Positions 1 to 64,000 of a stretch of DNA of 64,000 nt are shown piece by piece. The notes beneath the pieces are model-generated. The model did no database searches. It worked only from the letters and a program-made list of their open reading frames with translations, and was not told the origin of the DNA. This stretch comes from Paracoccus amoyensis (GTDB lineage: Bacteria; Pseudomonadota; Alphaproteobacteria; Rhodobacterales; Rhodobacteraceae). The position numbers were made by a program, and so were the translations under genes. Location: positions 372,001 through 436,000 of the forward strand of contig NZ_JACOQL010000003.1 of assembly GCF_014490725.1 (NCBI RefSeq), read 5' to 3'. Positions within the stretch are counted from its first letter, which is position 1; each line of letters starts with the position of its first letter.

Positions 1-229
1 CGGTCTCACCCTCATGCAGCCCTTCAAAGAAAAAGCTGACGGGAACATCGACCGCCTGTGCTATATCCCACAGACGCGACGCCGAGACCCGGTTCATGCC
101 GGTTTCATATTTTTGGATCTGCTGGAATTTGATCCCGACTTTATCAGCCAATTGCTGTTGGGTCATTCCGATCATCCACCGACGATGGCGGATTCGCTTA
201 CCAACATGAACATCTACACCGTGTTTCAT
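1..229 (-). CDS. XRE-family helix-turn-helix regulator, C-terminus cut by window edge
   Basis: Reading leftward from ATG at 229, the first 76 codons encode a compact Cro/C1-type DNA-binding domain. An N-terminal stretch rich in Arg and His (KRIRHRRW) leads into the recognition-helix region TQQQLADKVGIKFQQIQKYE, followed by the typical tail VSASRLWDIAQAVDVPVSFFFEG. This pattern matches the small XRE regulators common in Rhodobacteraceae. The gene runs off the left edge of the window, so total length and any C-terminal sensor domain are unknown, and so is the target operon. A roughly 155-bp spacer separates it from the divergent oxidoreductase gene. Confidence 0.85.
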   Translation of the reverse strand, partial: MKHGVDVHVGKRIRHRRWMIGMTQQQLADKVGIKFQQIQKYETGMNRVSASRLWDIAQAVDVPVSFFFEGLHEGET

Positions 230-384
230 CGTTAAACCTCACTCAATCTATACTGGCAGTAGCTTAACTGATCTCAATTTTCGAGTGTCAACATTATGAA
301 CCTACATGTTTTTGACCAAAAAGACAGGTATTGATATGCGTGACCTGCAAAAAATCACGTTGAAGCCAGCAAAGGGATGCCGTT

Positions 385-1377
385 TTGGACAAAAAATCCG
401 ACCATGGGCAAGGGGACCAAATTCGAATCGCAATGGTTGAAGCACTGGATCATGATCCAGTCATCCGTCTTGCATCTGCCCCAAATCAAAATTCAACAGA
501 AGTTTTGGTAAAAATTCATGCCTCTGCGTTGAATTTCGCGGATATTTTGAAGGTTCAGGGTCGCTATCAGGAACGCGCGGAACCGCCCTATGTGCCCGGA
601 CTTGAAGGGGCAGGCGAAGTCATTGCCGCACCTGCGGAATCAGGCCTGACCGTCGGCGACCGAGTGGCTGTTTATGCCGCGGGTACCTTTTCGGACATAA
701 TTTCAGTCCCGGTTGAAGCCTGCCTGCGCATCCCAGACAGCATGTCATTTGAACAAGCGGCGGGTTTTCAGATCGCTTACGGGACAAGTCACCTCGCCTT
801 AGACGTGCGTGCCGGACTGAAAACCGGCGAGACCTTGGTGGTCCTGGGCGCTGCGGGCGGTGTCGGATTGACGGCAGTGGAAATTGGGCACGCGATGGGC
901 GCGCGGGTGATTGGCTTGGCACGGGGCCAGGATCGGCTTGATGTCGTTCGGGCCGCGGGTGCCGATCTTGTGATAGACAGCGCCGAATGCACCGATTTGA
1001 AAGCGGCGCTCCGCGACGCGGGCGGTGTGGATGTGGTATATGATGCGGTCGGCGACGCGGCGGGGGAAGCCGCGTTCCGTGCGCTGCGAACGGGTGGGCG
1101 TTATCTGGTGATTGGCTTCGCCGGCGGCAGGCCCCCCGTGCTGCCACTGAACCATGCGCTGGTAAAAAACATCGCGATTCATGGATTGTATTGGGGCGGC
1201 TATACCACGCTTGATCCGCAAGTCCTGCGAGCCAGCCTGCTACAACTTTTCGCCATGTTCGAGGCAGGCCAGCTGTCGCCCGTGAATGGTCAGGTTCTGC
1301 CCTTCGAGCAGATAGAACGGGCATTCGCCTTGCTGCGCAGCCGGAAATCAGTCGGAAAGATCGTCCTGACCATGTAA
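385..1377 (+). CDS. NADPH:quinone oxidoreductase-like protein (zinc-independent MDR family)
   Basis: Medium-chain dehydrogenase/reductase, about 330 aa, with a GroES-like N-terminal half (SALNFADILKVQGRY, then PGLEGAGEV) and a Rossmann half with the nucleotide-binding signature VLGAAGGVGLTAVEIG around residues 152-167. No structural or catalytic zinc-ligand cluster is visible, which fits the quinone oxidoreductase/enoyl reductase branch. The likely activity is NADPH-dependent reduction of quinones or enones in the cytoplasm; the true substrate cannot be read from sequence. I kept the TTG start at 385 because AAAGGGA sits 7 bases upstream; ATG at 433 is the alternative and would remove 16 residues. 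The gene stands alone, upstream of the BI-1 gene on the same strand. Confidence 0.85.
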   Translation: MDKKSDHGQGDQIRIAMVEALDHDPVIRLASAPNQNSTEVLVKIHASALNFADILKVQGRYQERAEPPYVPGLEGAGEVIAAPAESGLTVGDRVAVYAAGTFSDIISVPVEACLRIPDSMSFEQAAGFQIAYGTSHLALDVRAGLKTGETLVVLGAAGGVGLTAVEIGHAMGARVIGLARGQDRLDVVRAAGADLVIDSAECTDLKAALRDAGGVDVVYDAVGDAAGEAAFRALRTGGRYLVIGFAGGRPPVLPLNHALVKNIAIHGLYWGGYTTLDPQVLRASLLQLFAMFEAGQLSPVNGQVLPFEQIERAFALLRSRKSVGKIVLTM

Positions 1378-1483
1378 CATGTGCGCAATTGCCGCGCATC
1401 TGGCATTGATTTGAGCTATAATAATGCCAATATCTTACTCGAAATAAGTCGGGGCAGGCCCGACCACCTTTAGGGAGACATTG

Positions 1484-2227
1484 ATGGCCGATTACAACAC
1501 TTACCGTACCGCGCAGAGCGTCGGCACCCGCTCGGCGGTGGTCGATGAAGGTCTGCGGGCCTACATGAACAAGGTTTATGGGCTGATGGCGGTCGGCATG
1601 GGTGTAACCGCCGCTGCCGCCTACGGAGCCAGCGTCGCAGCCGTGTCCGACGGACAACTGACCGCATTTGGCGCCGCGATCTACACGTCGCCCCTGAAAT
1701 GGGTGATCATGTTCGCACCTCTGCTGGTCGTGTTCGCCTTTGGTGCTGCTGTCAGCCGCTTGTCGGTCCAAGGCGCGACCTTGGTGTTCTACGGCTTTGC
1801 TGCTTTGATGGGTCTGTCGATCAGTTCAATTTTTCTGGTCTACAGTAACGTTTCCATTGTCCAGACCTTCCTTGTGACGGCGATTGCCTTCGCGGGTCTT
1901 TCCCTGTGGGGCTATACCACCAAGAAGGATATCTCTGGCTGGGGCAGCTTCCTGATCATGGGTGTGATCGGTCTGATCGTCGCCTCAATCGTGAATATCT
2001 TCCTGCAATCGTCGGCGATGCAGTTTGCAATCTCGATCCTGGGCGTGCTGATCTTTGCAGGTCTGACCGCCTATGACACTCAGAACATCAAGAACACCTA
2101 CCTGCGGCTTGCAGGTTCTGATCAGGACTTTCTTGGCAAGACCGCCATCATGGGCGCGCTGCAACTGTATCTGGATTTCCTGAACCTGTTCATGTTCCTG
2201 TTGCAGTTCATGGGTAACCGCGAATAA
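1484..2227 (+). CDS. Bax inhibitor-1 (BI-1/YccA) family inner-membrane protein
   Basis: A 247-aa polytopic membrane protein with about seven hydrophobic segments and the BI-1 signature region AYDTQNIKN near residue 197. Bacterial YccA/YbhL relatives modulate FtsH or act as pH-sensitive calcium-leak channels; which applies here is unknown. ATG at 1484 is preceded by AGGGAGA at a good distance; a TTG directly in front is less likely. The upstream spacer carries a TATAAT hexamer at 1417-1422 and a short GTCGGG/CCCGAC hairpin at 1448-1464 in the probable 5' leader. Transcription should end at the perfect palindrome just after the stop codon. Confidence 0.93.
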   Translation: MADYNTYRTAQSVGTRSAVVDEGLRAYMNKVYGLMAVGMGVTAAAAYGASVAAVSDGQLTAFGAAIYTSPLKWVIMFAPLLVVFAFGAAVSRLSVQGATLVFYGFAALMGLSISSIFLVYSNVSIVQTFLVTAIAFAGLSLWGYTTKKDISGWGSFLIMGVIGLIVASIVNIFLQSSAMQFAISILGVLIFAGLTAYDTQNIKNTYLRLAGSDQDFLGKTAIMGALQLYLDFLNLFMFLLQFMGNRE

Positions 2228-2243
2228 TTCAAGCGGATCAGAA

Positions 2244-2283
2244 AAAAGACAAAAGCCGGGCAATTGCCCGGCTTTTGTCTTTT
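2244..2283. terminator. Perfect 40-bp palindromic intrinsic terminator
   Basis: Two 20-base arms are exact reverse complements with no unpaired loop. The core is AAAGCCGGGCAA/TTGCCCGGCTTT, flanked by A-rich and T-rich arms that supply a U-tract on either strand. It sits 16 bp after the BI-1 stop and ends just before the leftward tRNA-Arg, so it can stop transcription from both sides. Confidence 0.9.
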
Positions 2284-2290
2284 GGAATGG

Positions 2291-2367
2291 TGGCGATCCC
2301 GGAAGGGCTCGAACCCTCAACCTGCCGATTAGAAGTCGGCTGCTCTATCCAGTTGAGCTACGGGACC
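2291..2367 (-). tRNA. tRNA-Arg (anticodon TCT)
   Basis: On the minus strand a 77-nt cloverleaf is complete: acceptor GGTCCCG pairs with CGGGATC, a D-arm AGCTCAACTGGATAGAGC follows, the anticodon stem GCCGA/TCGGC encloses loop CTTCTAA (anticodon TCT), and the T-arm contains GGTTCGAGCC. CCA is encoded. It decodes AGA/AGG arginine codons, which are rare in this GC-rich DNA. Confidence 0.97.
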
Positions 2368-2421
2368 ACGATTGCCGTCTTTTGCGTGATCGGGCGACCT
2401 AGTGCAAGGGATTGATCGTGC

Positions 2422-2940
2422 CTACAGCTCCAGCGTCATGAAGACACTGTTCGGATCTGCGCGATAGTCGCCAAAGGGCGGGCATTCGGCAAAGCCAAAT
2501 GCGGTGTAAAGTGCACGGGCTGCAACAAATGTCGGCTGCACGCCCGTTTCCAACGAAAGACGCTGCAAACCTGTTTGTCGTGCATAAGCGATCAGACCGT
2601 TCAGCAGCCGCCGCGAAAGCCCGCGACCGCGCTGTTCGGCAAGGATGTGCATCGACTTCAATTCGCCATGCGTCCGGGTCAATCGCTTTATGGCGCCCAT
2701 GCCAACCGGCACTCCCTCTGCCCGCATGACAAAGAAATCTATGCTGGGCGAGATCAAGGCCTCTCGTGGCAGCATATGGATCGATTCCGCCGGCGTATCC
2801 GCATGCATGTCAGCCGTGTGACGCGCAAACAACAGGCCGATATCTTCGGCAAGCGGCGTTTCAAGAGCCAGAACGATCTGCGTTCCATCCGGGCTGGCGG
2901 CACCCCGGTTCATATGTTTTTCAGCAATCTCATAAGCCAT
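2422..2940 (-). CDS. GNAT-family N-acetyltransferase
   Basis: A 172-aa single-domain GNAT fold. The acetyl-CoA-binding motif A is visible as ELKSMHILAEQRGRGLSRRL (about residues 92-111; the RGRG turn matches the family Q/RxxGxG/A loop), followed by an alpha helix and the C-terminal ALYTAFGF segment typical of motif B. The acceptor substrate cannot be inferred. The start is uncertain: ATG at 2940 lacks a good ribosome site and ATG at 2913 is an alternative. It lies between the tRNA-Arg gene and the class II ribonucleotide reductase gene, all on the minus strand. Confidence 0.88.
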   Translation of the reverse strand: MAYEIAEKHMNRGAASPDGTQIVLALETPLAEDIGLLFARHTADMHADTPAESIHMLPREALISPSIDFFVMRAEGVPVGMGAIKRLTRTHGELKSMHILAEQRGRGLSRRLLNGLIAYARQTGLQRLSLETGVQPTFVAARALYTAFGFAECPPFGDYRADPNSVFMTLEL

Positions 2941-3040
2941 CGAAGCTGAGTCCTCTGCATAAGGTCCATGCGGCTATTGGCAGCAAGAAACCGAAACTGC
3001 AATCAATGCCATCAGGCAGTGACCGCAGCAGGCGCGCGAC

Positions 3041-3068
3041 GCCCTTTGCCCGCACAGGGACAAAGGGC
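3041..3068. terminator. Hairpin just past the ribonucleotide reductase stop
   Basis: GCCCTTTG at 3041-3048 pairs with CAAAGGGC at 3061-3068, and inner CCC/GGG extends the stem. It begins 5 bases downstream of the reductase gene (minus-strand sense). There is no clear U-tract, so it may be a 3'-end stabilising hairpin rather than a complete intrinsic terminator. Confidence 0.45.
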
Positions 3069-3073
3069 GCAGT

Positions 3074-5338
3074 TCAGCCGCATTTCGAATAGGCGCAGCT
3101 TGGACAAGTCATGCAGCCTTCGACCATGTGCATGCCGTATTGGCCGCAATTCGGACATGCCGGGCCGCGGGGACGTTCGCCCAGTGCCACAACCTCGGCC
3201 TTGGGATCGGATTTCAGGCCCATCCCCTCGCCGCTGAGAAAGCCGGTTTCGATCATGTGACGTTCGATCACCCCACCAATCGCCGCAAGGATCGAGGGGA
3301 CATAGCGCCCCTGCATCCATGCACCACCACGCGGATCGAAGACTGCCTTCAATTCCTCGACCACGAAGCTGACATTGCCACCGCGCCGGAACACGGCCGA
3401 GATCATGCGCGTCAGCGCAACGGTCCAGGCGAAATGCTCCATGTTCTTGGAGTTGATGAAGATCTCGAACGGGCGGCGATGGCCGGCCTGGACGATATCG
3501 TTGATGGTGATGTAGATCGCATGCTCGCTGCCTGGCCATTTCAGCTTATAAGTCGCACCGTCCAGCGCACCGGGGCGATCCAGCGGTTCGGTCAGGTAGA
3601 CGACATCGGCCCCCTGATCGGCTTCGGGCGCATCCTCGGTCTTTTCGCTGACCGACAGAACGCTGCCGGTCACGTCATTCGGGCGATATGTCGTGCAGCC
3701 CTTGCAGCCCAGATCCCAAGCGGACAGGTAGACATCCTGAAACTCGTCGAAGCTGATATCTTCGGGGCAGTTGATGGTTTTAGAGATGCTGCTGTCGACC
3801 CATTCCTGCGCCGCAGCCTGCATCGCGACGTGGTCTTTGGGGGCAAGGGTCTGGGCATTGACGAAATAATCCGGCAGCGGCGCATCGCCATGCAAATCGC
3901 GCCACATCCGGACGGCATAATCGACCACCTCTTCCTCGGTTCGCGAACCGTCCTTTTGCAGAACTTTGCGGGTATAGGCGAAGGCAAAGACGGGCTCGAT
4001 CCCGGAACTGACATTGCCTGCGTAAAGGCTGATCGTGCCGGTCGGTGCGACACTGGTCAGCAGCGCATTGCGGATGCCATGTTCCCGCACGGCCGCGCGG
4101 ACGTCATCGTCCATCCGCTGCATGAAGCCAGATTTCAGATATTCATCGGCATCGAACAAGGGAAACGCACCCTTCTCTTTCGCCAGATCGACGCTGGCCA
4201 GATATGAGGAGCGCGCAATCGCCTTCATCCATTTGCGGGTCTGTTCCACAGCATCCGGCGCACCATAGCGCAGCCCCAGCATCAGCAACGCATCTGCAAG
4301 CCCGGTCACGCCAAGCCCGATCCGACGCTTGGCCTGCGCTTCGGCCAGTTGCTGTGGCAAAGGGAATTTACTGGCGTCCACCACGTTATCCATCATGCGG
4401 ATCGCGGTGCGAACCAGTTCGTCCAGCGCGGCGTCATCCAGCCGCGCCTTGTCGGTAAAGGGGTCGGTCACCAGACGCGCCAGATTGACCGACCCCAGCA
4501 AACAGGCGCCATAGGGCGGCAAGGGCTGTTCGCCACAAGGGTTGGTCGCCGAAATCGTTTCGACATAGGACAGGTTGTTTTGCTGATTGATCCTGTCGAT
4601 GAAGATCACGCCCGGTTCCGCATAATCATAGGTCGCACGCATGATCCGGTTCCACAGATCGCGGGCCTGCACTGTCTGATAGACGCGGCCACCAAATTGC
4701 AGATCCCACGGACCATCGGCCTTCACGGCCTGCATGAAATCATCCGTAACCAGCACCGACAGGTTGAACATGCGCAACCGGGCGCTGTCCTGCTTGGCTT
4801 CGATAAAGGCCTCGATATCGGGGTGGTCGCAGCGCATTGTCGCCATCATCGCGCCGCGGCGACTGCCTGCCGACATAATCGTGCGGCACATGGAATCCCA
4901 AACATCCATGAAGGACAGCGGCCCCGACGCATCCGCTGCGACGCCCTTCACCTCGGCGCCTTTGGGGCGAATCGTGCTGAAGTCATAGCCGATACCGCCG
5001 CCCTGCTGCATGGTCAGCGCGGCTTCTTTTAGCATGTCAAAGATGCCGCCCATATTGTCCGGGATCGTGCCCATGACGAAACAGTTGAACAGCGTTACCG
5101 CCCTGCCCGTCCCCGCACCGGCCAGAATGCGGCCAGCGGGCAGAAATCTGAAATCCGAAAGCGCCGAATAGAAGCGGTCCTCCCAAAAAGCCGGATCGCT
5201 TTCGACGCTGGCCAGATCGCGCGCAACGCGGCGCCAGCTGTCTTCGACGGTGGCATCGACCGGCTGCCCCTGTGCGTCCTTCATCCGGTATTTCATATCC
5301 CAGATTTGTTCGGCGATCGGCGCGGCAAAACGGCTCAT
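3074..5338 (-). CDS. nrdJ: Adenosylcobalamin-dependent (class II) ribonucleotide reductase
   Basis: A 754-aa class II reductase that makes deoxyribonucleotides with a B12-generated thiyl radical, so it works with or without oxygen. The active-site NPCGE (residues 266-270, the N-x-C-x-E signature carrying the radical cysteine) is intact, with GGGIGYDFS near residue 113 and LTSVAPTGTIS in the barrel. The C-terminal end is a cysteine-rich ribbon (CPNCGQYG, then CPSCAYSKCG) used in re-reduction or zinc binding in this family. The start is supported by AAGGAA upstream. Transcription probably initiates in the 50-bp spacer after olsA, where a TATAAT element overlaps a dyad resembling an NrdR box. 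Confidence 0.96.
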   Translation of the reverse strand: MSRFAAPIAEQIWDMKYRMKDAQGQPVDATVEDSWRRVARDLASVESDPAFWEDRFYSALSDFRFLPAGRILAGAGTGRAVTLFNCFVMGTIPDNMGGIFDMLKEAALTMQQGGGIGYDFSTIRPKGAEVKGVAADASGPLSFMDVWDSMCRTIMSAGSRRGAMMATMRCDHPDIEAFIEAKQDSARLRMFNLSVLVTDDFMQAVKADGPWDLQFGGRVYQTVQARDLWNRIMRATYDYAEPGVIFIDRINQQNNLSYVETISATNPCGEQPLPPYGACLLGSVNLARLVTDPFTDKARLDDAALDELVRTAIRMMDNVVDASKFPLPQQLAEAQAKRRIGLGVTGLADALLMLGLRYGAPDAVEQTRKWMKAIARSSYLASVDLAKEKGAFPLFDADEYLKSGFMQRMDDDVRAAVREHGIRNALLTSVAPTGTISLYAGNVSSGIEPVFAFAYTRKVLQKDGSRTEEEVVDYAVRMWRDLHGDAPLPDYFVNAQTLAPKDHVAMQAAAQEWVDSSISKTINCPEDISFDEFQDVYLSAWDLGCKGCTTYRPNDVTGSVLSVSEKTEDAPEADQGADVVYLTEPLDRPGALDGATYKLKWPGSEHAIYITINDIVQAGHRRPFEIFINSKNMEHFAWTVALTRMISAVFRRGGNVSFVVEELKAVFDPRGGAWMQGRYVPSILAAIGGVIERHMIETGFLSGEGMGLKSDPKAEVVALGERPRGPACPNCGQYGMHMVEGCMTCPSCAYSKCG

Positions 5339-5367
5339 TTCGCGTTCCTTGGATGCAGATAGATTGA

Positions 5368-5386
5368 ATTATACCACATATTGTGG
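5368..5386 (-). promoter_or_regulatory. Candidate promoter -10 overlapping an NrdR-like dyad
   Basis: On the minus strand the order is CCACAATATGTGG (5386-5374; 5-bp arms CCACA/TGTGG) immediately followed by TATAAT (5373-5368), about 30 bases before the reductase ATG. The half-site CACAATAT resembles the published NrdR box core, but the second half is shorter than consensus and only one copy is seen, so NrdR control is a suggestion only. Confidence 0.4.
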
Positions 5387-5388
5387 CG

Positions 5389-6258
5389 TCAGGGGGGATC
5401 TTCAAGTGCAGACTGGTGCCTACCGCGCACGGCCATTTCACAAGCCGCAGACAGCGTCTTGCGGGTCTGATCCCGAACCAGAACCGGGGCGCACAGACGG
5501 ATCACAACATGCCCCTGTCGCGGCACCGACAGCACCGACAGCAGATGCGGCCCAAGGTCCATTTCGCCCCACCAGCCATAGAACCGGGGGTCTTGCCCCG
5601 GCGGTGCGACATAATTGGCGATCAGCGGCTGGATGACCAATCCGTTCGGCAGTGCAGGATCAAGAAAACCCTGAAACAAGGTCGGCTTGAACGGCAAGAC
5701 CCGGCGTCCATCACTGGATGTTCCTTCGGGGAAAAACAAAAGCCGATGCCCTGCCCGAACCCGCTGTGCAAATTCATCGGCCTGTTCGCGCGCAAGTTTG
5801 GGGTCGCGGACGACGAAATGGGTGTTCGTGACCTTGGTCAGAATGTTAATGCCGGGCCATGTCTTCACCTCGGCCTTCGAGACGAAAAAGACCGGCATCG
5901 CGGCATTCATCGTCAGGATATCCAGCCAGCTTGAATGGTTTGCGACAACCGCGCCGGGCCCATTCATGGGAACCCCTTGCCGACGCCAACCAATCCCCAT
6001 GCATAACAGCGTCAACCGACAAACGATCTGGACATGCGGCCCCGTCCAAGGACGGCGCTGCCCGTAAAAAATCCGCTCGATGCCGCGCATCGGCAGGATC
6101 AGCAGCACACCAACCAACAGCACAGCAACGGCAGGAACGCCGCGGCGGATCACGCGAAACCAGCCGCGCAGTCCTTTTGGCCGATATAATGGCGGTCGCT
6201 CTCCGTCGCGCCACGTCGCCTCACCCCGCCCGGCATCAATTCCAGCCGTGTCGCTCAT
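5389..6258 (-). CDS. olsA: 1-acyl-glycerol-3-phosphate-type acyltransferase, OlsA-like
   Basis: A 289-aa PlsC-family membrane-associated acyltransferase. The catalytic H-x4-D box is NHSSWLD (residues 107-113) and the substrate-binding box FPEGTSS lies near residue 175. A hydrophobic anchor spans about residues 41-56. It shares an ATGA overlap with the olsB-type gene upstream. This OlsB-OlsA pairing points to the second acylation step of ornithine-lipid synthesis, making ornithine lipid from lyso-ornithine lipid, rather than phosphatidic acid synthesis, although OlsA relatives can do both. The assignment to ornithine lipids rests on this context. Confidence 0.9.
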   Translation of the reverse strand: MSDTAGIDAGRGEATWRDGERPPLYRPKGLRGWFRVIRRGVPAVAVLLVGVLLILPMRGIERIFYGQRRPWTGPHVQIVCRLTLLCMGIGWRRQGVPMNGPGAVVANHSSWLDILTMNAAMPVFFVSKAEVKTWPGINILTKVTNTHFVVRDPKLAREQADEFAQRVRAGHRLLFFPEGTSSDGRRVLPFKPTLFQGFLDPALPNGLVIQPLIANYVAPPGQDPRFYGWWGEMDLGPHLLSVLSVPRQGHVVIRLCAPVLVRDQTRKTLSAACEMAVRGRHQSALEDPP

Positions 6259-7037
6259 TGACCCTGCCAGCGGCTTTCATAGAATTTTCGATGTTTTTCA
6301 GACATCGCCTTGGTGTCCATTATCAAAAATACATCGGTGGTGTTGAATTCACGGTCGATAAAAGCGCCTTCGCCCACCAGACCGCCAAGCCGCAGATATG
6401 CCTTGATCAGTGCGGGCATACCAACCATTGCTTCACGCCGGTCCAGCTTGTCAGCCGCGATCAGATCCATGCTTTGAAAGCCGTCCGTGCGGGCGACGGG
6501 GCGCAATTCCTGTGGCGCAAGCGCGTTGTGATGCAGCCAGCTTAGGGATGGAGCCAGGATAGACGCATCGGTGCCGTGAAAGCTGGCGACGCCGAACAAG
6601 ATCTCGATACCGTGGTCCAGCACGTAATCTGCCAGCGCATTCCACAGCAGGAACATGGCAGAGCCACCGCGAAATTCCGGGTCGACACAGGATCGGCCCA
6701 GCTCCAACACGGCACGGTCTGTTTCGCGCAACCGCGTCAGATCATATTCGCTGTCGCAATAGAACCGGCCGAACTTTGCGGCGCGATCCCCCGGCAACAG
6801 GCGGTAGACGCCCACAACGTGATCCAGATCCTGAACCGAGCGGCGCTTATCTATCAGGCACAGATGATCTACGATCGGATCAAATTCGTCCTTTTCCAAT
6901 CGGGCTTCATGATCCACCAAGGGACCATTGCCGCCCAATTCCTCCACAAAGACACGATAGCGCAGCCTTTGCGCGGCCAGTAAATCCTGCTCCGAAAGGG
7001 CCAGGCGGATTTCAAGGAAAGATGAGTCTGAATTCAT
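6255..7037 (-). CDS. olsB: Ornithine-acyl-ACP N-acyltransferase, OlsB-like
   Basis: A GNAT-like acyltransferase of about 260 aa that would transfer a 3-hydroxyacyl group from acyl carrier protein to ornithine, the first step of ornithine lipid formation. Recognisable segments include AQRLRYRVFVEELG, VVGVYRLL, ELGRSCVDPEFRGG and LFGVASFHGTD, all typical of the OlsB/hemolysin-like acetyltransferase family. I start at ATG 7037 because the upstream extension only offers TTG and has no family-like residues; a strong ribosome site is not visible. The stop overlaps the olsA start by four bases (ATGA), so the two should be co-translated. Confidence 0.9.
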   Translation of the reverse strand: MNSDSSFLEIRLALSEQDLLAAQRLRYRVFVEELGGNGPLVDHEARLEKDEFDPIVDHLCLIDKRRSVQDLDHVVGVYRLLPGDRAAKFGRFYCDSEYDLTRLRETDRAVLELGRSCVDPEFRGGSAMFLLWNALADYVLDHGIEILFGVASFHGTDASILAPSLSWLHHNALAPQELRPVARTDGFQSMDLIAADKLDRREAMVGMPALIKAYLRLGGLVGEGAFIDREFNTTDVFLIMDTKAMSEKHRKFYESRWQGQ

Positions 7038-7189
7038 GCCGTCGGCGAAAACCAAGCGTTGCCTATCAGGACGGTGTCTAGGTTGCGGCAGTATCGAATG
7101 CAACAAACATCATTCTTACGCAGCGTCAACTTAAAAACTCCTATTGAAATCTACAACCAGCGGCTGCATTTTGTACGGCGAAAAGCCGC

Positions 7190-7372
7190 TCATTTTCCAT
7201 CATCAGACCAAACCAAATCGAGGGATACTTTTCGCCCGTCAATGACTTGCTTTCCAGCCTCGGTGAAATTCACGGTGATCTTGTCACCGATGCGCGATTG
7301 CACCTGTCCCCGCCCCCATTCAGGGGCGCCAGGGTGGCGAACAATCATGCCGGGTTCAAGCAATTCATTCAT
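7190..7372 (-). CDS. DUF3553 small protein
   Basis: A 60-aa protein with the DUF3553 pattern: PGMIVRHPGAPEWGRGQVQS, then GDKITVNFTEAGKQVI, reading like a small SH3-type beta barrel. In alphaproteobacteria this domain is found as a stand-alone protein or attached to UvrD-type helicases, which suggests nucleic-acid association; no function is established. It is divergent from chpT with a spacer of only 37 bp. Confidence 0.85.
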   Translation of the reverse strand: MNELLEPGMIVRHPGAPEWGRGQVQSRIGDKITVNFTEAGKQVIDGRKVSLDLVWSDDGK

Positions 7373-7409
7373 GTATATCTCTCGTCGTTATTTTAGAAAG
7401 TAAACCGAC

Positions 7410-8078
7410 ATGACCAAGGACACAACGCAACTTATGCCCGGCGAACTCGCGCAGCTTCTGGGATCGCGGTTGTGTCATGATCTGGTTTCGCCACTGGGCG
7501 CTATCGGCAATGGCGTCGAGCTGTTGGAAATGTCGCCCGGCTTCCCCGGGATTGCCAACAGTCCCGAATTGCGCCTGATCGCTGAATCTGTCGCCGCCGC
7601 ACGCAACCGGCTTCAGGCGTTTCGCATCGCTTTTGGTCAAAGCCAAGGCAGCCAGCGCGTCAGTCGGGCCGAACTTGCAAAGCTGCTCAGTGGAATGGCC
7701 GCGCAAACCCGGCTAACGGTGCAGTTGGACGCAGAAGGTGACTTCTCCCGTGCCGAAGTGCGGATGGTCATGTTGGCGATGATGTGCCTTGAAACCGCGC
7801 TGCCATGGGGCGGCAGTATCACCATCGTTCATACCACAAACAGTTGGCGCTTTGTGGCCGAGGCCAGCCGAACGAAGCAAGATCGCAACCTGTGGCATTG
7901 GCTTGGCGGCGGCTGCAACAAGGATGCGTCGACACGCACCATCGCCCCCTCGGAAGTCCAGTTCGTGTTGTTGGCGGAAGCCGTCGAACAGGAACAGCGG
8001 GTCATCCTGTGGGACGTTGATGACAGTGGCGCAGAACTGCTGATAAAACACGCTGGCGGCAACGAAACGCTTGGCTAG
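7410..8078 (+). CDS. chpT: ChpT-family histidine phosphotransferase
   Basis: A 222-aa homologue of the alphaproteobacterial phosphotransferase that relays phosphate from hybrid kinase CckA to CtrA and CpdR. The phospho-acceptor helix reads SRLCHDLVSPLGAIGNGVEL with His23 as the modified residue; the C-terminal half is a degenerate GHKL-like domain without ATP-binding boxes, as expected for ChpT. Its stop codon TAG shares the palindromic CTAG with the stop codon of the convergent HlyD gene, so the two genes overlap by 4 bp. The core cell-cycle relay gene therefore abuts an accessory secretion locus with no spacer or terminator. Confidence 0.9.
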   Translation: MTKDTTQLMPGELAQLLGSRLCHDLVSPLGAIGNGVELLEMSPGFPGIANSPELRLIAESVAAARNRLQAFRIAFGQSQGSQRVSRAELAKLLSGMAAQTRLTVQLDAEGDFSRAEVRMVMLAMMCLETALPWGGSITIVHTTNSWRFVAEASRTKQDRNLWHWLGGGCNKDASTRTIAPSEVQFVLLAEAVEQEQRVILWDVDDSGAELLIKHAGGNETLG

Positions 8079-9406
8079 TTCTCGCGGAACGCACGCGAAA
8101 GGCTGTCTTCGATCGGTTTGACCAGGTATTGCGCGAAAGTCCGTGCGTCGGTCTCGATCATCACCTCTGCGGGCATCCCCGGAATTGGTCTGAAACCGCG
8201 CACCCGTTCCAGTTCTGACGCTGGCAGATCAATTCGTGCGACGTAGATGTCTTGCGGAATACCGCCCGCTTCGGTTTTCAGAGCATCTGCCGAGACATAG
8301 ACCAGTTGTCCCTCCAGCACCGGTGTTGTGCGTTGGTTCATAGATGTCAGCCGGACAGAGGCCCGCTGCCCAACCTCAACCTGATCTATATCTGTCCGCG
8401 AAATTTGCGTCTCGATTACCAAGGGTGCGTTGTCTGGTAGAATTTCGACAATCGCTTTGCCGGCTTCGATCACGCCCCCCGGCGTGTGATAATACATCCG
8501 AACGATGGTACCAGAAACCGGAGAAACAATGTCTGCGCGCAGCAAGACATCACTGGTTTTCGTCGACTGTTCGCGAACGCTGTCCAAATCGGCTTCGATC
8601 CCCTGACTTTCATCCAGCGCGGTTTGTGCGTGTTGCATACGGGTCTGCTCGATCTCTCGCCCAGCTTTGCGCAACGCTTCTTCTGTTTCAAGAATTTGCG
8701 CACGCAGCCGTTCGGCCTCACCCTCGGCATCGGCGACCGCACGCGACAGAACATTCACCTCGCTACGGCGAACAAGGCCGCGTTGAAAAAGCTGTTCGCG
8801 GGTGGTCAGATCCTCTTGCAGAAGCCGAAGCTGTGTTTCGACCGCCGTTAATTGCCCCCGAAAGCCGTCGATTCTGGACTGGCTTGCGCTGATATTGCTG
8901 TCCAGCAGGGTGATCTCACCGGCCAATTTATTGCGTGCCGCACGAAACGCTGCTTCTTGTTCAAGGATGATCGCCGACACGGCAGGATCGCTCCGCCGCT
9001 GCTGAACAAAATCTGCGAGAACGATGGCATCGGCGGCTTCATATTCCGCACGCAGGCGCGCACTGATCGCTTCCAATCTGGCGCGCCGCAGCTCTAGCTC
9101 TCGTTCGTTCGCGACGGCCGCTGTTCGGTCAAGCCGGATCAGGGTTTGACCGGCGGAAACGGTATCGCCCTCGGCTACCATGATTTCGCTGATTATGCCG
9201 CCTTCAAGATGCTGCACGATCTTGTTGCTGCCCGTCGCGACAAAGCTGCCCGGTGCCATGACCGCCGCGGCAAGCGGTGCGCGAAACGCCCATACGCCAA
9301 AACCACCAAATGATACCACCAGCAGCAGCAGGCCCAAGACCAGATGCTTGCGAACCGAGTGGGGCACATCACTGTAAAGCGCATCGAGATCACTGTTCCG
9401 GGGCAT
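8075..9406 (-). CDS. HlyD/PrtE-type type I secretion membrane-fusion protein
   Basis: About 443 aa. A short cytoplasmic N-terminus precedes one transmembrane helix (about residues 22-42), then a lipoyl/barrel-sandwich half (SNKIVQHLEGGIISEIMVAEGD), a long coiled-coil hairpin rich in Glu, Arg and Leu (about residues 110-280), and the second lipoyl and beta-barrel region (ADIVSPVSGTIV, then DIVSPVS-like and PIPGMPAEVMI). It would bridge the inner-membrane ABC exporter to a TolC-type outer-membrane channel, which is not encoded in the window. ATG at 9406 is chosen because it leaves a normal short N-terminus; the gene overlaps the exporter gene by 17 bp. Confidence 0.92.
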   Translation of the reverse strand: MPRNSDLDALYSDVPHSVRKHLVLGLLLLVVSFGGFGVWAFRAPLAAAVMAPGSFVATGSNKIVQHLEGGIISEIMVAEGDTVSAGQTLIRLDRTAAVANERELELRRARLEAISARLRAEYEAADAIVLADFVQQRRSDPAVSAIILEQEAAFRAARNKLAGEITLLDSNISASQSRIDGFRGQLTAVETQLRLLQEDLTTREQLFQRGLVRRSEVNVLSRAVADAEGEAERLRAQILETEEALRKAGREIEQTRMQHAQTALDESQGIEADLDSVREQSTKTSDVLLRADIVSPVSGTIVRMYYHTPGGVIEAGKAIVEILPDNAPLVIETQISRTDIDQVEVGQRASVRLTSMNQRTTPVLEGQLVYVSADALKTEAGGIPQDIYVARIDLPASELERVRGFRPIPGMPAEVMIETDARTFAQYLVKPIEDSLSRAFREN

Positions 9407-11318
9407 CTTGCGCCTCGCTTTCAGGAGGGGCGGAATGCGGCGCGGTCTGTTGCCGATTGGACAATCGCTGAAGCATCTGATCGCGTGTCCCGAACATTGA
9501 TATCTGCCCGTCCGCGAGCAACATGATATTATCAACATCCTGTAGCAGCGCATATTTCTGGGTCACGACGATCACGGTTATGCGGTTCTGCTTTGCCAGC
9601 GCCATGGCCCGCGACAACGCCCGGTCACCTGCCGAATCGAGGTTGGAGTTCGGTTCATCCAACACCACCAGCCGTGGCCCGCCGAAAAAGGCCCGTGCCA
9701 ACCCGATGCGCTGCTTCTGCCCGCCCGACAGCGGAGACCCATCCGATGAAACGATGGTTTCATACCCCTCGGGCAGCTTGGCGATCATGTCATGCACATC
9801 AGCCAGCACCGCCGCCCGATAAATTTCGTCATCACTGACATCCGCCCGCATCCGGGCGATATTGTCCTTTATCGTGCCGGGAAAAAGCTGCACATCCTGC
9901 GGCAAATAACCGATGCATTGACCAAGCTGGCGTTGGTCCCAGTTACGCAAATCCATCAGGTCCAGCCTGACACTGCCTGAGGTTGGCAGTATCGAGCCAA
10001 CCAGCATTTTGCCCAACGTCGTCTTGCCGGCTCCGGATTTACCAACCATTGCCAGCGATGTGCCCGGCAGCAAAGAAAACGTAATCGAGTTCAAAACCAC
10101 CCGTTTGGTCCCATTCGGCACGAACAACAATCGCTCAACATCCAATCGCCCTTCGGGATGTGGCAAATGCAAACGCTGTTGGTTCAGGGGCGACGATTTC
10201 AGCAATGACGAAATGCGACCATAGGCCGAGCGTGACAACAGCACGCTGTTCCATCCTTCTATCGCGCCCTCGATAGGAGCAAGTGCTCTGCCTGCGATAA
10301 TCGAGGCTGCGATAACCATGCCTCCCGTAATTTCACCCTTCAACGCCAGATAGGCCCCCCAGCCTAGCAGCCCCACTTGGGTTAACAATCGCACCCCGCG
10401 CGATGCGCTGGCGAAGACGATATTGCGATCCTGGGCGCGCACCTGCGACGCCATTGAACTTGCCGCGTCACGGCCCCAGATCGTCACAGCCTCGGGGATC
10501 ATCGCCAGGGCATTGATGATCTGCGAATTGCGTGACATCGAATCCAGATGGCGGTTGGCACGACTTAGATGCCCGTTGGCTTTTGCGAATGGTCCTGCTG
10601 TGGCACGCTGGTTGATCAAAGCAATGATCAACAGCAACAGGGCCGTCGTCACGACGATCAAACCAAGATGAGGGTGAACCAGAAAGATCGCCAGAATAAA
10701 CAGCGGTGCAAAGGGCAAATCCAGAAACGACAGCAAGGTTCCGGATACCAGAAAACTGCGCACCTGCTGCAAATCGCCCAGCGTTTGATATTCCTGCCCA
10801 TTGCTTTGCAGCGATGCCCGCGCTGCGGCTGCCAGAATGGGGGCTCCAAGGCGGGCAGAAAGATCAACCGAACTACGCAGCAGCATTCCACGACGGATTG
10901 CGTCGAACATGACTTGCAGCAACACCGCCCCGATCACCACCACCGTCAGCATGACCAGGGTATCGGTGGAACGGCTGGTCAGCACGCGGTCCGATATCTG
11001 AAACAGATAGATCGGGATCGCCAACACCAAAATATTGGTCACGCCGCTGAACAGGAGAACGCCCAGGATATTCGCCCATAGACGCCGTATCGTGATCTGC
11101 AGCGCGCCGGAAATATCAGGCTCTGCAGCCCGCTTATGAAACGCTGCGCCCCTGTCACCGGCGGTCGTTGTCGTTTGTGGGATGCGACCAGCCTGTTGAT
11201 CTATCGTCGGTCCAGTGCCGAGCGGTTTGGCCCGTGAGAGGCTGGCGGAGTTATCCCTCCACTCGGTATGCAATTCCGGTTTGGCGCTGCGATGATCCGT
11301 CTTCTCATGACCGCTCAT
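9390..11318 (-). CDS. PrtD-type type I secretion ABC exporter (permease-ATPase)
   Basis: A 642-aa half-transporter with a poorly conserved 70-residue cytoplasmic leader, six predicted membrane spans (about residues 80-345) and a C-terminal ATPase: Walker A GKSGAGKTT (426-434), signature LSGGQKQR (530-537), Walker B RLVVLDEP (549-556). It lacks the C39 peptidase domain, so a processed double-glycine leader is unlikely and an uncleaved C-terminal secretion signal is expected for its cargo. Its ATG overlaps the stop of the upstream 687-aa repeat protein by ATGA, tying that protein to the secretion machine. The adaptor gene follows directly. Confidence 0.93.
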   Translation of the reverse strand: MSGHEKTDHRSAKPELHTEWRDNSASLSRAKPLGTGPTIDQQAGRIPQTTTTAGDRGAAFHKRAAEPDISGALQITIRRLWANILGVLLFSGVTNILVLAIPIYLFQISDRVLTSRSTDTLVMLTVVVIGAVLLQVMFDAIRRGMLLRSSVDLSARLGAPILAAAARASLQSNGQEYQTLGDLQQVRSFLVSGTLLSFLDLPFAPLFILAIFLVHPHLGLIVVTTALLLLIIALINQRATAGPFAKANGHLSRANRHLDSMSRNSQIINALAMIPEAVTIWGRDAASSMASQVRAQDRNIVFASASRGVRLLTQVGLLGWGAYLALKGEITGGMVIAASIIAGRALAPIEGAIEGWNSVLLSRSAYGRISSLLKSSPLNQQRLHLPHPEGRLDVERLLFVPNGTKRVVLNSITFSLLPGTSLAMVGKSGAGKTTLGKMLVGSILPTSGSVRLDLMDLRNWDQRQLGQCIGYLPQDVQLFPGTIKDNIARMRADVSDDEIYRAAVLADVHDMIAKLPEGYETIVSSDGSPLSGGQKQRIGLARAFFGGPRLVVLDEPNSNLDSAGDRALSRAMALAKQNRITVIVVTQKYALLQDVDNIMLLADGQISMFGTRDQMLQRLSNRQQTAPHSAPPESEAQDAPEQ

Positions 11319-13378
11319 GTCAACACCGTTTCCATCGCATCCGGTGAAACGGTCTCATTCGATCCGATGGGCTGAAATTCCTGGTGTTCGGGATCGACGC
11401 TTAACATGCCATCGGCCAGAAACAGGACGGCCTCGGTGGCAAGTGTTGACGGAACATCAGGCTTCAACGGATCATCGGTTGCAATCAGTTCTGCCTGATA
11501 TAGCAACGCATCGGAATAGACTTGGCCGCCCGAATAAATTGTCGAATCGTATTCGGCTTCGATAATGCTCGCAGAGTTCACCAGAACATTCGACCCTGCC
11601 ACGATTTTGATTTCGCCACCATTATCCAGCAGCTTGTCCCGAAAAATCTCGATTTGATCGGAGTCGCCCATTACGTTCGTCTGCCGGATCATATTCAGCG
11701 AAACCATGTCGCCTTTGATGTGCAGGACTCGAACAAGGTCGAGCCCCTGAAAGGTTGGGTTTTCCAGCAAGGATTTGGGTAAGTCGATTTCTCCGCCAGC
11801 CGCTTTGGCCATCATCTTGGCCATATCCGCAGTCATATCTTTGTAGGTCGGCTTGCCTGCCTGAATGATCTGCGACGAGTTGATCAGCAAGTTGTCGCCG
11901 GCACTGACCGCAGCCTCGGTCCCTCCTTTCACGATGATCCGATCATCATCCAGAAGCACATTTTTTTGAATGACAGCGTTAAGATTGATGATGTAACCAT
12001 CAATCACGATCAGGTCGAATTGAGTGCCCAGTTCGCTCAACGACACCTTGTTCACAGTGCCGTTTTCACCCATCAGCATCAGCGTTTTCGCAGCATTGAC
12101 GGTGATTGATGTGACGTCATTATCCGTCATCAGATTGTATTGATCTACCCAGTTGACGTTAATAAGACTGCCCTTCAACGTCGCCGTCGCCCAATATTGC
12201 GGCGCATCGTCACCGCCGTCGCGATCCGGCATCGGATTCGAGAAAATCTTATAGGATGCGTAATTCAATGCATTCGTCGTATCGCTGCTTTGTGCGCCCC
12301 CTGAATTTTCGGAAAGCATCTTGATAACGTTCTGGTCGCTCCAGACGTTTGTTTGGCTGATGATATTATAGTTGTATATCCCTTGACCGACGCTCATCAC
12401 AGGCGCTGCAATCCAGCCGGAACTGATGACAACCTCATTCAGCAGCGTATTATTGCCATGGACAAATTCGTGCTGATTGTCTGCCACTTCAGTCTGCACG
12501 GTCGTTTTGGATCCGGCCCAGCTTGGCCCATCATCATTTGTTTTGGCTGCTTCTTCCTTGGCAATTCGGGCGGCTTCCTCCTCCTGCGCCGCTTTCTGAT
12601 CTTTGCGATAGAGGGGCAGCAGATCTGCCAGTTTAGGCGCCTCTTCGACTGCTGTTCCGTTTAGAAATTGGCCTTCAACCGAAGCCCCCTGAAGGGAATG
12701 GACGGTCGCGGAATTGGCCGTCATCGCAGGCAGATCGGTGTCTTTGAAAGCCAGCGCAATATCACGAAACGCCAATTCATCGGCGGGCAGGTCCGGGTTC
12801 AGTGCAATCCCAAGTTCATTGGCCTGCGTTGCCAGAACCGCCATTTTTGCGTCGATCAGGTTCAAGCTGACAGCGCCAGCCTCCATTTGGCTTGCGTCAA
12901 TCCTGTCATCGTCGAACTGCGCAAGATTACCCAAGAGCATCACGACCAACGACCCCGGAGGAGGCAAGGTCCAGACCGTTTCAGGAGGTGGCTCCGGTGG
13001 GTCAACAACCGGGGGTTTTGGTGGTGGTGTCGTCAGCAGGATCAAGGGACTGCCATCAGGCTGAACTTTTCCAATCTGCCGCATCGGTATTCCGAATGCG
13101 TCGCCCGCAATTGCGCTATCATAAAATGTCATCTGCGCAGCCTGCAATTCGCGGATCGGCAAGCCGGGCGGATCATAACGGATATCAGGGATATAATCGG
13201 GAATCACGTATGGATGCTGCGTCGCAATATCCAGCGGTTTGATTTCAGGCGGTTCGATGTCAGGCTTAACGGGTGTCAGGCGATCATATTCGATCCACAT
13301 CCGCCCACGTTCTTCGGTAATCTGAAAAATGCCGGCGAAATGCCAGATCGCTTCATCGGCAGCTTGAATCTTCAACAT
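11315..13378 (-). CDS. Uncharacterised repeat protein coupled to the type I exporter
   Basis: About 687 aa; not recognised as a named family. From the N-terminus: a small conserved-looking head, a Pro-rich linker (about residues 116-142), an Ala/Glu/Lys-rich charged helix (about 260-282), then a beta-rich region with four copies of a motif like G-x(3-6)-N-x3-Q-x-N-x3-D-x-D (about 331-352, 401-422, 460-481, 554-575; one example is NMIRQTNVMGDSDQI). These alternate with three copies of a motif like G-x-N-x-L-x-N (HGNNTLLN, AGDNLLIN, AGSNVLVN). No signal peptide or membrane span is seen. It is fused translationally to the ABC exporter by ATGA, so it may be a second substrate, a surface-retention partner or an export factor. 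ATG 13378 is preferred over an upstream TTG at 13432. Confidence 0.75.
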   Translation of the reverse strand: MLKIQAADEAIWHFAGIFQITEERGRMWIEYDRLTPVKPDIEPPEIKPLDIATQHPYVIPDYIPDIRYDPPGLPIRELQAAQMTFYDSAIAGDAFGIPMRQIGKVQPDGSPLILLTTPPPKPPVVDPPEPPPETVWTLPPPGSLVVMLLGNLAQFDDDRIDASQMEAGAVSLNLIDAKMAVLATQANELGIALNPDLPADELAFRDIALAFKDTDLPAMTANSATVHSLQGASVEGQFLNGTAVEEAPKLADLLPLYRKDQKAAQEEEAARIAKEEAAKTNDDGPSWAGSKTTVQTEVADNQHEFVHGNNTLLNEVVISSGWIAAPVMSVGQGIYNYNIISQTNVWSDQNVIKMLSENSGGAQSSDTTNALNYASYKIFSNPMPDRDGGDDAPQYWATATLKGSLINVNWVDQYNLMTDNDVTSITVNAAKTLMLMGENGTVNKVSLSELGTQFDLIVIDGYIINLNAVIQKNVLLDDDRIIVKGGTEAAVSAGDNLLINSSQIIQAGKPTYKDMTADMAKMMAKAAGGEIDLPKSLLENPTFQGLDLVRVLHIKGDMVSLNMIRQTNVMGDSDQIEIFRDKLLDNGGEIKIVAGSNVLVNSASIIEAEYDSTIYSGGQVYSDALLYQAELIATDDPLKPDVPSTLATEAVLFLADGMLSVDPEHQEFQPIGSNETVSPDAMETVLT

Positions 13379-13433
13379 GTCGGCTACGTCCCAACTAATG
13401 ACAGTTCCGCAACAATGCCGGACAGACACCAAT

Positions 13434-13470
13434 TAAAAATGATCCTGCGCGGGATCCGCCGCGCAGGATC
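13434..13470 (-). terminator. Intrinsic terminator between candidate substrate and exporter genes
   Basis: GATCCTGCGCGG (13441-13452) and CCGCGCAGGATC (13459-13470) form a perfect 12-bp stem with a 6-base loop. On the minus strand it is followed by ATTTTTAATT. It lies directly after the Gly-rich gene stop and before the repeat-protein start, so it could let the abundant substrate be made in excess of the exporter. Confidence 0.8.
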
Positions 13471-13487
13471 GTGTCACATGAGGTTAA

Positions 13488-15344
13488 TCAGCCACCCAGA
13501 TCGTCGTCACCAATCACATGCGAGCTGAGATCGCCCCCAACCACCGTCATATCGACCGTGTTGTTCAAGACATTGGCCCCCATGACGATGCTTTGGTTGA
13601 ATGCTGTGGTTTCCACGACGGCGTCAGCCGATGCGTTCGAAGTTCCGGTAACAAAACCATCGTCACCATTGTTTGAACCCCAAGTGCCGGCATGGGCATA
13701 TCCGCCGTCACCATTCATCACCTGGCCGCCCGCACCGCCATAACCACTGTCGGTATTGATGCCATCACCACCATAGGCCATTCCGCCACTGGAAGTCGCC
13801 GTGCCACCCGAGCCACCAGTTGTCGTGCCCGTCGCACCACCCATACCCGCGCCGCCGGCTGCACTACCTTCGCCCGTGCCATCGCCATTCGCACTTCCTC
13901 CGGCACCGCCTGTCGCCCAGACATTGCCCGCGCCACTGCCAGTGCCGCTACCTGCCGTGGCATCGCCCGCCATGCTTGCTGCGGCAGACAGTGCAGCACC
14001 AATGCCGGTACCCGCGCCACCGTCACCACCATCGGCACCAGGAGCGCCAGCACCACCAGCACCCGAAGTTCCGCCATTGCCACTATCGTTGTTGACACCG
14101 GCACCCAGCAGTCCGCCCAAGCCAAGAGCACCGCTCATACCGCCGTCGGCCGAACCCGTGTTGCCACCGTCACCGCCATCGCCGCCGTGATCGCCATCGC
14201 CACCCTTGCCAGCACCCAAGGCACCTGCAGCGCTTCCGGCAGCTGCATCGCCGCCCGCAGCGTCGCCGCCAAGGCCAGCGCCCAGACCAGCCGCAACACC
14301 CCCGGCATCGCCGCCATCAGCGCTGCCGCCCTGACCAACGCCCAAGCCGACGCCCAATGCTGCGCCACCGTCGCCATCACCCGCCTTCGCAAGCGCATCT
14401 CCACCATCGCCGGTATAGGATTTGCTGCCAGAGGCTATCGCCCCGGCCCCATCAGCATTGGCGTCACCTTTGCCGCCATCGGCACTTGAATCGCCACCGC
14501 CATCACCGCCGTGACCACCCGCATCGATACCAGCCTCGGCATACGCATCGCCCGCATTCGCATTACCGTTCTGGTTGAAATCGGCATTGTTGGAAACCGT
14601 CGGATTCAGCAGCTCGTCCTGATCGTCAAGGTTCCATGCATTTGCTTGCGTGACGGCTGTATTGTTGTCGCCATTCAAAGACTTATTCAACACATTGTCG
14701 AATGTCAGATCACGGGTACCAATGCTGATTTCGCCATCGCGATTCACAAGCAGGTCACCCATGGTGCCGCTGTGGTTGTCCAGATCAATATCGGCATAAT
14801 CGTTGTCGGTTGGCGCCCAGCCCTCCAGGTCCAGATCGACATTCACCTTGGTCGAGACATCCGTATCGACATTGGTGTTAACTTCCGTGTCGTTGTAGGC
14901 GGAATTGACCGCTTCGTTATAGGCGTCATTTGCCGCGTCGTTTTGGGCAGCATTGTTTGAAGCGTTTTCGGCCGCATTGCTGGCTGCGTTATCCGCAGCA
15001 TTACTGGCCGCGTTGTCGGTGGCATTTGATGCGCTGTTATCGGCGTCATTGTCGGACGCATTGTTAGCGGCGTTACCCGCCTGATTTTCAGCGCCGTTCG
15101 CAGCATATGTTTCCGACGCGCTCGAATTTTCATTCGAGTTGCTATTTTCATTGGCGTTCGCGTTGCTCTGCTCTTGCGATTGCCCCTGATCCTGATCCTG
15201 ATCCTGGTCCTGATCTTGCTTGTTCAGCTGACCCTGCTTCTGTCCTTGCCCTTGATGTTGATCCTGATCCTGGTCCTGATCCTGGTCCTGATCTTGATCA
15301 TTCATCGGCCAAGCAAAGAGATTCATGTTACGGCTACCAGCCAT
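13488..15344 (-). CDS. Low-complexity Asp-Gln / Asn-Ala / Gly-rich candidate type I secretion substrate
   Basis: A 618-aa protein with no cysteine or signal peptide in a highly ordered composition. Residues 1-15 form a short head. Residues 16-60 are (Asp-Gln)n runs interrupted by Gln-Gly. Residues 61-150 are Asn/Ala/Ser-rich with tetrad repeats such as NAASNAAD. Residues 151-258 are a more complex acidic region containing NTAVTQANAWNLDDQ. Residues 270-570 are a Gly/Ala/Asp/Ser-rich tract. The tail ends in SIVMGANVLNNTVDM and GDDDLGG. The tail motif GANVLNN and the QANAWNLDDQ motif echo the repeats of the neighbouring 687-aa protein. ATG 15344 has AGGAG nine bases upstream. Composition and adjacency to an exporter without a peptidase domain suggest an acidic secreted or surface polymer-like protein; this is inference. 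Confidence 0.75.
   Translation of the reverse strand: MAGSRNMNLFAWPMNDQDQDQDQDQDQDQHQGQGQKQGQLNKQDQDQDQDQDQGQSQEQSNANANENSNSNENSSASETYAANGAENQAGNAANNASDNDADNSASNATDNAASNAADNAASNAAENASNNAAQNDAANDAYNEAVNSAYNDTEVNTNVDTDVSTKVNVDLDLEGWAPTDNDYADIDLDNHSGTMGDLLVNRDGEISIGTRDLTFDNVLNKSLNGDNNTAVTQANAWNLDDQDELLNPTVSNNADFNQNGNANAGDAYAEAGIDAGGHGGDGGGDSSADGGKGDANADGAGAIASGSKSYTGDGGDALAKAGDGDGGAALGVGLGVGQGGSADGGDAGGVAAGLGAGLGGDAAGGDAAAGSAAGALGAGKGGDGDHGGDGGDGGNTGSADGGMSGALGLGGLLGAGVNNDSGNGGTSGAGGAGAPGADGGDGGAGTGIGAALSAAASMAGDATAGSGTGSGAGNVWATGGAGGSANGDGTGEGSAAGGAGMGGATGTTTGGSGGTATSSGGMAYGGDGINTDSGYGGAGGQVMNGDGGYAHAGTWGSNNGDDGFVTGTSNASADAVVETTAFNQSIVMGANVLNNTVDMTVVGGDLSSHVIGDDDLGG
15183..15299 (-). repeat. 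In-frame GAYCAR hexanucleotide runs encoding Asp-Gln repeats
   Basis: Two runs of near-identical 6-bp units (minus-strand sense GATCAGGACCAG) at about 15258-15299 and 15183-15218 encode seven and six Asp-Gln pairs, separated by a Gln-Gly/Lys-rich spacer. Because the unit is a multiple of three, slippage would change length without breaking the frame. Confidence 0.85.
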
Positions 15345-15930
15345 TTTTCCACACTCCTGATGACGGGCGGGAACGGCCATGTAATTCGCAAGCTCGCGTG
15401 CCGCCCAGTTCTGGTGGGATCAAGCAAGACGTTACCCCCGCCGAGCAAATGCTCACCGTGAAGACGGTGCGGCCGTCGCGCCCTACTCATTTTCCGATTG
15501 GCCTTTCGCCACCCCGAACCGGCCTCGTATGCCTGGCTGCGCAAATGGCGCTTAGGCACAGCTCAACAATACGCCCACAATCGGGATTTGGCATAGTCGC
15601 ACGAAGGGATTAGCCCTGTCAGCGGAAGGTGTTGTTCGGGCAACGCGGGCGGCTATGCCCAATCGCAAGAAAAATGGCCGTAATCCTGACCATTACGGTT
15701 AGTACATATGGCTATGTCCTATAAAAACTAAACAATATAGTATTGTTTTTCAAAGAGATACATGCCGCCCTTGCAATTTGCATAACCCCATGAATTTACA
15801 CATCATTACCTTAGATTTCAGACGAAAAATGTGGTAGATTCATGACTGATTGCAGCAATCCATACACCTGCCCGGCACAAAATAAACGAGTGATTCTGTT
15901 CAAATATTAAGCTGATTGGAGGCCGCCAGG
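15345..15930. other. 586-bp intergenic region between the Gly-rich gene and the LuxR gene
   Basis: Divergent control region with no convincing gene in any frame. The left two-thirds is GC-rich and shows no clear structure to me. The right third (about 15670-15910) is markedly AT-rich and holds three successive dyads. It must hold the promoters for both the candidate substrate gene and the regulator gene. Confidence 0.7.
15678..15748. promoter_or_regulatory. Three stacked inverted repeats, candidate operator array
   Basis: CCGTAAT-N7-ATTACGG at 15678-15698, ACATA-N4-TATGT at 15704-15717 and AAACAATA-TAG-TATTGTTT at 15730-15748 are all exact dyads within 71 bp. The last is followed by a T-run and could also be a weak terminator-like hairpin. 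The LuxR-type protein encoded just downstream is the obvious candidate binder. Confidence 0.5.
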
Positions 15931-16623
15931 ATGGAGGTTATTGATATTTCAAACGCACCAAGCACTCAAATTGAGGTGGCTGGCCTTTCGATGCCTGAGG
16001 TCATTTTCGTCGGCACCCAGCGCAATTTTTCACCGTCGCTCATTACTGCGACAACTCAGGAACTTGGACAAGTCATAGCAGATGTTCTGACATCCTTCAA
16101 TGATCTGCACAAATTAATCCAACAAACCGGACATCACCCGACGGTCATCATCATTGATGAACCAACGTTGCGGAATTTACATGAAGCGGATCGGCAGCTT
16201 CTTTATGAAATTGATGCGGCTTCCATCGGCTTGGCCTATGCATCGACTACATTCGCGGCCGCTTGGTATAATGATCACACGTTGCGACTGCGTTCCGTCA
16301 GTGTCTTTCCCCTCAATGTCCGGCTTGATGTTTGGTTGTCCATCATCCGACTTATCGCCCACGGCGCGGGTTATGTCTGCCCAGAGGTCATGTTATTCAA
16401 GGAGCCGGATCCAAAAACCCTGGCAGAGGATGAATTTTGCCTGACGCAGCGACAAATCGACGTGCTTCAACTGGTTGCTGACGGACAATCGAACAAACGC
16501 ATTGCTGACAGGCTGGGTTTGTCAGTGCATACGGTCAAATTACATCTGCACAATGCCAGCCAACGATTGGGGGCACGCAACAGAACCGAAGCAGCAATGC
16601 GATACCAGGCCGTCAGAAAATGA
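15931..16623 (+). CDS. LuxR-type transcriptional regulator with receiver-like N-terminus
   Basis: About 230 aa. The C-terminal 65 residues are a clear LuxR/GerE helix-turn-helix (LTQRQIDVLQLVADGQSNKR, then SVHTVKLHLHN). The N-terminal part resembles a degenerate receiver fold (TVIIIDEPTL with one central Asp but without the full acidic pocket), a layout also seen in matrix regulators such as CsgD and VpsT. GGAGG lies eight bases before ATG 15931; an in-frame TTG at 15916 is rejected because it overlaps this ribosome site. The stop overlaps the next gene by ATGA. It is divergent from the candidate secreted protein and probably controls it; the signal sensed is unknown. Confidence 0.9.
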   Translation: MEVIDISNAPSTQIEVAGLSMPEVIFVGTQRNFSPSLITATTQELGQVIADVLTSFNDLHKLIQQTGHHPTVIIIDEPTLRNLHEADRQLLYEIDAASIGLAYASTTFAAAWYNDHTLRLRSVSVFPLNVRLDVWLSIIRLIAHGAGYVCPEVMLFKEPDPKTLAEDEFCLTQRQIDVLQLVADGQSNKRIADRLGLSVHTVKLHLHNASQRLGARNRTEAAMRYQAVRK

Positions 16624-17141
16624 CCGCCCGATCCGCATCAGGCAGCAGCAAGCCATCCGAACAGGATTTGGATGCGGTCATGCTTCGCGTCGGCCGCCTG
16701 AACTACGCGTGGAGCAATACGGAAAGTCTGCTGATCCATATGCTCGCGGGTTTGACCGGCATGTCAAACGGCGCTGCCGTCGTGATCTTTTTGTCGGTTA
16801 CCTCGGCCCGCGGACGTATCGAGATGGTCGAACGCTTGGCAAAACTGCGCCTTCCGTCAGGAGATCATCAGAAGGATTTGCTGGAACTTACCGCGCGCTT
16901 TTCACGTCTGCTGGCTGTTCGCAACCGCTACAATCACAGCATCTGGTCGTTTGAAGAAGATGGTTCGGTTTCAACCATTCTGATGCGCATAGCCGATCGC
17001 AGGGATCGCATTCATATGGGCCGCAAACAAAACCTCAGCGATGATGAGCTAGACAAGCTGGACCGCGATCTGACCACGCTCTCCACGCTGAATCGCGAGA
17101 TGTGGCGGTTCCTGCAGCATTACAATTATCCCATAGAATAA
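16620..17141 (+). CDS. Small helical protein with HEPN-like RxxxxH motif
   Basis: A 173-aa, mostly alpha-helical protein of unknown function, translationally coupled (ATGA) to the LuxR-type regulator. Helix-rich blocks include WSNTESLLIHMLAGLTG and RIEMVERLAKL. Residues 101-106 (RNRYNH, in LLAVRNRYNHSIWSF) fit the R-x4-H motif that forms the active site of many HEPN ribonucleases, and its placement at the start of a late helix also fits. HEPN membership is suggested by this motif and the helical pattern only. It could instead be a non-catalytic partner of the regulator. No antitoxin-like neighbour is present. Confidence 0.6.
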   Translation: MTARSASGSSKPSEQDLDAVMLRVGRLNYAWSNTESLLIHMLAGLTGMSNGAAVVIFLSVTSARGRIEMVERLAKLRLPSGDHQKDLLELTARFSRLLAVRNRYNHSIWSFEEDGSVSTILMRIADRRDRIHMGRKQNLSDDELDKLDRDLTTLSTLNREMWRFLQHYNYPIE

Positions 17142-17249
17142 CACAAATCGCCACATGCTCAGGTGTCCACAGGGCAAGCCCCAAAAGCCGAAAGCATCCG
17201 GCCGCGACCTCATGGGATGTCAATCAAGACGCCAATTACAGAGACTTGA

Positions 17250-18197
17250 TCAGCCTGCCGCCAGCTTTCTTTCGATTGCAATCCAGATTGCCTCTGCCGC
17301 ATTCACACCGTCAAATCTCTCCAACTCCTGAATACCCGTCGGAGAGGTGACGTTAATTTCGGTCAACCATCCGTCGATCACATCGATGCCAGTAAACAGC
17401 AGTCCTTTTTCGCGCAGGACAGGTTTCAGTCGCGCACAGATTTCATGTTCACGATCCGTCAGACCGACTTTTTCGGCCCTGCCGCCGACATGCATGTTCG
17501 ACCGAGCCTCGCCTTCTTGCGGAACGCGGTTGATCGCGCCGACCGGCTCACCATCGACAAGAATGATCCGCTTGTCGCCCTTCACCACCGCAGGCAGATA
17601 TTTTTGGGCGATCATGGGCTCTCGGTTTATGCTGGCGAATGTTTCCAGCAAGGAGGACAGGTTGGGATCGCCCGGTTTCAGATGGAAAACACCAGCGCCA
17701 CCATTCCCATAAAGCGGCTTTACAATGATCTCGCCATGGCGTGCACGGAACTCTTTGAACGCTGCGGGATCGCGCGCGATCATCGTGGGTGGCGTCAGAT
17801 CGGGAAAGTCCAGGACCATCAATTTCTCGGGACTGTTGCGCACCCAGAAAGGATCATTCACCACCAACGTCTGTTGCCGCACGCGATCCAGCAGATGGGT
17901 CGAGGTAACATAGGCCATGTCGAAAGGCGGATCCTGCCGCAGCCAGATCACATCAAATTCAGCGACATCAACCTCGGCCCAATCGCCGAAGCTGACGTGC
18001 TTGCCCTCTTCACGCCGAAGGGTAATCGGACGCCCTTTTGCGATAACCCGTCCTTCATCGTAGCGTAGTTGATCAGGGGTATATTGGAAAAGCCTATGCC
18101 CTCTGGCCTCTGCCTCCAGACCAATCCGAAACGTGCTATCCCCCAGGATCGAGACATCTTCGATCGGGTCCATTTGCAAGGCGACATAAAAGCTCAT
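17250..18197 (-). CDS. gshB: Glutathione synthetase
   Basis: A 315-aa ATP-grasp enzyme that joins gamma-glutamylcysteine and glycine. Family hallmarks are visible: [18 protein letters not shown] at the N-terminus, [21 protein letters not shown]-type substrate loop (about residues 95-110), GGAGVFHLK in the ATP-grasp domain, and the C-terminal [20 protein letters not shown] with the metal-binding Asn. ATG 18197 has AGGAG just upstream, so the longer in-frame extension is discounted. It is downstream of yraN on the same strand and convergent with the HEPN-like gene. Confidence 0.95.
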
Positions 18198-18256
18198 CAG
18201 TTTCTCCTGAACGGAACTGCTTTGCTTGTCACCTGTGGTTGGGATGGATGCAAGCG

Positions 18257-18703
18257 TCAGGCGAAACAATCACCGAACGCGTTTTCCAGAATATCAATCC
18301 GACCAAGGGAGTCCACCAAGGCTGCATCAAAGCGCATTTCGCTGTTCAGACCTTCGGGTTGCGTCGCGCAAAATTCCAAGGCGGCGTTGCAAATCCTGAT
18401 CTGTTGGGAACGCAGCAGTCGCCCCGCCGCTTCTTCATGTGAACGTGACTGCTTCACTTCAACGAAAACAAAGCAGTTCCCGTCGCGCAGAATCATATCG
18501 ATTTCGCCAGCTTTCCCACGCCAGCGCTGATGCAGAATCTGCAAGCCCCGCCCCTCCAACAGACGTGCAACGCTTTCTTCTGCAAAGCGCCCGGACAGAT
18601 CGGCCATCCGTCCCCGGTTCTGCCGTGCGCGGGTGACCCGCGTCGGACCACCCCTATCTGCGATGCGATGGTCAGGCTTCAGGGCCAGTTCGGACATGGT
18701 CAT
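18257..18703 (-). CDS. yraN: YraN/UPF0102 nuclease-fold protein
   Basis: About 148 aa, UPF0102 family, with the restriction-endonuclease-like core: [20 protein letters not shown], then [14 protein letters not shown] and [11 protein letters not shown]. The E-x-D...E-x-K residues typical of this fold are present. Its role is unknown, but it is nearly always next to rsmI, as here. ATG 18703 with AGGAAAG upstream gives a Lys/Arg-rich N-terminal extension overlapping the end of rsmI by about 30 bp; starts at 18697 and at the later MADLSG methionine (about 18607) are possible. Confidence 0.9.
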
Positions 18704-19640
18704 GTTTTTCTTTCCTGTCATTTCCCATGGTAAGGGCGATTTGATAAACATCCCGACGTGGCAGCCCCAATTCTTCGGCCACGTCGCGGGCCGCATCTTT
18801 CACCGTCATCAGCGCCAACCGCGCCCGTAGAGCCGTCCGGATCGTATCGTCATCCGCCTGCACCGGGGTAGCGCGATCCAGCAACAAAACAACTTCCCCC
18901 TTCAGCGCGGCGATCCGCGGGTCGTCAGCCAATTCCTTTGCCTTGCCCCGAATCACCTCTTCGAATTTTTTGGTCAGTTCGCGTGCGACAACGGTAAGCC
19001 TATCCGGATCAATTTCGCACAATTCCCGTAATGTTTGGTTAACGCGCCTTGGGCTTTCAAAAAGAATGACGGTTGCATCCACCTCCGCCCATTTTTTCAA
19101 CCAGGTTTTGCGCTGCCCCTTGGTGGCGGGCGGGAAACCTGCGAACAAAAACCGGTCACTGGGCAAACCGGAAACCGACAAGGCCACAAGCGGCGCAGAG
19201 GGTCCGGGTATGGCGTGAATCCGAATATCTGCCTCGGCCGCTTCTCGTGCCAAACGAAAGCCGGGATCAGAAATCAGCGGTGTTCCGGCGTCCGATGCAA
19301 AGGCGACGCTTGCCCCGTCCCTCAATGCGGCCATCAAGATTGGCTGAGAGCGATCGGCATTATGGTCGTGATGCGACAGGATTCTGCGCCCGCGCAGCGG
19401 AACACCGTGAATATCCAGAAGGTGCCGCATGACGCGCGTATCCTCGGCAGCAAGCATATCGGCGGAATTCAGCACATCCAACGCGCGCAAAGTGATATCT
19501 CGTGCGGTGCCGATGGGCGTTGCTACCAGATAAAGCCCGGATTCCAGCCGCTGCGCCTCGATATGGGCTGACAAGCGGCGCGGCGGTTCGGCCGGCGAGC
19601 GACCGGAATCCGTGCCATCGTCAGGCCTTTTGTCCGTCAT
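18672..19640 (-). CDS. rsmI: 16S rRNA (cytidine-1402-2'-O)-methyltransferase
   Basis: A 322-aa tetrapyrrole-methylase-fold enzyme that methylates C1402 in the ribosomal P site. Conserved stretches: GLYLVATPIGTARDITLRAL, AEDTRVMRHLL, SDAGTPLISDPGFRL and IPGPSAPLVALSVSGLP, plus the C-terminal RsmI helix bundle. It is divergent from the lipoprotein gene, the standard arrangement in proteobacteria where rsmI is back-to-back with the penicillin-binding-protein activator gene. Confidence 0.96.
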   Translation of the reverse strand: MTDKRPDDGTDSGRSPAEPPRRLSAHIEAQRLESGLYLVATPIGTARDITLRALDVLNSADMLAAEDTRVMRHLLDIHGVPLRGRRILSHHDHNADRSQPILMAALRDGASVAFASDAGTPLISDPGFRLAREAAEADIRIHAIPGPSAPLVALSVSGLPSDRFLFAGFPPATKGQRKTWLKKWAEVDATVILFESPRRVNQTLRELCEIDPDRLTVVARELTKKFEEVIRGKAKELADDPRIAALKGEVVLLLDRATPVQADDDTIRTALRARLALMTVKDAARDVAEELGLPRRDVYQIALTMGNDRKEKHDHVRTGPEA

Positions 19641-19743
19641 TTGCTTATCCTTTGCATGCCTTGGCGTGATTGCGTATCCGGTTTCTTGCCAATAGTCTGA
19701 TCACAGATCGCTGATCGCAAATTGTACAGCAGGGAAGTTTCAC

Positions 19744-20952
19744 ATGTTCGCATCTGCCACAACCCGGCCAGCTTCGGGTCTGCGCCGAATGCTAGGCCGT
19801 GCCGCCGCCGTCGTATCTGCCTTTGTCATCGCTGCCTGTCAGCCGATGGACGGCTCGCAAACCACGATCGGAACCAATTACGGGCAATTGATCGAACCGG
19901 GTCAGCCGGTTCAGGTGGCGCTTCTGGCCCCCGCAGGCAGTGGCTCTGCCGATCTGGAGCGGTTGGCCCGAAGCCTGAAAAACGCGGCGCGAATGGCCGC
20001 CGCCGACGCACAGGGCGCCAATATCGACCTGCGCATCTATGACAGCGGCACCAGCACGGCCAGTGCCGTCGCTCAAGCCAATGCTGCAGCCGACGCGGGC
20101 GCAAAGATCATTATTGGTCCGCTATTCGCCGAAGGTGCCAACGCGGTCGGCAACGCCATGCGTGACCGCAATATCAACGTTCTATCCTTCTCGAACAATA
20201 CCGAGATTGCGGGTGGAAACGTCTTTATTCTTGGCACCAGCTTTGCCGATATCGCCAATCGACTGGTTGGCTATGGCGTCCGTCAGGGCAAGCGAAACGT
20301 CTATGTCGTGGCCGAGGACGATATCGCTGGCCAAATTGGTGGCCGCGCCATTGAACAGGCCATTGCTCGTAACGGCGCACGCCTTGCCGGCCGCACCAAC
20401 CACCCCGTGTCCATCAGTGGCATAGACGCGGCAACCCCGCAGATCGTGGCGGCTGCGCAATCCGGCAGCGTCGATGCGGTTTTCATGACTGCAAATAATC
20501 AGGCAGTCTTGCCCTATCTGACGCAAAAGCTGACAGCAGCGGGTGTCTCGTCGCCTGTGACCCAGTTCATGGGGCTGACCCGTTGGGATCAACCGACGAA
20601 CCGTCTTGGTATGCCGCAACTGCAAAACGGCTGGTTCGCGATCCCGGATCAATCGCTGAAGGCACAGTTCGATGCGCGTTACCGCGCCGCCTATGGCGAG
20701 CAGCCGCACGAACTGGCCGGTTTGGCCTATGACGGCGTGGCCGCGATTTCGTCGCTGGTGCGCGCGGGCAAGCGGAATGCCCTGACCACGTCGGGTCTGA
20801 CACAGCGTTCGGGTTTTGCGGGCGTCAACGGTGTGTTCCGTCTGCGTCCCGATGGAACATCACAGCGTGCGATGTCGGTTGCGAGCATTCGCGGCAATCA
20901 GCTGGTCATCCTTGACCCCGCACCGCGCGGGTTTGGTGGAGCTGGTTTCTGA
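19744..20952 (+). CDS. LpoA-like penicillin-binding-protein activator lipoprotein
   Basis: A 402-aa lipoprotein with a signal peptide ending in a lipobox (VIAAC, Cys at about residue 36), then a type I periplasmic-binding-protein fold (VALLAPAGSG, IIIGPLFAEGANAVG, VYVVAEDDIAGQIGGRA). In gammaproteobacteria LpoA activates PBP1A from the outer membrane; alphaproteobacterial relatives lack the N-terminal TPR domain, as here, so the same role is likely but unproven. A good ribosome site (AGGGAAG) precedes ATG 19744. The glnD reading frame starts within a few bases of its stop, suggesting coupling. Confidence 0.88.
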   Translation: MFASATTRPASGLRRMLGRAAAVVSAFVIAACQPMDGSQTTIGTNYGQLIEPGQPVQVALLAPAGSGSADLERLARSLKNAARMAAADAQGANIDLRIYDSGTSTASAVAQANAAADAGAKIIIGPLFAEGANAVGNAMRDRNINVLSFSNNTEIAGGNVFILGTSFADIANRLVGYGVRQGKRNVYVVAEDDIAGQIGGRAIEQAIARNGARLAGRTNHPVSISGIDAATPQIVAAAQSGSVDAVFMTANNQAVLPYLTQKLTAAGVSSPVTQFMGLTRWDQPTNRLGMPQLQNGWFAIPDQSLKAQFDARYRAAYGEQPHELAGLAYDGVAAISSLVRAGKRNALTTSGLTQRSGFAGVNGVFRLRPDGTSQRAMSVASIRGNQLVILDPAPRGFGGAGF

Positions 20953-20954
20953 TC

Positions 20955-21133
20955 TTGTCCGATACAGTCAACGACAATTCTGTTCAAAGCGCCCCGGCCT
21001 TGCCCGGGGCGCATGTCGTATTTGCCCCTGAAGCCTTTCTGCCCATTCTGGATACGGTTTTGGCGGGGATTTCCGAGCCGAAAGATATTCGCGCCAAAAC
21101 GGTATCGCGCTGTCATCCGCCCGCCAAAAGGCG
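20955..21133 (+). pseudogene. glnD: Out-of-frame 5' end of glnD (apparent one-base deletion)
   Basis: From TTG 20955 one frame gives a normal-looking GlnD N-terminus of about 49 residues (including FAPEAFLPILDTVLAGISEP and DIRAKTV), then turns into unlike sequence. The main glnD frame, read backwards past ATG 21134, continues as IALSSARQKAMAD, which joins naturally after AKTV if one base is added near 21100-21104. With that base the product would be about 929 aa, the normal length for alphaproteobacterial GlnD. The frameshift may be genuine or a sequencing error. Confidence 0.7.
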
Positions 21134-23740
21134 ATGGCAGACATCGAAGCGGGGTTCTCTGGCCATCCACGTGCCGCCCGCGAAACCGTTCGCGCCATTG
21201 CCACCCTGACCGATGGTCTGGTGACGGCTATCCATCATGTCGCGATCAACTATCTGCATCCTTTACAGGTGCAGTCAGAGAATGATCGGCTGGCGGTGCT
21301 GGCGGTCGGCGGATATGGGCGGGCCGAAATGGCCCCCGCGTCAGACGTCGATCTCTTGTTTCTGACGCCTTGGAAAATCACCCCATGGGCCGAGAGTGTG
21401 GTCGAATCCATGCTGTATATGCTGTGGGATCTGAAGCTGAAAATCGGCCATTCGATCCGTAGCGTTGATGATTGCCTACGCCTGGGCGCCAGCGACATGA
21501 CCATCCGCACGTCATTGGTGGAACATCGTCTGGTCACCGGCCACGCGCCCCTGGCCGAAGAGCTGCGCGAAAGGCTGTGGACCGAACTTTTCTCGAAAAC
21601 CGTGCCTGAATTCATCGAAGCCAAGCTGGAAGAGCGGGCGGCCCGCCACCAGCGTCAGGGCGGCCAGCGTTATGTGCTGGAACCCAACGTCAAAGAGGGC
21701 AAAGGCGGGTTACGCGACCTTCAAACCCTTTATTGGATCGCAAAATACATCCACCGTGTTGATCGCGCGGTTGAACTGGTGGATTTGGGCGTTTTTACGC
21801 GGGAAGAGCATCGCGCCTTCTGGCAGGCCGAAGATTTCCTTTGGGCAGTCCGCTGCCATCTGCACCTGATCGCAGGTCGCCCCCAGGACGTGCTGTCCTT
21901 CGACATGCAGGTCGAGGTTGCCCGCCGCATGGGCTACAAAGATACCCCCGCGCGGCGTGGCGTTGAGTATTTCATGCAAAACTATTTTCGTCACGCAACC
22001 CGCGTAGGAGAGTTGACCCGGGTTTTCCTGACGCAGCTGGAAGCAAGCCATGTCCGCAGCGCGCCCTTTCTTGGCCGCCTGTTCCGGCGTCGCCGCAAGC
22101 TGAAAGATGGATTCGTGGATCTTCACGGCCGCCTTGCCATCGCAAATGATGATACATTTTTGAAAGATCCGCTGAATATTCTTCGCCTGTTCGAAGAAGC
22201 CCTGCGGACGGGTGTCCTGATCCATCCTGATGCCATGCGGCTTGTGGCGGCCAATCTTGATCTGATCGATGATCAGGTGCGATCTGATCCCGAAGCGATC
22301 CGAATTTTCATGGATCTGCTACTGAAGCACGGCAATCCCGAACGTGGCCTGCGCCGGATGAACGAACTGGGTGTGCTGGGCGCCTTCATCCCGGAATTTG
22401 AACCCGTCGTCGCGATGATGCAGTTCAATGTCTATCATCATTACACCGTGGACGAGCATTCCATCCAATGCGTCGCGGCGCTGGCCGAAATCGAACGAGG
22501 AGAGCATACCGACGACCTGCCGATCTCGCACGAAATCATGGATGCGGGCGTCAATCGGCGTGTTCTGTATCTGGCGACGCTTCTGCACGATATCGGCAAG
22601 GGCCGCCCCGAGGATCATTCGATCCTTGGCGCACGGTTGGCACGCCGTGTGGCGACCCGCTTCGGCTTTTCGCAGGACGATATTGACACGGTCGAATGGC
22701 TGGTGCGCAACCATCTGGTGATGTCGGACGTGGCGCAAAAGCGGGATATATCTGATCCGCGCACGCTGAAGGAATTTGCCAAGGCCGTCAAAACCCGCAA
22801 GCGGCTGGACCTGCTTCTGGTGCTGACCGTTTGCGACATTCGCGGCGTCGGGCCGGGCACCTGGAACAACTGGAAGGCCGATCTGCTGCGCCGCCTGCAC
22901 AAACAGACCGCCGAGGTTCTGGAAAACGGTCTGGAAGAACTGAACCGCGACAAACGCCAGAACGAGGCGAAACGCGGCCTGCGTCACCTGCTGGTCGCGA
23001 AAGGCTGGGACGCCAAGGAATTGCGGGCCGAAATAGCCCGCCATTATGATAGTTACTGGCCCGGACTGCCAACGGAAACACAAGCCGTCTTTGCCGAAAT
23101 GCTGCGCGATATCGGACCCGAGGAAATCCGCATCGACCTGCGCGCGGACATTGACCGTGACGCCACCCGCGCGGCATTCGTTCTGGCTGACCATCCGGGC
23201 ATCTTTTCCCGCCTGGCCGGTGCGCTGTCACTGATGGGGGCGAATATCGTCGATGCGCGCACCTATACCACGCGCGACGGCTTTGCGACCGCCGTGTTCT
23301 GGATGCAGGACGCCGAGGGGCATCCCTTTGACGACGATCGCCTGCCGCGCCTGCGTCAGACGATCCATAAGACGCTGGCCGGCGAAATCGTGGCCCGAGA
23401 GGCTTTTGCCTCGCGCGACAAACCCAAGAAGCGCAACCGGGAATTCCGCTTTCCGACCCATGTCACCTTCGACAATGAAGGCAGCGACATCTATACCATC
23501 ATCGAGGTCGATACCCGTGACCGGCCCGGCCTGCTTTACGATCTGACCCGGACGATGGCGGCAAACCATATCCAGATCGTCAGCGCCGTGATCGCCACCT
23601 ACGGTGCGCAGGTTGTGGACAGTTTCTATGTGAAGGATATGTTCGGGCTGAAACTTCACAGCGAAGGCAAGCGCGAGACGCTGGAAAAAAAGCTGCGCAT
23701 GGCCATCGCTGACGGCGCGAAACGAGCAGAGGCAGAATAA
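21134..23740 (+). CDS. glnD: Bifunctional PII uridylyltransferase/uridylyl-removing enzyme
   Basis: The open frame from ATG 21134 encodes 868 aa holding all catalytic parts of GlnD: nucleotidyltransferase motif GGYGRAEMAPASDVDLLFL (residues 59-77; Asp71 and Asp73 metal ligands), a GlnD helical linker, the HD domain (HYTVDEHSIQC, then LLHDIGKGRPEDHS) that removes UMP, and two C-terminal ACT domains that sense glutamine. It controls PII modification and so nitrogen assimilation. The first 60 residues expected for the family lie in another frame upstream, so translation may begin internally here, at reduced efficiency since no strong ribosome site is seen. murJ follows after 1 bp. Confidence 0.93.
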   Translation: MADIEAGFSGHPRAARETVRAIATLTDGLVTAIHHVAINYLHPLQVQSENDRLAVLAVGGYGRAEMAPASDVDLLFLTPWKITPWAESVVESMLYMLWDLKLKIGHSIRSVDDCLRLGASDMTIRTSLVEHRLVTGHAPLAEELRERLWTELFSKTVPEFIEAKLEERAARHQRQGGQRYVLEPNVKEGKGGLRDLQTLYWIAKYIHRVDRAVELVDLGVFTREEHRAFWQAEDFLWAVRCHLHLIAGRPQDVLSFDMQVEVARRMGYKDTPARRGVEYFMQNYFRHATRVGELTRVFLTQLEASHVRSAPFLGRLFRRRRKLKDGFVDLHGRLAIANDDTFLKDPLNILRLFEEALRTGVLIHPDAMRLVAANLDLIDDQVRSDPEAIRIFMDLLLKHGNPERGLRRMNELGVLGAFIPEFEPVVAMMQFNVYHHYTVDEHSIQCVAALAEIERGEHTDDLPISHEIMDAGVNRRVLYLATLLHDIGKGRPEDHSILGARLARRVATRFGFSQDDIDTVEWLVRNHLVMSDVAQKRDISDPRTLKEFAKAVKTRKRLDLLLVLTVCDIRGVGPGTWNNWKADLLRRLHKQTAEVLENGLEELNRDKRQNEAKRGLRHLLVAKGWDAKELRAEIARHYDSYWPGLPTETQAVFAEMLRDIGPEEIRIDLRADIDRDATRAAFVLADHPGIFSRLAGALSLMGANIVDARTYTTRDGFATAVFWMQDAEGHPFDDDRLPRLRQTIHKTLAGEIVAREAFASRDKPKKRNREFRFPTHVTFDNEGSDIYTIIEVDTRDRPGLLYDLTRTMAANHIQIVSAVIATYGAQVVDSFYVKDMFGLKLHSEGKRETLEKKLRMAIADGAKRAEAE

Positions 23741-23741
23741 C

Positions 23742-25271
23742 ATGAAATCCGGGCTGGTCCGGGGATTCCTGTCGGTGGGAATCTGGACGTTGATCTCTCG
23801 CGTGTCGGGCTTCGTGCGTGACATTCTGATGGCAGCATGGCTGGGCACGGGTGCCATGGCCGAGGCGTTTCTGATCGCGCTGTCACTGCCCAATATGTTC
23901 CGCCGCTTCTTTGCCGAGGGCGCGTTCAACACCGCCTTCGTCCCGATGTTTTCCAAGAAGCTGGAAGATCCCGAGAATGCCAAACGCTTCGCGTCCGAGG
24001 CATTTTCGGGGCTGTTCATCGTCGTGCTGATCCTGTCGGCGCTGGCCATGATCTTCATGCCGGTGCTGGTCTGGCTGATGGCATCGGGTTTTTACGGGGA
24101 TGAGCGTTTTGCCATGGCCGTTGAATACGGGCGAATCACATTTCCCTATATCCTGCTGATTTCCATGGCCTCTATGGTATCAGGCGTGTTGAACGCCAAC
24201 AGCCGCTTTACCGCCGCCGCCGCCGCGCCCGTATTGCTGAACCTGCTGTTCATCGTGGCGATGTATCTGGGGCGCTGGGAAGGCTGGGATCTGGGCCTGA
24301 CCTTGGCATGGGCCACCCCTATCACAGGGATCGCCCAGCTGGGGCTGGTCTGGTGGGACGCACATCGCACCGGTTGGACGTTTGTGCCGCGCAGGCCGCG
24401 TCTGTCGCCGGATATGAAACGCCTGCTGGCCGTCGCGCTGCCCGCCGCCTTTGCGGGCGGTGTGGTGCAATTGAACCTGCTGATCGGGCGTCAGGTCGGA
24501 TCGCGGTTTGAAGGCGCAATCGGCTGGTTGTCCTTTTCCGACCGCCTGTATCAACTGCCGCTGGGCGTTGTCGGCGCCGCTGTGGCCGTCGTCTTGCTGC
24601 CCGAGCTGGCCCGTCGCCTGCGTGCCGACGATCACGCAGGCGGTCAGTTCGCCTATAACCGCGCGACCGAGTTCGGGCTGTTCCTGACACTGCCGGCCGC
24701 CTTTGCGATTGCAGTCATCGCGCAGCCCATGGTCGCAACCTTGTTCGAGCGAGGCCAGTTCACGCCCCATGACACCATCATGACCTCTCGGGCGTTGGTG
24801 GTCTACGCACTTGGCCTGCCGGCCTTCGTGCTGCAAAAAATTCTGCAACCGCTGTATTTCGCGCGGGAAGATACCAAGACGCCGTTCCGCTTTGCGGTCA
24901 TGTCCATGTTTGTCAACGCGGGCGTAGCCTTTGGCCTTATGCCCTTCCTCGGCTTTCTTGCCGCCGCGCTTGGCACCACGATTGCTGCTTGGGTCATGGT
25001 CATCCAGCTATGGTGGGGCACCCGCAGCATGGGTCAGGCCGCCGCAGCTGATGCCCGTCTGCGCAGCGCCACCCCTCGGATCATCCTTTCCTCGGGCCTG
25101 ATGGCGGTCGCGCTTTGGTTCATGGAAAACTGGCTGGCAGACAGCGGTATCGGTCGCGTTCCGGGACTGGCCGTTCTGGTTTTCGGCGGCGCGGCGATCT
25201 ATTTTGCACTGTGCTTTGCCACCGGGGCCGCCCGCATGTCGGAACTGAGGGCAGCCGTCAAACGCCGCTAA
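23742..25271 (+). CDS. murJ: Lipid II flippase MurJ
   Basis: A 509-aa MATE/MOP-superfamily membrane protein with about 14 transmembrane segments. Typical MurJ features: RVSGFVRDILMAAWLGTG at the N-terminus, PNMFRRFFAEGAFNTAFVPM and the central cavity arginines, and later LFERGQFTPHDT. It flips lipid II across the inner membrane for peptidoglycan synthesis. It starts one base after the glnD stop, the same order seen in related alphaproteobacteria, and ends 11 bp from the convergent rhomboid-like gene without an obvious terminator. Confidence 0.95.
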   Translation: MKSGLVRGFLSVGIWTLISRVSGFVRDILMAAWLGTGAMAEAFLIALSLPNMFRRFFAEGAFNTAFVPMFSKKLEDPENAKRFASEAFSGLFIVVLILSALAMIFMPVLVWLMASGFYGDERFAMAVEYGRITFPYILLISMASMVSGVLNANSRFTAAAAAPVLLNLLFIVAMYLGRWEGWDLGLTLAWATPITGIAQLGLVWWDAHRTGWTFVPRRPRLSPDMKRLLAVALPAAFAGGVVQLNLLIGRQVGSRFEGAIGWLSFSDRLYQLPLGVVGAAVAVVLLPELARRLRADDHAGGQFAYNRATEFGLFLTLPAAFAIAVIAQPMVATLFERGQFTPHDTIMTSRALVVYALGLPAFVLQKILQPLYFAREDTKTPFRFAVMSMFVNAGVAFGLMPFLGFLAAALGTTIAAWVMVIQLWWGTRSMGQAAAADARLRSATPRIILSSGLMAVALWFMENWLADSGIGRVPGLAVLVFGGAAIYFALCFATGAARMSELRAAVKRR

Positions 25272-25282
25272 GGCCACGCGGG

Positions 25283-25984
25283 TCAGCGCTGCCGGATGTG
25301 ATATACGGCGCGCTTGATCCCGCCATCGACCAGCAGAAAGCTAAGCCCGAAGCCGCAGAAGAAGCCTGCGATTTCGGCGATCCAGCCATAACCTGCCCCG
25401 CCAAAGACCAGCCCGAAGACCAGCTGGAACAGCAGCAGCATGCCGATCAGGGCAAAGGCACGCATCCGGTTTGCGTTGACCGCCGCCAGACGTGTCCACA
25501 GCAGGAAGGTAAAGGCCCCGACCAGCCCGTAAACGGCAGGATAGCCACCAATCAGCGGCTCTAACGGTGCACGGATCAGCGTCATGATGACGGTATAGAT
25601 CAAAGCCCCCCCGATGGCCGAGCCAAAGAACAACGTGATCACCGCCCGTGGCCGGAACTCTTTCGCGACCATGTTGCCAAGCGCGAGCGTGAACACCACG
25701 ACAAACGCGGCATGTGTAAAGCTGACATGGACAAAGCTGAAACTCAGCAGGCGATAAAGCTGCGACCAGTCGACGATGCCAACCTGCCACATGCGCTGGA
25801 TCATCTCGGGTGCGAAGGCTGCGTGTTGCATCGCCGTCAAGCGCAGCCCTACCCCTTGCGCGCCGCCAATGATGCCCGCCTGTCCAAGCCCAAAGACGAT
25901 CTCGCTGATGATGATCGGCAAGGCCAACAACCATACGGTAATCGGCAAGGGGTTGATCGGGGACTCGTTAATCTGATGGCGCAT
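25283..25984 (-). CDS. Rhomboid-fold membrane protein lacking the catalytic dyad
   Basis: A 233-aa protein with about six to seven membrane helices in the rhomboid arrangement: a TM2-like SFSFVHVSFTHAAFVVVF, a TM3-like FFGSAIGGALIY, a TM4-like LIGGYPAVYGLVGAF and a TM6-like IAEIAGFFCGF. Active rhomboid proteases carry G-x-S-G in TM4 and His in TM6. Here the Ser position reads Tyr (GGYPA) and the His position is Glu (AEIAG), so proteolysis is not expected. The fold is otherwise intact, suggesting an iRhom-like pseudoprotease. ATG 25984 has GGAAA upstream and divergently faces trpS. Confidence 0.82.
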   Translation of the reverse strand: MRHQINESPINPLPITVWLLALPIIISEIVFGLGQAGIIGGAQGVGLRLTAMQHAAFAPEMIQRMWQVGIVDWSQLYRLLSFSFVHVSFTHAAFVVVFTLALGNMVAKEFRPRAVITLFFGSAIGGALIYTVIMTLIRAPLEPLIGGYPAVYGLVGAFTFLLWTRLAAVNANRMRAFALIGMLLLFQLVFGLVFGGAGYGWIAEIAGFFCGFGLSFLLVDGGIKRAVYHIRQR

Positions 25985-26059
25985 CGGGTTTCCTTCACGG
26001 TTGCGGTCGCTGCATGCAGCAGCTAAGCCAACGGCAAGGAAAATCCAAGCAGGCCTGAC

Positions 26060-27094
26060 ATGAGCGAGACGACCAACACGCGCTTTACCCCGCGCATCTT
26101 CTCGGGCATCCAACCCTCCGGCGGGCTGACGCTCGGCAATTATCTGGGTGCCTTGAAACGCTTTGCCGCCCTGCAAGGCGGTGAGGCAGAGACGATTTAT
26201 TGCATCGTCGACCTGCATGCGATCACCGTCTGGCAGGATCCACAGATCCTGCCGCAGCGCACCCGCGAAGCGGCAGCGGCTTTCATGGCGGCGGGCGTCG
26301 ATCCTGCGCGTTCGATCCTGTTCAACCAAAGCCAGGTCAGCGCACATGCCGAAATGGCATGGCTTTTCAACACGGTTGCCCGTGTCGGCTGGATGTATCG
26401 CATGACCCAGTTCAAGGACAAAGCGGGCAAGAATACGGAAAATGTCAGCCTTGGCCTGCTGGCCTATCCCGCGCTGATGGCGGCGGACATCCTGACCTAT
26501 CAGGCGACTGCCGTTCCCGTAGGTGAGGATCAGAAACAACATCTGGAGCTGACCCGCGACATCGCGGCCAAGTTCAACCACGATTACGGCGTCGAGCATT
26601 TCCCGATCACTGAACCGCTGATCGAAGGTGTGGCGACCCGCGTCATGTCGCTGCGGGATGGATCGAAGAAAATGTCGAAATCCGATCCATCGGATGCCAG
26701 CCGGATCAACCTGACGGACGACGCCGATGCAATCGCCCAGAAAATCCGCAAGGCACGCACCGATGCAGAACCTCTGCCCGGCGCGATGGAGGGTCTGAAA
26801 GACCGCCCCGAGGCGCGCAATCTGGTCAACATCTATGCCGCGCTGTCGGATGAGACGCCCGATCAGGTCCTGACCCGGTTCGAAGGTCAGGGCTTTGGCG
26901 CCTTCAAGCCAGCTTTGGCCGAGATCGCCGTCGCGGCGCTGGAACCCATTACCCGCAGGATGAGCGAATACATGGCCGACCCGGCCGAAATTGACCGTAT
27001 CCTTGGCGAAGGTTCGGTTCGTGCGGCCGAAGTCGCAACGCCGATCTTGGAAAAAACCAAAGAGATTATGGGACTGCTGCAGTCGCGCCCCTGA
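26060..27094 (+). CDS. trpS: Tryptophanyl-tRNA synthetase
   Basis: A 344-aa class I synthetase that charges tRNA-Trp. The ATP-binding signature appears as [18 protein letters not shown] (residues 14-31, the TLGN tetrad replacing HIGH as usual for TrpS) and the second motif as [10 protein letters not shown]. Length and order fit bacterial TrpS. The start ATG 26060 gives the usual short N-terminus. It is divergent from the rhomboid-like gene and ends at a clear terminator. Confidence 0.96.
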
Positions 27095-27111
27095 TTCCCA
27101 TGTCAATCAAG

Positions 27112-27138
27112 AAGCCGCCGCAAGGCGGCTTACTTGTT
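27112..27138 (+). terminator. Intrinsic terminator after trpS
   Basis: AAGCCGCC (27112-27119), loop GCAA, GGCGGCTT (27124-27131), then a T-rich tract ACTTGTTTT. It begins 18 bp beyond the trpS stop. Confidence 0.85.
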
Positions 27139-27281
27139 TTCCAAGTCACGGCAGTGGTGCAAATAGGCGCATCTACGCCAATGGCTGCAATCGAACGGCG
27201 CCTGAGACTGCAAAAGCTTGAAGAAAACCAATGTTCACGGCAAGATTGCCGACATCGGGCAGTGAAAACAAAAACAAGCTT

Positions 27282-27806
27282 ATGAAAATCACAAATACAA
27301 AGACGCGGCGTGCCGCGACGGTTGCCGTTGCGCTTCTTGTGCTGGCGGGATGCGGTGGCGATTCATCTGGCGTCTCGGGCGGTTCGCGCAGCGACCTGAA
27401 CTGTATGATGCGGGCGATCTATTTCGAAGCCAATCGGTCCAGCCGCGACGGCATGATCGCTGTTGGCAGCGTGGTCATGAACCGGGTCGAGTCAGAGAAG
27501 TATCCGAATACGGTCTGTGGTGTTGTCGGCCAAAAGGGGCAATTCGCGCCGGGCGTGATGACCCGCAAAATGGACTCGAAGGCGATCCCGGATGTCCGCG
27601 AGGCGGCAATTGCCGTTCTGCGTGGCGAACGCCACCCCATGATCCAGAACGCGATGTTCTTCCACACGCATGGCTACACCTTCCCCTATGACAACATGCA
27701 CTATGTGTTGGTTGCTGGCGGGAACGCATTCTACGAAAAACGCAAAAGCTTTCTGGTGACGCAGCCGGTTCCCCCTGCCCCGATTGAACAGCGCGGGCGC
27801 TGGTAA
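27282..27806 (+). CDS. SleB-type cell-wall hydrolase lipoprotein
   Basis: A 174-aa protein with a lipoprotein signal (ALLVLAGC, lipid-accepting Cys near residue 23) followed by a Hydrolase_2/SleB domain: MMRAIYFEANRSSRDGMIAV, then GSVVMNRVES and VCGVVGQKGQFAPG, with the catalytic Glu in YFEAN. It probably cuts peptidoglycan (lytic amidase or transglycosylase type) in the periplasm. ATG 27282 is chosen because it places the signal peptide at the true N-terminus; an upstream ATG at 27231 would bury it. No operon partner is evident. Confidence 0.88.
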   Translation: MKITNTKTRRAATVAVALLVLAGCGGDSSGVSGGSRSDLNCMMRAIYFEANRSSRDGMIAVGSVVMNRVESEKYPNTVCGVVGQKGQFAPGVMTRKMDSKAIPDVREAAIAVLRGERHPMIQNAMFFHTHGYTFPYDNMHYVLVAGGNAFYEKRKSFLVTQPVPPAPIEQRGRW

Positions 27807-27871
27807 CCTCTGACAATCCTCATGATCGCCCAGGGTTTTCCGGGTCGGTCATGGGGTTCAGGTGACAGGGT

Positions 27872-28585
27872 TCAATCCAGCGCTTTCATCGAAAATCCGG
27901 GCCTGCAAGCAATGCGCACACTGGTGATAAGCCCTTTGTCGTTCCATGTGTTCCGGCTTAGCACCAGCAACGCCATTCCGGCCGTTGCACCAAGTAGCTG
28001 TGCTTCCCGAGCGGTGGCATTTTCGGCGGAGAACTCGATATCCGCCCGTAGGTATTGGGCATTCCGGACCAACCATTCATTTGCGTTGATATGTTTGAAG
28101 TCCAGATTTTCCATTCCTGCAACTGCAGCCAGATTGATCCAGCGATCCTCGAACTGAAACGGCTGGCCGTCGCCATAATGGACCGCCTGCAAATGGACGA
28201 ATGGTGCGGATGCTGGAACGCCCAGATCCGTGACGATCCTGTTACCCGGCGGACCGCGTCGAACCGTAAAAACGCGATAGCTGTAGCTTTGCCCAAGCTT
28301 TTCGATCTGTTCACGGATGATCGGAATGGTGAAGGTCGCCTTGCGGGCGGGATTGACGACAACCCGCGTTCCTGCACGGCGCTTGCGTTCCAGCAAGCCT
28401 TCGTCAGCAAGCACCTGAAGGGCCTTGTTGACGGTCGCGCGCGCCGCCCCGAATTCGACTGCAAGATCTGCCTCGTCCGGGATCCGCTGACCTTGCTGCC
28501 ATTGCTGCGTGGCTATGCGGCGGCGCACCTCATCCGCGATCAATTGCGCCTTTGGGGAAGTGCCGCCCGGCAAATATTCCGTCAC
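27872..28585 (-). CDS. hutC: Histidine-utilisation repressor HutC (GntR family)
   Basis: A 237-aa GntR-type repressor: winged helix at the N-terminus (QLIADEVRRRIATQQWQQGQ, then ADLAVEFGAARATVNKALQV) and a UTRA ligand domain, which in HutC binds urocanate. It starts at GTG 28585 with AAGGAAG upstream and is divergent from hutIHUG, the arrangement expected for autoregulated hut control. The dyads in the shared 188-bp spacer are the likely operators. Urocanate accumulating from HutH activity would release it. Confidence 0.94.
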   Translation of the reverse strand: MTEYLPGGTSPKAQLIADEVRRRIATQQWQQGQRIPDEADLAVEFGAARATVNKALQVLADEGLLERKRRAGTRVVVNPARKATFTIPIIREQIEKLGQSYSYRVFTVRRGPPGNRIVTDLGVPASAPFVHLQAVHYGDGQPFQFEDRWINLAAVAGMENLDFKHINANEWLVRNAQYLRADIEFSAENATAREAQLLGATAGMALLVLSRNTWNDKGLITSVRIACRPGFSMKALD

Positions 28586-28716
28586 AAATCTTCCTTTTAC
28601 CCTTATGGCCCGCCAACCAGCTGAGGCCTGTTGGACAGCTATCTCTTTTCATACAGTCATTTTCAGACCGGACCAGACCCGGCAAAGAACCGGCGGCCCG
28701 AATGTCGTCAAAATAC

Positions 28717-28751
28717 TTATAGACATAATCATTCAATATATCTAAACATAT
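28717..28751. promoter_or_regulatory. Candidate HutC operators between hutC and hutI
   Basis: ATATATCTAAACATAT (28736-28751) is an imperfect dyad with 6 of 8 base pairs matching. TTATAGACATAA (28717-28728) carries the same TATRTCTA half-site in inverted orientation. Both lie 20-55 bp before the hutI start, in an otherwise AT-rich patch suited to promoter overlap. Confidence 0.5.
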
Positions 28752-28773
28752 TTACAAGAATGGAGGCGCGGGT

Positions 28774-29976
28774 ATGAAAATTGTCAGCAACGTCAGAATC
28801 GTCAGCATCGACAAAACGCCTCAGCAAGCCACCGTCTCGGACCCGGTCAGCATCGTCTTGGATGCAGGTCGAATTGCCTGGATCGGCTCCAAAGCTCAGC
28901 TTCCGGATCGTTATCAAGGCGCGGCGGTTACGGATTTCGGTGGCCGCATCGCGACTGCCGGGCTGATAGATTGCCACACCCATATCATCTACGGCGGGGA
29001 TCGCGCGAAAGAGTTTCAGATGCGGCTGGAGGGTGCCAGCTACGAAGACATTGCACAGGCAGGCGGTGGCATCATGTCCAGCGTCAGGGGAACACGCGGC
29101 GCGTCTGAAGGGGAACTTTTGGCGCAGGCCTTGCCGCGCGTGGATGCGTTGCTGCGCGAAGGTGTCACGACGCTGGAGATCAAATCCGGCTATGGGCTGG
29201 AAATCGAGGCAGAGTTGAAAATGTTGCGCGTCGCGCGACAGATTAAGCGGGAACGCCCGATCTCTATCCGAACGACATGGCTGGCGGCCCACGCCCTGCC
29301 ACCAGAATACAGGCACGATCGCGACGGCTACCTGCGCGAGATCGTCATAACGGGCATGAAGCGTGCCCATGCCGAAGGGCTGATTGATGCGGTGGACGGC
29401 TTCTGCGAAGGCATCGCCTTTTCGGTCGCCGAAATGCAGGCCGTGTTCGATCAGGCCACGAAATTGAACTTGCCGGTCAAGCTGCATGCCGAACAACTGT
29501 CCGATCTGAGTGGCGCAAAGATGGCTGCGGATCACGGTGCATTGTCGGCGGATCATCTTGAATATCTGGGCGATGACGGCATCGCGGCGATGGCCGCTTC
29601 GGGCACCGTCGCCGTCCTGCTGCCGGGGGCGTTCTATACGTTGCGCGAAACCAAGCTGCCGCCGATCCAGAAATTGCGCGACGCTGCCGTGCCGATGGCG
29701 CTGGCGACAGATTGCAACCCCGGCACCTCGCCGCTGACCTCACTGCTGCTGGCAATGAATATGGGGGCAACGCTTTTCCGCATGACGCCGGCCGAGTGTC
29801 TGGCCGGTGTCACGACCAATGCCGCGCGGGCACTTGGCTTGTCGGATCGTGGCGAAATCGCCGTTGGAAAGCGCGCGGATCTGGCGATCTGGAACATCAC
29901 AGACCCGGCAGAGCTTAGCTATCGTGTCGGCTTCAACCCACTTCACCAACGCATCGTCGGGGGCATCTATGTCTGA
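28774..29976 (+). CDS. hutI: Imidazolonepropionase
   Basis: A 400-aa amidohydrolase that opens the imidazolone ring in the third step of histidine breakdown, giving formiminoglutamate. The metal-binding H-x-H is in [10 protein letters not shown] (His68 and His70), with further ligands around AHALPPEY and KLHAEQLSD, and [12 protein letters not shown] near the C-terminus. GGAGG precedes ATG 28774. It is the first gene of the operon, which is out of pathway order, and its last eight bases overlap hutH. Confidence 0.96.
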
Positions 29977-31510
29977 ACTAACCCTTACGCCGGGTTCCGC
30001 CAACCTGGCAGAGCTGGAAAAAATCTGGCGCGAAGGATTGCCCGTCAAACTGGCAGCTTCGGCCCATGTGGGCATTCTGCGGTCGGCCAAACGGATCGAA
30101 GCGGCGGCACAGGGCGACGCGCCTGTCTATGGCGTCAACACCGGCTTTGGCAAACTGGCCTCGATCAAGGTCCGGCCCGAGGATACGGCGACCCTGCAAC
30201 GCAATCTTATCCTGTCGCATTGCTGTGGCGTGGGTGAGCCGATCGAGCCGGAAACCGTTCGTCTGATCATGGTGCTGAAATTGTTGTCACTGGGACGCGG
30301 CGCGTCGGGTGTGCGACCCGCACTGATCCAGATGATAGAAGACATGCTGGCGCGCAACGTGCTGCCCGTCATCCCTTCGCAAGGTTCGGTCGGTGCATCC
30401 GGCGATCTTGCCCCGCTTGCGCACATGGCTGCCGTGATGCTTGGTGAAGGGCAGGCCCATCATGAAGGGCAACAGATGCCAGCGGCACAGGCGCTTGCGG
30501 CTGCAGGGTTGCAGCCGCTTACCTTGACCGCCAAGGAAGGCTTGGCGCTTATTAACGGAACGCAAGTTTCAACGGCATTCGCCCTGACAGGACTGTTCGA
30601 AGCCTTTGCGGCGGCCCGTGCAGCATTGGTCACATCTGCCATGTCGACCGACGCGGCAATGGGATCGACCGCACCTTTTCACGAAGAAATTCACGCCCTT
30701 CGCGGTCATAAGGGTCAGATTGCAGCCGCCCGCGTGTTGCGCGATCTGATTGCTGGTTCCGAAATTCGCGACAGCCATATCGCGGGCGACGGGCGTGTGC
30801 AGGATCCCTATTGCATTCGCTGCCAACCGCAAGTCACCGGTGCCTGCATCGACCTGCTATGGCAGGCTGCCCGCACGTTAGAGATCGAGGCGAATGCGGC
30901 CACGGATAATCCGCTGGTTCTGGTCGATGCTGATGAAATTGTATCGGGTGGCAATTTCCACGCCGAGCCGGTCGCATTTGCGGCCGATCAGATCGCGCTG
31001 GCGATTGCGGAAATCGGTGCAATTGCACAACGCCGTATCGCGCTTTTGGTCGATCCGGCGCTTAGCCATCATCTGCCAGCCTTCCTGACCCCGGAACCGG
31101 GGCTGAATTCCGGCCTGATGATAGCCGAGGTGACTTCGGCCGCATTGATGAGCGAGAACAAACATCTGGCGACGCCCTGTTCGACCGATTCAACGCCCAC
31201 CTCGGCCAATCAGGAGGATCACGTCTCAATGGCGGCACATGGCGCGCGCAGGCTGAAACGGATGAACGCCAATCTGCAATACATCCTTGGAATCGAGGCG
31301 CTTTGCGCCGCCGCAGGCATTGAGTTTCGTGCGCCCCTGAAGACCTCTGGATCGTTGCAGCAGGTCGTCGCCCGTTTGCGCCAGACGATCCCGGCGTTGC
31401 AGCAGGATCGCTATCTGGCGCCCGATCTGGTGGCGGCGGCACATCTGATACGTGACGCCACCCTGACCGACGCCCTGTCTCCGGACATTCTGGCCGACCT
31501 CCGTCCGTGA
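29969..31510 (+). CDS. hutH: Histidine ammonia-lyase
   Basis: A 513-aa lyase that removes ammonia from histidine to give urocanate. The self-cyclising Ala-Ser-Gly (residues 143-145) that forms the MIO group is intact within [16 protein letters not shown], and [12 protein letters not shown] carries the conserved active-site Tyr. Start ATG 29969 lies inside the hutI stop region (8-bp overlap), giving translational coupling; a longer in-frame extension into hutI is rejected as it would overlap over 150 bp of coding sequence. Confidence 0.96.
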
Positions 31511-31597
31511 CGCGCCCCTGCGGCGGCGCGAAATATCCTTGGCAATCGCAAACCCGGTTCAACTTCGGGACCGCGCCTTCAAGAAGGTATAATCGAG

Positions 31598-33265
31598 ATG
31601 AACAACCCTCGCCATAATACACGCGACATCTTTCCCGCAACGGGCACAGAAATCACGGCGAAAAGCTGGCTGACCGAAGCGCCCTTGCGGATGCTGATGA
31701 ACAATCTGCACCCCGACGTGGCTGAAAACCCGCATGACCTGGTCGTCTATGGCGGCATCGGTCGCGCGGCGCGGACCTGGAAAGATTTCGACCTGATCGT
31801 CGAGGCGCTTCGAAAGCTGGAGGTGGATGAAACCCTGTTGGTCCAGTCGGGCAAGCCGGTCGGCGTTTTCAAGACACATAAGGATGCCCCGCGTGTTCTG
31901 ATCGCAAACTCAAACCTTGTGCCGCATTGGGCGAATTGGGATCATTTTAACGAGTTGGATAAGAAAGGTCTGGCCATGTATGGCCAGATGACTGCCGGTT
32001 CATGGATCTATATCGGCAGTCAAGGCATCGTGCAGGGCACCTATGAAACCTTTGTCGAGGCAGGGCGCCAGCATTATGGCGGCAATCTGACAGGCAAATG
32101 GATTTTGACCGGCGGCCTTGGCGGTATGGGCGGCGCGCAGCCTTTGGCTGCCGTGATGGCCGGGGCATGTTGCCTTGCGGTTGAATGCAACGAAACCAGC
32201 GCCGATTTCAGGCTGCGCACTGGTTATGTCGATGAAAAGACGGATAACCTTGAAGATGCGCTGGCCCTAATCGACCGCTGGATCGCGGCGGGTGAAGCAA
32301 AGTCCGTTGCCTTGATTGGCAACGCAGCCGAGGTTTTCCCCGATCTTGTCCGTCGTGGCGTGCGCCCCGATCTCGTGACCGATCAAACCTCGGCCCATGA
32401 TCCTGTGCATGGCTATCTGCCGACTGGTTGGACGGTCGCAGAATGGCAGGCGAGGCAGGAAACCGACCCAAAGGGCGTCGAGCGGGCGGCCCGTGCATCG
32501 ATGCGCGATCAGGTGGCGGCGATGGTGGCATTCCACGACATGGGCGTTCCGACCGTCGACTATGGAAACAACATTCGTCAGATGGCGCTGGAAGAAGGGT
32601 TGGAAAACGCTTTTTCCTTCCCCGGTTTCGTGCCCGCCTATATCCGTCCGCTGTTCTGTCGCGGGATCGGGCCCTTCCGTTGGGCTGCGCTGTCAGGCAA
32701 CCCGGAAGACATCTACAAGACCGACCAGAAGGTAAAAGAGCTTGTGGACGATCCGCACCTGCACAAATGGCTGGACATGGCCCAAAAGCGGATCAGCTTT
32801 CAGGGGTTGCCCGCCCGCATTTGTTGGGTTGGGCTGGGCATTCGTCACAAACTGGGCCTTGCTTTCAACGAGATGGTCCGCAACGGTGAATTGTCCGCCC
32901 CCATCGTCATTGGCCGCGATCATCTGGACAGCGGATCGGTCGCCAGCCCGAACCGAGAGACCGAGGCGATGCGCGACGGTAGCGACGCGGTATCGGACTG
33001 GCCCCTTCTGAACGCGCTGCTGAACACCGCGTCCGGCGCAACCTGGGTATCTTTGCATCACGGCGGCGGTGTCGGCATGGGCTTTTCCCAGCATTCTGGC
33101 ATGGTGATATGTTGCGACGGAACCGAAGACGCTGATCGCCGGATCGCACGTGTCTTGTGGAACGACCCGGCAACCGGGGTCATGCGCCATGCTGATGCAG
33201 GCTATGAGATCGCGTTGGACTGCGCGCGCGAACATCAATTGATTCTGCCCGGTATTTTGACCTGA
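31598..33265 (+). CDS. hutU: Urocanate hydratase
   Basis: A 555-aa urocanase converting urocanate to imidazolonepropionate with a tightly bound NAD. Family blocks are present: [35 protein letters not shown] (NAD site region) and, near the C-terminus, [18 protein letters not shown]. Length matches bacterial HutU. AAGAAGG lies upstream of ATG 31598. It is separated from hutH by 87 bp and from hutG by a 66-bp spacer that can fold into a strong hairpin. Confidence 0.97.
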
Positions 33266-33270
33266 CTGCA

Positions 33271-33313
33271 AAACGTCAGGACCAGCGCGACCGGCCTTGT
33301 CCTGACAACGTTT
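33271..33313 (+). other. Intercistronic hairpin between hutU and hutG
   Basis: AAACGTCAGGAC (33271-33282) pairs with GTCCTGA (33299-33305) and, past a 3-base bulge, CGTTT (33309-33313), giving about 12 pairs around a 16-base loop. There is no U-tract, so it may modulate mRNA processing or the hutU:hutG ratio rather than end transcription. Confidence 0.5.
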
Positions 33314-33331
33314 CGAAAACGGAAGACTGGC

Positions 33332-34270
33332 ATGTGTAAATATCGCGACGCGCAACCCTGGTCCGGGCGGGAAGATCCCGAAGACGGCCCGCAGGCCCTT
33401 CGGATGCACCATCTTGCCGGGCGGGCCAATGCAGATATCGCCATCTTGGGATTTTGCTGCGACGCTGGTGTTCGGCGCAACCAAGGACAGCGCGGCGCGG
33501 CATCTGGCCCCGCCGCGATACGACACGCGCTGGCCAATCTGGCCGCATCGCCCGACCTTGACGGCTTCCACGACGCTGGCGATATTTTGGTGACAGGCGA
33601 AGACCCGGCCCCGGGTCAGCAGATGCTGGCCAAACACCTTGCGCGGCTGTTGCTGGATCACAAGCGCGTTCTGGTTCTTGGTGGCGGGCACGAAACAGCA
33701 TTTGGCACATGGTCAGGCCTGCGACTGGCCCGACCTCATGATCGCATTGGCATCATCAATATCGACGCCCATCTGGATCTGCGCAGCGTCGGCCGCGCTG
33801 GCCCGTCTTCTGGAACGCCCTTCTGGCAAATCCGTCAGGCCGACCCGGACAATTTCCGCTATGCGGTTCTGGGCGTCGCGGGCGAGGGCAATACCGCTGC
33901 CCTTTTCCAGCGCGCGCGGGAGTGGGATGTGCAGATCGTGCCGGATGATCAACTTCAGACGGAGGCACAGGCTGGCTTTGCCGCCATTGACCAGATTTGC
34001 GCGGCTTCCGATGCAATCTATCTGACGATTGATCTGGACGCCCTGCCCGGCGCTTTGGCACCCGGTGTCAGCGCACCGGCAGCCCGCGGGATACCGCTGC
34101 ACGTGGCAGAGGGTTTGATCGACCGGGTGCTCGCCTCTGGTAAACTCATCGCTGCAGATATCGTGGAACTTTGCCCGCCCAACGATACAACCGGACTGAC
34201 CGCACGCTGCGCGGCCTATATCGCCAGACGTCTGATGAACGGGTGGGTCGCGGATCACTCACTCAGGTGA
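33332..34270 (+). CDS. hutG: Formimidoylglutamase (arginase/agmatinase fold)
   Basis: A 312-aa ureohydrolase-family enzyme. The dimanganese ligands are visible: GGGHETAF, then NIDAHLDLR and TIDLDALPG. In a hut operon this identifies the one-step route from formiminoglutamate to glutamate and formamide. No HutF deiminase is present nearby, in agreement. The start ATG 33332 gives a normal length for the family. It is the last gene of the hut operon; I see no convincing U-tract terminator before the tRNA-Val 100 bp downstream. Confidence 0.93.
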   Translation: MCKYRDAQPWSGREDPEDGPQALRMHHLAGRANADIAILGFCCDAGVRRNQGQRGAASGPAAIRHALANLAASPDLDGFHDAGDILVTGEDPAPGQQMLAKHLARLLLDHKRVLVLGGGHETAFGTWSGLRLARPHDRIGIINIDAHLDLRSVGRAGPSSGTPFWQIRQADPDNFRYAVLGVAGEGNTAALFQRAREWDVQIVPDDQLQTEAQAGFAAIDQICAASDAIYLTIDLDALPGALAPGVSAPAARGIPLHVAEGLIDRVLASGKLIAADIVELCPPNDTTGLTARCAAYIARRLMNGWVADHSLR

Positions 34271-34369
34271 AAACGCCGGTGATGCGCTGAAAATCATGAC
34301 CCAACGGCGATCTCAGGTTCGACGAGCCTCGGACCACTTCGAAAATATGACATAAGTAATTGAAAAATA

Positions 34370-34445
<76 letters not shown>

Positions 34446-34503
34446 GCCGGCGCCTCTATTAGCGCCACTTTTCGGATAGCGCCAGAGGGCAGATTGATTT
34501 TCT

Positions 34504-35073
34504 TCAAGGCCGCCAGATTTCGTGGTGTCCCCCCCGGACCACGTGAACCGCGCCCTGTTCGGTCGGCAGCGCTTCCAAGCGCGACAATGGCCATGACAGC
34601 GCCAAAAGACGCAGCATTCGCAGGGTGATGCCGTGCGTAATGATGATTGCCGGCCCCGTCAGATCATCCAGAAATGAGGCCGCGCGCCGGAACAGTCCGT
34701 CCAGATGCTCTCCTCCCGGAGCCTTGTCATACCATGCCAACCCATTCCCATCGAAAATTGTGGGATGGGAAATGCGCAGATCCGCAATCAGTTGGCCGGT
34801 GAACTCGCCGATGTCGATTTCAGCCAAACGTTGATCGGTTACAAAATCGGTGCCGTGAAAGACGATCTGCCCGGTTTCAAGGGCGCGTCCCTGTGGGCTG
34901 GAAAACCGCTGCCCTTGAACGCCATTCACCAGCGCGGCCATTCGTGCGGCTTGCGCCCGTCCCTTCGGGGTCAGCGGCGAATCCAATACGCCCTGCATCC
35001 GCCCTTCGGCATTCCATTCGGTTTCACCATGCCGGATCAGATACAGATCGGGATAGACGCCTTTTTCCGACAT
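34504..35073 (-). CDS. Histidine-phosphatase-superfamily protein (phosphoglycerate-mutase-like)
   Basis: A 189-aa branch-1 histidine phosphatase: the catalytic RHGETEWN follows YLI at residue 13, a second Arg lies in SSPQGRALET, Glu is in AEIDIGEFTG, and the second catalytic His is in IITHGITLRML. Short length without the mutase insertions favours a broad phosphatase (for example of phosphosugars) rather than a glycolytic mutase. ATG 35073 is used; upstream the frame runs into the tRNA gene and cannot be coding. It is flanked by two tRNA-Val genes. Confidence 0.87.
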   Translation of the reverse strand: MSEKGVYPDLYLIRHGETEWNAEGRMQGVLDSPLTPKGRAQAARMAALVNGVQGQRFSSPQGRALETGQIVFHGTDFVTDQRLAEIDIGEFTGQLIADLRISHPTIFDGNGLAWYDKAPGGEHLDGLFRRAASFLDDLTGPAIIITHGITLRMLRLLALSWPLSRLEALPTEQGAVHVVRGGHHEIWRP

Positions 35074-35138
35074 GCCAGACTCAAAAAAAAAGGTCGCCGT
35101 ATAGGCGACCCGGAAAGGGCGCTTGGCCCGCAGAATAA

Positions 35139-35213
35139 TGGTGGGTGATAACGGATTTGAACCGCTGACATCTTCGATGTGAACGAAGCGCTCTACCACT
35201 GAGCTAATCACCC
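35139..35213 (-). tRNA. tRNA-Val (anticodon CAC)
   Basis: Minus-strand 75-nt cloverleaf: acceptor GGGTGAT/ATCACCC, D-arm AGCTCAGTGGTAGAGC, anticodon stem CTTCG/CGAAG around TTCACAT (anticodon CAC), T-arm GGTTCAAATCC and encoded CCA. It resembles the nearby TAC isoacceptor through the D-arm and anticodon stem, suggesting a local duplication followed by divergence. Confidence 0.96.
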
Positions 35214-35264
35214 ATTGCTGAGCCATTTAGCAGCAAGGTCCAGCGGCTGCAATAGAAGGTAAGG

Positions 35265-35576
35265 TCAGTCAGTCGAAGATTTGCGGCGCAGGCGAAGAGT
35301 GATCACCTCTCCGCCGCGCGAATCCTTTTCCAGGGTAACCCGCGCGCGCCCCAAAGGCGGGATCGCCAAAGTTTCGCCCGCGGCCAGCGCACGCCCTAAC
35401 TGATCCAGGGTCGCTTCGATCACCGGTCGCGCCTCGGCCTTTTTCGCGCCGCTTGCGGCCAGAACGCGATCAACGAAATCTCTTTTCTGCACAACCTTCG
35501 CCGGCTGCGGCGCCGCCCCATCGGAAGACGTTGCGCCTGACTGTCCGGCGAAGGCCGGACCAGATCGCTTTGCCAT
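35265..35576 (-). CDS. HU/IHF-family DNA-binding protein with extended N-terminus
   Basis: A 103-aa protein whose last 70 residues match the HU fold: KRDFVDRVLAASGAKKAEAR, then LDQLGRALAAGETLAIPPLG and the beta-arm-like TLEKDSRGGEVITLRLRRKS. About 30 flexible, Ala/Ser/Gln-rich residues precede the fold. HU proteins bend and compact DNA. The arm region is shorter than in canonical HU, so binding specificity may differ. GGAGA nine bases before ATG 35576 supports the start. It is downstream of lon but separated from it by a terminator. Confidence 0.85.
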   Translation of the reverse strand: MAKRSGPAFAGQSGATSSDGAAPQPAKVVQKRDFVDRVLAASGAKKAEARPVIEATLDQLGRALAAGETLAIPPLGRARVTLEKDSRGGEVITLRLRRKSSTD

Positions 35577-35668
35577 AACGAACTATCTCCGATTTTTGGA
35601 AAAAAACCTCTTCACCTCTGATAGCTTACGTAAGGTAAAGCAAAATGCAAGGACCGAAAAACAAAAAA

Positions 35669-35701
35669 GGCCGGATCGACACGCGATCCGGCCCTTTTTT
35701 T
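35669..35701 (-). terminator. Intrinsic terminator after lon, U-tract on both strands
   Basis: GGCCGGATCG (35669-35678) pairs with CGATCCGGCC (35684-35693) around a 5-base loop. A seven-T run follows on the plus strand and a run of A on the other side gives the U-tract for leftward transcription out of lon. Confidence 0.9.
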
Positions 35702-35724
35702 GCCTAAGCGGCTGTTTTTCTGAC

Positions 35725-38139
35725 TTAATGAGCCACAGCCGAGCCGCTGGAACTTTCTTGACGTCCAGCCAGTCTTGCGGCTTCTGCGGCTTCTTCTGCC
35801 GCTTCATCCCACTCGACCGGATCTGGCATGCGGACCAAGGCGTGCTTCAGAACTTCGCGGACATTGCCGACCGGAATGATCTTCAAGCCGGTTTTCACGT
35901 TATCTGGAATCTCGGCCAGATCTTTTTCGTTATCCGCCGGGATCAACACCGTCTTGATGCCACCACGCAGCGCCGCCAACAGCTTTTCTTTCAAGCCACC
36001 GATGGCCAGCGCATTACCGCGCAGCGTCACCTCACCCGTCATCGCCACGTCCTTGCGGACCGGGATACCCGTCATGACCGACACGACCGAAGTCACCATG
36101 GCCAGACCCGCGGACGGGCCGTCCTTGGGCGTCGCGCCCTCGGGCACGTGGACGTGGATGTCGCGCCGTTCGAACTCTGGCGGTTTCACCCCGATTTCAG
36201 GCGCGATCGAGCGCACGAAGCTTGCCGCCGCATCAATCGATTCCTTCATCACATCGCCCAGTTTACCGGTGGTTTTCATCCGGCCCTTACCCGGCAGCCG
36301 CAACGCTTCGATCTGTAACAGATCACCACCGACCGAGGTCCAGGCCAGACCGGTGACAACACCAACCTGATCCTCTTTCTCGGCCAGACCATAGCGATGA
36401 CGCCGCACGCCCAGATATTCCTCGACCTTTTCAGGCGTCACGGTCACGGACTTGACGTCACCTTTCAGGATCTCGGTCACGGCTTTCCGGGCCAGCTTGG
36501 CGATCTCTCGCTCCAGCGAGCGCACACCAGCTTCACGGGTGTAATACCGGATGACATGGGTCAGCGCATCGTCGGTGACGTTGAACTCGCCCTTGCGCAG
36601 GCCGTTCGCCTTGATCTGCTTGTCCAGCAGATGGTGGCGCGCGATCTCGCGCTTTTCGTCTTCGGTATAGCCGCTCAGCGGGATGATCTCCATCCGGTCC
36701 AGCAAAGGACCCGGCATGTTATAGCTGTTAGCCGTGGTCACGAACATCACGTCCGACAGATCGTATTCCACCTCAAGATAGTGGTCCACGAAGGTCGAGT
36801 TCTGTTCGGGATCAAGAACCTCAAGCATTGCACTGGCCGGATCGCCACGGAAATCCTGCCCCATCTTGTCGATTTCATCGAACATGATGAGCGGATTGGT
36901 GGTTTTGGCTTTCTTCAACGCCTGAATGATCTTGCCCGGCATCGAACCGATATAGGTCCGACGGTGGCCGCGGATCTCGGATTCGTCTCGCACACCGCCA
37001 AGGCTGATGCGGATGAATTCGCGCCCGGTGGCCTTGGCGATTGACCGCCCAAGCGAAGTTTTACCCACACCCGGAGGACCAACCAGCGTCAGGATCGGTC
37101 CTTTCAGCTTCTGGCTGCGCGACTGCACGGCCAGATATTCAAGGATGCGTTCCTTGACCTTGTCCAGACCATAGTGATCGGCGTCCAGAATGGCTTCGGC
37201 CTTGTTCAGATCCTTCTTGGTGCGCGATTTCACGCCCCATGGCAGCGCCAGAAGCCAATCCAGATAGTTGCGGCTGACCGTCGCTTCGGCCGACATCGGT
37301 GACATCGACTTCAGCTTTTTCAGCTCGGATTCTGCCTTGTCACGGGCTTCCTTGCTGAACTTTGTCTTGGCGATTTTTTCTTCCAGTTCGGCCAGTTCGT
37401 TCTGGCCATCCTCACCATCGCCCAATTCCTTCTGAATGGCCTTCATCTGCTCATTCAGATAGTATTCGCGCTGCGTCTTTTCCATCTGGGTCTTGACGCG
37501 CGACTTGATCTTTTTCTCGACCTGCAGGACCGACATTTCGCCCTGCATATGGGCATAGACCTTTTCAAGACGTTCGGCCACGTCCAGCGTGTCCAGCAAG
37601 TCCTGTTTATGATCCAGATCGATTCCCATGTGCCCTGCGACCAGATCGGCCAGCTTGCCTGATTCTTTCGCCTCGGCAACTGCGGTCACGACTTCTTCCG
37701 GGATGTTTTTGCGCACTTTGACATAACGCTCGAACTCGTCGGCGACGGTGCGCACCAGCGCGGTCACCGTGGCGGCGTCGCCATCGGTTTCGGCCAGAAC
37801 GATCGCTGCCGCTTCGAAATGATCCTCATTCGGCACGAAATCAGTGATCTGCACACGCTCCCGCCCCTCGACCAGCACCTTCACGGTGCCATCGGGAAGT
37901 TTCAGCAATTGCAGCACATTGGCCAGAACGCCGGTGCGGTAAATACCGTCTTCGGTCGGTTCATCAACCGAAGCATCTTTTTGTGCGGCCAGAAGGATCG
38001 GGCTGTCCGACTCCATCACGGCTTCCAGTGCCCGGACCGATTTGTCACGGCCCACAAACAGCGGCACGATCATGTGGGGAAACACCACAATGTCGCGCAG
38101 CGGCAGCACCGGATAGGTCTGAGAAGCAAATTCGTTCAT
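35725..38139 (-). CDS. lon: ATP-dependent protease Lon
   Basis: An 804-aa LonA: N-terminal substrate-binding domain, coiled-coil linker (about residues 200-270), AAA+ module with Walker A GPPGVGKTSLG (near residue 355) and Walker B LIMFDEIDKMG, and the C-terminal Ser/Lys protease domain with PKDGPSAGLAMVTS (catalytic Ser) and GGLKEKLLAALRGG (catalytic Lys). It degrades damaged and regulatory proteins, including cell-cycle factors in alphaproteobacteria. A sensor kinase gene lies upstream on the same strand, 176 bp away; heat-shock promoter elements in that gap could not be assigned with confidence. Confidence 0.97.
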   Translation of the reverse strand: MNEFASQTYPVLPLRDIVVFPHMIVPLFVGRDKSVRALEAVMESDSPILLAAQKDASVDEPTEDGIYRTGVLANVLQLLKLPDGTVKVLVEGRERVQITDFVPNEDHFEAAAIVLAETDGDAATVTALVRTVADEFERYVKVRKNIPEEVVTAVAEAKESGKLADLVAGHMGIDLDHKQDLLDTLDVAERLEKVYAHMQGEMSVLQVEKKIKSRVKTQMEKTQREYYLNEQMKAIQKELGDGEDGQNELAELEEKIAKTKFSKEARDKAESELKKLKSMSPMSAEATVSRNYLDWLLALPWGVKSRTKKDLNKAEAILDADHYGLDKVKERILEYLAVQSRSQKLKGPILTLVGPPGVGKTSLGRSIAKATGREFIRISLGGVRDESEIRGHRRTYIGSMPGKIIQALKKAKTTNPLIMFDEIDKMGQDFRGDPASAMLEVLDPEQNSTFVDHYLEVEYDLSDVMFVTTANSYNMPGPLLDRMEIIPLSGYTEDEKREIARHHLLDKQIKANGLRKGEFNVTDDALTHVIRYYTREAGVRSLEREIAKLARKAVTEILKGDVKSVTVTPEKVEEYLGVRRHRYGLAEKEDQVGVVTGLAWTSVGGDLLQIEALRLPGKGRMKTTGKLGDVMKESIDAAASFVRSIAPEIGVKPPEFERRDIHVHVPEGATPKDGPSAGLAMVTSVVSVMTGIPVRKDVAMTGEVTLRGNALAIGGLKEKLLAALRGGIKTVLIPADNEKDLAEIPDNVKTGLKIIPVGNVREVLKHALVRMPDPVEWDEAAEEAAEAARLAGRQESSSGSAVAH

Positions 38140-38315
38140 ATTATGCGTTCCTTTCCTGCCCGAAGCCGTAGCCCCATCATGGCGGCATACAGCCCCTGCG
38201 TTACGCCAATTTAGGATGCGCGGGGCGTCCGTTCAATATGACAGGAAGAATACAAGATATTTCCCGCCAATGCATGTTCCCTACCAACCTGTTGTGCATG
38301 AGCCGGCAGGAATGC

Positions 38316-39677
38316 TTAGCGCGGAATAACAATCTCTGCCCGCAGACCGCCCAGCCGTTCGCCCCTGCCCAGCCGCAACTGCCCGCCATGCCCGCGCGCA
38401 ACATCCGCCGCAATGGCAAGCCCCAGTCCTGCGCCCGCCCCCTGCCCGTTGTTCCGGCTTCTTGCCGTATCCAGCCGCGTGAAAGGCCGCATCACCATTT
38501 CATGGCTTTCCTGCGGGATGCCCGGACCGTCATCCTCGACCCCGATCCGCAGACTGCGAGGGCCAAGCGTTGCGTCCACCTGAACCTTCTTGCCATAGCG
38601 GGCGGCATTACCGATCAGGTTGTCGATTGCCCGGCGCAACATATCGCGGCGGAATTTAGCCTGACCGTCGCGGTCGCCTTCGATCCGCAACAACTCGACG
38701 TTCCGCCCGGCCCGTTCAGCATCTGCGACGATGCCGGTCAGGAACTCTGTCACGGAGGTCGACTCGGCGGCGCTCTCCTGCGCTTCGTCGCGTGTATAAT
38801 CCAGAAACGCGTCGACCATCCGGTTCATCTCGGCAATGTCGCTGTCCATCGCGGCGATGTCTTCATCATCCGGCGCCATGTCGGGTGACATCATCGACAT
38901 GGCCAGCCGCATCCGCGTCAACGGGGTGCGCAGATCGTGGCTGATCCCCGACAGCATCAGCTTGCGCTGATCGTTCTGACGCTCCAGCCGGTTACGCATG
39001 TCCAGAAAGGCCGTGCCCGCGCTGCGTACCTCGGTCGCGCCGGAGGGGCGATATGGCACCATCCTGCCCTTGCCATATTCTTCAGCGGCATGGGCCAGCC
39101 GCCGGATCGGGCGCAACTGGTTCCGCAAAAAGATCGTCGCAATCCCGGTCATCAACAGCGACGTAAAGACCATCAGCACCAACAACTGATGCGGGTTCGA
39201 GGCACTGACCCGGCGGCGGTCGAACGCAATCGTGTAAGAGCCGTTGTCGCCCTCCATCCTGACCGCGACACGCTTGTCATTGCTCGCCAGATCAATCCCG
39301 TCGATTTCGGGCACCGTCGCGCGCAATTCTTCGATGACGACCCGCCCCGAGAAATCAAACAGCCTGCGCGTATCATCCTTGCCGCTTATCGCGGGCACAT
39401 AGATCGACAACCCCAAAGGATTGCCAATCGATTGTCCGACCAGCAATGAAGATGCCGAATTCACCGCGATATCCATCTGTTGGGAAATATAGGTCAGTTC
39501 GCGGGCCATGCTGGCTGTCATCTGACGAGTCACGCCCTCGAAATGGCGCTGCAGGAACATCACCGTCACCACAAGCGTCACACCAACCACCGGCAGAAAC
39601 AGGATCAAAGCCGCACGACCATAAAGACCACGCGGCACAAACCGCTTCAGCCAGCCCGTTTCACCCTGGTTCGCCAT
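38316..39677 (-). CDS. EnvZ-like sensor histidine kinase without adjacent response regulator
   Basis: A 453-aa inner-membrane kinase: first membrane span at about residues 19-41, a periplasmic domain of about 120 residues, second span at about 168-188, HAMP linker (NQLRPIRRLAHAAEEYGKG), H-box SGISHDLRTPLTRMRL and catalytic boxes NLIGNAARYG, VEDDGPGIP and GAGLGLAIAADVARGHGG. The layout is EnvZ/osmosensor-like. ATG 39677 is chosen since the extension upstream crosses into the divergent hydrolase gene. No response regulator is encoded next to it; the nearest genes are lon and a beta-lactamase-fold hydrolase, so its partner must lie elsewhere. Confidence 0.9.
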   Translation of the reverse strand: MANQGETGWLKRFVPRGLYGRAALILFLPVVGVTLVVTVMFLQRHFEGVTRQMTASMARELTYISQQMDIAVNSASSLLVGQSIGNPLGLSIYVPAISGKDDTRRLFDFSGRVVIEELRATVPEIDGIDLASNDKRVAVRMEGDNGSYTIAFDRRRVSASNPHQLLVLMVFTSLLMTGIATIFLRNQLRPIRRLAHAAEEYGKGRMVPYRPSGATEVRSAGTAFLDMRNRLERQNDQRKLMLSGISHDLRTPLTRMRLAMSMMSPDMAPDDEDIAAMDSDIAEMNRMVDAFLDYTRDEAQESAAESTSVTEFLTGIVADAERAGRNVELLRIEGDRDGQAKFRRDMLRRAIDNLIGNAARYGKKVQVDATLGPRSLRIGVEDDGPGIPQESHEMVMRPFTRLDTARSRNNGQGAGAGLGLAIAADVARGHGGQLRLGRGERLGGLRAEIVIPR

Positions 39678-39710
39678 GGACACCCGCCTTTTGCGCACTA
39701 AACTATCGAC

Positions 39711-40574
39711 ATGAAAGACGATGTGAAAGAGCCGCGGGTAATCCTTGCGCCAAATCCCTCGCCCCTGACCGGGCCGGGAACCAACACCTTTCTCATAGGC
39801 CGCAATCAGGTTGCGGTGATAGATCCGGGGCCTGACCATGCCGGACATCTGGCGGCGCTCATCGATGCGGCTCAAAACCGTATCAGCCATATCTTCGTCA
39901 CCCATGCCCATCTGGATCACAGCGCAGGCGCACGCCGCCTGGCCGAAATGACTGGCGCCCCTGTACTGGCCTTTGGCGAGGCGCTTTCAGGTCGTTCACC
40001 CAGCATGCAGCGATTGGCGCGAGCCGCCGGAATGGGTGGGGGCGAAGGGTTGGACATGGCCTTCACACCCGATCAGCGGCTTCGCGACGACGACGTCATC
40101 ACCACCGATGAATGGCAGCTTCGCGCCCTGCACACGCCCGGCCATTCGGGCGGACATCTAAGCTTCCAATGGAACGACGTGGTATTTTGCGGCGATATCG
40201 TGATGGCGTGGTCATCGACCATCATCTCGCCCCCCGACGGCGATCTAGCCGATTATCTGCGCTCACTCGAGCGATTGGATCAGATCGGTGCCGCCCGTTT
40301 TTACCCCGCACATGGCGACCCGATAGGATCGCCCTCCACCCGAATCGCCGCACTCGCCCAGCACCGCCGCGAACGCACCACCCAGATTCTGGGCGCCCTG
40401 CGCAGCGGCCCCGCAACAGCCGCTGAACTGGCGCGCGACATCTATGACGTGCCCATGCACCTGATGGGCGCTGCAACGCGCAACGTGCTGGCACACCTAA
40501 TAGCCCTGACAGACATCGGTGCAGTTACACATGAAGAAAAGCTGACCGCAGAAACAAAGTTTACGTTTCTGTAA
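39711..40574 (+). CDS. Metallo-beta-lactamase-fold hydrolase, LACTB2-like
   Basis: A 287-aa hydrolase. The zinc-binding H-x-H-x-D-H is FVTHAHLDHSAGARRL (about residues 62-77), with later ligands in HTPGHSGGHLSF, CGDIVM and YPAHGDPI, and a C-terminal winged-helix-like tail. This arrangement matches the LACTB2/glyoxalase-II-related group, whose members cut RNA or thioesters; the substrate is unknown. It is divergent from the histidine kinase with only 33 bp between the starts. Confidence 0.88.
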   Translation: MKDDVKEPRVILAPNPSPLTGPGTNTFLIGRNQVAVIDPGPDHAGHLAALIDAAQNRISHIFVTHAHLDHSAGARRLAEMTGAPVLAFGEALSGRSPSMQRLARAAGMGGGEGLDMAFTPDQRLRDDDVITTDEWQLRALHTPGHSGGHLSFQWNDVVFCGDIVMAWSSTIISPPDGDLADYLRSLERLDQIGAARFYPAHGDPIGSPSTRIAALAQHRRERTTQILGALRSGPATAAELARDIYDVPMHLMGAATRNVLAHLIALTDIGAVTHEEKLTAETKFTFL

Positions 40575-40633
40575 AAAATCCGCTCAGACCCACTGGACGC
40601 CTCCGAAATCGGCCGCTATATCCCCCCTCGTGT

Positions 40634-40708
40634 TCCGGCGTAGCTCAGCGGTAGAGCAGTTGACTGTTAATCAATTGGTCGTAGGTTCGATCCCTACCGC
40701 CGGAGCCA
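40634..40708 (+). tRNA. tRNA-Asn (anticodon GTT)
   Basis: A 75-nt cloverleaf with acceptor TCCGGCG/CGCCGGA, D-arm AGCTCAGCGGTAGAGC, anticodon stem GTTGA/TCAAT around CTGTTAA (anticodon GTT), T-arm GGTTCGATCC and encoded CCA. The stretch immediately downstream is gene-poor, but I found no repeat of the tRNA 3' end that would mark an integrated element. Confidence 0.97.
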
Positions 40709-41396
40709 AATAAAATCAGTGATTTAGCTACGTAATTGCCTGCATGTGAGTTACGGCTTGTAGGCAACAAATAGGCAGGCTAACGGCGGGCCTCCTGTGC
40801 TCAACCAACTCATCGTTGGTCGGCGTCTATGTGTAGGGCGAACTGCCTTCTGGACAAAGTGAAAGATCAGCCTGACCGCACCCAACATCCTGACAGGTAA
40901 GGGAAAAACCACCGTGAGGGGCGACTTGGGGCGGTCGCGGAGAATGCAGGTCGCCGGGTAAAAACGGCCCTTTATCCGACATCGAGCGCGCATATTCTTG
41001 CAGAGTGGCAGCAAAAACCGCGCATCTGACAACACCCAGCTAACATTAGAGAAACAGGCATAGGTCTGATCGGCCTTGTGCGGGTCGTGGCCGGCACCCT
41101 GCTGATCGCCGCGCAGGGCAGGCAGGAGTGGGGTGGGCATCGCGACCGGCGAGCTGATCGCCAGCTATACGGTCGTTGACGCCCACGCGGTCAAGGCGCT
41201 CGGCATCGCGCAGGTGGAGGCGGTCTTCAACTCTGGTGCTATCGAGGCGCGCTTTGCCAGCTTCATTCGACATTACCCGCCGTCGCCAGATTTCCGAAGC
41301 AACAAGCGTGACGGAAGGAGAAACTCGTTCGAACTTGCGGATCGCGAACCCATCCGTTAGATCGCCCGTCTTTCCTTTCAGACTATGGGTGCAGTC
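40709..41396. other. 688-bp gene-poor stretch after tRNA-Asn
   Basis: No intact gene is supported on either strand. The first 330 bp show nothing I can assign; open frames there are short and lack ribosome sites. The middle holds a decayed transporter-like remnant, and the last 120 bp lead into the Hsp70-like gene. Overall it reads as an erosion scar. Confidence 0.6.
41063..41270 (+). pseudogene. Remnant of an EamA/DMT-type transporter gene
   Basis: Two stretches in different frames resemble successive pieces of an EamA-family drug/metabolite transporter: GLIGLVRVVAGTLLIA from about 41063, and, in another frame from about 41133, GIATGELIASYTVVDAHAVK followed by ALGIA. The T-G-x-x-I-A-x-Y-T-V-V-D pattern is typical of the start of the second EamA repeat. 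No start, stop or remaining helices are seen, so this is a broken fragment. The family call rests on pattern recognition alone. Confidence 0.4.
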
Positions 41397-42635
41397 ATGT
41401 CTTCGACGTTGGCTTTGGATTTTGGAACATCGAATTCAGCGGCGGCGATGATCGACAATGGCAGCCTGCGACGGATCCCCATGTCTTCACAGGGGGATAC
41501 GCTGCCGACGGCAGTTTTTTTCCCCGATGATGGTAGCGCGATGTTGATTGGTGACGATGCCGTTGCTGCCTTGATCGCGGGGGATGACGGACGTTTCATG
41601 CGCGCGCTGAAAAGCATTCTGGGCACATCGCTGTTCCATGAAAAACGCATGATCGGGGGCAAGCGCCGGACCTTGGCCGAGATCGTGACTGCTTTTATCA
41701 CCACCATCAAAACACGTGCCGAAAACCAGACGGGCGAAAGCTTTTCCGCCGTTCTTTCCGGGCGTCCGGTGCATTTTCATTCTTCTGATCCGGCCCGCGA
41801 TGCAAAAGCGGAACAGGATCTGCGCGGATGTTATCAGGCTGCTGGCTTCCAGCAAATCGACTTCCTGTTCGAACCCGAAGCGGCCGCGCTGGCCAGTCAC
41901 CAGTTGGATACGAGCGGCCAGATAGGCCTGATCGTGGATATCGGTGGCGGCACGTCAGACTTTACCCTGTTTCGCAGCAAGGGCGACACGGCCGAAATTC
42001 TGTCCAGCCATGGATTGCGTCTGGGCGGAACGGATTTCGACCATGTCATTTCCATGAGTCATGCCATGCCCCTGCTGGGTCAGGGTGGAGAGCTGCGCCG
42101 AACCTTGGGCAGCGGCCTGCTACCGGTGCCAAATGCGATATATACCGAGCTGGCGACATGGGCGAAGATCCCGTTTCTTTACACCCGCGACACGTTGCGC
42201 AAGATCGAGGACATGGAACGTCATGCGGTGCAGCCAGAAAAGATCGCAAGGCTTCTGAAAGTGATCGAGGAAGAACACGGTCACCAACTGGCCTTCGCCG
42301 TGGAAAAAGGCAAGATCGCGGCAAATGAGCAGAAAAACGATGCCGCAATCCAGATGGGGTTCATCGAGGGCAGTCTGACCGCTCCGATCAATGCGCAGTC
42401 GATGAACGCCACTTTGGCCGATTTTCAGATCAAACTTGGTCTGGCCATTGATGAGACACTGACCGCCGCGAACATTCAGCCCGCGCAGATCGGCGTGCTG
42501 GTTCTGGTGGGCGGATCCAGCCTGATGAACATGGTCGCGGAAGAGGCTCAGCGCAAATGCCCTTCGGCCCGGCTACGATATTCAGACGCGTTCACGGCTG
42601 TGGTGGATGGCTTGGCATTGGCGACAAAAAGTTAA
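41397..42635 (+). CDS. YegD-like Hsp70-family protein
   Basis: A 412-aa actin/Hsp70-fold ATPase without the C-terminal peptide-binding domain of DnaK. Phosphate 1 motif LDFGTSNSAAAMI lies at the N-terminus, phosphate 2 is LIVDIGGGTSDFTLF (about residue 185), FEPEAAALASH comes before it, and the adenosine motif is LVLVGGSSLMNMV near the end. This matches the E. coli YegD group, of unknown function. ATG 41397 is preferred; an in-frame ATG at 41385 is possible and neither has a strong ribosome site. It is followed by a very AT-rich spacer. Confidence 0.87.
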   Translation: MSSTLALDFGTSNSAAAMIDNGSLRRIPMSSQGDTLPTAVFFPDDGSAMLIGDDAVAALIAGDDGRFMRALKSILGTSLFHEKRMIGGKRRTLAEIVTAFITTIKTRAENQTGESFSAVLSGRPVHFHSSDPARDAKAEQDLRGCYQAAGFQQIDFLFEPEAAALASHQLDTSGQIGLIVDIGGGTSDFTLFRSKGDTAEILSSHGLRLGGTDFDHVISMSHAMPLLGQGGELRRTLGSGLLPVPNAIYTELATWAKIPFLYTRDTLRKIEDMERHAVQPEKIARLLKVIEEEHGHQLAFAVEKGKIAANEQKNDAAIQMGFIEGSLTAPINAQSMNATLADFQIKLGLAIDETLTAANIQPAQIGVLVLVGGSSLMNMVAEEAQRKCPSARLRYSDAFTAVVDGLALATKS

Positions 42636-42770
42636 AAATTTTAACCGTATATTAATGACAATAATAGTTTATATAAATTATACTTACGAATGCGACGCCA
42701 TAAACATAACTAGAAATTATACTACTATCGACGTGTGGAAACCCGTCTGTTTGTTAGAAAAGTTCTCTTC
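42636..42770. other. AT-rich spacer with promoter-like sequence
   Basis: About 135 bp, far richer in A and T than anything nearby (for example TTTATATAAATTATACTT at about 42669-42686), directly ahead of an RTX-like open frame. The compositional break suggests a foreign or recombined segment that may have brought its own promoter. Confidence 0.6.
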
Positions 42771-44525
42771 ATGGCCAGGTTAAATGGCACGACGGGTCCA
42801 GACTCAATCACCGGAACAATTGATGCAGACAGCAGCAACTCGGGCAATGGGGATGATACCGTCTTTGGCTTGGACGGCAACGACACGATCAATAGCGGCA
42901 GCCGCACCGATCTTGTCCATGGCGGCAACAGTGCTGACGATATGGCAGGCAACCAATGGCCTCGCGCTGCGTTACCTGCCCGACGCTCAGCAAACCACGC
43001 GCGGGACATATCTATGACAGACCTAGCCTTCAAACCCGGTCGCAATTCCTGGCGGGTTACCAATGCGGATCGCTTTTCAGTCATCATCGATGGGCAAGAG
43101 TATTTTCGCATCCTTCGTGAATCTTTGCTGAAAGCAGAACGGTTTGTGATTCTGGTCGGCTGGGATTTCGATTTCGAGATGGAGATGTTGCCCGGCGAAA
43201 GTGACGATGACGGAAACGCGCCTGATGGTTTTCCGAACGCGATCGGCCCATTTCTTGATTCTTTGGCTGAACGCCGCAGCGAGCTGGACATCTATCTGCT
43301 GAAATGGAGCGGGGGCGCATTGATCGCACCCGGTCGTTTGATGCCCGCGCTTCACATCAAGCTGCTGTCACCTGACCAATTGCACCTTGCCTTTGATGGT
43401 CGCCACCCGATTGGCGCAAGTCACCATCAGAAAATCGTGGTGATTGACGATTCACTGGCATTTTGCGGTGGCATCGACGTGACCGAAGGTCGTTGGGATA
43501 CGCCGCAGCATGAAGCCTATAATCCGCTGCGCCTACTGAAAAACGGCGAAGTTGCGCAGCCATGGCACGACACTGCAACGATGATGTCGGGTGACGCTGC
43601 AGCAGCATTCAGCGAACTTTGCCGCAGCCGCTGGCAGCGCGCCATGGACGAACCGATTGGTGAAGATTTCATTCCCGGTCAGGATCGTTGGCCCAACGAC
43701 GTTACCCCCGATTTCAAGAATATCGAGGTGGCCATCGCCCGGACCGCCCCGCCCGAGTCCAACCACCCCGCCGTCACCGAAATCGAGACGCTCTATCTGG
43801 ATAGCATCGCCGCCGCGCTTGATTGCATCTATCTGGAATCGCAGTATTTTGCGGCTGACAGCATTGCCTATGCCATCCGCGACCGCCTGCAAGAAGTCGA
43901 CGGCCCCGAAATCGTCGTCATCAATCCCGACGCCGCGCAAGGCATGGTCGAGGATGAAGCGATGCACGTCACACGCAGCCGGTTGATCCATGACCTTGCC
44001 CAACAGGATCCGTATAATCGGTTTACCATCCTCTATCCGGTCAACGATGCCGGGCAGGATATCTATGTTCATTCCAAGACCTGCATCATCGACGACAAGT
44101 TTTTGCGGATCGGTTCCAGCAATATCGACCGCCGCTCGATGGGGTTTGATACGGAAAGCGACGTTGCAATCATCGCCGAAAGCGAACAGGATCGGCAGCG
44201 TATCACCGAAATCCGTAACGCGTTGCTGGCCGAGCATCTGGCCGTCGAACCGCAGCAGGTCGCCACGGCTATCGAAAACTATGGCGGTGTCATCGACGCG
44301 ATTGACGTGCTGAACGATAGTGTCGGGCGGGGCCTGCGGCCCATCACACCGCGCAAGGAAACGATGCTGGGCAAATTCCTGTCCGACACACGCTTCTTCG
44401 ATCCACGCTATCGCCGCAGCGCACAGGCCCGCATCGGCATCACATCGCGGCATGTGATGTATGGCACGGTCGCCTTGGCAGCGGGGCTGATCTTGTGGCA
44501 GCGATTTCGCCGGAAAAGAAAGTGA
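42771..44525 (+). CDS. Phospholipase D-family protein with an in-frame RTX-like head
   Basis: One open frame of about 584 codons. Residues 1-60 look like the start of an RTX adhesin or toxin, with calcium-nonapeptide pieces such as GNGDDTVFGLDGNDTINSG. Residues 82-584 are a complete PLD-superfamily protein with two HKD motifs (HHQKIVVIDDSLAFCGGID, and HSKTCIIDDKFLRIGSSNID; each H-x-K-x4-D) and a C-terminal membrane anchor, resembling cardiolipin synthase-type phosphatidyltransferases. The PLD part has its own ATG at 43014 with only a weak ribosome site (GGGA) and is probably the native gene. The RTX head may be the stump of a lost gene that happens to read through. Whether the fusion is translated is unknown. 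Confidence 0.8.
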   Translation: MARLNGTTGPDSITGTIDADSSNSGNGDDTVFGLDGNDTINSGSRTDLVHGGNSADDMAGNQWPRAALPARRSANHARDISMTDLAFKPGRNSWRVTNADRFSVIIDGQEYFRILRESLLKAERFVILVGWDFDFEMEMLPGESDDDGNAPDGFPNAIGPFLDSLAERRSELDIYLLKWSGGALIAPGRLMPALHIKLLSPDQLHLAFDGRHPIGASHHQKIVVIDDSLAFCGGIDVTEGRWDTPQHEAYNPLRLLKNGEVAQPWHDTATMMSGDAAAAFSELCRSRWQRAMDEPIGEDFIPGQDRWPNDVTPDFKNIEVAIARTAPPESNHPAVTEIETLYLDSIAAALDCIYLESQYFAADSIAYAIRDRLQEVDGPEIVVINPDAAQGMVEDEAMHVTRSRLIHDLAQQDPYNRFTILYPVNDAGQDIYVHSKTCIIDDKFLRIGSSNIDRRSMGFDTESDVAIIAESEQDRQRITEIRNALLAEHLAVEPQQVATAIENYGGVIDAIDVLNDSVGRGLRPITPRKETMLGKFLSDTRFFDPRYRRSAQARIGITSRHVMYGTVALAAGLILWQRFRRKRK

Positions 44526-44530
44526 CGCGA

Positions 44531-44559
44531 TGACCGGCGACCGCTAGGCGAACCGGTCA
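44531..44559. terminator. Candidate terminator between convergent genes
   Basis: TGACCGG (44531-44537) pairs with CCGGTCA (44553-44559) around a 15-base loop. It overlaps the stop codon of the leftward phosphatase gene and follows the PLD gene stop by 5 bases. U-tracts are absent, so this is tentative. Confidence 0.35.
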
Positions 44560-45377
44560 CCACATAAAACGTTCCGCGCGGCAAGCCAACTTTCAGGGTC
44601 GGGCGCACAGATCAGCCCGCCGCTGGTATGCGTGGGCAGATATTCCGTCCCGTCGAAATGCGCACTATGTCCACCCGCCTCGCGATGCAGCAGCCAACCG
44701 GCTGCATGGTCCCACGGCATCAACCGATTATAGACCAGCAGATCGCAATGCCCTGCAGTCGCCATCCGATATTCATGCGCCGCACATCGCAGCCAGAAAT
44801 TCATCGCGAATTTCGGCAGGTTTTCCTGCACCGCAGGACGTAAATCCGGCGGCAGGAAATTCGTCCCCGCAACAATCGTCATCTTTTCCGGCGCACAGGG
44901 GGGCGCGACGCGAAGGCGCATATCCGACCTGTCTTGCCGACGCGTCCATGCGCCCTGCCCCCGCACAGCCAAGGCCGTCTCGTCGCATATCGGATCATGG
45001 ATCGCGGCAAAGGCGATTTGCCCCTTGATCATTCCCGCAACCATCGTTCCAAACAGCGGCAGCCCGGAGGTGAAGTTCTTCGTGCCATCAATCGGGTCGA
45101 TCAGAAAGGACACCTGTGCTTCCGCAATCCTGGAAATTGCCGCCGGATCATTCCCCGAGGTTTCTTCACCAACCAGCAACGCACCGGGGAACATCTGTGC
45201 CAGTTCCGCACTGATCTGTTCTTCGGCAGCCTGATCCGCTTCGCTGAAGACGTCAAAAGACGATGTCTTTTCATAGACCGTATTCGGAACCTGCGCTCGA
45301 AACCGGGGCAGCAATTCCTTCTGACCTATGCGGCTCAGCAGGCCGCAGATTTCATCGACATGAGTGGATTTGAACAT
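44544..45377 (-). CDS. Inositol-monophosphatase-family phosphatase
   Basis: A 277-aa lithium-sensitive-type phosphatase. The metal-binding Glu is in LLVGEETSG, the D-P-x-D-G-T motif is FLIDPIDGTKNFTSGLPLFG, and the C-terminal aspartate motif is LMPWDHAAGWLLHREAGG. Members hydrolyse inositol phosphates, PAP or histidinol phosphate; nothing here separates these. ATG 45377 gives the usual length. It lies downstream of the aldolase gene on the same strand but beyond a terminator, so it is probably transcribed separately. Confidence 0.88.
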   Translation of the reverse strand: MFKSTHVDEICGLLSRIGQKELLPRFRAQVPNTVYEKTSSFDVFSEADQAAEEQISAELAQMFPGALLVGEETSGNDPAAISRIAEAQVSFLIDPIDGTKNFTSGLPLFGTMVAGMIKGQIAFAAIHDPICDETALAVRGQGAWTRRQDRSDMRLRVAPPCAPEKMTIVAGTNFLPPDLRPAVQENLPKFAMNFWLRCAAHEYRMATAGHCDLLVYNRLMPWDHAAGWLLHREAGGHSAHFDGTEYLPTHTSGGLICAPDPESWLAARNVLCGDRFA

Positions 45378-45429
45378 CGAGGCGGCCTTTGATCGCAAAT
45401 TCACGGGGCAGTGAAACGTGATCAACGGC

Positions 45430-45464
45430 AAAAAGAAAGCCCCGCGCACATGTGACGGGGCTTT
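45430..45464 (-). terminator. Intrinsic terminator after the aldolase gene
   Basis: AAAGCCCCG (45436-45444) pairs with CGGGGCTTT (45456-45464). For leftward transcription the stem is followed by CTTTTT. It lies 5 bp past the aldolase stop and closes the eryR-eryH-eryI-fbp-fba operon. Confidence 0.88.
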
Positions 45465-45469
45465 GCACA

Positions 45470-46504
45470 TCAATATCGCGCGGCGATGGCAGACAAAGGC
45501 AGCGGCCGGATCTTGTCGGCATTTCCGGCTGTTCCGAATGCCTCGAACCGTGCCTTGCAGACCTCGGCCATCATGTCCATCGCTGGCTTCAGGTATTTGC
45601 GCGGATCAAACTCTGCCGGGTCTTCGGTCAGCGTCCTGCGGATCGCGGCGGTCATGGCAAGGCGGTTGTCTGTGTCGATATTCACCTTGCGCACGCCGGA
45701 TTTGATGCCGCGCTGAATTTCCTCGACCGGGACACCCCAAGTCGGGCGAATATCGCCGCCATAGCTGTTGATGATCGCCTGCAAATCCTCGGGGACCGAA
45801 GATGAGCCGTGCATCACCAGATGGGTATTCGGCAATCGGTGGTGGATTTCCTCGATCACGCGCATGGCCAGAATGTCACCATCAGGCTTGCGGGTGAATT
45901 TATAGGCGCCGTGGCTGGTGCCCATCGCCACGGCCAGCGCATCAACGCCGGTATCGGTCACGAAACGCTCGGCCTCGGCCGGGTCGGTCAGCAGTTGTTC
46001 TTCGGACAGCTTCTCGGTTGCGCCATGGCCGTCTTCCTGATCGCCCATGCCGGTTTCCAGACTGCCCAGCACGCCCAATTCCCCCTCGACCGAGACGCCG
46101 CAGGCATGGGCCATCCGAACCACTTCGGCGGTAATGTCGCGATTATAGGCGTAATCGGCGGGTGTCTTGCCATCGGCCTTCAGGCTGCCATCCATCATCA
46201 CGCTGGTAAAGCCGTTCTGGATTGCTGTCGCGCAGGTGGCCAGACCGTTGCCGTGGTCCAGATGCATGCAAACCGGGATATCGGGGAATGCCCGCGCAAA
46301 GCCCGCGATCAACCCCGCCAGCACCAGATCGTTGGCATAGGCGCGCGCGCCCCGGCTGGCTTGCAGGATCACCGGCGAATTCGTCGCCTGAGCCGCCGTC
46401 ATGACGGCCAGCCCCTGTTCCATATTGTTGATATTGAAGGCGGGCACGGCATAGCTGTTCTCGGCCGCGTGGTCGAGAAGCTGGCGCAGCGTGATCATGG
46501 CCAT
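45470..46504 (-). CDS. fba: Class II fructose-bisphosphate aldolase
   Basis: A 344-aa zinc-dependent aldolase of the Calvin-cycle subtype (CbbA-like): [12 protein letters not shown], zinc ligands in MHLDHGNG and GTSHGAYKF, and phosphate-binding [10 protein letters not shown]. Beyond fructose bisphosphate, class II aldolases of this group can condense erythrose 4-phosphate with dihydroxyacetone phosphate to sedoheptulose 1,7-bisphosphate. Its place at the end of an operon with erythritol isomerases, which deliver erythrose 4-phosphate, makes that side activity interesting here. GGAAA lies upstream of ATG 46504. The fbp gene ends 3 bp before it. Confidence 0.95.
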
Positions 46505-46507
46505 GAA

Positions 46508-47488
46508 TTATTTTCCTTTAGCAGCAGCGATATAGCGCAGGATGGTTTCAACCTCTTCCCTTGCGCCACAGATGAAGGGGGTCATTTCGTGCAGGCCCGC
46601 AGGCTTGCGATCCAGAATGGGCATGTCGCCATCGGTCGCGATGCCGCCCGCCTGTTCGATCAGAAAAGCAATCGGCGCACATTCATACAACAAACGCAGG
46701 CGGCCATGTTCATATCCCGGCCGGGTATCGGCGGGATACAGGAACACACCGCCCTGCAACATGATCCGGTGCAGATCGCCCACGGCGGCGGCCAGCCAGC
46801 GCATGTTGAAGTCACGCTTGAACGGGCCGTCCTTGCCCAACTGCATGTCATGCAGCCAGTTTTGCAGCCCCGCACCCCAATGCCGTTCATTCGACGCGTT
46901 ATAAGCAAAGGTCGATGCGACGGGGTTCAGGGTAACATTTTCCCGCACGATGCGAAAATCGCCGGCCTCGACATCATAGGTCGCGATGTTGACGCCATGG
47001 CCCAGCGAATAGCCAAAATCCAGCGAATGCCCGAAAGAGGCATAGCCGGCCGCAACGATAGCCCGACCTGTGCGCGCGAACCCTTCGGGGGCAGCGGGCA
47101 GGATGCTGAACAGCATCCCCAAGGGCGCACCGATGCCGATGCTGCCCGACCCGTCGATCGGGTCCATCGCCACATCGTAAACCCCATCGGCGTTCAGATG
47201 AACGATTTCCTCCATCTCTTCGGACAGCACTTGCCTGACGCCCTTATCTTTCAGGGCGGCGACAATGTAATGATGCGCGGCGACATCCAGCGCCTTCTGC
47301 TTGTCGCCGCTGTCATTCACGCCGACGATGGCATCGGGATCGCTGTGCAATCTGCCCGCCGCCAGACGCGCCGCCAGCGCGGGCAAGGTTTCCGCGATGG
47401 TCAGAACGATTGCCGCTGGACCGCCGCCCGTCAGCGCATCGCGCAGCCGGACCCCTTTGGCCGGGCCATCGGCGGGCAGTTTCAACAT
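46508..47488 (-). CDS. fbp: Class I fructose-1,6-bisphosphatase
   Basis: A 326-aa FBPase I: LSEEMEEIVHLNADG (metal site), the AMDPIDGSGSIGIGAPLG signature, then YPADTRPGYEHGRLRLLYEC substrate region. Related CbbF enzymes act on both fructose and sedoheptulose bisphosphates. It sits between the RpiB-type isomerase and the aldolase with gaps of 3 bp on both sides, so it is clearly co-expressed with them. Whether it serves gluconeogenesis from erythritol carbon or a sedoheptulose-bisphosphate step cannot be settled from sequence; both would make sense. Confidence 0.95.
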   Translation of the reverse strand: MLKLPADGPAKGVRLRDALTGGGPAAIVLTIAETLPALAARLAAGRLHSDPDAIVGVNDSGDKQKALDVAAHHYIVAALKDKGVRQVLSEEMEEIVHLNADGVYDVAMDPIDGSGSIGIGAPLGMLFSILPAAPEGFARTGRAIVAAGYASFGHSLDFGYSLGHGVNIATYDVEAGDFRIVRENVTLNPVASTFAYNASNERHWGAGLQNWLHDMQLGKDGPFKRDFNMRWLAAAVGDLHRIMLQGGVFLYPADTRPGYEHGRLRLLYECAPIAFLIEQAGGIATDGDMPILDRKPAGLHEMTPFICGAREEVETILRYIAAAKGK

Positions 47489-47491
47489 GGC

Positions 47492-47953
47492 TTAGCCCTT
47501 GTTGTATTTGGCATCGACAGCGTCGATGGCGTTGACATTTCCAGCCGATTTCCCGGCGGCGTCGAAATTCATCGTTTCGGCCAGCCACGCATCGGCAATG
47601 GTCTTGGCGACCTCGGCGCCGATCACGCGTGCGCCCAGGGTGATGATCTGCGCATTGTTCGACAGCGCGGCCCGTTCCGCCGAATAGGTGTCATGCGTCA
47701 GGGCGGCGCGGATACCCGGCACCTTGTTGGCCGCGATGCACACGCCGATGCCGGTGCCACAGACCAGAATGGCGCGGTCATAGGTGCCGTCAAGAACCCC
47801 GTTGGCCACGCGATCCGACAGGTTGGCGTAAAACGCATCCGGCCCGGCATCGGTGCGGCTGATTTCCGACACGTCATGCTTGTCCTTCAGGTGCTCGGCC
47901 AGAACCTTGGCCAAACCTTCACCCGCGCTGTCGCCTGCAATTGCCAGTTTCAT
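47492..47953 (-). CDS. eryI: RpiB-family D-erythrulose-4-phosphate isomerase (EryI-like)
   Basis: A 153-aa RpiB/LacAB fold protein with the conserved [14 protein letters not shown] loop carrying the catalytic Cys. The family normally interconverts ribose and ribulose 5-phosphates, but in erythritol loci this member (EryI) isomerises D-erythrulose 4-phosphate to D-erythrose 4-phosphate. The choice of EryI over RpiB is based on its place directly after an EryH-type gene and a DeoR-type regulator, as in Brucella. The fbp gene follows after 3 bp. Confidence 0.88.
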
Positions 47954-47966
47954 ATCGTCAACTCCT

Positions 47967-48728
47967 TCAGATCTTGGCGGCGCATTTCGCCAGTATGTTA
48001 AGATATCCTTCGACCTTCCAGGCCGAACGTCCGATGAACAGCCCGTCGATATGCGGGCATTGGATCAGTTCCTCGCAGTTGTCGGGATTGACCGAGCCAC
48101 CATAGAGGCAAGGGACTTTGCGTCCCAGAACGTCCTGCGCCACCTCGACGATCGCTCGCTGGCGATCATCGGCATAATCGGCGGTCGCAGGCATGCCGTT
48201 GACGCCAATCGCCCAGACCGGCTCGTAAGCCAGCAAAACGGGCGCGGCTTTCTGGTTGCCCGTCAACCGGCCAAGCGCCGCGCGGACCTGCGTTTCCAAA
48301 ACCTCTTGAGCGCGACCGTCTTCACGTTCAGCCAATGTTTCGCCGATGCAGATCAGCGGGATCAGCCCGTGCCGGACGGCGGATTCGGTTTTCAGGCCGA
48401 CCGTTTCGTCGGTCTCGCCGAAATATTCACGCCGTTCGGAATGGCCCAGTTCGACAATGTCCAGATTGCAGTCGGTCAGCATGACCGGACTGATTTCCCC
48501 CGTCCACGCACCAGCGTCATCCCAATGCATGTTCTGCGCACCGACCTTGACGGATGTGCCAGCCAAAATTTCCTTCACCTGCCGCACCGCGGTAAAGGGA
48601 GGGATCACAAAGCGCTGGATACGCGGGTCGCGTGCGCCATCGGCAGCCGCCAATGCGGTCGAAAATTCCTGCGCCTCGGCCAGCGCCTTGTTCATCTTCC
48701 AGCTTGTGCCGATCCAGAAGTCGGTCAT
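47967..48728 (-). CDS. eryH: Triosephosphate-isomerase-like L-erythrulose-1-phosphate isomerase (EryH-like)
   Basis: A 253-aa TIM-barrel enzyme with all TpiA catalytic residues: Lys in TSWKMNK, His in [13 protein letters not shown], Glu in AYEPVWAIG and the phosphate loop YGGSVNPDN. The N-terminal [11 protein letters not shown] variant and the neighbouring DeoR and RpiB genes are characteristic of EryH/TpiA2, which converts L-erythrulose 1-phosphate to D-erythrulose 4-phosphate, rather than of the glycolytic enzyme. ATG 48728 with AGGA upstream is preferred to TTG 48737. The regulator gene ends five bases before the ATG. Confidence 0.88.
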
Positions 48729-48733
48729 GTCAG

Positions 48734-49498
48734 TCAATCCTTGGCAATGGTCAGCCGCAGCCCTGCTCGCTTGATTGCAGCACCCGTTTCCGGGCTTGGT
48801 GCAGCATCGGTGATGATGGTGTCGAAATCGTTCAGATCGGCCAGCACATTCAGGGCGGATCGCCCGAAGCGCTGATGATTAACCAGCAGGACCGCGCGGT
48901 TTGCGGCGCGGATCATCGCCTGCTTGGTCCGCACGACCGCGTCATCCATGTGAAACGCCTGCAACCCCGACACGGCCGGGGCCGAGATGAATGCAAGATC
49001 GGCACGCAAGCGTGACAACGCCTGTTCGGTCACAACGCCGAAAAATCCGTTGAATTTGGCGCTAAACGCACCGCCCAGCGCGATCAGCGTGATCCGGGGC
49101 GCATCTTTCAACCTGTCGATCACGGCCATGTTGTTCGTGATGACCGTCAACGGCGGCTTGTCCGCCAGCCGCGCCCCCAGAAGCGCCGCCATCGAGCCAT
49201 CGTTGACCATCACGGTCATTCCCGGCTCGACCAGGTCCAGTGCGGCGCGGGCCATGCGGGATTTCGCATCACCATCCTGCAATTCGCGGATACGGAAATC
49301 GCTTTCGAATTGCGTCCCCGCCTCGATCGTCGCGCCACCCCGGACTTTGCGCAACAACCCGGTCTGCTCCAGATCGTCCAGATCGCGGTGAATGGTCATT
49401 TTCGACACGGCAAAACGCTCGGCCAGATCATCCAGATCAACGGCCCGCGCCTCGACCAAGGCATCCATGATCGCCTGCCTGCGCTCTTCGCGTTTCAC
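48734..49498 (-). CDS. DeoR/GlpR-family sugar-phosphate-responsive regulator (EryR-like)
   Basis: A 254-aa DeoR-family protein: N-terminal helix-turn-helix (MKREERRQAIMDALVEARAV start region, then FAVSKMTIHRDLDDLEQTG) and a C-terminal sugar-phosphate sensor with VMVNDGSMAALLGARL and ITNNMAVIDRL. It heads the eryH-eryI-fbp-fba operon and is divergent from the transketolase gene, so it most likely regulates both through the 152-bp spacer. Members of this family usually release DNA on binding a pathway sugar phosphate. Confidence 0.9.
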   Translation of the reverse strand: MKREERRQAIMDALVEARAVDLDDLAERFAVSKMTIHRDLDDLEQTGLLRKVRGGATIEAGTQFESDFRIRELQDGDAKSRMARAALDLVEPGMTVMVNDGSMAALLGARLADKPPLTVITNNMAVIDRLKDAPRITLIALGGAFSAKFNGFFGVVTEQALSRLRADLAFISAPAVSGLQAFHMDDAVVRTKQAMIRAANRAVLLVNHQRFGRSALNVLADLNDFDTIITDAAPSPETGAAIKRAGLRLTIAKD

Positions 49499-49549
49499 AA
49501 CGACTCACCCCTTGCCTCTTGCATTCGCAACATAACACCACATTTCGTT

Positions 49550-49605
49550 ATAACAACATATTTTTTGTTATTTTGTGATTTTAAATTGTGATATCGTGTT
49601 GTGAT
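49550..49605. promoter_or_regulatory. Operator-like array: ATAACAA dyad plus three phased TTGTGAT repeats
   Basis: ATAACAA (49550-49556) and TTGTTAT (49565-49571) form an exact inverted repeat with an 8-bp spacer. TTGTGAT then occurs at 49573, 49586 and 49599, exactly 13 bp apart, in the same orientation. The cluster lies in an AT-rich patch between the divergent DeoR-type gene and transketolase gene, about 45-100 bp before the latter, as expected for a regulator-binding region overlapping a promoter. Confidence 0.65.
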
Positions 49606-49650
49606 TTCCCGCGCGACATCGTATGCGGGGACAAACCCGGAGGATTGCAT

Positions 49651-51681
49651 ATGCCCCTAGATTCGCCCAAAGACCCGAAGATCGCCGAAAAGGCTGCCCT
49701 CGACCCCGAAAACTTCGCCTTGGCCAATGCCATTCGTGCGCTGTCGATTGACGCTGTGAACGCCGCGAATTCGGGTCATCCGGGCGCACCGATGGGTATG
49801 GCCGACGCCGCTGCCGTGCTGTTTGGCAAGCACATGAAGTTCGACGCCAAAAACCCTGACTGGCCGGATCGCGACCGCTTCGTGTTGTCGAACGGACATG
49901 CGTCCATGCTGCTTTACAGCGTGCTGTATCTGACCGGCTACGAAGATATGACCCTGGATCAGATCAAGAATTTCCGTCAGTGGGGCTCGATCACCGCGGG
50001 TCATCCCGAATACGGTCACGCCAAGGGCATCGAGGCTACCACCGGCCCATTGGGTCAGGGCATTGGCATGGCCGTCGGCATGGCGCTGGCGGAACGCCGC
50101 CTTGCTGCTGAATTTGGCGATGATGTCGTCGATCACCACACCTATGTCATGCTTGGCGATGGCTGCCTTGAAGAAGGCATCGGTCAGGAAGCCGCCAGCC
50201 TTGCGGGGCATCTGGGGCTGGGCAAGCTGATCGTGCTGTATGACGACAACTCGATCACGATTGACGGCCCGACCTCGGTCAGTTTCTCGGAAGATGTGCC
50301 TGGGCGTTTCCGGGCGATGGGCTGGCATGTGCAATCCTGTGACGGCCATGATGGCAAGGCGCTGGACGCCGCCATCACCGCCGCCAAGGCTGAAACGTCC
50401 AAACCTTCGCTGATCGCGATGAAAACCATCATCGGCTTCGGCTCGCCCAACAAGGCCGGTTCTTATGCCGTCCACGGCTCTCCGCTTGGCAAGGACGAAG
50501 CGGCGCTGGCCAAGGAAGCACTGGGCTGGACCGGCCCTGAATTTGAGATCCCGGCAGAGCTGCTGGCAAAATGGCGTGCCATCGGTGTGCGTGGCGAAGA
50601 TGAGTTCCACGCTTGGGAAAAGCGTCTGGCCGCGAAACCTGCCGATCAGCGAGAGGAGCTTGATCGTCGCCTGGCCCGCCGCCTGCCCGCTGACTACGAC
50701 GCGGTTGTGAAGGCTGCGCGGGACAAGCTGTTCGCGGACCCCAAGAAAGCGGCGACCCGTAAGGCCAGCCAGATGGCGCTAGAGCCGCTGACTGCGGCAC
50801 TGCCGGAAATGATTGGTGGTTCCGCCGACCTGACAGGGTCCAACCTGACCCGCGTTCCGGCAGTCGATACCCAATATACGCGGGATGAACCGGGTCGTTA
50901 CATCGGCTATGGCGTGCGCGAATTCGGTATGTCGGCGGCGATGAACGGCATCAGCCTGCATGGCGGGTTTATCCCTTATGGCGGCACGTTCCTTGTCTTT
51001 TCCGATTACGCCCGTAACGCGATCCGCCTGTCGGCGCTGATGGGGCTGGGCACGATCTATGTGATGACGCATGACAGCATCGGCCTTGGCGAAGACGGCC
51101 CGACCCACCAGCCCATCGAGCATCTGGCATCGCTGCGCGCGATCCCGAACCTGACCGTCCTGCGCCCTGCCGATACGGTCGAAACGCTGGAGGCGTGGGA
51201 CATCGCCATCCGCAACCGCCACGTACCATCCCTGCTGGCACTGTCGCGTCAGGATGTGCCGCAACTGCGTCTGGAAGCCAGCGACGAAAACATGACCGCC
51301 AAGGGCGCTTATGTGATCCGTCAGTTCGGCACGGGCCGCGATGTGACCCTGATCGCCACCGGCACCGAAGTCGCGCTGGCCGTTGAGGCCGCCGAGGCCT
51401 TGCATGCCGATGGCCTGAACGTCGCCGTCGTGTCCATGCCCTCGTGGGAGCTGTTTGACGCCCAGCCCGAAGCCTATCGCAAGGAAACCCTTGGCGACGC
51501 CCCCCGCATCGCCGTCGAGGCTGCGGGCAAATTCGGCTGGACCCGCTACGTCGCCAGCGAAGACGACGTGATCGGCATGAACGGCTTCGGCGCCTCGGCC
51601 CCGATCGATCGGCTTTACAAAGAGTTCGGCATCACCAAGGACGCCATTGTCGCCCATGCGAAAAAGCTGACCGGCAAGTAA
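49651..51681 (+). CDS. tkt: Transketolase
   Basis: A 676-aa thiamine-diphosphate enzyme. Family signatures: ANSGHPGAPMGMAD at the N-terminus, MLGDGCLEEGIGQEAASLAG with the cofactor Gly-Asp-Gly, and the pyrimidine-domain region THDSIGLGEDGPTHQPIEHLA. AGGA precedes ATG 49651. It exchanges two-carbon units in the pentose phosphate pathway. Its position, divergent from the erythritol isomerase operon, suggests a dedicated copy to process the erythrose 4-phosphate produced by that pathway. It is followed by a strong terminator. Confidence 0.96.
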   Translation: MPLDSPKDPKIAEKAALDPENFALANAIRALSIDAVNAANSGHPGAPMGMADAAAVLFGKHMKFDAKNPDWPDRDRFVLSNGHASMLLYSVLYLTGYEDMTLDQIKNFRQWGSITAGHPEYGHAKGIEATTGPLGQGIGMAVGMALAERRLAAEFGDDVVDHHTYVMLGDGCLEEGIGQEAASLAGHLGLGKLIVLYDDNSITIDGPTSVSFSEDVPGRFRAMGWHVQSCDGHDGKALDAAITAAKAETSKPSLIAMKTIIGFGSPNKAGSYAVHGSPLGKDEAALAKEALGWTGPEFEIPAELLAKWRAIGVRGEDEFHAWEKRLAAKPADQREELDRRLARRLPADYDAVVKAARDKLFADPKKAATRKASQMALEPLTAALPEMIGGSADLTGSNLTRVPAVDTQYTRDEPGRYIGYGVREFGMSAAMNGISLHGGFIPYGGTFLVFSDYARNAIRLSALMGLGTIYVMTHDSIGLGEDGPTHQPIEHLASLRAIPNLTVLRPADTVETLEAWDIAIRNRHVPSLLALSRQDVPQLRLEASDENMTAKGAYVIRQFGTGRDVTLIATGTEVALAVEAAEALHADGLNVAVVSMPSWELFDAQPEAYRKETLGDAPRIAVEAAGKFGWTRYVASEDDVIGMNGFGASAPIDRLYKEFGITKDAIVAHAKKLTGK

Positions 51682-51703
51682 GCAGAGTGACAAGACATGC
51701 ATG

Positions 51704-51738
51704 GCCCCTCGCAGATTTCTGTGGGGGGCTTTGTTTTG
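51704..51738 (+). terminator. Intrinsic terminator after transketolase
   Basis: GCCCCTCGCAGA (51704-51715) pairs with TCTGTGGGGGGC (51718-51729, counting G-T pairs) and is followed by TTTGTTTT. It begins 22 bp after the tkt stop. Confidence 0.85.
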
Positions 51739-51874
51739 GGGCGGTGTTCGCTTTGCGGGACAAAGCAGCCATTTATCGAAGCCGCTGCATCATGCAGATC
51801 AGGCTCCTAACAGACAATCGCATGCAGCAGCCTGTTTCGACCGCATGCCTGCATTCAACCAACGCCTCAACCGC

Positions 51875-52825
51875 TCACCCCACCAATGCCCGGGCCGTCA
51901 CCTCATCAGTGATCAGCCCACGCAGCCGACCGCTTTTCAGCACCGCACGCAGTCCCTCGACCTTGCTGGCCCCGCCCGCGATCGCGACGATCTGACTGTC
52001 GGTCGGGCCGTCCAGCGGGGCGGCCAGTGTGCGGGCGCTTAGTGTCGTTTCCAGCACATTGCCGTCCGCGTCGAAGAAGTGGCCCATCATCTCACCGACG
52101 GCGCCGCCCGCATTGATTTCGGCGATCTCATGCGGCTCGATCATGCCGGACGCGACCAACTGCGCGCTGGCATCCGCCGCGCCCATGCCGACCAGTTTCA
52201 GCGTCGCACCATAGGACATATCCATAATATCCCGCACACCCGGTTGTGCCATCAGCACCGCGCGGTCCTTTTCGGAATTGGCAAAGAACGGGACCGGCAG
52301 CACGAACGCCTGCGAGCCGGTCTTTTCTGCCAGCGTGTGCATCACATCATGCGGGTTGGCCGCATAGTTTCGCGTCAGCCCACCAAGGACCGAAACAAAG
52401 CGCAGCCCCTTGCCGTCAAAACGCGGCAGTTGATGCACCGCAGCCGCCAGCGTGCGCCCGTGGCCAAGGCCGATGACCTCGTGATCGCCACGCTCGATCT
52501 CTCGGCGCAGGAAATTCGCCCCGGCCAGCCCAAGCGCGCGAAAAGGCAACCCATCCTCGCCCAGATCGGGGGCGACCTCACAATGCTGCAACCCAAAGCG
52601 ATTGCATAATTGATCCTCAAGTTTGACACATTCGACGATATCGCCGTCGATGGTGACCTTGACTGCGCCATCGGCCACCGCCCGCGCGATCAGACGATGC
52701 GCCTTGACCGAAGGCAGGCCCAGACGCTTGGCCACTGCCGTCTGCGTCAAACCACCCGCGTAATGCAGCCATGCCGCCCGGATGGCGAGGCTTTGTTCGG
52801 GATCATCCTTGCCGTTGCGTGCCAT
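51875..52825 (-). CDS. eryD: SorC-family regulator of erythritol catabolism (EryD-like)
   Basis: About 316 aa: an N-terminal helix-turn-helix (GGLTQTAVAKRLGLPSVKAH) and a C-terminal SorC sugar-binding domain with GLGHGRTLAAAVHQLP, VSVLGGLTRN and VAIAGGASKVEGLRAVL. In Brucella and rhizobia EryD is the last gene of eryABCD and represses it until erythritol or an intermediate is present. The same role is likely here. The ATG shares its A with the TGA stop of the upstream alcohol dehydrogenase frame (TGATG). Confidence 0.9.
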   Translation of the reverse strand: MARNGKDDPEQSLAIRAAWLHYAGGLTQTAVAKRLGLPSVKAHRLIARAVADGAVKVTIDGDIVECVKLEDQLCNRFGLQHCEVAPDLGEDGLPFRALGLAGANFLRREIERGDHEVIGLGHGRTLAAAVHQLPRFDGKGLRFVSVLGGLTRNYAANPHDVMHTLAEKTGSQAFVLPVPFFANSEKDRAVLMAQPGVRDIMDMSYGATLKLVGMGAADASAQLVASGMIEPHEIAEINAGGAVGEMMGHFFDADGNVLETTLSARTLAAPLDGPTDSQIVAIAGGASKVEGLRAVLKSGRLRGLITDEVTARALVG

Positions 52826-53978
52826 CAACCCGCCGCCTCCATCAGTTTCATCAGATCATTCGCATCAAGGCTTGCCGGATTGGCCTTCATGGATGACGAA
52901 CTTGCCGCAGCCTGTGCCGCCACCCGTTGCGCGGCCCGGTCAATGCCAAGCGCTGTCAGAGCCGGCAAACCCGCTGCCTGCGACCAGTCGGCCAATAATC
53001 CCGCCGCTTGCACAACCGATGCCTCCGATTGGCCAAAGGCCGTGCCGATCCACCTGCCGACCTGATCCAGCCGTTCGGCCAGCACCGGATCGCTGACCTT
53101 GTCACGGTTCGCAACCAGCACATGCGGCAGTAGAACCCCGCAGATTGCGCCATGCGCCGCACCCGTCAGCCCGCCCAAAGGTCCGGCCAGACCATGCACG
53201 GCGCCCAGGCCCGAATTGGCCAGTGCCAGGCCGCCGCACAGGCTGACCCAGGCCATGTCGTCCCGCGCGTCGGTATCTTCAGCCTGCATCAACCGCGTCA
53301 GGGCAGCCAGACCACGCGGAATTGCATCGCGACACAGGGTGTCGGTCAGGGGGTTGGCCCTGGTGCAGACGTAAGGCTCGATCACCTGCGTGATCGCGTC
53401 CAGCCCCGATGCCAGCGTCACATCGCGCGGCGCACCATCGGTCAGCGCGGGATCAACAATCGCCAGCACCGGCAGCATCCGCGCATCGCGCAGGCTGACC
53501 TTGCGGCGATGTTCAGGAACCGCGATGACCGCGTTTCGCGTCACCTCGGCCCCGGTCCCGGCAGTGGTCGGGATCGCGACAAAAGGCAGCGGCGGGTGAT
53601 CCAGTGGCAAGCCTTGCCCCACCACCTCAAGATGCGCGATGGCCCCTTGTGTCGCGGGAACCAGCGCCGCAATCGCCTTACCCGCGTCAATCACCGCGCC
53701 GCCGCCCAGAGCAACAACAACCTGCACCCCGGCAGCACGTGCAATCGCAACGCCTTGCTCAACCAAGGCCAGATCAGGTTCGATCGGCACCGAAAAGCTG
53801 GTAACGGCGCACCCCTGATCGGCCAAGGCCGCTGCTAGCCATTCGCTGCGCGCGGCATGACGTCCATAACCAGCAGAATACGACGACCCAGATCCGCCAC
53901 CCGCTTGACCGAATTTTTCGCCTGCCCCCGACCGAACAGAATTTCGGTAGCGGTCACAAAGGCAAAGGGTGATATCAT
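52825..53978 (-). pseudogene. Iron-containing alcohol dehydrogenase gene with an apparent one-base deletion
   Basis: ATG 53978 opens a typical Fe-ADH N-terminus (FAFVTATEILFGRGQAKNSV, then ADLGRRILLV), which soon hits a stop. The rest continues in another frame as GRHAARSEWLAAALADQGC and runs to the stop at 52825, with GGGAVIDAGKAIAAL, TTAGTGAEVT and His-bearing metal motifs HGLAGPLGG and AHGAICG intact. Adding one G near 53864-53866 joins the two parts into a normal protein of about 384 aa. As read, only a 333-aa product from TTG 53826, lacking part of the Rossmann fold, is possible. It sits between eryC and eryD and may have oxidised a polyol or aldehyde. It may be a true pseudogene or a sequencing error. 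Confidence 0.8.
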
Positions 53979-53990
53979 AAGGGCATCCGT

Positions 53991-54923
53991 TCAGATTTTC
54001 AGCTTATCGGCACCCGTGTCGATATAAGGCGCCCAAAATGCAATGCTTTCTGCAATTTGTGGGATAACTTCGCGGTCATTAGGTTCGCGCTCTTTGAAAC
54101 TCAACTCAAGGCAGATTTCGTTATCAACCGCCCCACCTTCGCGAAACGCATGTAAGAGCGGTTCAGGCTGAATGCGCCCCTTGGCATTGAATGCTGCAGT
54201 GAAGGGCCGGTGACCGCCCTTATCCATCAGCGATTGCTTGATATGGATGATGGGAGACACTTTCGGCACCGCTCGTGCCCAGGCATAGGGGTCAAAATCA
54301 TCCGGGTCGGATGACGTTACGTCGCCATGGTCGATATCGGCCATCATCCACATCGGGATCGCCATATTGGCAGCCGTCAGACGGTCTTGCAGATCCATAC
54401 AGGTCTGAATCGTTTCGCCAAATTCTCGCCCCACGCTCATCGGTTCCCAGAAGACATAGTCCAGGCCCGCGCCCTTGGCATGGTCGGCCACCTCGGCCCA
54501 GCACTCGATGGCAATGCGGATCAGATCTTCCCGCCGGGCCGGGTCGTCGTAATCGCGATAGGTAAAGATCGCGAACTGCGTCCCGACCGAGGTGCCGCCC
54601 AGATCGCCAATGATATCGGCGAAGGTCTTGAACCAGTCGACGTAATAGCGCCGCACATCCGGGTCGGGATGGCCGAAATGGTTCAACCGGCCATAGGGGC
54701 CGGTCATGCCGCTGGTCACGCGAACCCCCGTGCGATCCAGTGCCGCACCCATTTGGCGGGTCAAGCGGCGGATGACGTTGGCCTGCCAACTTGGGTTGAT
54801 GAATTCATGGGTCAGTTGCAGATCGCGGATGCGCAGGTCGTGGGCGACCGTGTCGATCAGATCATCCGGGTCGGCATAGCGATTGACCAGCGGATTGGTG
54901 TTCAACGAAAGCGTCAGTGCCAT
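53991..54923 (-). CDS. eryC: D-erythrulose-1-phosphate 3-epimerase (EryC-like)
   Basis: A 310-aa TIM-barrel protein of the xylose-isomerase-like superfamily with clear EryC blocks: LSLNTNPLVNRYADPDDLID, TSGMTGPYGRLNHFGHPD, GTQFAIFTYRDYDDPARRE, FWEPMSVGREFGETI and DIDHGDVTSSDPDD. In Brucella this enzyme, once thought to be a dehydrogenase, interconverts D- and L-erythrulose 1-phosphate. It follows eryB with a 9-bp gap; AGGG lies upstream of ATG 54923. Confidence 0.94.
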   Translation of the reverse strand: MALTLSLNTNPLVNRYADPDDLIDTVAHDLRIRDLQLTHEFINPSWQANVIRRLTRQMGAALDRTGVRVTSGMTGPYGRLNHFGHPDPDVRRYYVDWFKTFADIIGDLGGTSVGTQFAIFTYRDYDDPARREDLIRIAIECWAEVADHAKGAGLDYVFWEPMSVGREFGETIQTCMDLQDRLTAANMAIPMWMMADIDHGDVTSSDPDDFDPYAWARAVPKVSPIIHIKQSLMDKGGHRPFTAAFNAKGRIQPEPLLHAFREGGAVDNEICLELSFKEREPNDREVIPQIAESIAFWAPYIDTGADKLKI

Positions 54924-54932
54924 GATTTTGCC

Positions 54933-56450
54933 CTATGCCGCCTGCGCCAGATCGGAACGGTTGAACCAATCTGCAAATGCACGCCGCTGATCTTCGGTCA
55001 GGTGCAGCAGATGCTTGGTCCGCCGCCACAGAATATCCTCGGGCGTCTGCGCCCATTCCTTGCGGACCAGATAGCGCACTTCGGCCTCATACAACTGACC
55101 GCCGAAATGCTGGCCCAGATCGCCGATGCTGGTGGCGCTGCCAACAACGTCCGTGGTCCGTGCGCCATAAAGACGGCCGTAATGATGCACCAGTTTGCGG
55201 GGCATCCACGGATAAAGCTCTCGCAGCAGTTCGATATAGGATTCGTAATCGGCATTGGCCATTTCACCGCCCGGCAGGCTGGCGGTTTCGGTCCAGTCCC
55301 CCCCCATATTCGGGAACACGTCCTTCAGCTTGTGCATTCCACGTTCGGCCAATTCGCGGAAGGTGGTGATCTTGCCGCCAAAGACGTTCAGCAGCGGCGC
55401 GCCCTCCTTGGTATCCAGATCAAAGACATAATCCCGCGTCACCGCCGACGGATTGCCTTTGCCATCGTCAAACAGCGGCCGCACCCCGGAATAGCTGTGC
55501 AGCACATCCGACCGGCGCAGCTTTTCCTTGAAATATCGGTTCACGACGCCCAGCAGATATTCAATCTCGGACTCGTCGGCCTTGACGTCTTCGGGGCGGC
55601 CATCATAGGCGATATCGGTGGTGCCGATCAGCGCCATGTTTCCTTCATATGGGTTGATAAAGATCACGCGCTTATCGTGGTTCTGCACCAGATAGGCGTT
55701 ATTTCCAGCCCAAAATTTCGGCACGATGATGTGGCTGCCCTTGACCAGCCGCACATTCCGCCCCGAACTGGCCTCGGCCACATTGTCGATCACATCGCGC
55801 ACCCACGGCCCCGCACAATTCGCGACGCAGCGGGCGCGAAAGGTCCGAACCTCGCCTGTCGTTTCGCTTCTGGTCTGAATGGTCCAGGCACCGTTTTCGC
55901 GTTTCGCCGAGATACAGGGCGTGCGGGTCAGAACCTCGGCCCCATGCTCTGCGGCGTCTACCGCGTTCAGAACGACAAGGCGGGCATCATCGACCCAGCA
56001 GTCGGAATATTCGAAACCCTTGAAATACCGATCCAGCAGCGGCGCACCTTCGGGATCGCGACGCAGATCCAGCGTCCGCGTGCCGGGCAGCTTTTTGCGG
56101 CCACCCAGATTGTCGTAAAGAAACAGTCCCAGCCTGACCAGCCATGCGGGTCGATCCTGTGGCGAATGCGGCAGCACGAAACGCATCGGCCAGATGATAT
56201 GCGGGGCAGCACGCAGCAGGACTTCTCGCTCAATCAGCGCCTCGCGGACCAGTCGGAATTCGTAATATTCCAGATAGCGCAGCCCGCCATGAACAAGTTT
56301 GCCCGACCGCGACGACGTGCCCTGCGCCAGATCGTCCTTTTCGCACAAGACCACCTTCAGCCCGCGCCCGGCGGCGTCGCGGGCAACGCCTGCGCCATTG
56401 ATCCCGCCACCGATGACGAAAAGGTCGATCATGCCGTTGTCGTTTGTCAT
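54933..56450 (-). CDS. eryB: FAD-dependent erythritol-phosphate dehydrogenase (EryB-like)
   Basis: A 505-aa GlpD-family flavoprotein: N-terminal FAD fold VIGGGINGAGVARDAAGRG, LVHGGLRYLEYYEFRLVREA, and a C-terminal GlpD-type cap (RYLVRKEWAQTPEDILWRRT). In isolation it could be glycerol-3-phosphate dehydrogenase; between eryA and eryC it is best read as the enzyme oxidising D-erythritol 1-phosphate to D-erythrulose 1-phosphate, passing electrons to quinone. The start lies one base after the eryA stop. Confidence 0.92.
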   Translation of the reverse strand: MTNDNGMIDLFVIGGGINGAGVARDAAGRGLKVVLCEKDDLAQGTSSRSGKLVHGGLRYLEYYEFRLVREALIEREVLLRAAPHIIWPMRFVLPHSPQDRPAWLVRLGLFLYDNLGGRKKLPGTRTLDLRRDPEGAPLLDRYFKGFEYSDCWVDDARLVVLNAVDAAEHGAEVLTRTPCISAKRENGAWTIQTRSETTGEVRTFRARCVANCAGPWVRDVIDNVAEASSGRNVRLVKGSHIIVPKFWAGNNAYLVQNHDKRVIFINPYEGNMALIGTTDIAYDGRPEDVKADESEIEYLLGVVNRYFKEKLRRSDVLHSYSGVRPLFDDGKGNPSAVTRDYVFDLDTKEGAPLLNVFGGKITTFRELAERGMHKLKDVFPNMGGDWTETASLPGGEMANADYESYIELLRELYPWMPRKLVHHYGRLYGARTTDVVGSATSIGDLGQHFGGQLYEAEVRYLVRKEWAQTPEDILWRRTKHLLHLTEDQRRAFADWFNRSDLAQAA

Positions 56451-56451
56451 A

Positions 56452-58014
56452 TCACTCTCCTGTCGGTGCGCGTGTGGCGGCCAGTGCGTCCCAAGCCGGG
56501 GGCAGCGCCTGCCGAGATGTCTGGAATGCCGGGAACAGCCGGTCATAGGCCGCGACCAGCTGCGGATCGGGCGCTTCGGCCTGTCCCAACAGCGGCGTGA
56601 CCCATTCCGCGATACAGCTTTGCATATCGGGATAGGCGCCGATGCCGACGGCGGCCATCATCGCGGCGCCTGCCGCCCCAGCCTCATCCCGGTCCGAGAC
56701 GCGGACAGGCGCGTTCAGCGACGCCGCCAGAATTCCGCGCAATGATTTCGACCGAGCCGCCCCGCCGGTCAACCGCAATTCCGATGGCAGCGGTCCCATG
56801 GCGGCATAACAGTCGCGCATCGCCATGCCCAACCCCTCGGCCACGGCACGCAGCAGATCGGGAAAACGGTGATGCTGCGCCAACCCGACGAACCCGGCTC
56901 GCGCGTTGGCGTTGACGAACGGGCCCCGTTCGCCGGCTTCGGAAATATAGGGGTGATAGACAATCTGACCCGGCGGGCTTTGCGCCAGCCATCCCTCGAT
57001 ATGCGCGACAAGATCGCGATGCGTGACCGACTGGCCCATATCCGACATGATCCCCGCCGCGATGCCTAACACCCAGTCAATGTTCAGCGTGGCAGCCATG
57101 TTGGTCTGCACCTGTGTCACCACGCCGGGGATCGGCAGGCAGATCACATAGCCCGTGCCCTGTGCATTCAGATGCACGTTGTTGGAACTGACGGCCCGCA
57201 AATGCACCCCGGTCGAGCCGACGGTCGAACAGGCCACATCACCGTCCCCGCCATAGACACCCACGCCAAGCGCCGTCATCACCATATCGACATAGCCCAG
57301 ACTGACCGGCGTTCCGGCACGCAAGCCCGTCTGACGGGCGGCATCGGCAGTCAACGGATGCATGACCTGCGTGCCGTCGATGATTTCGGGCAACAGATCG
57401 CGGCGATGCGTCAGGCCAAGCGCGTCAATCACGGTGGGGTCATATTGCCGGTTGCGGAAATTCCCAAAGGTGAAGCTGGCCTCGGACGGATCCGTCGCGC
57501 GGATGCCGGTCAGGTTCAGATACAGCCAGTCCTTGCAATGCAGCGCAACCTCGGCCCGGTCCAGAAGATCGGGGAAATGCACATCCATATGTGCCATCTG
57601 GGTGCCTTGCTGGCAGGTGTTCAGCCCGGTCCCCGTCGCCTCGAACCGCGCTCGATTCGCATCACCAGCAGCCAGTCGCGCAACCGTCGGCGCGGCGCGG
57701 GCATCCAGCCACAGCCACGCATCGCCCACCGGACCATCGCGCCCGACCAGCCATGTGCCATCGCCCTGCGCCGTCACAGCCACAGCCGCCGTTCGCGCCG
57801 CCAGATTGTCAATCCGCTGGCCCAACCCGCGCAAGGCCGATGCACAATCATCCCATGTCTGCGCCAAGGATTGCGTAACCGCGCCGTCATGTCCCGCATG
57901 ATATCTGTTGGGAACGGATGCCGCGCCAAGTTGCTGCCCGCGCAGATCAAAGGCCACCGCCTTGATGACCGACGTGCCTGCATCGATTCCGATCAGGATA
58001 TCCACGTCAGCCAT
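56452..58014 (-). CDS. eryA: Erythritol kinase (FGGY family, EryA-like)
   Basis: A 520-aa FGGY kinase: ATP-site GIDAGTSVIKAVAFD at the N-terminus, LWLDARAAPTVARLA, CKDWLYLNLTG, and the C-terminal ELRLTGGAARSKSLRGILA signature. It phosphorylates erythritol in the first step of the pathway. It is the first gene of the leftward eryABCD operon and has AGGA seven bases upstream of ATG 58014. A second, different FGGY kinase lies at the far end of the transporter operon. Confidence 0.92.
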   Translation of the reverse strand: MADVDILIGIDAGTSVIKAVAFDLRGQQLGAASVPNRYHAGHDGAVTQSLAQTWDDCASALRGLGQRIDNLAARTAAVAVTAQGDGTWLVGRDGPVGDAWLWLDARAAPTVARLAAGDANRARFEATGTGLNTCQQGTQMAHMDVHFPDLLDRAEVALHCKDWLYLNLTGIRATDPSEASFTFGNFRNRQYDPTVIDALGLTHRRDLLPEIIDGTQVMHPLTADAARQTGLRAGTPVSLGYVDMVMTALGVGVYGGDGDVACSTVGSTGVHLRAVSSNNVHLNAQGTGYVICLPIPGVVTQVQTNMAATLNIDWVLGIAAGIMSDMGQSVTHRDLVAHIEGWLAQSPPGQIVYHPYISEAGERGPFVNANARAGFVGLAQHHRFPDLLRAVAEGLGMAMRDCYAAMGPLPSELRLTGGAARSKSLRGILAASLNAPVRVSDRDEAGAAGAAMMAAVGIGAYPDMQSCIAEWVTPLLGQAEAPDPQLVAAYDRLFPAFQTSRQALPPAWDALAATRAPTGE

Positions 58015-58493
58015 GGGCAATTCCTGACACAACCTCAGAGAAATTATCGCTTTTGATCAGTTGCTTCATATGCACCCCCTCGAAACGATACATCAGGTCG
58101 TGTCCTGCGATCCAAACATCCGCCATAGCCGACCTATAGCACAAAAACCTCGACATGAATGTATTTTTTTACGGACACAGCAATTTTTTTCATGTAACGT
58201 CCAGATGAAGCAAGCGGGACGCGAAGGAGGACAGCGACCCATATTGCAGCGAGAAGATAAGGGGGCTGGCAGGCCACCCCCTTGTCGCCCAGACAGGAGG
58301 AGGCCGGATAAATGCATGATATGAAACACAGTTCCGCCATCGTTCCCCGTGCCCCTAGGGATATGCGGTGACCGATGGCGGCCGCCCTCATATAATCGCC
58401 ATGTCGATTCGGACCCGACCTTCCCACAACTGACAACCGACCGGACTGGCTTTGCCAGCGCCCCCTGTCACCAACTTATCGCGAGGCTGCATC
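58015..58493. promoter_or_regulatory. 479-bp divergent control region between eryA and the transporter operon
   Basis: No long gene is present. Visible elements: ACATGAA (58153-58159) and TTCATGT (58189-58195), exact inverted arms with centres 36 bp apart among T-runs, a plausible looped operator for EryD; a hairpin AAGGGGGcTGG/CCACCCCCTT at 58259-58283 without a U-tract; and a very strong ribosome site AGGAGGAGG at 58296-58304 ahead of a 19-codon frame. It should carry promoters for both operons. Confidence 0.55.
58312..58371 (+). CDS. Possible 19-residue leader peptide
   Basis: ATG 58312 follows a near-perfect Shine-Dalgarno (AGGAGGAGG, 7-base spacing), the strongest in this stretch, and opens MHDMKHSSAIVPRAPRDMR before TGA. 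It lies 122 bp upstream of the DUF2291 start and just after a hairpin. It could be a leader peptide that tunes the transporter operon, or chance. Peptide composition offers no family match. Confidence 0.35.
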   Translation: MHDMKHSSAIVPRAPRDMR

Positions 58494-59168
58494 ATGACAC
58501 AAAGTTCCGCTGCGACCCCCCGGCAAAATCCTGCCCCCAAAGCGCCGGCGTCGTCCCGACGCGGTCTGGTCCTCAGCATCGCACTGGCCGCGGTTGTGTT
58601 GGCCGGGATCGCGCTGGATACGACGGTCGTCCATATCGGATCGGAATCAGATGTGCGGGCACAGGCATTTTCGGCCGACAGCTATGGTGAAACCGAATTT
58701 CCGCGCATCCAGGGCTTTGTGGCCGAAAAAGCGGTGGACGCGACGACGCTGGCAACCGAAGTCATGGCAGACAAGGATGCAGCGGTCGCAAAATACGGGA
58801 CGGCAGCCACGACCGGCGCGATCATGCCGGTGAAATTGTCCGGCGTCGCGGGCGAAGGCCGCGCGGGCGTCTATCCGATCAGCGTCGAAGGCATGCCGGA
58901 AGACATCACCGTTCGCGTCCAGACCGGCCCCGCCATCAACGGCACCGAATTGCGCGACGCGCCCGGCGACATCGCATTTGGTCAGTTCAAGAACCAGATC
59001 GAATATCAAGACGCCGGCTCGGGCATCAATCGGGCGATGAAAGCCGCGATCCTTGACGGCATTGATACGGCCAACCTGAACGGCAAGACGGTCGAGGTGG
59101 TGGGCGCCTTTCGCCTGATCAATCCCAAGAACTGGCTGATCACCCCGGTTTCGGTGACTGTCCAATGA
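58494..59168 (+). CDS. DUF2291 protein of the sugar ABC transporter operon
   Basis: A 224-aa protein with one N-terminal membrane segment (about residues 24-44) and a periplasmic domain with the DUF2291 pattern (TTVVHIGSESDVRAQAF, FPRIQGFVAEKAVDA, GDIAFGQFKNQIEYQD). No lipobox Cys is present. DUF2291 genes occur almost only with RbsABC-like transporters, so a role in transporter assembly or substrate delivery is likely but unproven. GAGG precedes ATG 58494 and the stop overlaps the ATPase gene by ATGA. Confidence 0.87.
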   Translation: MTQSSAATPRQNPAPKAPASSRRGLVLSIALAAVVLAGIALDTTVVHIGSESDVRAQAFSADSYGETEFPRIQGFVAEKAVDATTLATEVMADKDAAVAKYGTAATTGAIMPVKLSGVAGEGRAGVYPISVEGMPEDITVRVQTGPAINGTELRDAPGDIAFGQFKNQIEYQDAGSGINRAMKAAILDGIDTANLNGKTVEVVGAFRLINPKNWLITPVSVTVQ

Positions 59169-60682
59169 ATGCGCATCCCGAAAACGAAGTCGTCATGTCC
59201 GCCCGCAACGTCGCCAAATCCTATGGACAGGTGCATGCGCTGAAGGGCGTGAATTTCGACATTCACCGCGGTCAGGTCACAACGCTGTTCGGCGAAAACG
59301 GCGCCGGAAAATCAACGTTGATGAAGATCCTGTCAGGTGTGATACAGCCCAGCAGCGGCGAAATGATCCTTGATGGCCAGCCCGTCACCTTTGCCAACGC
59401 CAACGAAGCGCGTGATCGCGGCATCTCGATCATCCATCAGGAACTTAGCCTGGCCCCGAACATGTCGGTCCGCGACAATATCTTCATGGGTCGCGAGATC
59501 ATGGGCCCCGCAGGCGTCGATTTTGCCGAAGAGGAACGTCAGGTCCGCAAGCTGATGGAAGAGCTTGAGGAGGACATCGACCCGCAAACCCCGGTCGAGG
59601 AGTTGCGCCTTGGCCAGCAACAGATCGTCGAAATCGCCCGCGCCCTGTCCGTCGACAGCCGCATCCTGATCATGGATGAACCGACCAGCGCCCTCTCGGC
59701 CAGCGAGGTCGAGGTCCTGTTCAAGGTGATCCGCGACCTGAATGCCAAGGGCGTCAGCATCGTCTATATCTCACACCATCTGGAAGAGGCGCTGACGATC
59801 ACCAATCACGCCGTCGTTCTGCGTGACGGCAACATGACCGCCTATGCTCCGCGCAGCGAGATTGATCTGGAATGGATCGTGCGCAACATGGTGGGCGAAA
59901 ACTATGATCTCGGCTCACCGCCTGACACGGAGAAACGGGACGTTGCCCTGTCGATCCGCAATCTGTCGGTGCCGGACCAGACCGGACAGGATCTGGTGCG
60001 TGGTCTCTCGCTGGACGTGCGCGCCGGTGAGATCGTCTGCATCTATGGCCTGATGGGTGCGGGCAGGACCGAGCTTCTGGAAACCTGCGCCGGACGACTG
60101 CAGCAGACCGGCGGTGAAATCGTTCTGGAAGGCCGCGAGGTGTCGCACCTGTCCATCGCCGAACGCATCGCACGCGGGCTGGCCTTGGTCCCCGAGGATC
60201 GCCAACGCGACGGGCTGGTCCAGACCATGACCGTCGGGCAAAATCTGTCGCTGGCGTCCATCGCCCGTTTTACACGCGGAATTTTCACACAGCGCAGCGC
60301 GGAAAAGAAGCTGATCGACGACACCATCCGCGATGTCACCGTCAAAACATCAGGCGGGGGCGCGGCGATTGGCTCGCTGTCGGGGGGTAACCAGCAGAAG
60401 GTCGTGATCGGCAAGATGCTGGCGACCAAACCGAAAGTCATCATGCTGGACGAACCTTCGCGCGGCATCGACATCGGCGCCAAGGCCGAGGTGTTCCGCC
60501 TGTTGGCCGAAGGCGCGAAAGACGGGCTGGCCGTCATCTATTCGACCTCGGAGGTCAGCGAATGCCTGTCCATCGCGCATCGTATCATCGTCATGCACAA
60601 GGGCCGTATCTCGGCCGAATTCGATTCCACCGTCTCGAAAGAGAAGATCATGGCCGCCTCGGGCGAGTCCGTGGCAGCCTGA
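59165..60682 (+). CDS. eryE: Sugar/polyol ABC transporter ATPase (RbsA-like, EryE)
   Basis: A 505-aa double ATPase: first half with Walker A GENGAGKST, signature LRLGQQQIVEIARAL and Walker B ILIMDEPTSAL; the second half has a degenerate Walker A (GLMGAGRTELLE) and signature LSGGNQQKVVIGKML, as usual for carbohydrate CUT2 importers. It energises uptake through the permease encoded next. The ery name is inferred from its place beside eryABCD; uptake of erythritol or a related polyol is expected. Confidence 0.93.
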   Translation: MNAHPENEVVMSARNVAKSYGQVHALKGVNFDIHRGQVTTLFGENGAGKSTLMKILSGVIQPSSGEMILDGQPVTFANANEARDRGISIIHQELSLAPNMSVRDNIFMGREIMGPAGVDFAEEERQVRKLMEELEEDIDPQTPVEELRLGQQQIVEIARALSVDSRILIMDEPTSALSASEVEVLFKVIRDLNAKGVSIVYISHHLEEALTITNHAVVLRDGNMTAYAPRSEIDLEWIVRNMVGENYDLGSPPDTEKRDVALSIRNLSVPDQTGQDLVRGLSLDVRAGEIVCIYGLMGAGRTELLETCAGRLQQTGGEIVLEGREVSHLSIAERIARGLALVPEDRQRDGLVQTMTVGQNLSLASIARFTRGIFTQRSAEKKLIDDTIRDVTVKTSGGGAAIGSLSGGNQQKVVIGKMLATKPKVIMLDEPSRGIDIGAKAEVFRLLAEGAKDGLAVIYSTSEVSECLSIAHRIIVMHKGRISAEFDSTVSKEKIMAASGESVAA

Positions 60683-60703
60683 GACAGGATTGAGGAAAGC
60701 ACC

Positions 60704-61747
60704 ATGTCGGACACCACTGCCACCAAAACCGCCAAATCCAAAGACAGCGGCTTCAGCATCGGTCGCCTGTTGCTGGAGGGACGCGCCTTTTTTGCGCTGA
60801 TCGCGATTATCGCCGTCTTTTCATTCCTGTCGCCGAACTATTTCACGGCCAGCAATTTCCTGATCATGTCCAGTCAGGTCGCCATCTATGGCATCCTGTC
60901 CATCGGCATGCTGCTGGTGATCCTGAATGGCGGGATCGACCTGTCCGTTGGATCAATCCTTGCCTTGTCCGGTGTCTGTGCGGGCGCGATGATGCAGGGC
61001 GTCACGCTGGATTTTGCAGGCGTCATTCTTTACCCGCCAGTTTGGGCCGTCGTGGTGTTGACACTGATGGTTGGCGCGGCAGTCGGGGCACTGAACGGAA
61101 TCCTGATCGCGTTCTTCAAGGTGCCGCCCTTCGTGGCCACGCTGGGCGTGATGTATGTCGCGCGCGGTGTCGCGCTGCTGATGACCAATGGGCTGACCTA
61201 TAACAACCTGCGCGGCAGCGAAGAATTGGGCAATACGGGCTTTAACTGGCTGGGCTTCAACCGCCTGTGGGGGGTGCCGATCTCGGTCATCGTGCTGGCC
61301 GTCATTGCCATCCTGACCGGACTGATGCTGTCACGGTCGGCCTTTGGCCGCTGGCTTTACGCATCCGGTGGGAATGAGCGTGCGGCAGAACTGTCGGGCG
61401 TGCCGGTCCGTCGGGTCAAGATCACCGTCTATACGCTGTCGGGCATGCTGGCTGCTGTTGCTGGCCTGGTCCTGGCCTCGCAGCTGACCTCGGCCGGCCC
61501 GACGGCGGGCACCACCTACGAGCTGACAGCCATCGCCGCTGTCGTGATCGGCGGCGCAGCCCTGACCGGCGGTCGCGGTAACGTGCGCGGCACGATGCTG
61601 GGCGCATTCGTGATTGGCTTCCTGTCCGCAGGCCTCGTTATCATCGGTGTGTCATCTTATTGGCAGACGGTTTTCACCGGCGCTGTGATCGTTCTGGCCG
61701 TGCTGCTGAACTCGTTGCAATACGGCCGCGGCGCCCGCAAAGGCTGA
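60704..61747 (+). CDS. eryF: Sugar/polyol ABC transporter permease (RbsC-like, EryF)
   Basis: A 347-aa membrane protein of the CUT2 permease family with about eight to ten hydrophobic segments: LNGGIDLSVGSILALSG, the cytoplasmic ATPase-contact region ASGGNERAAELSGVPVRRVK and GGRGNVRGTMLGAFVIG. A soluble N-terminus of about 30 residues precedes the first helix. It starts 21 bp after the ATPase gene with AGGA upstream and would form a homodimeric pore with EryE. Confidence 0.94.
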   Translation: MSDTTATKTAKSKDSGFSIGRLLLEGRAFFALIAIIAVFSFLSPNYFTASNFLIMSSQVAIYGILSIGMLLVILNGGIDLSVGSILALSGVCAGAMMQGVTLDFAGVILYPPVWAVVVLTLMVGAAVGALNGILIAFFKVPPFVATLGVMYVARGVALLMTNGLTYNNLRGSEELGNTGFNWLGFNRLWGVPISVIVLAVIAILTGLMLSRSAFGRWLYASGGNERAAELSGVPVRRVKITVYTLSGMLAAVAGLVLASQLTSAGPTAGTTYELTAIAAVVIGGAALTGGRGNVRGTMLGAFVIGFLSAGLVIIGVSSYWQTVFTGAVIVLAVLLNSLQYGRGARKG

Positions 61748-61834
61748 CCGCGCAAGACCTTCTCTGTTCGGCCCCAAGGGCCGGACGGAAAGCCTGCCAT
61801 CCACGGCAGAACAACCAACCCAAGGGAGAGAGAA

Positions 61835-62782
61835 ATGCTGAAAATGACCCGCCGCATGTTGCTGGCAGCCGCCGCTTCGATGCCGCTTCTGGCCAGTGCC
61901 GCCTCGGCCGAAGGGCTGATGACGATTATCGTCAACGACCCCGCGAACCCCTATTGGTTCACCGAAGGCGAAGTTGCCAAAGCGACCGCAGAAGAACTGG
62001 GCTATACCGCAAATGTCGCGGCCCATCGCGGCGATACCAATACCGAAAGCACCCTGATCGACACCGCGATCACCAACAAATCGGTCGCGATCATTCTGGA
62101 CCCGGCCAATGCCGATGGCTCGATCGGTGCCGTTCAAAAAGCGGTTGACGCGGGCATTCCGGTCTTTCTGGTGAACGCCGAAATCAACCAGGAAGGTCTG
62201 GCCAAGGCGCAGTTGGTGTCCAACAACGCCCAGGGCGCAGCACTTGGCGCACAGGCATGGGTCGAAGCCGTTGGCGATACCGGCAGCTATGTCGAACTGT
62301 TCGGCGCGCCGCCCGACAACAACGCCCAGACCCGCTCGAACGGTTTTGAAACGGTCCTGAGCCAATACCCGGATCTGGTCAAGGTCGGCCAGGAAGTCGC
62401 CAACTGGGACCGCACCCAAGGCTATCAGAAGACGCAATCACTGATGCAGGCGAACCCTGACATCATCGGCGTCATCTCGGGCAATGATGAAATGGCGCTT
62501 GGCGCGATTGCCGCGCTGAAGGAATCCGGCAAGCTGGATCAGATCAAGGTCGGCGGCTTTGACGGCTCGCCGGACGCGGTCGAGGCCGTGAAAGCAGGCG
62601 AGATGCAGTATACCGTGCTGCAACCCGTCGCCGTCTTTTCGGAAGCAGCCGTTCGTCAGGCCGACAACTTCATCAAGACAGGCGAAACCGGCGTCGATAC
62701 CGAAAAGCAGTTGTTCGATTGCCTGCTGATCACCGCCGACAATGTCGACAAATACACCTCGGCCTTCGTGCTGGAACAGTAA
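61835..62782 (+). CDS. eryG: Periplasmic sugar/polyol-binding protein (RbsB-like, EryG)
   Basis: A 315-aa periplasmic-binding protein type 1. A signal peptide (MTRRMLLAAAASMPLLASAA, cleavage after AASA) is followed by TIIVNDPANPYWFTEGEVAK, hinge regions VAIILDPANADGS and GVISGNDEMALGAIAAL, and VGGFDGSPDAVEAVKAGEM. GGGAGAG lies upstream of ATG 61835. It captures the substrate for the EryE-EryF importer. The operon's terminator follows within 8 bp. Confidence 0.94.
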   Translation: MLKMTRRMLLAAAASMPLLASAASAEGLMTIIVNDPANPYWFTEGEVAKATAEELGYTANVAAHRGDTNTESTLIDTAITNKSVAIILDPANADGSIGAVQKAVDAGIPVFLVNAEINQEGLAKAQLVSNNAQGAALGAQAWVEAVGDTGSYVELFGAPPDNNAQTRSNGFETVLSQYPDLVKVGQEVANWDRTQGYQKTQSLMQANPDIIGVISGNDEMALGAIAALKESGKLDQIKVGGFDGSPDAVEAVKAGEMQYTVLQPVAVFSEAAVRQADNFIKTGETGVDTEKQLFDCLLITADNVDKYTSAFVLEQ

Positions 62783-62789
62783 ACACGGC

Positions 62790-62817
62790 AAAGGGCGCCC
62801 TGCGGCGCCCTTTTTTT
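62790..62817 (+). terminator. Intrinsic terminator after the binding-protein gene
   Basis: AAAGGGCGCC (62790-62799), loop CTGC, GGCGCCCTTT (62804-62813), then more T. It separates the transporter operon from the second FGGY kinase, although 26 bp is short for a new promoter, so some read-through is likely. Confidence 0.9.
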
Positions 62818-62842
62818 CCGACTTCCATAAAAAGCGCGACAG

Positions 62843-64000
62843 ATGCCATTGCTGTTGGGAATTGATAACGGGCTGACCGTCACCAAGGCTGTCATCTTCG
62901 ATGAAACGGGCCGCGTGCTGTCCACCGCCCGCCGTCGCGTCGCGCAATCCATTCCCAAACCTCGCCATGTCGAACGCGACATGGGTGACCTGTGGGCGCA
63001 AACCGCCGCCGCCATTCACGAGGCGATCTGCAACTGCCCCCGCCCTGCGTCCGAAATCGTCGCCGTTGCGGCGACCGCTCATGGCGATGGTCTGTATCTT
63101 CTGGACCAGACCGCCCGTCCGCTTGGCCCCGGCATCCTGTCGCTGGACAGCCGCGCGGGTCATCTGGCAGATGATTGGATGGGCGACGGGACGGCTGAAA
63201 CCGCATTGCACCGCACCGGCCAGATGCCGCATGCCTCGGCCCCTTCGGCCATCCTTGGTTGGATGCGTGTGCATGACCCCGACCGCTTTTCCCGTATAGC
63301 ACATGTGCTGGCCTGCAAGGACTGGTTGACCTATTGCCTGACAGGCCATATCGGCACCGACCTGACCGAGGCCAGCACGTCCTTTACCGATGTGCAGACC
63401 CAGGCCTTCGCCCCCGATATCCTGCCGATCTTCGGCTTGGAGACCCTTGCCCAGGCTTTGCCCACCATCGCCGACCCCGATCAGATTGTCGGGACCGTTT
63501 CAGCGGATGCCGCCCGCGTCACCGGCCTGACCCAAGGGACGCCAGTGGTGGCGGGGCTGCATGATGTCACCGCATCCGCGCTTGGCGCAGGCGGCTATGG
63601 GCAAGGCACCGTCGCCATTGTCGCCGGAACCTATTCGATCAACGAAACCGTCACCGCCCTGCCCGTGACCGATCCACGTTGGTTCTGCCGCAACGGCCTG
63701 CGTCGCGGCGAATGGAACGCCATGTCGATTTCCCCTGCTTCGGCAACGAATTACGACTGGTTTCTTGATACATTCTGCGGCCCCGAACGCCGTGCAGCCG
63801 AGGAGGCAGGCCGCGCCTTTCATGCCGAGATCATCCCCGAAATCGAAGATGCGCTGTCACGCCCTTCGACGGTATTGTTCCACCCGTTCCTGTTCGGATC
63901 GCCCCATGGTCCCGATGCCAGCGCGGGTTTTCTTGGGTTGCACGGCTGGCACAATCGCAGCGACCTGCTACGTGCCGTGATCGAAGGGATCGCGTTCAAC
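62843..64000 (+). CDS. Second FGGY-family carbohydrate kinase, L-xylulokinase-like, cut by window edge
   Basis: The first 386 codons of an FGGY kinase; the frame is still open at the window end, so about 100-120 residues including the C-terminal ATP signature are missing. N-terminal LGIDNGLTVTKAVIFDETGR, VAATAHGDGLYLLDQT, LSLDSRAG, CKDWLTYCLTG and VAGLHDVTASALGAGGYG are clear, and the pattern is closer to L-xylulose kinase (LyxK) than to EryA. It could phosphorylate another polyol-derived ketose, such as erythrulose or xylulose, taken up by the same transporter. ATG 62843 is used; a ribosome site is weak. Confidence 0.88.
   Translation, partial: MPLLLGIDNGLTVTKAVIFDETGRVLSTARRRVAQSIPKPRHVERDMGDLWAQTAAAIHEAICNCPRPASEIVAVAATAHGDGLYLLDQTARPLGPGILSLDSRAGHLADDWMGDGTAETALHRTGQMPHASAPSAILGWMRVHDPDRFSRIAHVLACKDWLTYCLTGHIGTDLTEASTSFTDVQTQAFAPDILPIFGLETLAQALPTIADPDQIVGTVSADAARVTGLTQGTPVVAGLHDVTASALGAGGYGQGTVAIVAGTYSINETVTALPVTDPRWFCRNGLRRGEWNAMSISPASATNYDWFLDTFCGPERRAAEEAGRAFHAEIIPEIEDALSRPSTVLFHPFLFGSPHGPDASAGFLGLHGWHNRSDLLRAVIEGIAFN

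Follow-up and report, generated by a model that had tools for sequence, protein, structure and literature searches.

Within a stretch of 64,000 nucleotides from Paracoccus amoyensis (the window, at its full length), six genes bring together a type I exporter and its adaptor, two proteins of unusual composition, and a regulator gene paired with a gene for a HEPN-motif protein. The question raised by this locus is whether the six genes form a unit of their own and, if so, what that unit would export. The preliminary description proposed an undescribed type I secretion system. This stands in part: the obligate cargo pair and the partnership of regulator and HEPN-motif protein are new, but the exporter is an ordinary PrtD/HlyD pair.

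Gene content of the locus

All six genes were found in place when the window was re-read. The HlyD adaptor, PrtD-type exporter, P687 and DQN genes make up an operon, from which the LuxR-type regulator and HEPN-motif genes diverge.

8075..9406, minus strand: HlyD-type periplasmic adaptor, 443 aa; above the TIGR01843 cut-off; homologues align from the ATG at 9406
9390..11318, minus strand: PrtD-type ABC exporter, 642 aa, no peptidase domain seen; TIGR01842, Walker motifs
11315..13378, minus strand: P687, 687-aa repeat protein, probable cargo; no Cys, Pro-rich linker, conserved C-terminal tail
13379..13487, minus strand: intergenic stretch with a 12-bp hairpin, loop of 6, then ATTTTTAATT (terminator-like)
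13488..15344, minus strand: DQN, 618 aa, probable main cargo; coordinates corrected from the preliminary description
13491..13688, minus strand: invariant C-terminal element of DQN, AFNQSIVMGANVLNNTVDMTVVGGD
15931..16623, plus strand: LuxR-type (GerE) regulator, 230 aa from the ATG at 15931; a TTG at 15916 is also open; N-terminal part variable
16620..17141, plus strand: HEPN-motif protein, 173 aa, RNRYNH motif, predicted mostly helical

Both transport proteins were named correctly at the outset. The exporter scored 684.8 bits against TIGR01842 (cut-off 510.15), which places it among type I ABC exporters, and it carries the Walker A motif GKSGAGKT and the signature LSGGQ; its Pfam rows hold no peptidase-domain match, in agreement with the peptidase-free form first described. 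The adaptor scored 374.7 bits against TIGR01843 (cut-off 208.65) and is a type I adaptor. Its open frame reaches 9553, the start first assigned, but the start is most likely 9406 because a frame from 9553 overlaps the PrtD gene. The module has no TolC gene of its own, and no outer-membrane gene adjoins it in the window; one TolC-family protein is encoded elsewhere in the genome (C11:475243; TIGR01844, 258.2 bits, cut-off 225.15). Rfam gave no match within 7000-18500 of the window, and PADLOC gave none for three proteins of the module.

Distribution and gene order

P687 was found in 26 of 295 sampled genomes of the family. The C-terminal element of DQN occurred in the same 26 and in no other, always beside P687 on one contig and within ~0.5 kb. 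The module is thus a real unit in which the pairing of DQN with P687 is obligate.

A contig scan with a single protein returned no relative, and a scan with an alignment returned 157, of which the best 80 were named gene by gene on pieces of at most ~20 kb. The full order of six genes was kept in 8/8 loci of the same genus (the window and seven others) and in 52 of these best 80 loci, or 66 of the 80 if the LuxR gene is not required. A grouping that recurs in one order in this way is not due to chance, and the partners are the same across relatives, a point on which the preliminary description had wanted a check.

Gene by gene, among the same 80 loci, PrtD is the immediate 3' neighbour of P687 in 79, HlyD is 3' of PrtD in 79, and DQN is 5' of P687 in 76. 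In the 80th locus, L083, PrtD was found in a frame extended over P687. The six seed models alone named DQN in 54/80 and LuxR in 60/80; the frame upstream of P687 was read in 78/80, where 76 held the element and two (L103, L122) were other reading frames. The HEPN gene is divergent and upstream in 67 of the 80, downstream on the operon strand in five (L083, L090, L092, L107 and L117), and was not found in eight, all with less than 5.5 kb of upstream sequence. The LuxR gene is 5' of the HEPN gene in 53/72 of these loci and adjoins it in 54; it is missing beside HEPN in several Rhizobiales.

Simple insertion of the module between a ChpT-like gene and a downstream ATP-grasp gene was considered and rejected, the downstream gene never lying within 1.5 kb at 26 loci. 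In 25 of 26 other same-genus loci, free of the module, the two upstream genes sit beside ChpT. A glycosyltransferase gene and two sugar-nucleotide enzyme genes adjoin the module in 11 of the best 80 of 157 relatives, 10 of these 11 also with a GH26-like gene. These exopolysaccharide neighbours, which suggest a link with the matrix, occur on either side of the module, and all 11 loci are from Rhodobacterales; among the same best 80, none was seen beside the named Paracoccus or Rhizobiales loci.

The two candidate cargo proteins

In the family libraries searched, neither protein matched a family above a curated cut-off or any Pfam family, as expected from the preliminary description. The weak rows were NF047351 (E 0.034) for DQN, and tPilZ (E 0.073) and NF002055 (E 0.13) for P687. 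The cargo records that were examined carry the label hypothetical or even 'type I secretion protein ATPase'.

DQN is indeed (Asp-Gln)n-, Asn- and Gly-rich, and runs from an (xQ)n stretch through an Asn-rich block, a conserved middle domain and a Gly-rich block to the invariant C-terminal element. Gln and Asn alternate, each at every second residue. In 74 proteins longer than 400 aa (73 of 76 homologues plus the window), pairs at lag 1 fell to 0.16 (Gln) and 0.26 (Asn) of the value in block shuffles, and at lags 2, 4, 6 and 8 they rose to 1.7-2.5 of it; Asp was less periodic (1.65 at lag 2). DQN is practically free of Cys: 76 proteins, together 45,173 aa long, contain none past residue 40.

P687 was correctly called a repeat protein. 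It holds four units resembling GDxxxxNxIxQxNVxxDxDxI and three resembling GxNxLxNxAxI, and its best self-match was 0.87 versus 0.69 in a shuffled profile (one shuffle). The body, about residues 300-640, is predicted to be beta-rich. Foldseek gave no significant structural match (best E 0.36). In the fold comparison four of 46 chains reached Z 2, the best being FapC (Z 2.9, rmsd 3.1, 80 aligned), and a sequence search of the PDB returned nothing better than E 1 for the P687 and HEPN profiles. The P687 repeats and DQN have a QxNxLxDxDxL look in common. Homology of these repeats to the middle domain or C-terminus of DQN was rejected (hhalign probability 7.0 and 3.3%, and 2.2% with fewer sequences).

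In Rhodobacter sp. CZR27 a single 1517-aa CDS spans DQN and P687. It was rejected as a natural fusion: its reading frame is not that of the DQN C-terminus, so a frameshift joins the two.

A hairpin with a stem of at least nine pairs follows the DQN gene in 65/68 gaps, compared with 43/680 mononucleotide shuffles and 5/67 coding controls (DQN-P687 gaps of 60-200 bases were kept, and stems allow G-U pairs). At least five T within the nine bases after it were seen in only 17/68, so the hairpin is not uniformly a terminator.

It might be argued that DQN is the sole cargo and that P687 is an accessory kept in or on the cell (a chaperone, a periplasmic or outer-face anchor) as part of the export machine. 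The P687 gene overlaps that of PrtD by four bases and recurs as constantly as the exporter gene, the C-terminus is more strongly conserved in DQN, and the hairpin sets DQN apart; two genomes encode DQN twice with one P687, and 34/98 P687 proteins hold at least one Cys. On the other side, P687 has a conserved C-terminal tail of its own, inspection by eye showed neither a membrane segment nor a Sec signal in it, and its Cys content (51 in 65,808 aa, 98 proteins) is about ten-fold depleted relative to the HEPN-motif proteins (89 in 11,708 aa). Cys is low in PrtD (0.19%) and HlyD (0.27%) too, and with those 34 Cys-holding proteins, depletion is not specific to cargos. We consider the single-cargo reading unlikely.

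RTX repeats are the usual recognition mark of type I cargos. With E values up to 1 admitted, no RTX Pfam matched either of the two window proteins, and none matched eight P687 and seven DQN proteins at E 0.1. This speaks against a secreted polymer that binds calcium or metal and serves in signalling or scavenging instead of structure, as does the finding that the strongly periodic residues are Gln and Asn, with Asp less so. In its favor, both cargos are acidic (pI 4.05 and 4.26), and calcium promotes BapA-linked attached growth in P. denitrificans, according to passages of one report (PMC5588039). Such a role appears improbable.

The divergent gene pair

The LuxR-type assignment was borne out by a C-terminal GerE helix-turn-helix (PF00196, E 3.5e-18). 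No receiver Pfam matched the window protein at E up to 1, and no Asp was conserved at 75% or more in residues 1-125 of 55 aligned proteins. The motif of the HEPN ribonuclease superfamily is R-[N/D/H]-x3-H. The term HEPN-like holds as far as this motif, present in 69/72 homologues, with H106 invariant in 75 members, but Pfam does not support it and fold comparison is not decisive: no HEPN Pfam matched among the 75 members, and a HEPN chain ranked 14 against the helical model (pLDDT 80.8), at Z 5.4 and rmsd 3.6 over 103 aligned residues, not above unrelated bundles.

Comparison with known systems

Direct comparison with BapA, raised in the preliminary description, showed that the module is not the BapA locus. 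In both, a type I operon goes with a low-complexity acidic cargo. BapA is an (Asp-Ala)n protein, and DQN has no such block; in the P. denitrificans DSM 413 genome, where locus and module coexist, the (Asp-Ala)n block is on a different contig from the module. The exporter beside BapA (765 aa) is 28% identical to the module PrtD and, with 321 bits, stays under the PrtD cut-off of 510; the BapABCD operon is described, in the passages available, with an outer-membrane protein of its own, in contrast to the window module. Because loss of BapA alone abolishes surface attachment of P. denitrificans, as stated in part of a further report (PMC13235738), the module is no substitute for BapA there, provided it is present and expressed.

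The exporter and adaptor resemble PrtD/HlyD-class type I systems in exceeding both curated cut-offs; the module differs in its two obligate cargos lacking RTX, the absence of TolC, and the divergent LuxR and HEPN genes. FapC of Fap and a CsgA of curli were among the top Foldseek rows for P687 (E 0.36 and 0.78, far from significant) and share a Gln/Asn-rich repeat pattern, but their exporter class is not the same, and no curlin or Fap repeat Pfam matched the window proteins, eight P687 or seven DQN proteins.

The Cdz system of Caulobacter crescentus, as far as passages of its description go (PMC5380434), likewise has two cargos, type I export, glycine-zipper sequence and surface aggregates, and kills on contact. 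An antibacterial role of this kind for the Gly-rich proteins here is very improbable. The Cdz cargos are described there as small and bacteriocin-like, compared with 618 and 687 aa, and as dependent on an immunity protein predicted to have three membrane segments; the HEPN-motif protein has a mean hydropathy of -0.39, and no seventh conserved gene was seen in the loci read. Short genes were sought in the divergent gap only; the frames there had matches in one or two close relatives, as is expected of conserved DNA.

Sinorhizobium meliloti SMc04205-08, a candidate judged by description only, was set aside, the passages available describing an iron-regulated gene beside a receptor gene. No description of the module was found in titles, abstract openings and passages of the open-licence literature.

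Discussion

The reading we favor, with a probability of roughly 0.55, is that the module is a self-contained type I export unit whose two cargos, DQN and P687, leave the cell and form a fibre of the surface or matrix; export and surface role are inferred from the genes. PrtD, as the energised pore, and HlyD would recruit a TolC protein encoded elsewhere, and the cargos would leave by putative C-terminal signals without Sec. The hairpin may attenuate or protect the message after the DQN gene, so that DQN would be made in excess and serve as the main structural polymer outside the cell. Amide ladders of beta structure could arise from its alternating Gln/Asn stretches and an extended brush from its Gly-rich block, and P687, with its predicted beta-rich body, might cap, nucleate or anchor it; the proteinaceous fibre would act beside exopolysaccharide. 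The LuxR-type regulator would switch the operon that diverges from its gene, and the HEPN protein, which may be a ribonuclease, could tune it post-transcriptionally.

A more specific and tentative proposal is a functional-amyloid-like two-protein fibre, in which DQN ladders polymerise, P687 nucleates or anchors them and the LuxR/HEPN pair is in control. If true, Alphaproteobacteria would have an equivalent of curli and Fap whose exporter and subunits are unrelated to theirs. The module recurs in bacteria of soils, marine habitats and roots, and is present in model denitrifiers, roseobacters and rhizobia. If the two proteins are exported, type I cargos would gain a class without RTX repeats, and the pair would supply a candidate matrix protein.

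Gene layout and family matches

The six genes agree with the preliminary description after correction of two start sites.

8075-9406, minus strand, HlyD adaptor
9390-11318, minus strand, PrtD exporter
11315-13378, minus strand, P687, a 687-aa repeat protein
13488-15344, minus strand, DQN, a 618-aa (Asp-Gln)n/Asn/Gly-rich protein
15931-16623, plus strand, LuxR-type regulator
16620-17141, plus strand, HEPN-motif gene

P687 and PrtD overlap by four bases, and PrtD and HlyD overlap too. The exporter and adaptor exceeded curated family cut-offs, and the exporter is ordinary. Profile searches of P687 and DQN gave nothing above cut-off in Pfam or NCBIfam; PADLOC matched neither protein, and no sequence relative was found in the PDB with the P687 profile. 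The proposal of an undescribed type I system overstates the exporter; no description of an obligate non-RTX cargo pair, of the hairpin between its genes or of LuxR/HEPN control was found in the literature searched.

A ChpT-like histidine phosphotransferase gene (window 7410-8078) scored 84.5 of 225 bits, below the NCBIfam equivalog cut-off, and its upstream neighbours are kept across the genus. A second PrtD/HlyD pair in the same genome (C12:345000-362000) adjoins a protein whose sequence looks RTX-like on visual inspection, and is probably an ordinary type I system. An outer-membrane efflux-like gene lies within the analysed stretch of three loci (L075, L076 and L108) among the best 80 of 157 relatives; it was judged by eye in L076, to which the other two copies are 29-31% identical.

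Distribution of the module

P687 was found in 25 of 125 Paracoccus genomes, in 26 of 295 family genomes drawn evenly, and in 3 of 289 class genomes (the window's own among them; one marginal, E 1.3e-4). The DQN C-terminal element, searched alone, occurred in the same 26 family genomes, where it shares a contig with P687 at a distance of no more than about 0.5 kb, and was absent from the 269 lacking P687; in the class draw it occurred in 2 of 289 genomes, both with P687. No other evidence for a joint function of the two proteins is as strong as this co-occurrence in 26 of 295 genomes.

Among 157 relatives detected in named genomes, the best 80 were analysed further; these span Paracoccus, roseobacters, Ensifer/Sinorhizobium, Mesorhizobium, Nitratireductor and others. 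The expected conservation with the same partners was borne out: the six-gene order was present in all eight same-genus loci inspected (window counted) and in 52 of the best 80 of 157, or 66 when LuxR was not required. In 67 of these 80 the HEPN gene lies upstream in divergent orientation, and in 5 it lies downstream on the strand of the operon; it was not found in the remaining 8, for all of which little upstream sequence was covered. Plasmid records held P687 in 32 and HEPN in 33, with nearly the same genera and numbers. The module is a real unit. Flanking genes vary from species to species and relatives have the ChpT neighbourhood without the module, so that its location is not fixed and it has probably moved.

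In the LuxR protein the GerE domain is conserved and the N-terminal part is variable; no Asp of the latter was conserved in at least 75% of 55 sequences, which makes the protein unlike a phosphorylated receiver. Public records annotate it as a response regulator. The HEPN-motif protein carries R-[N/H/D]-x3-H in 69 of 72 sequences; in fold comparison a HEPN chain ranked no higher than unrelated bundles. Several Rhizobiales have HEPN without an adjoining LuxR, so that HEPN is the more constant partner. Within the long DQN-LuxR divergent gap (window 15345-15915), stretches are conserved with the related locus L020 in several overlapping frames on both strands; regulatory DNA or a leader is more likely than a gene.

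An uninterrupted stem of at least 9 pairs was present in the DQN-P687 gap of 65 of 68 loci. Among shuffled gaps 43 of 680 had such a stem, and among coding controls 5 of 67. The median folding z-score was -3.2, with values below -2 in 57 of 67 gaps. The arms average 80% G+C and comprise 60 distinct strings in 64, several of those listed sharing CTGCGC; only 17 of 68 hairpins have at least 5 T within the next 9 bases. The hairpin may act in partial termination or message protection, leaving DQN in excess.

The two probable cargo proteins

Proteins upstream of P687 in the named loci mostly share one build: a block with Gln at every second residue, an Asn-rich block, a conserved middle domain (GxxPTDDDFADIDL...LNGxGND...QxNxLxDNDxL, 43 sequences), a Gly-rich block (27% Gly overall) and a C-terminal element, [AM]FN[QM]x[IVF][VIT][MLQ]G[AG]N...VGG, present in 76 of 78 frames. 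A few relatives (for instance L075, L119 and L137) have N-terminal parts without Gln-repeat runs. Gln and Asn in DQN alternate: relative to block shuffles, their frequency at lag 1 falls to 0.16 and 0.26, respectively, whereas at lags 2, 4, 6 and 8 both reach 1.7-2.5. In an extended strand, such alternation would bring side chains of the same kind to the same side. No Cys was found past residue 40 in 76 DQN proteins. The distant relative G601, from another family, has two tandem DQN-like proteins (281 and 277 aa) adjoining P687, PrtD and HlyD; they lack the long Gly-rich block, which is thus not essential. Two related loci (L170 and L171) have the DQN gene in two tandem copies and a single P687. 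The 1517-aa CDS of Rhodobacter sp. CZR27 (L175:4626-9179), in which a frameshift fuses DQN and P687, is a sequencing error or broken gene.

The AlphaFold2 model of P687 (mean pLDDT 78.3, pTM 0.73) has a regular strand series at 302-632 and is uncertain in the first 140 and last ~45 residues; most ten-residue blocks in 141-640 exceed pLDDT 80 (exceptions 281-300, 351-370, 581-590 and 631-640). The best Foldseek rows were weak (E 0.36 and worse: FapC, serine-rich adhesin, SufB, tapirin and CsgA); several of these are beta-solenoids, which makes a solenoid plausible for P687. The 98 P687 proteins contain 51 Cys in 65,808 aa, and 64 have none; PrtD (0.19%) and HlyD (0.27%) are also Cys-poor, so this depletion is supportive, not decisive (HEPN 0.76%, LuxR 1.49%). 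Of the 98 proteins, 53 end in TMLA, TVLA or SMLA, which would fit a C-terminal export signal. Some public records label P687 homologues "type I secretion protein ATPase", as on a Sulfitobacter sp. W074 plasmid (L157:8092-10200); the window relative of that protein gave no ATPase family match.

Comparison with BapA and possible function

PMC5588039 gives BapA a length of 2,211 aa, including 891 Asp-Ala repeats, and places its gene upstream of bapBCD, which include an outer-membrane protein. The module has no TolC. P. denitrificans DSM 413 carries the module (L068). A separate contig of its genome begins within an Asp-Ala block, after which come genes for an ABC exporter of 765 aa, an adaptor and a protein of 458 aa that, by gene order, takes the position of the outer-membrane gene. 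This exporter shares 28% identity with PrtD of the module, and its score of 321 bits falls below the PrtD cut-off of 510. Given the other contig and the dissimilar exporter, the two loci coexist in DSM 413; identity of the module with the BapA locus, raised earlier as a question for direct comparison, is ruled out. PMC5588039 also reports that an automatic tool, applied to the P. denitrificans proteome used there, detected a single type I system; such tools could miss a module lacking TolC.

Loss of BapA alone abolishes attachment in P. denitrificans, according to PMC13235738, so that in that strain and those conditions the module is silent, absent or not an adhesin; this result counts against a matrix role. 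The build of the operon, the class of its exporter and the conserved C-terminal ends suggest that both cargos are exported. Among the best 80 of 157 loci, 11, all Rhodobacterales, have a GT2 gene together with one GalE-like and one UDP-glucuronate-decarboxylase-like (UXS) gene, and 10 of these add a GH26-like gene, with the cluster on either side of the module. This exopolysaccharide-type cluster adjoins the module in L114, L125, L102, L088, L108 and others, and its gene names are known for Sulfitobacter from public records. Together with the composition of the cargos, these sugar-enzyme neighbours point to a possible role in the matrix.
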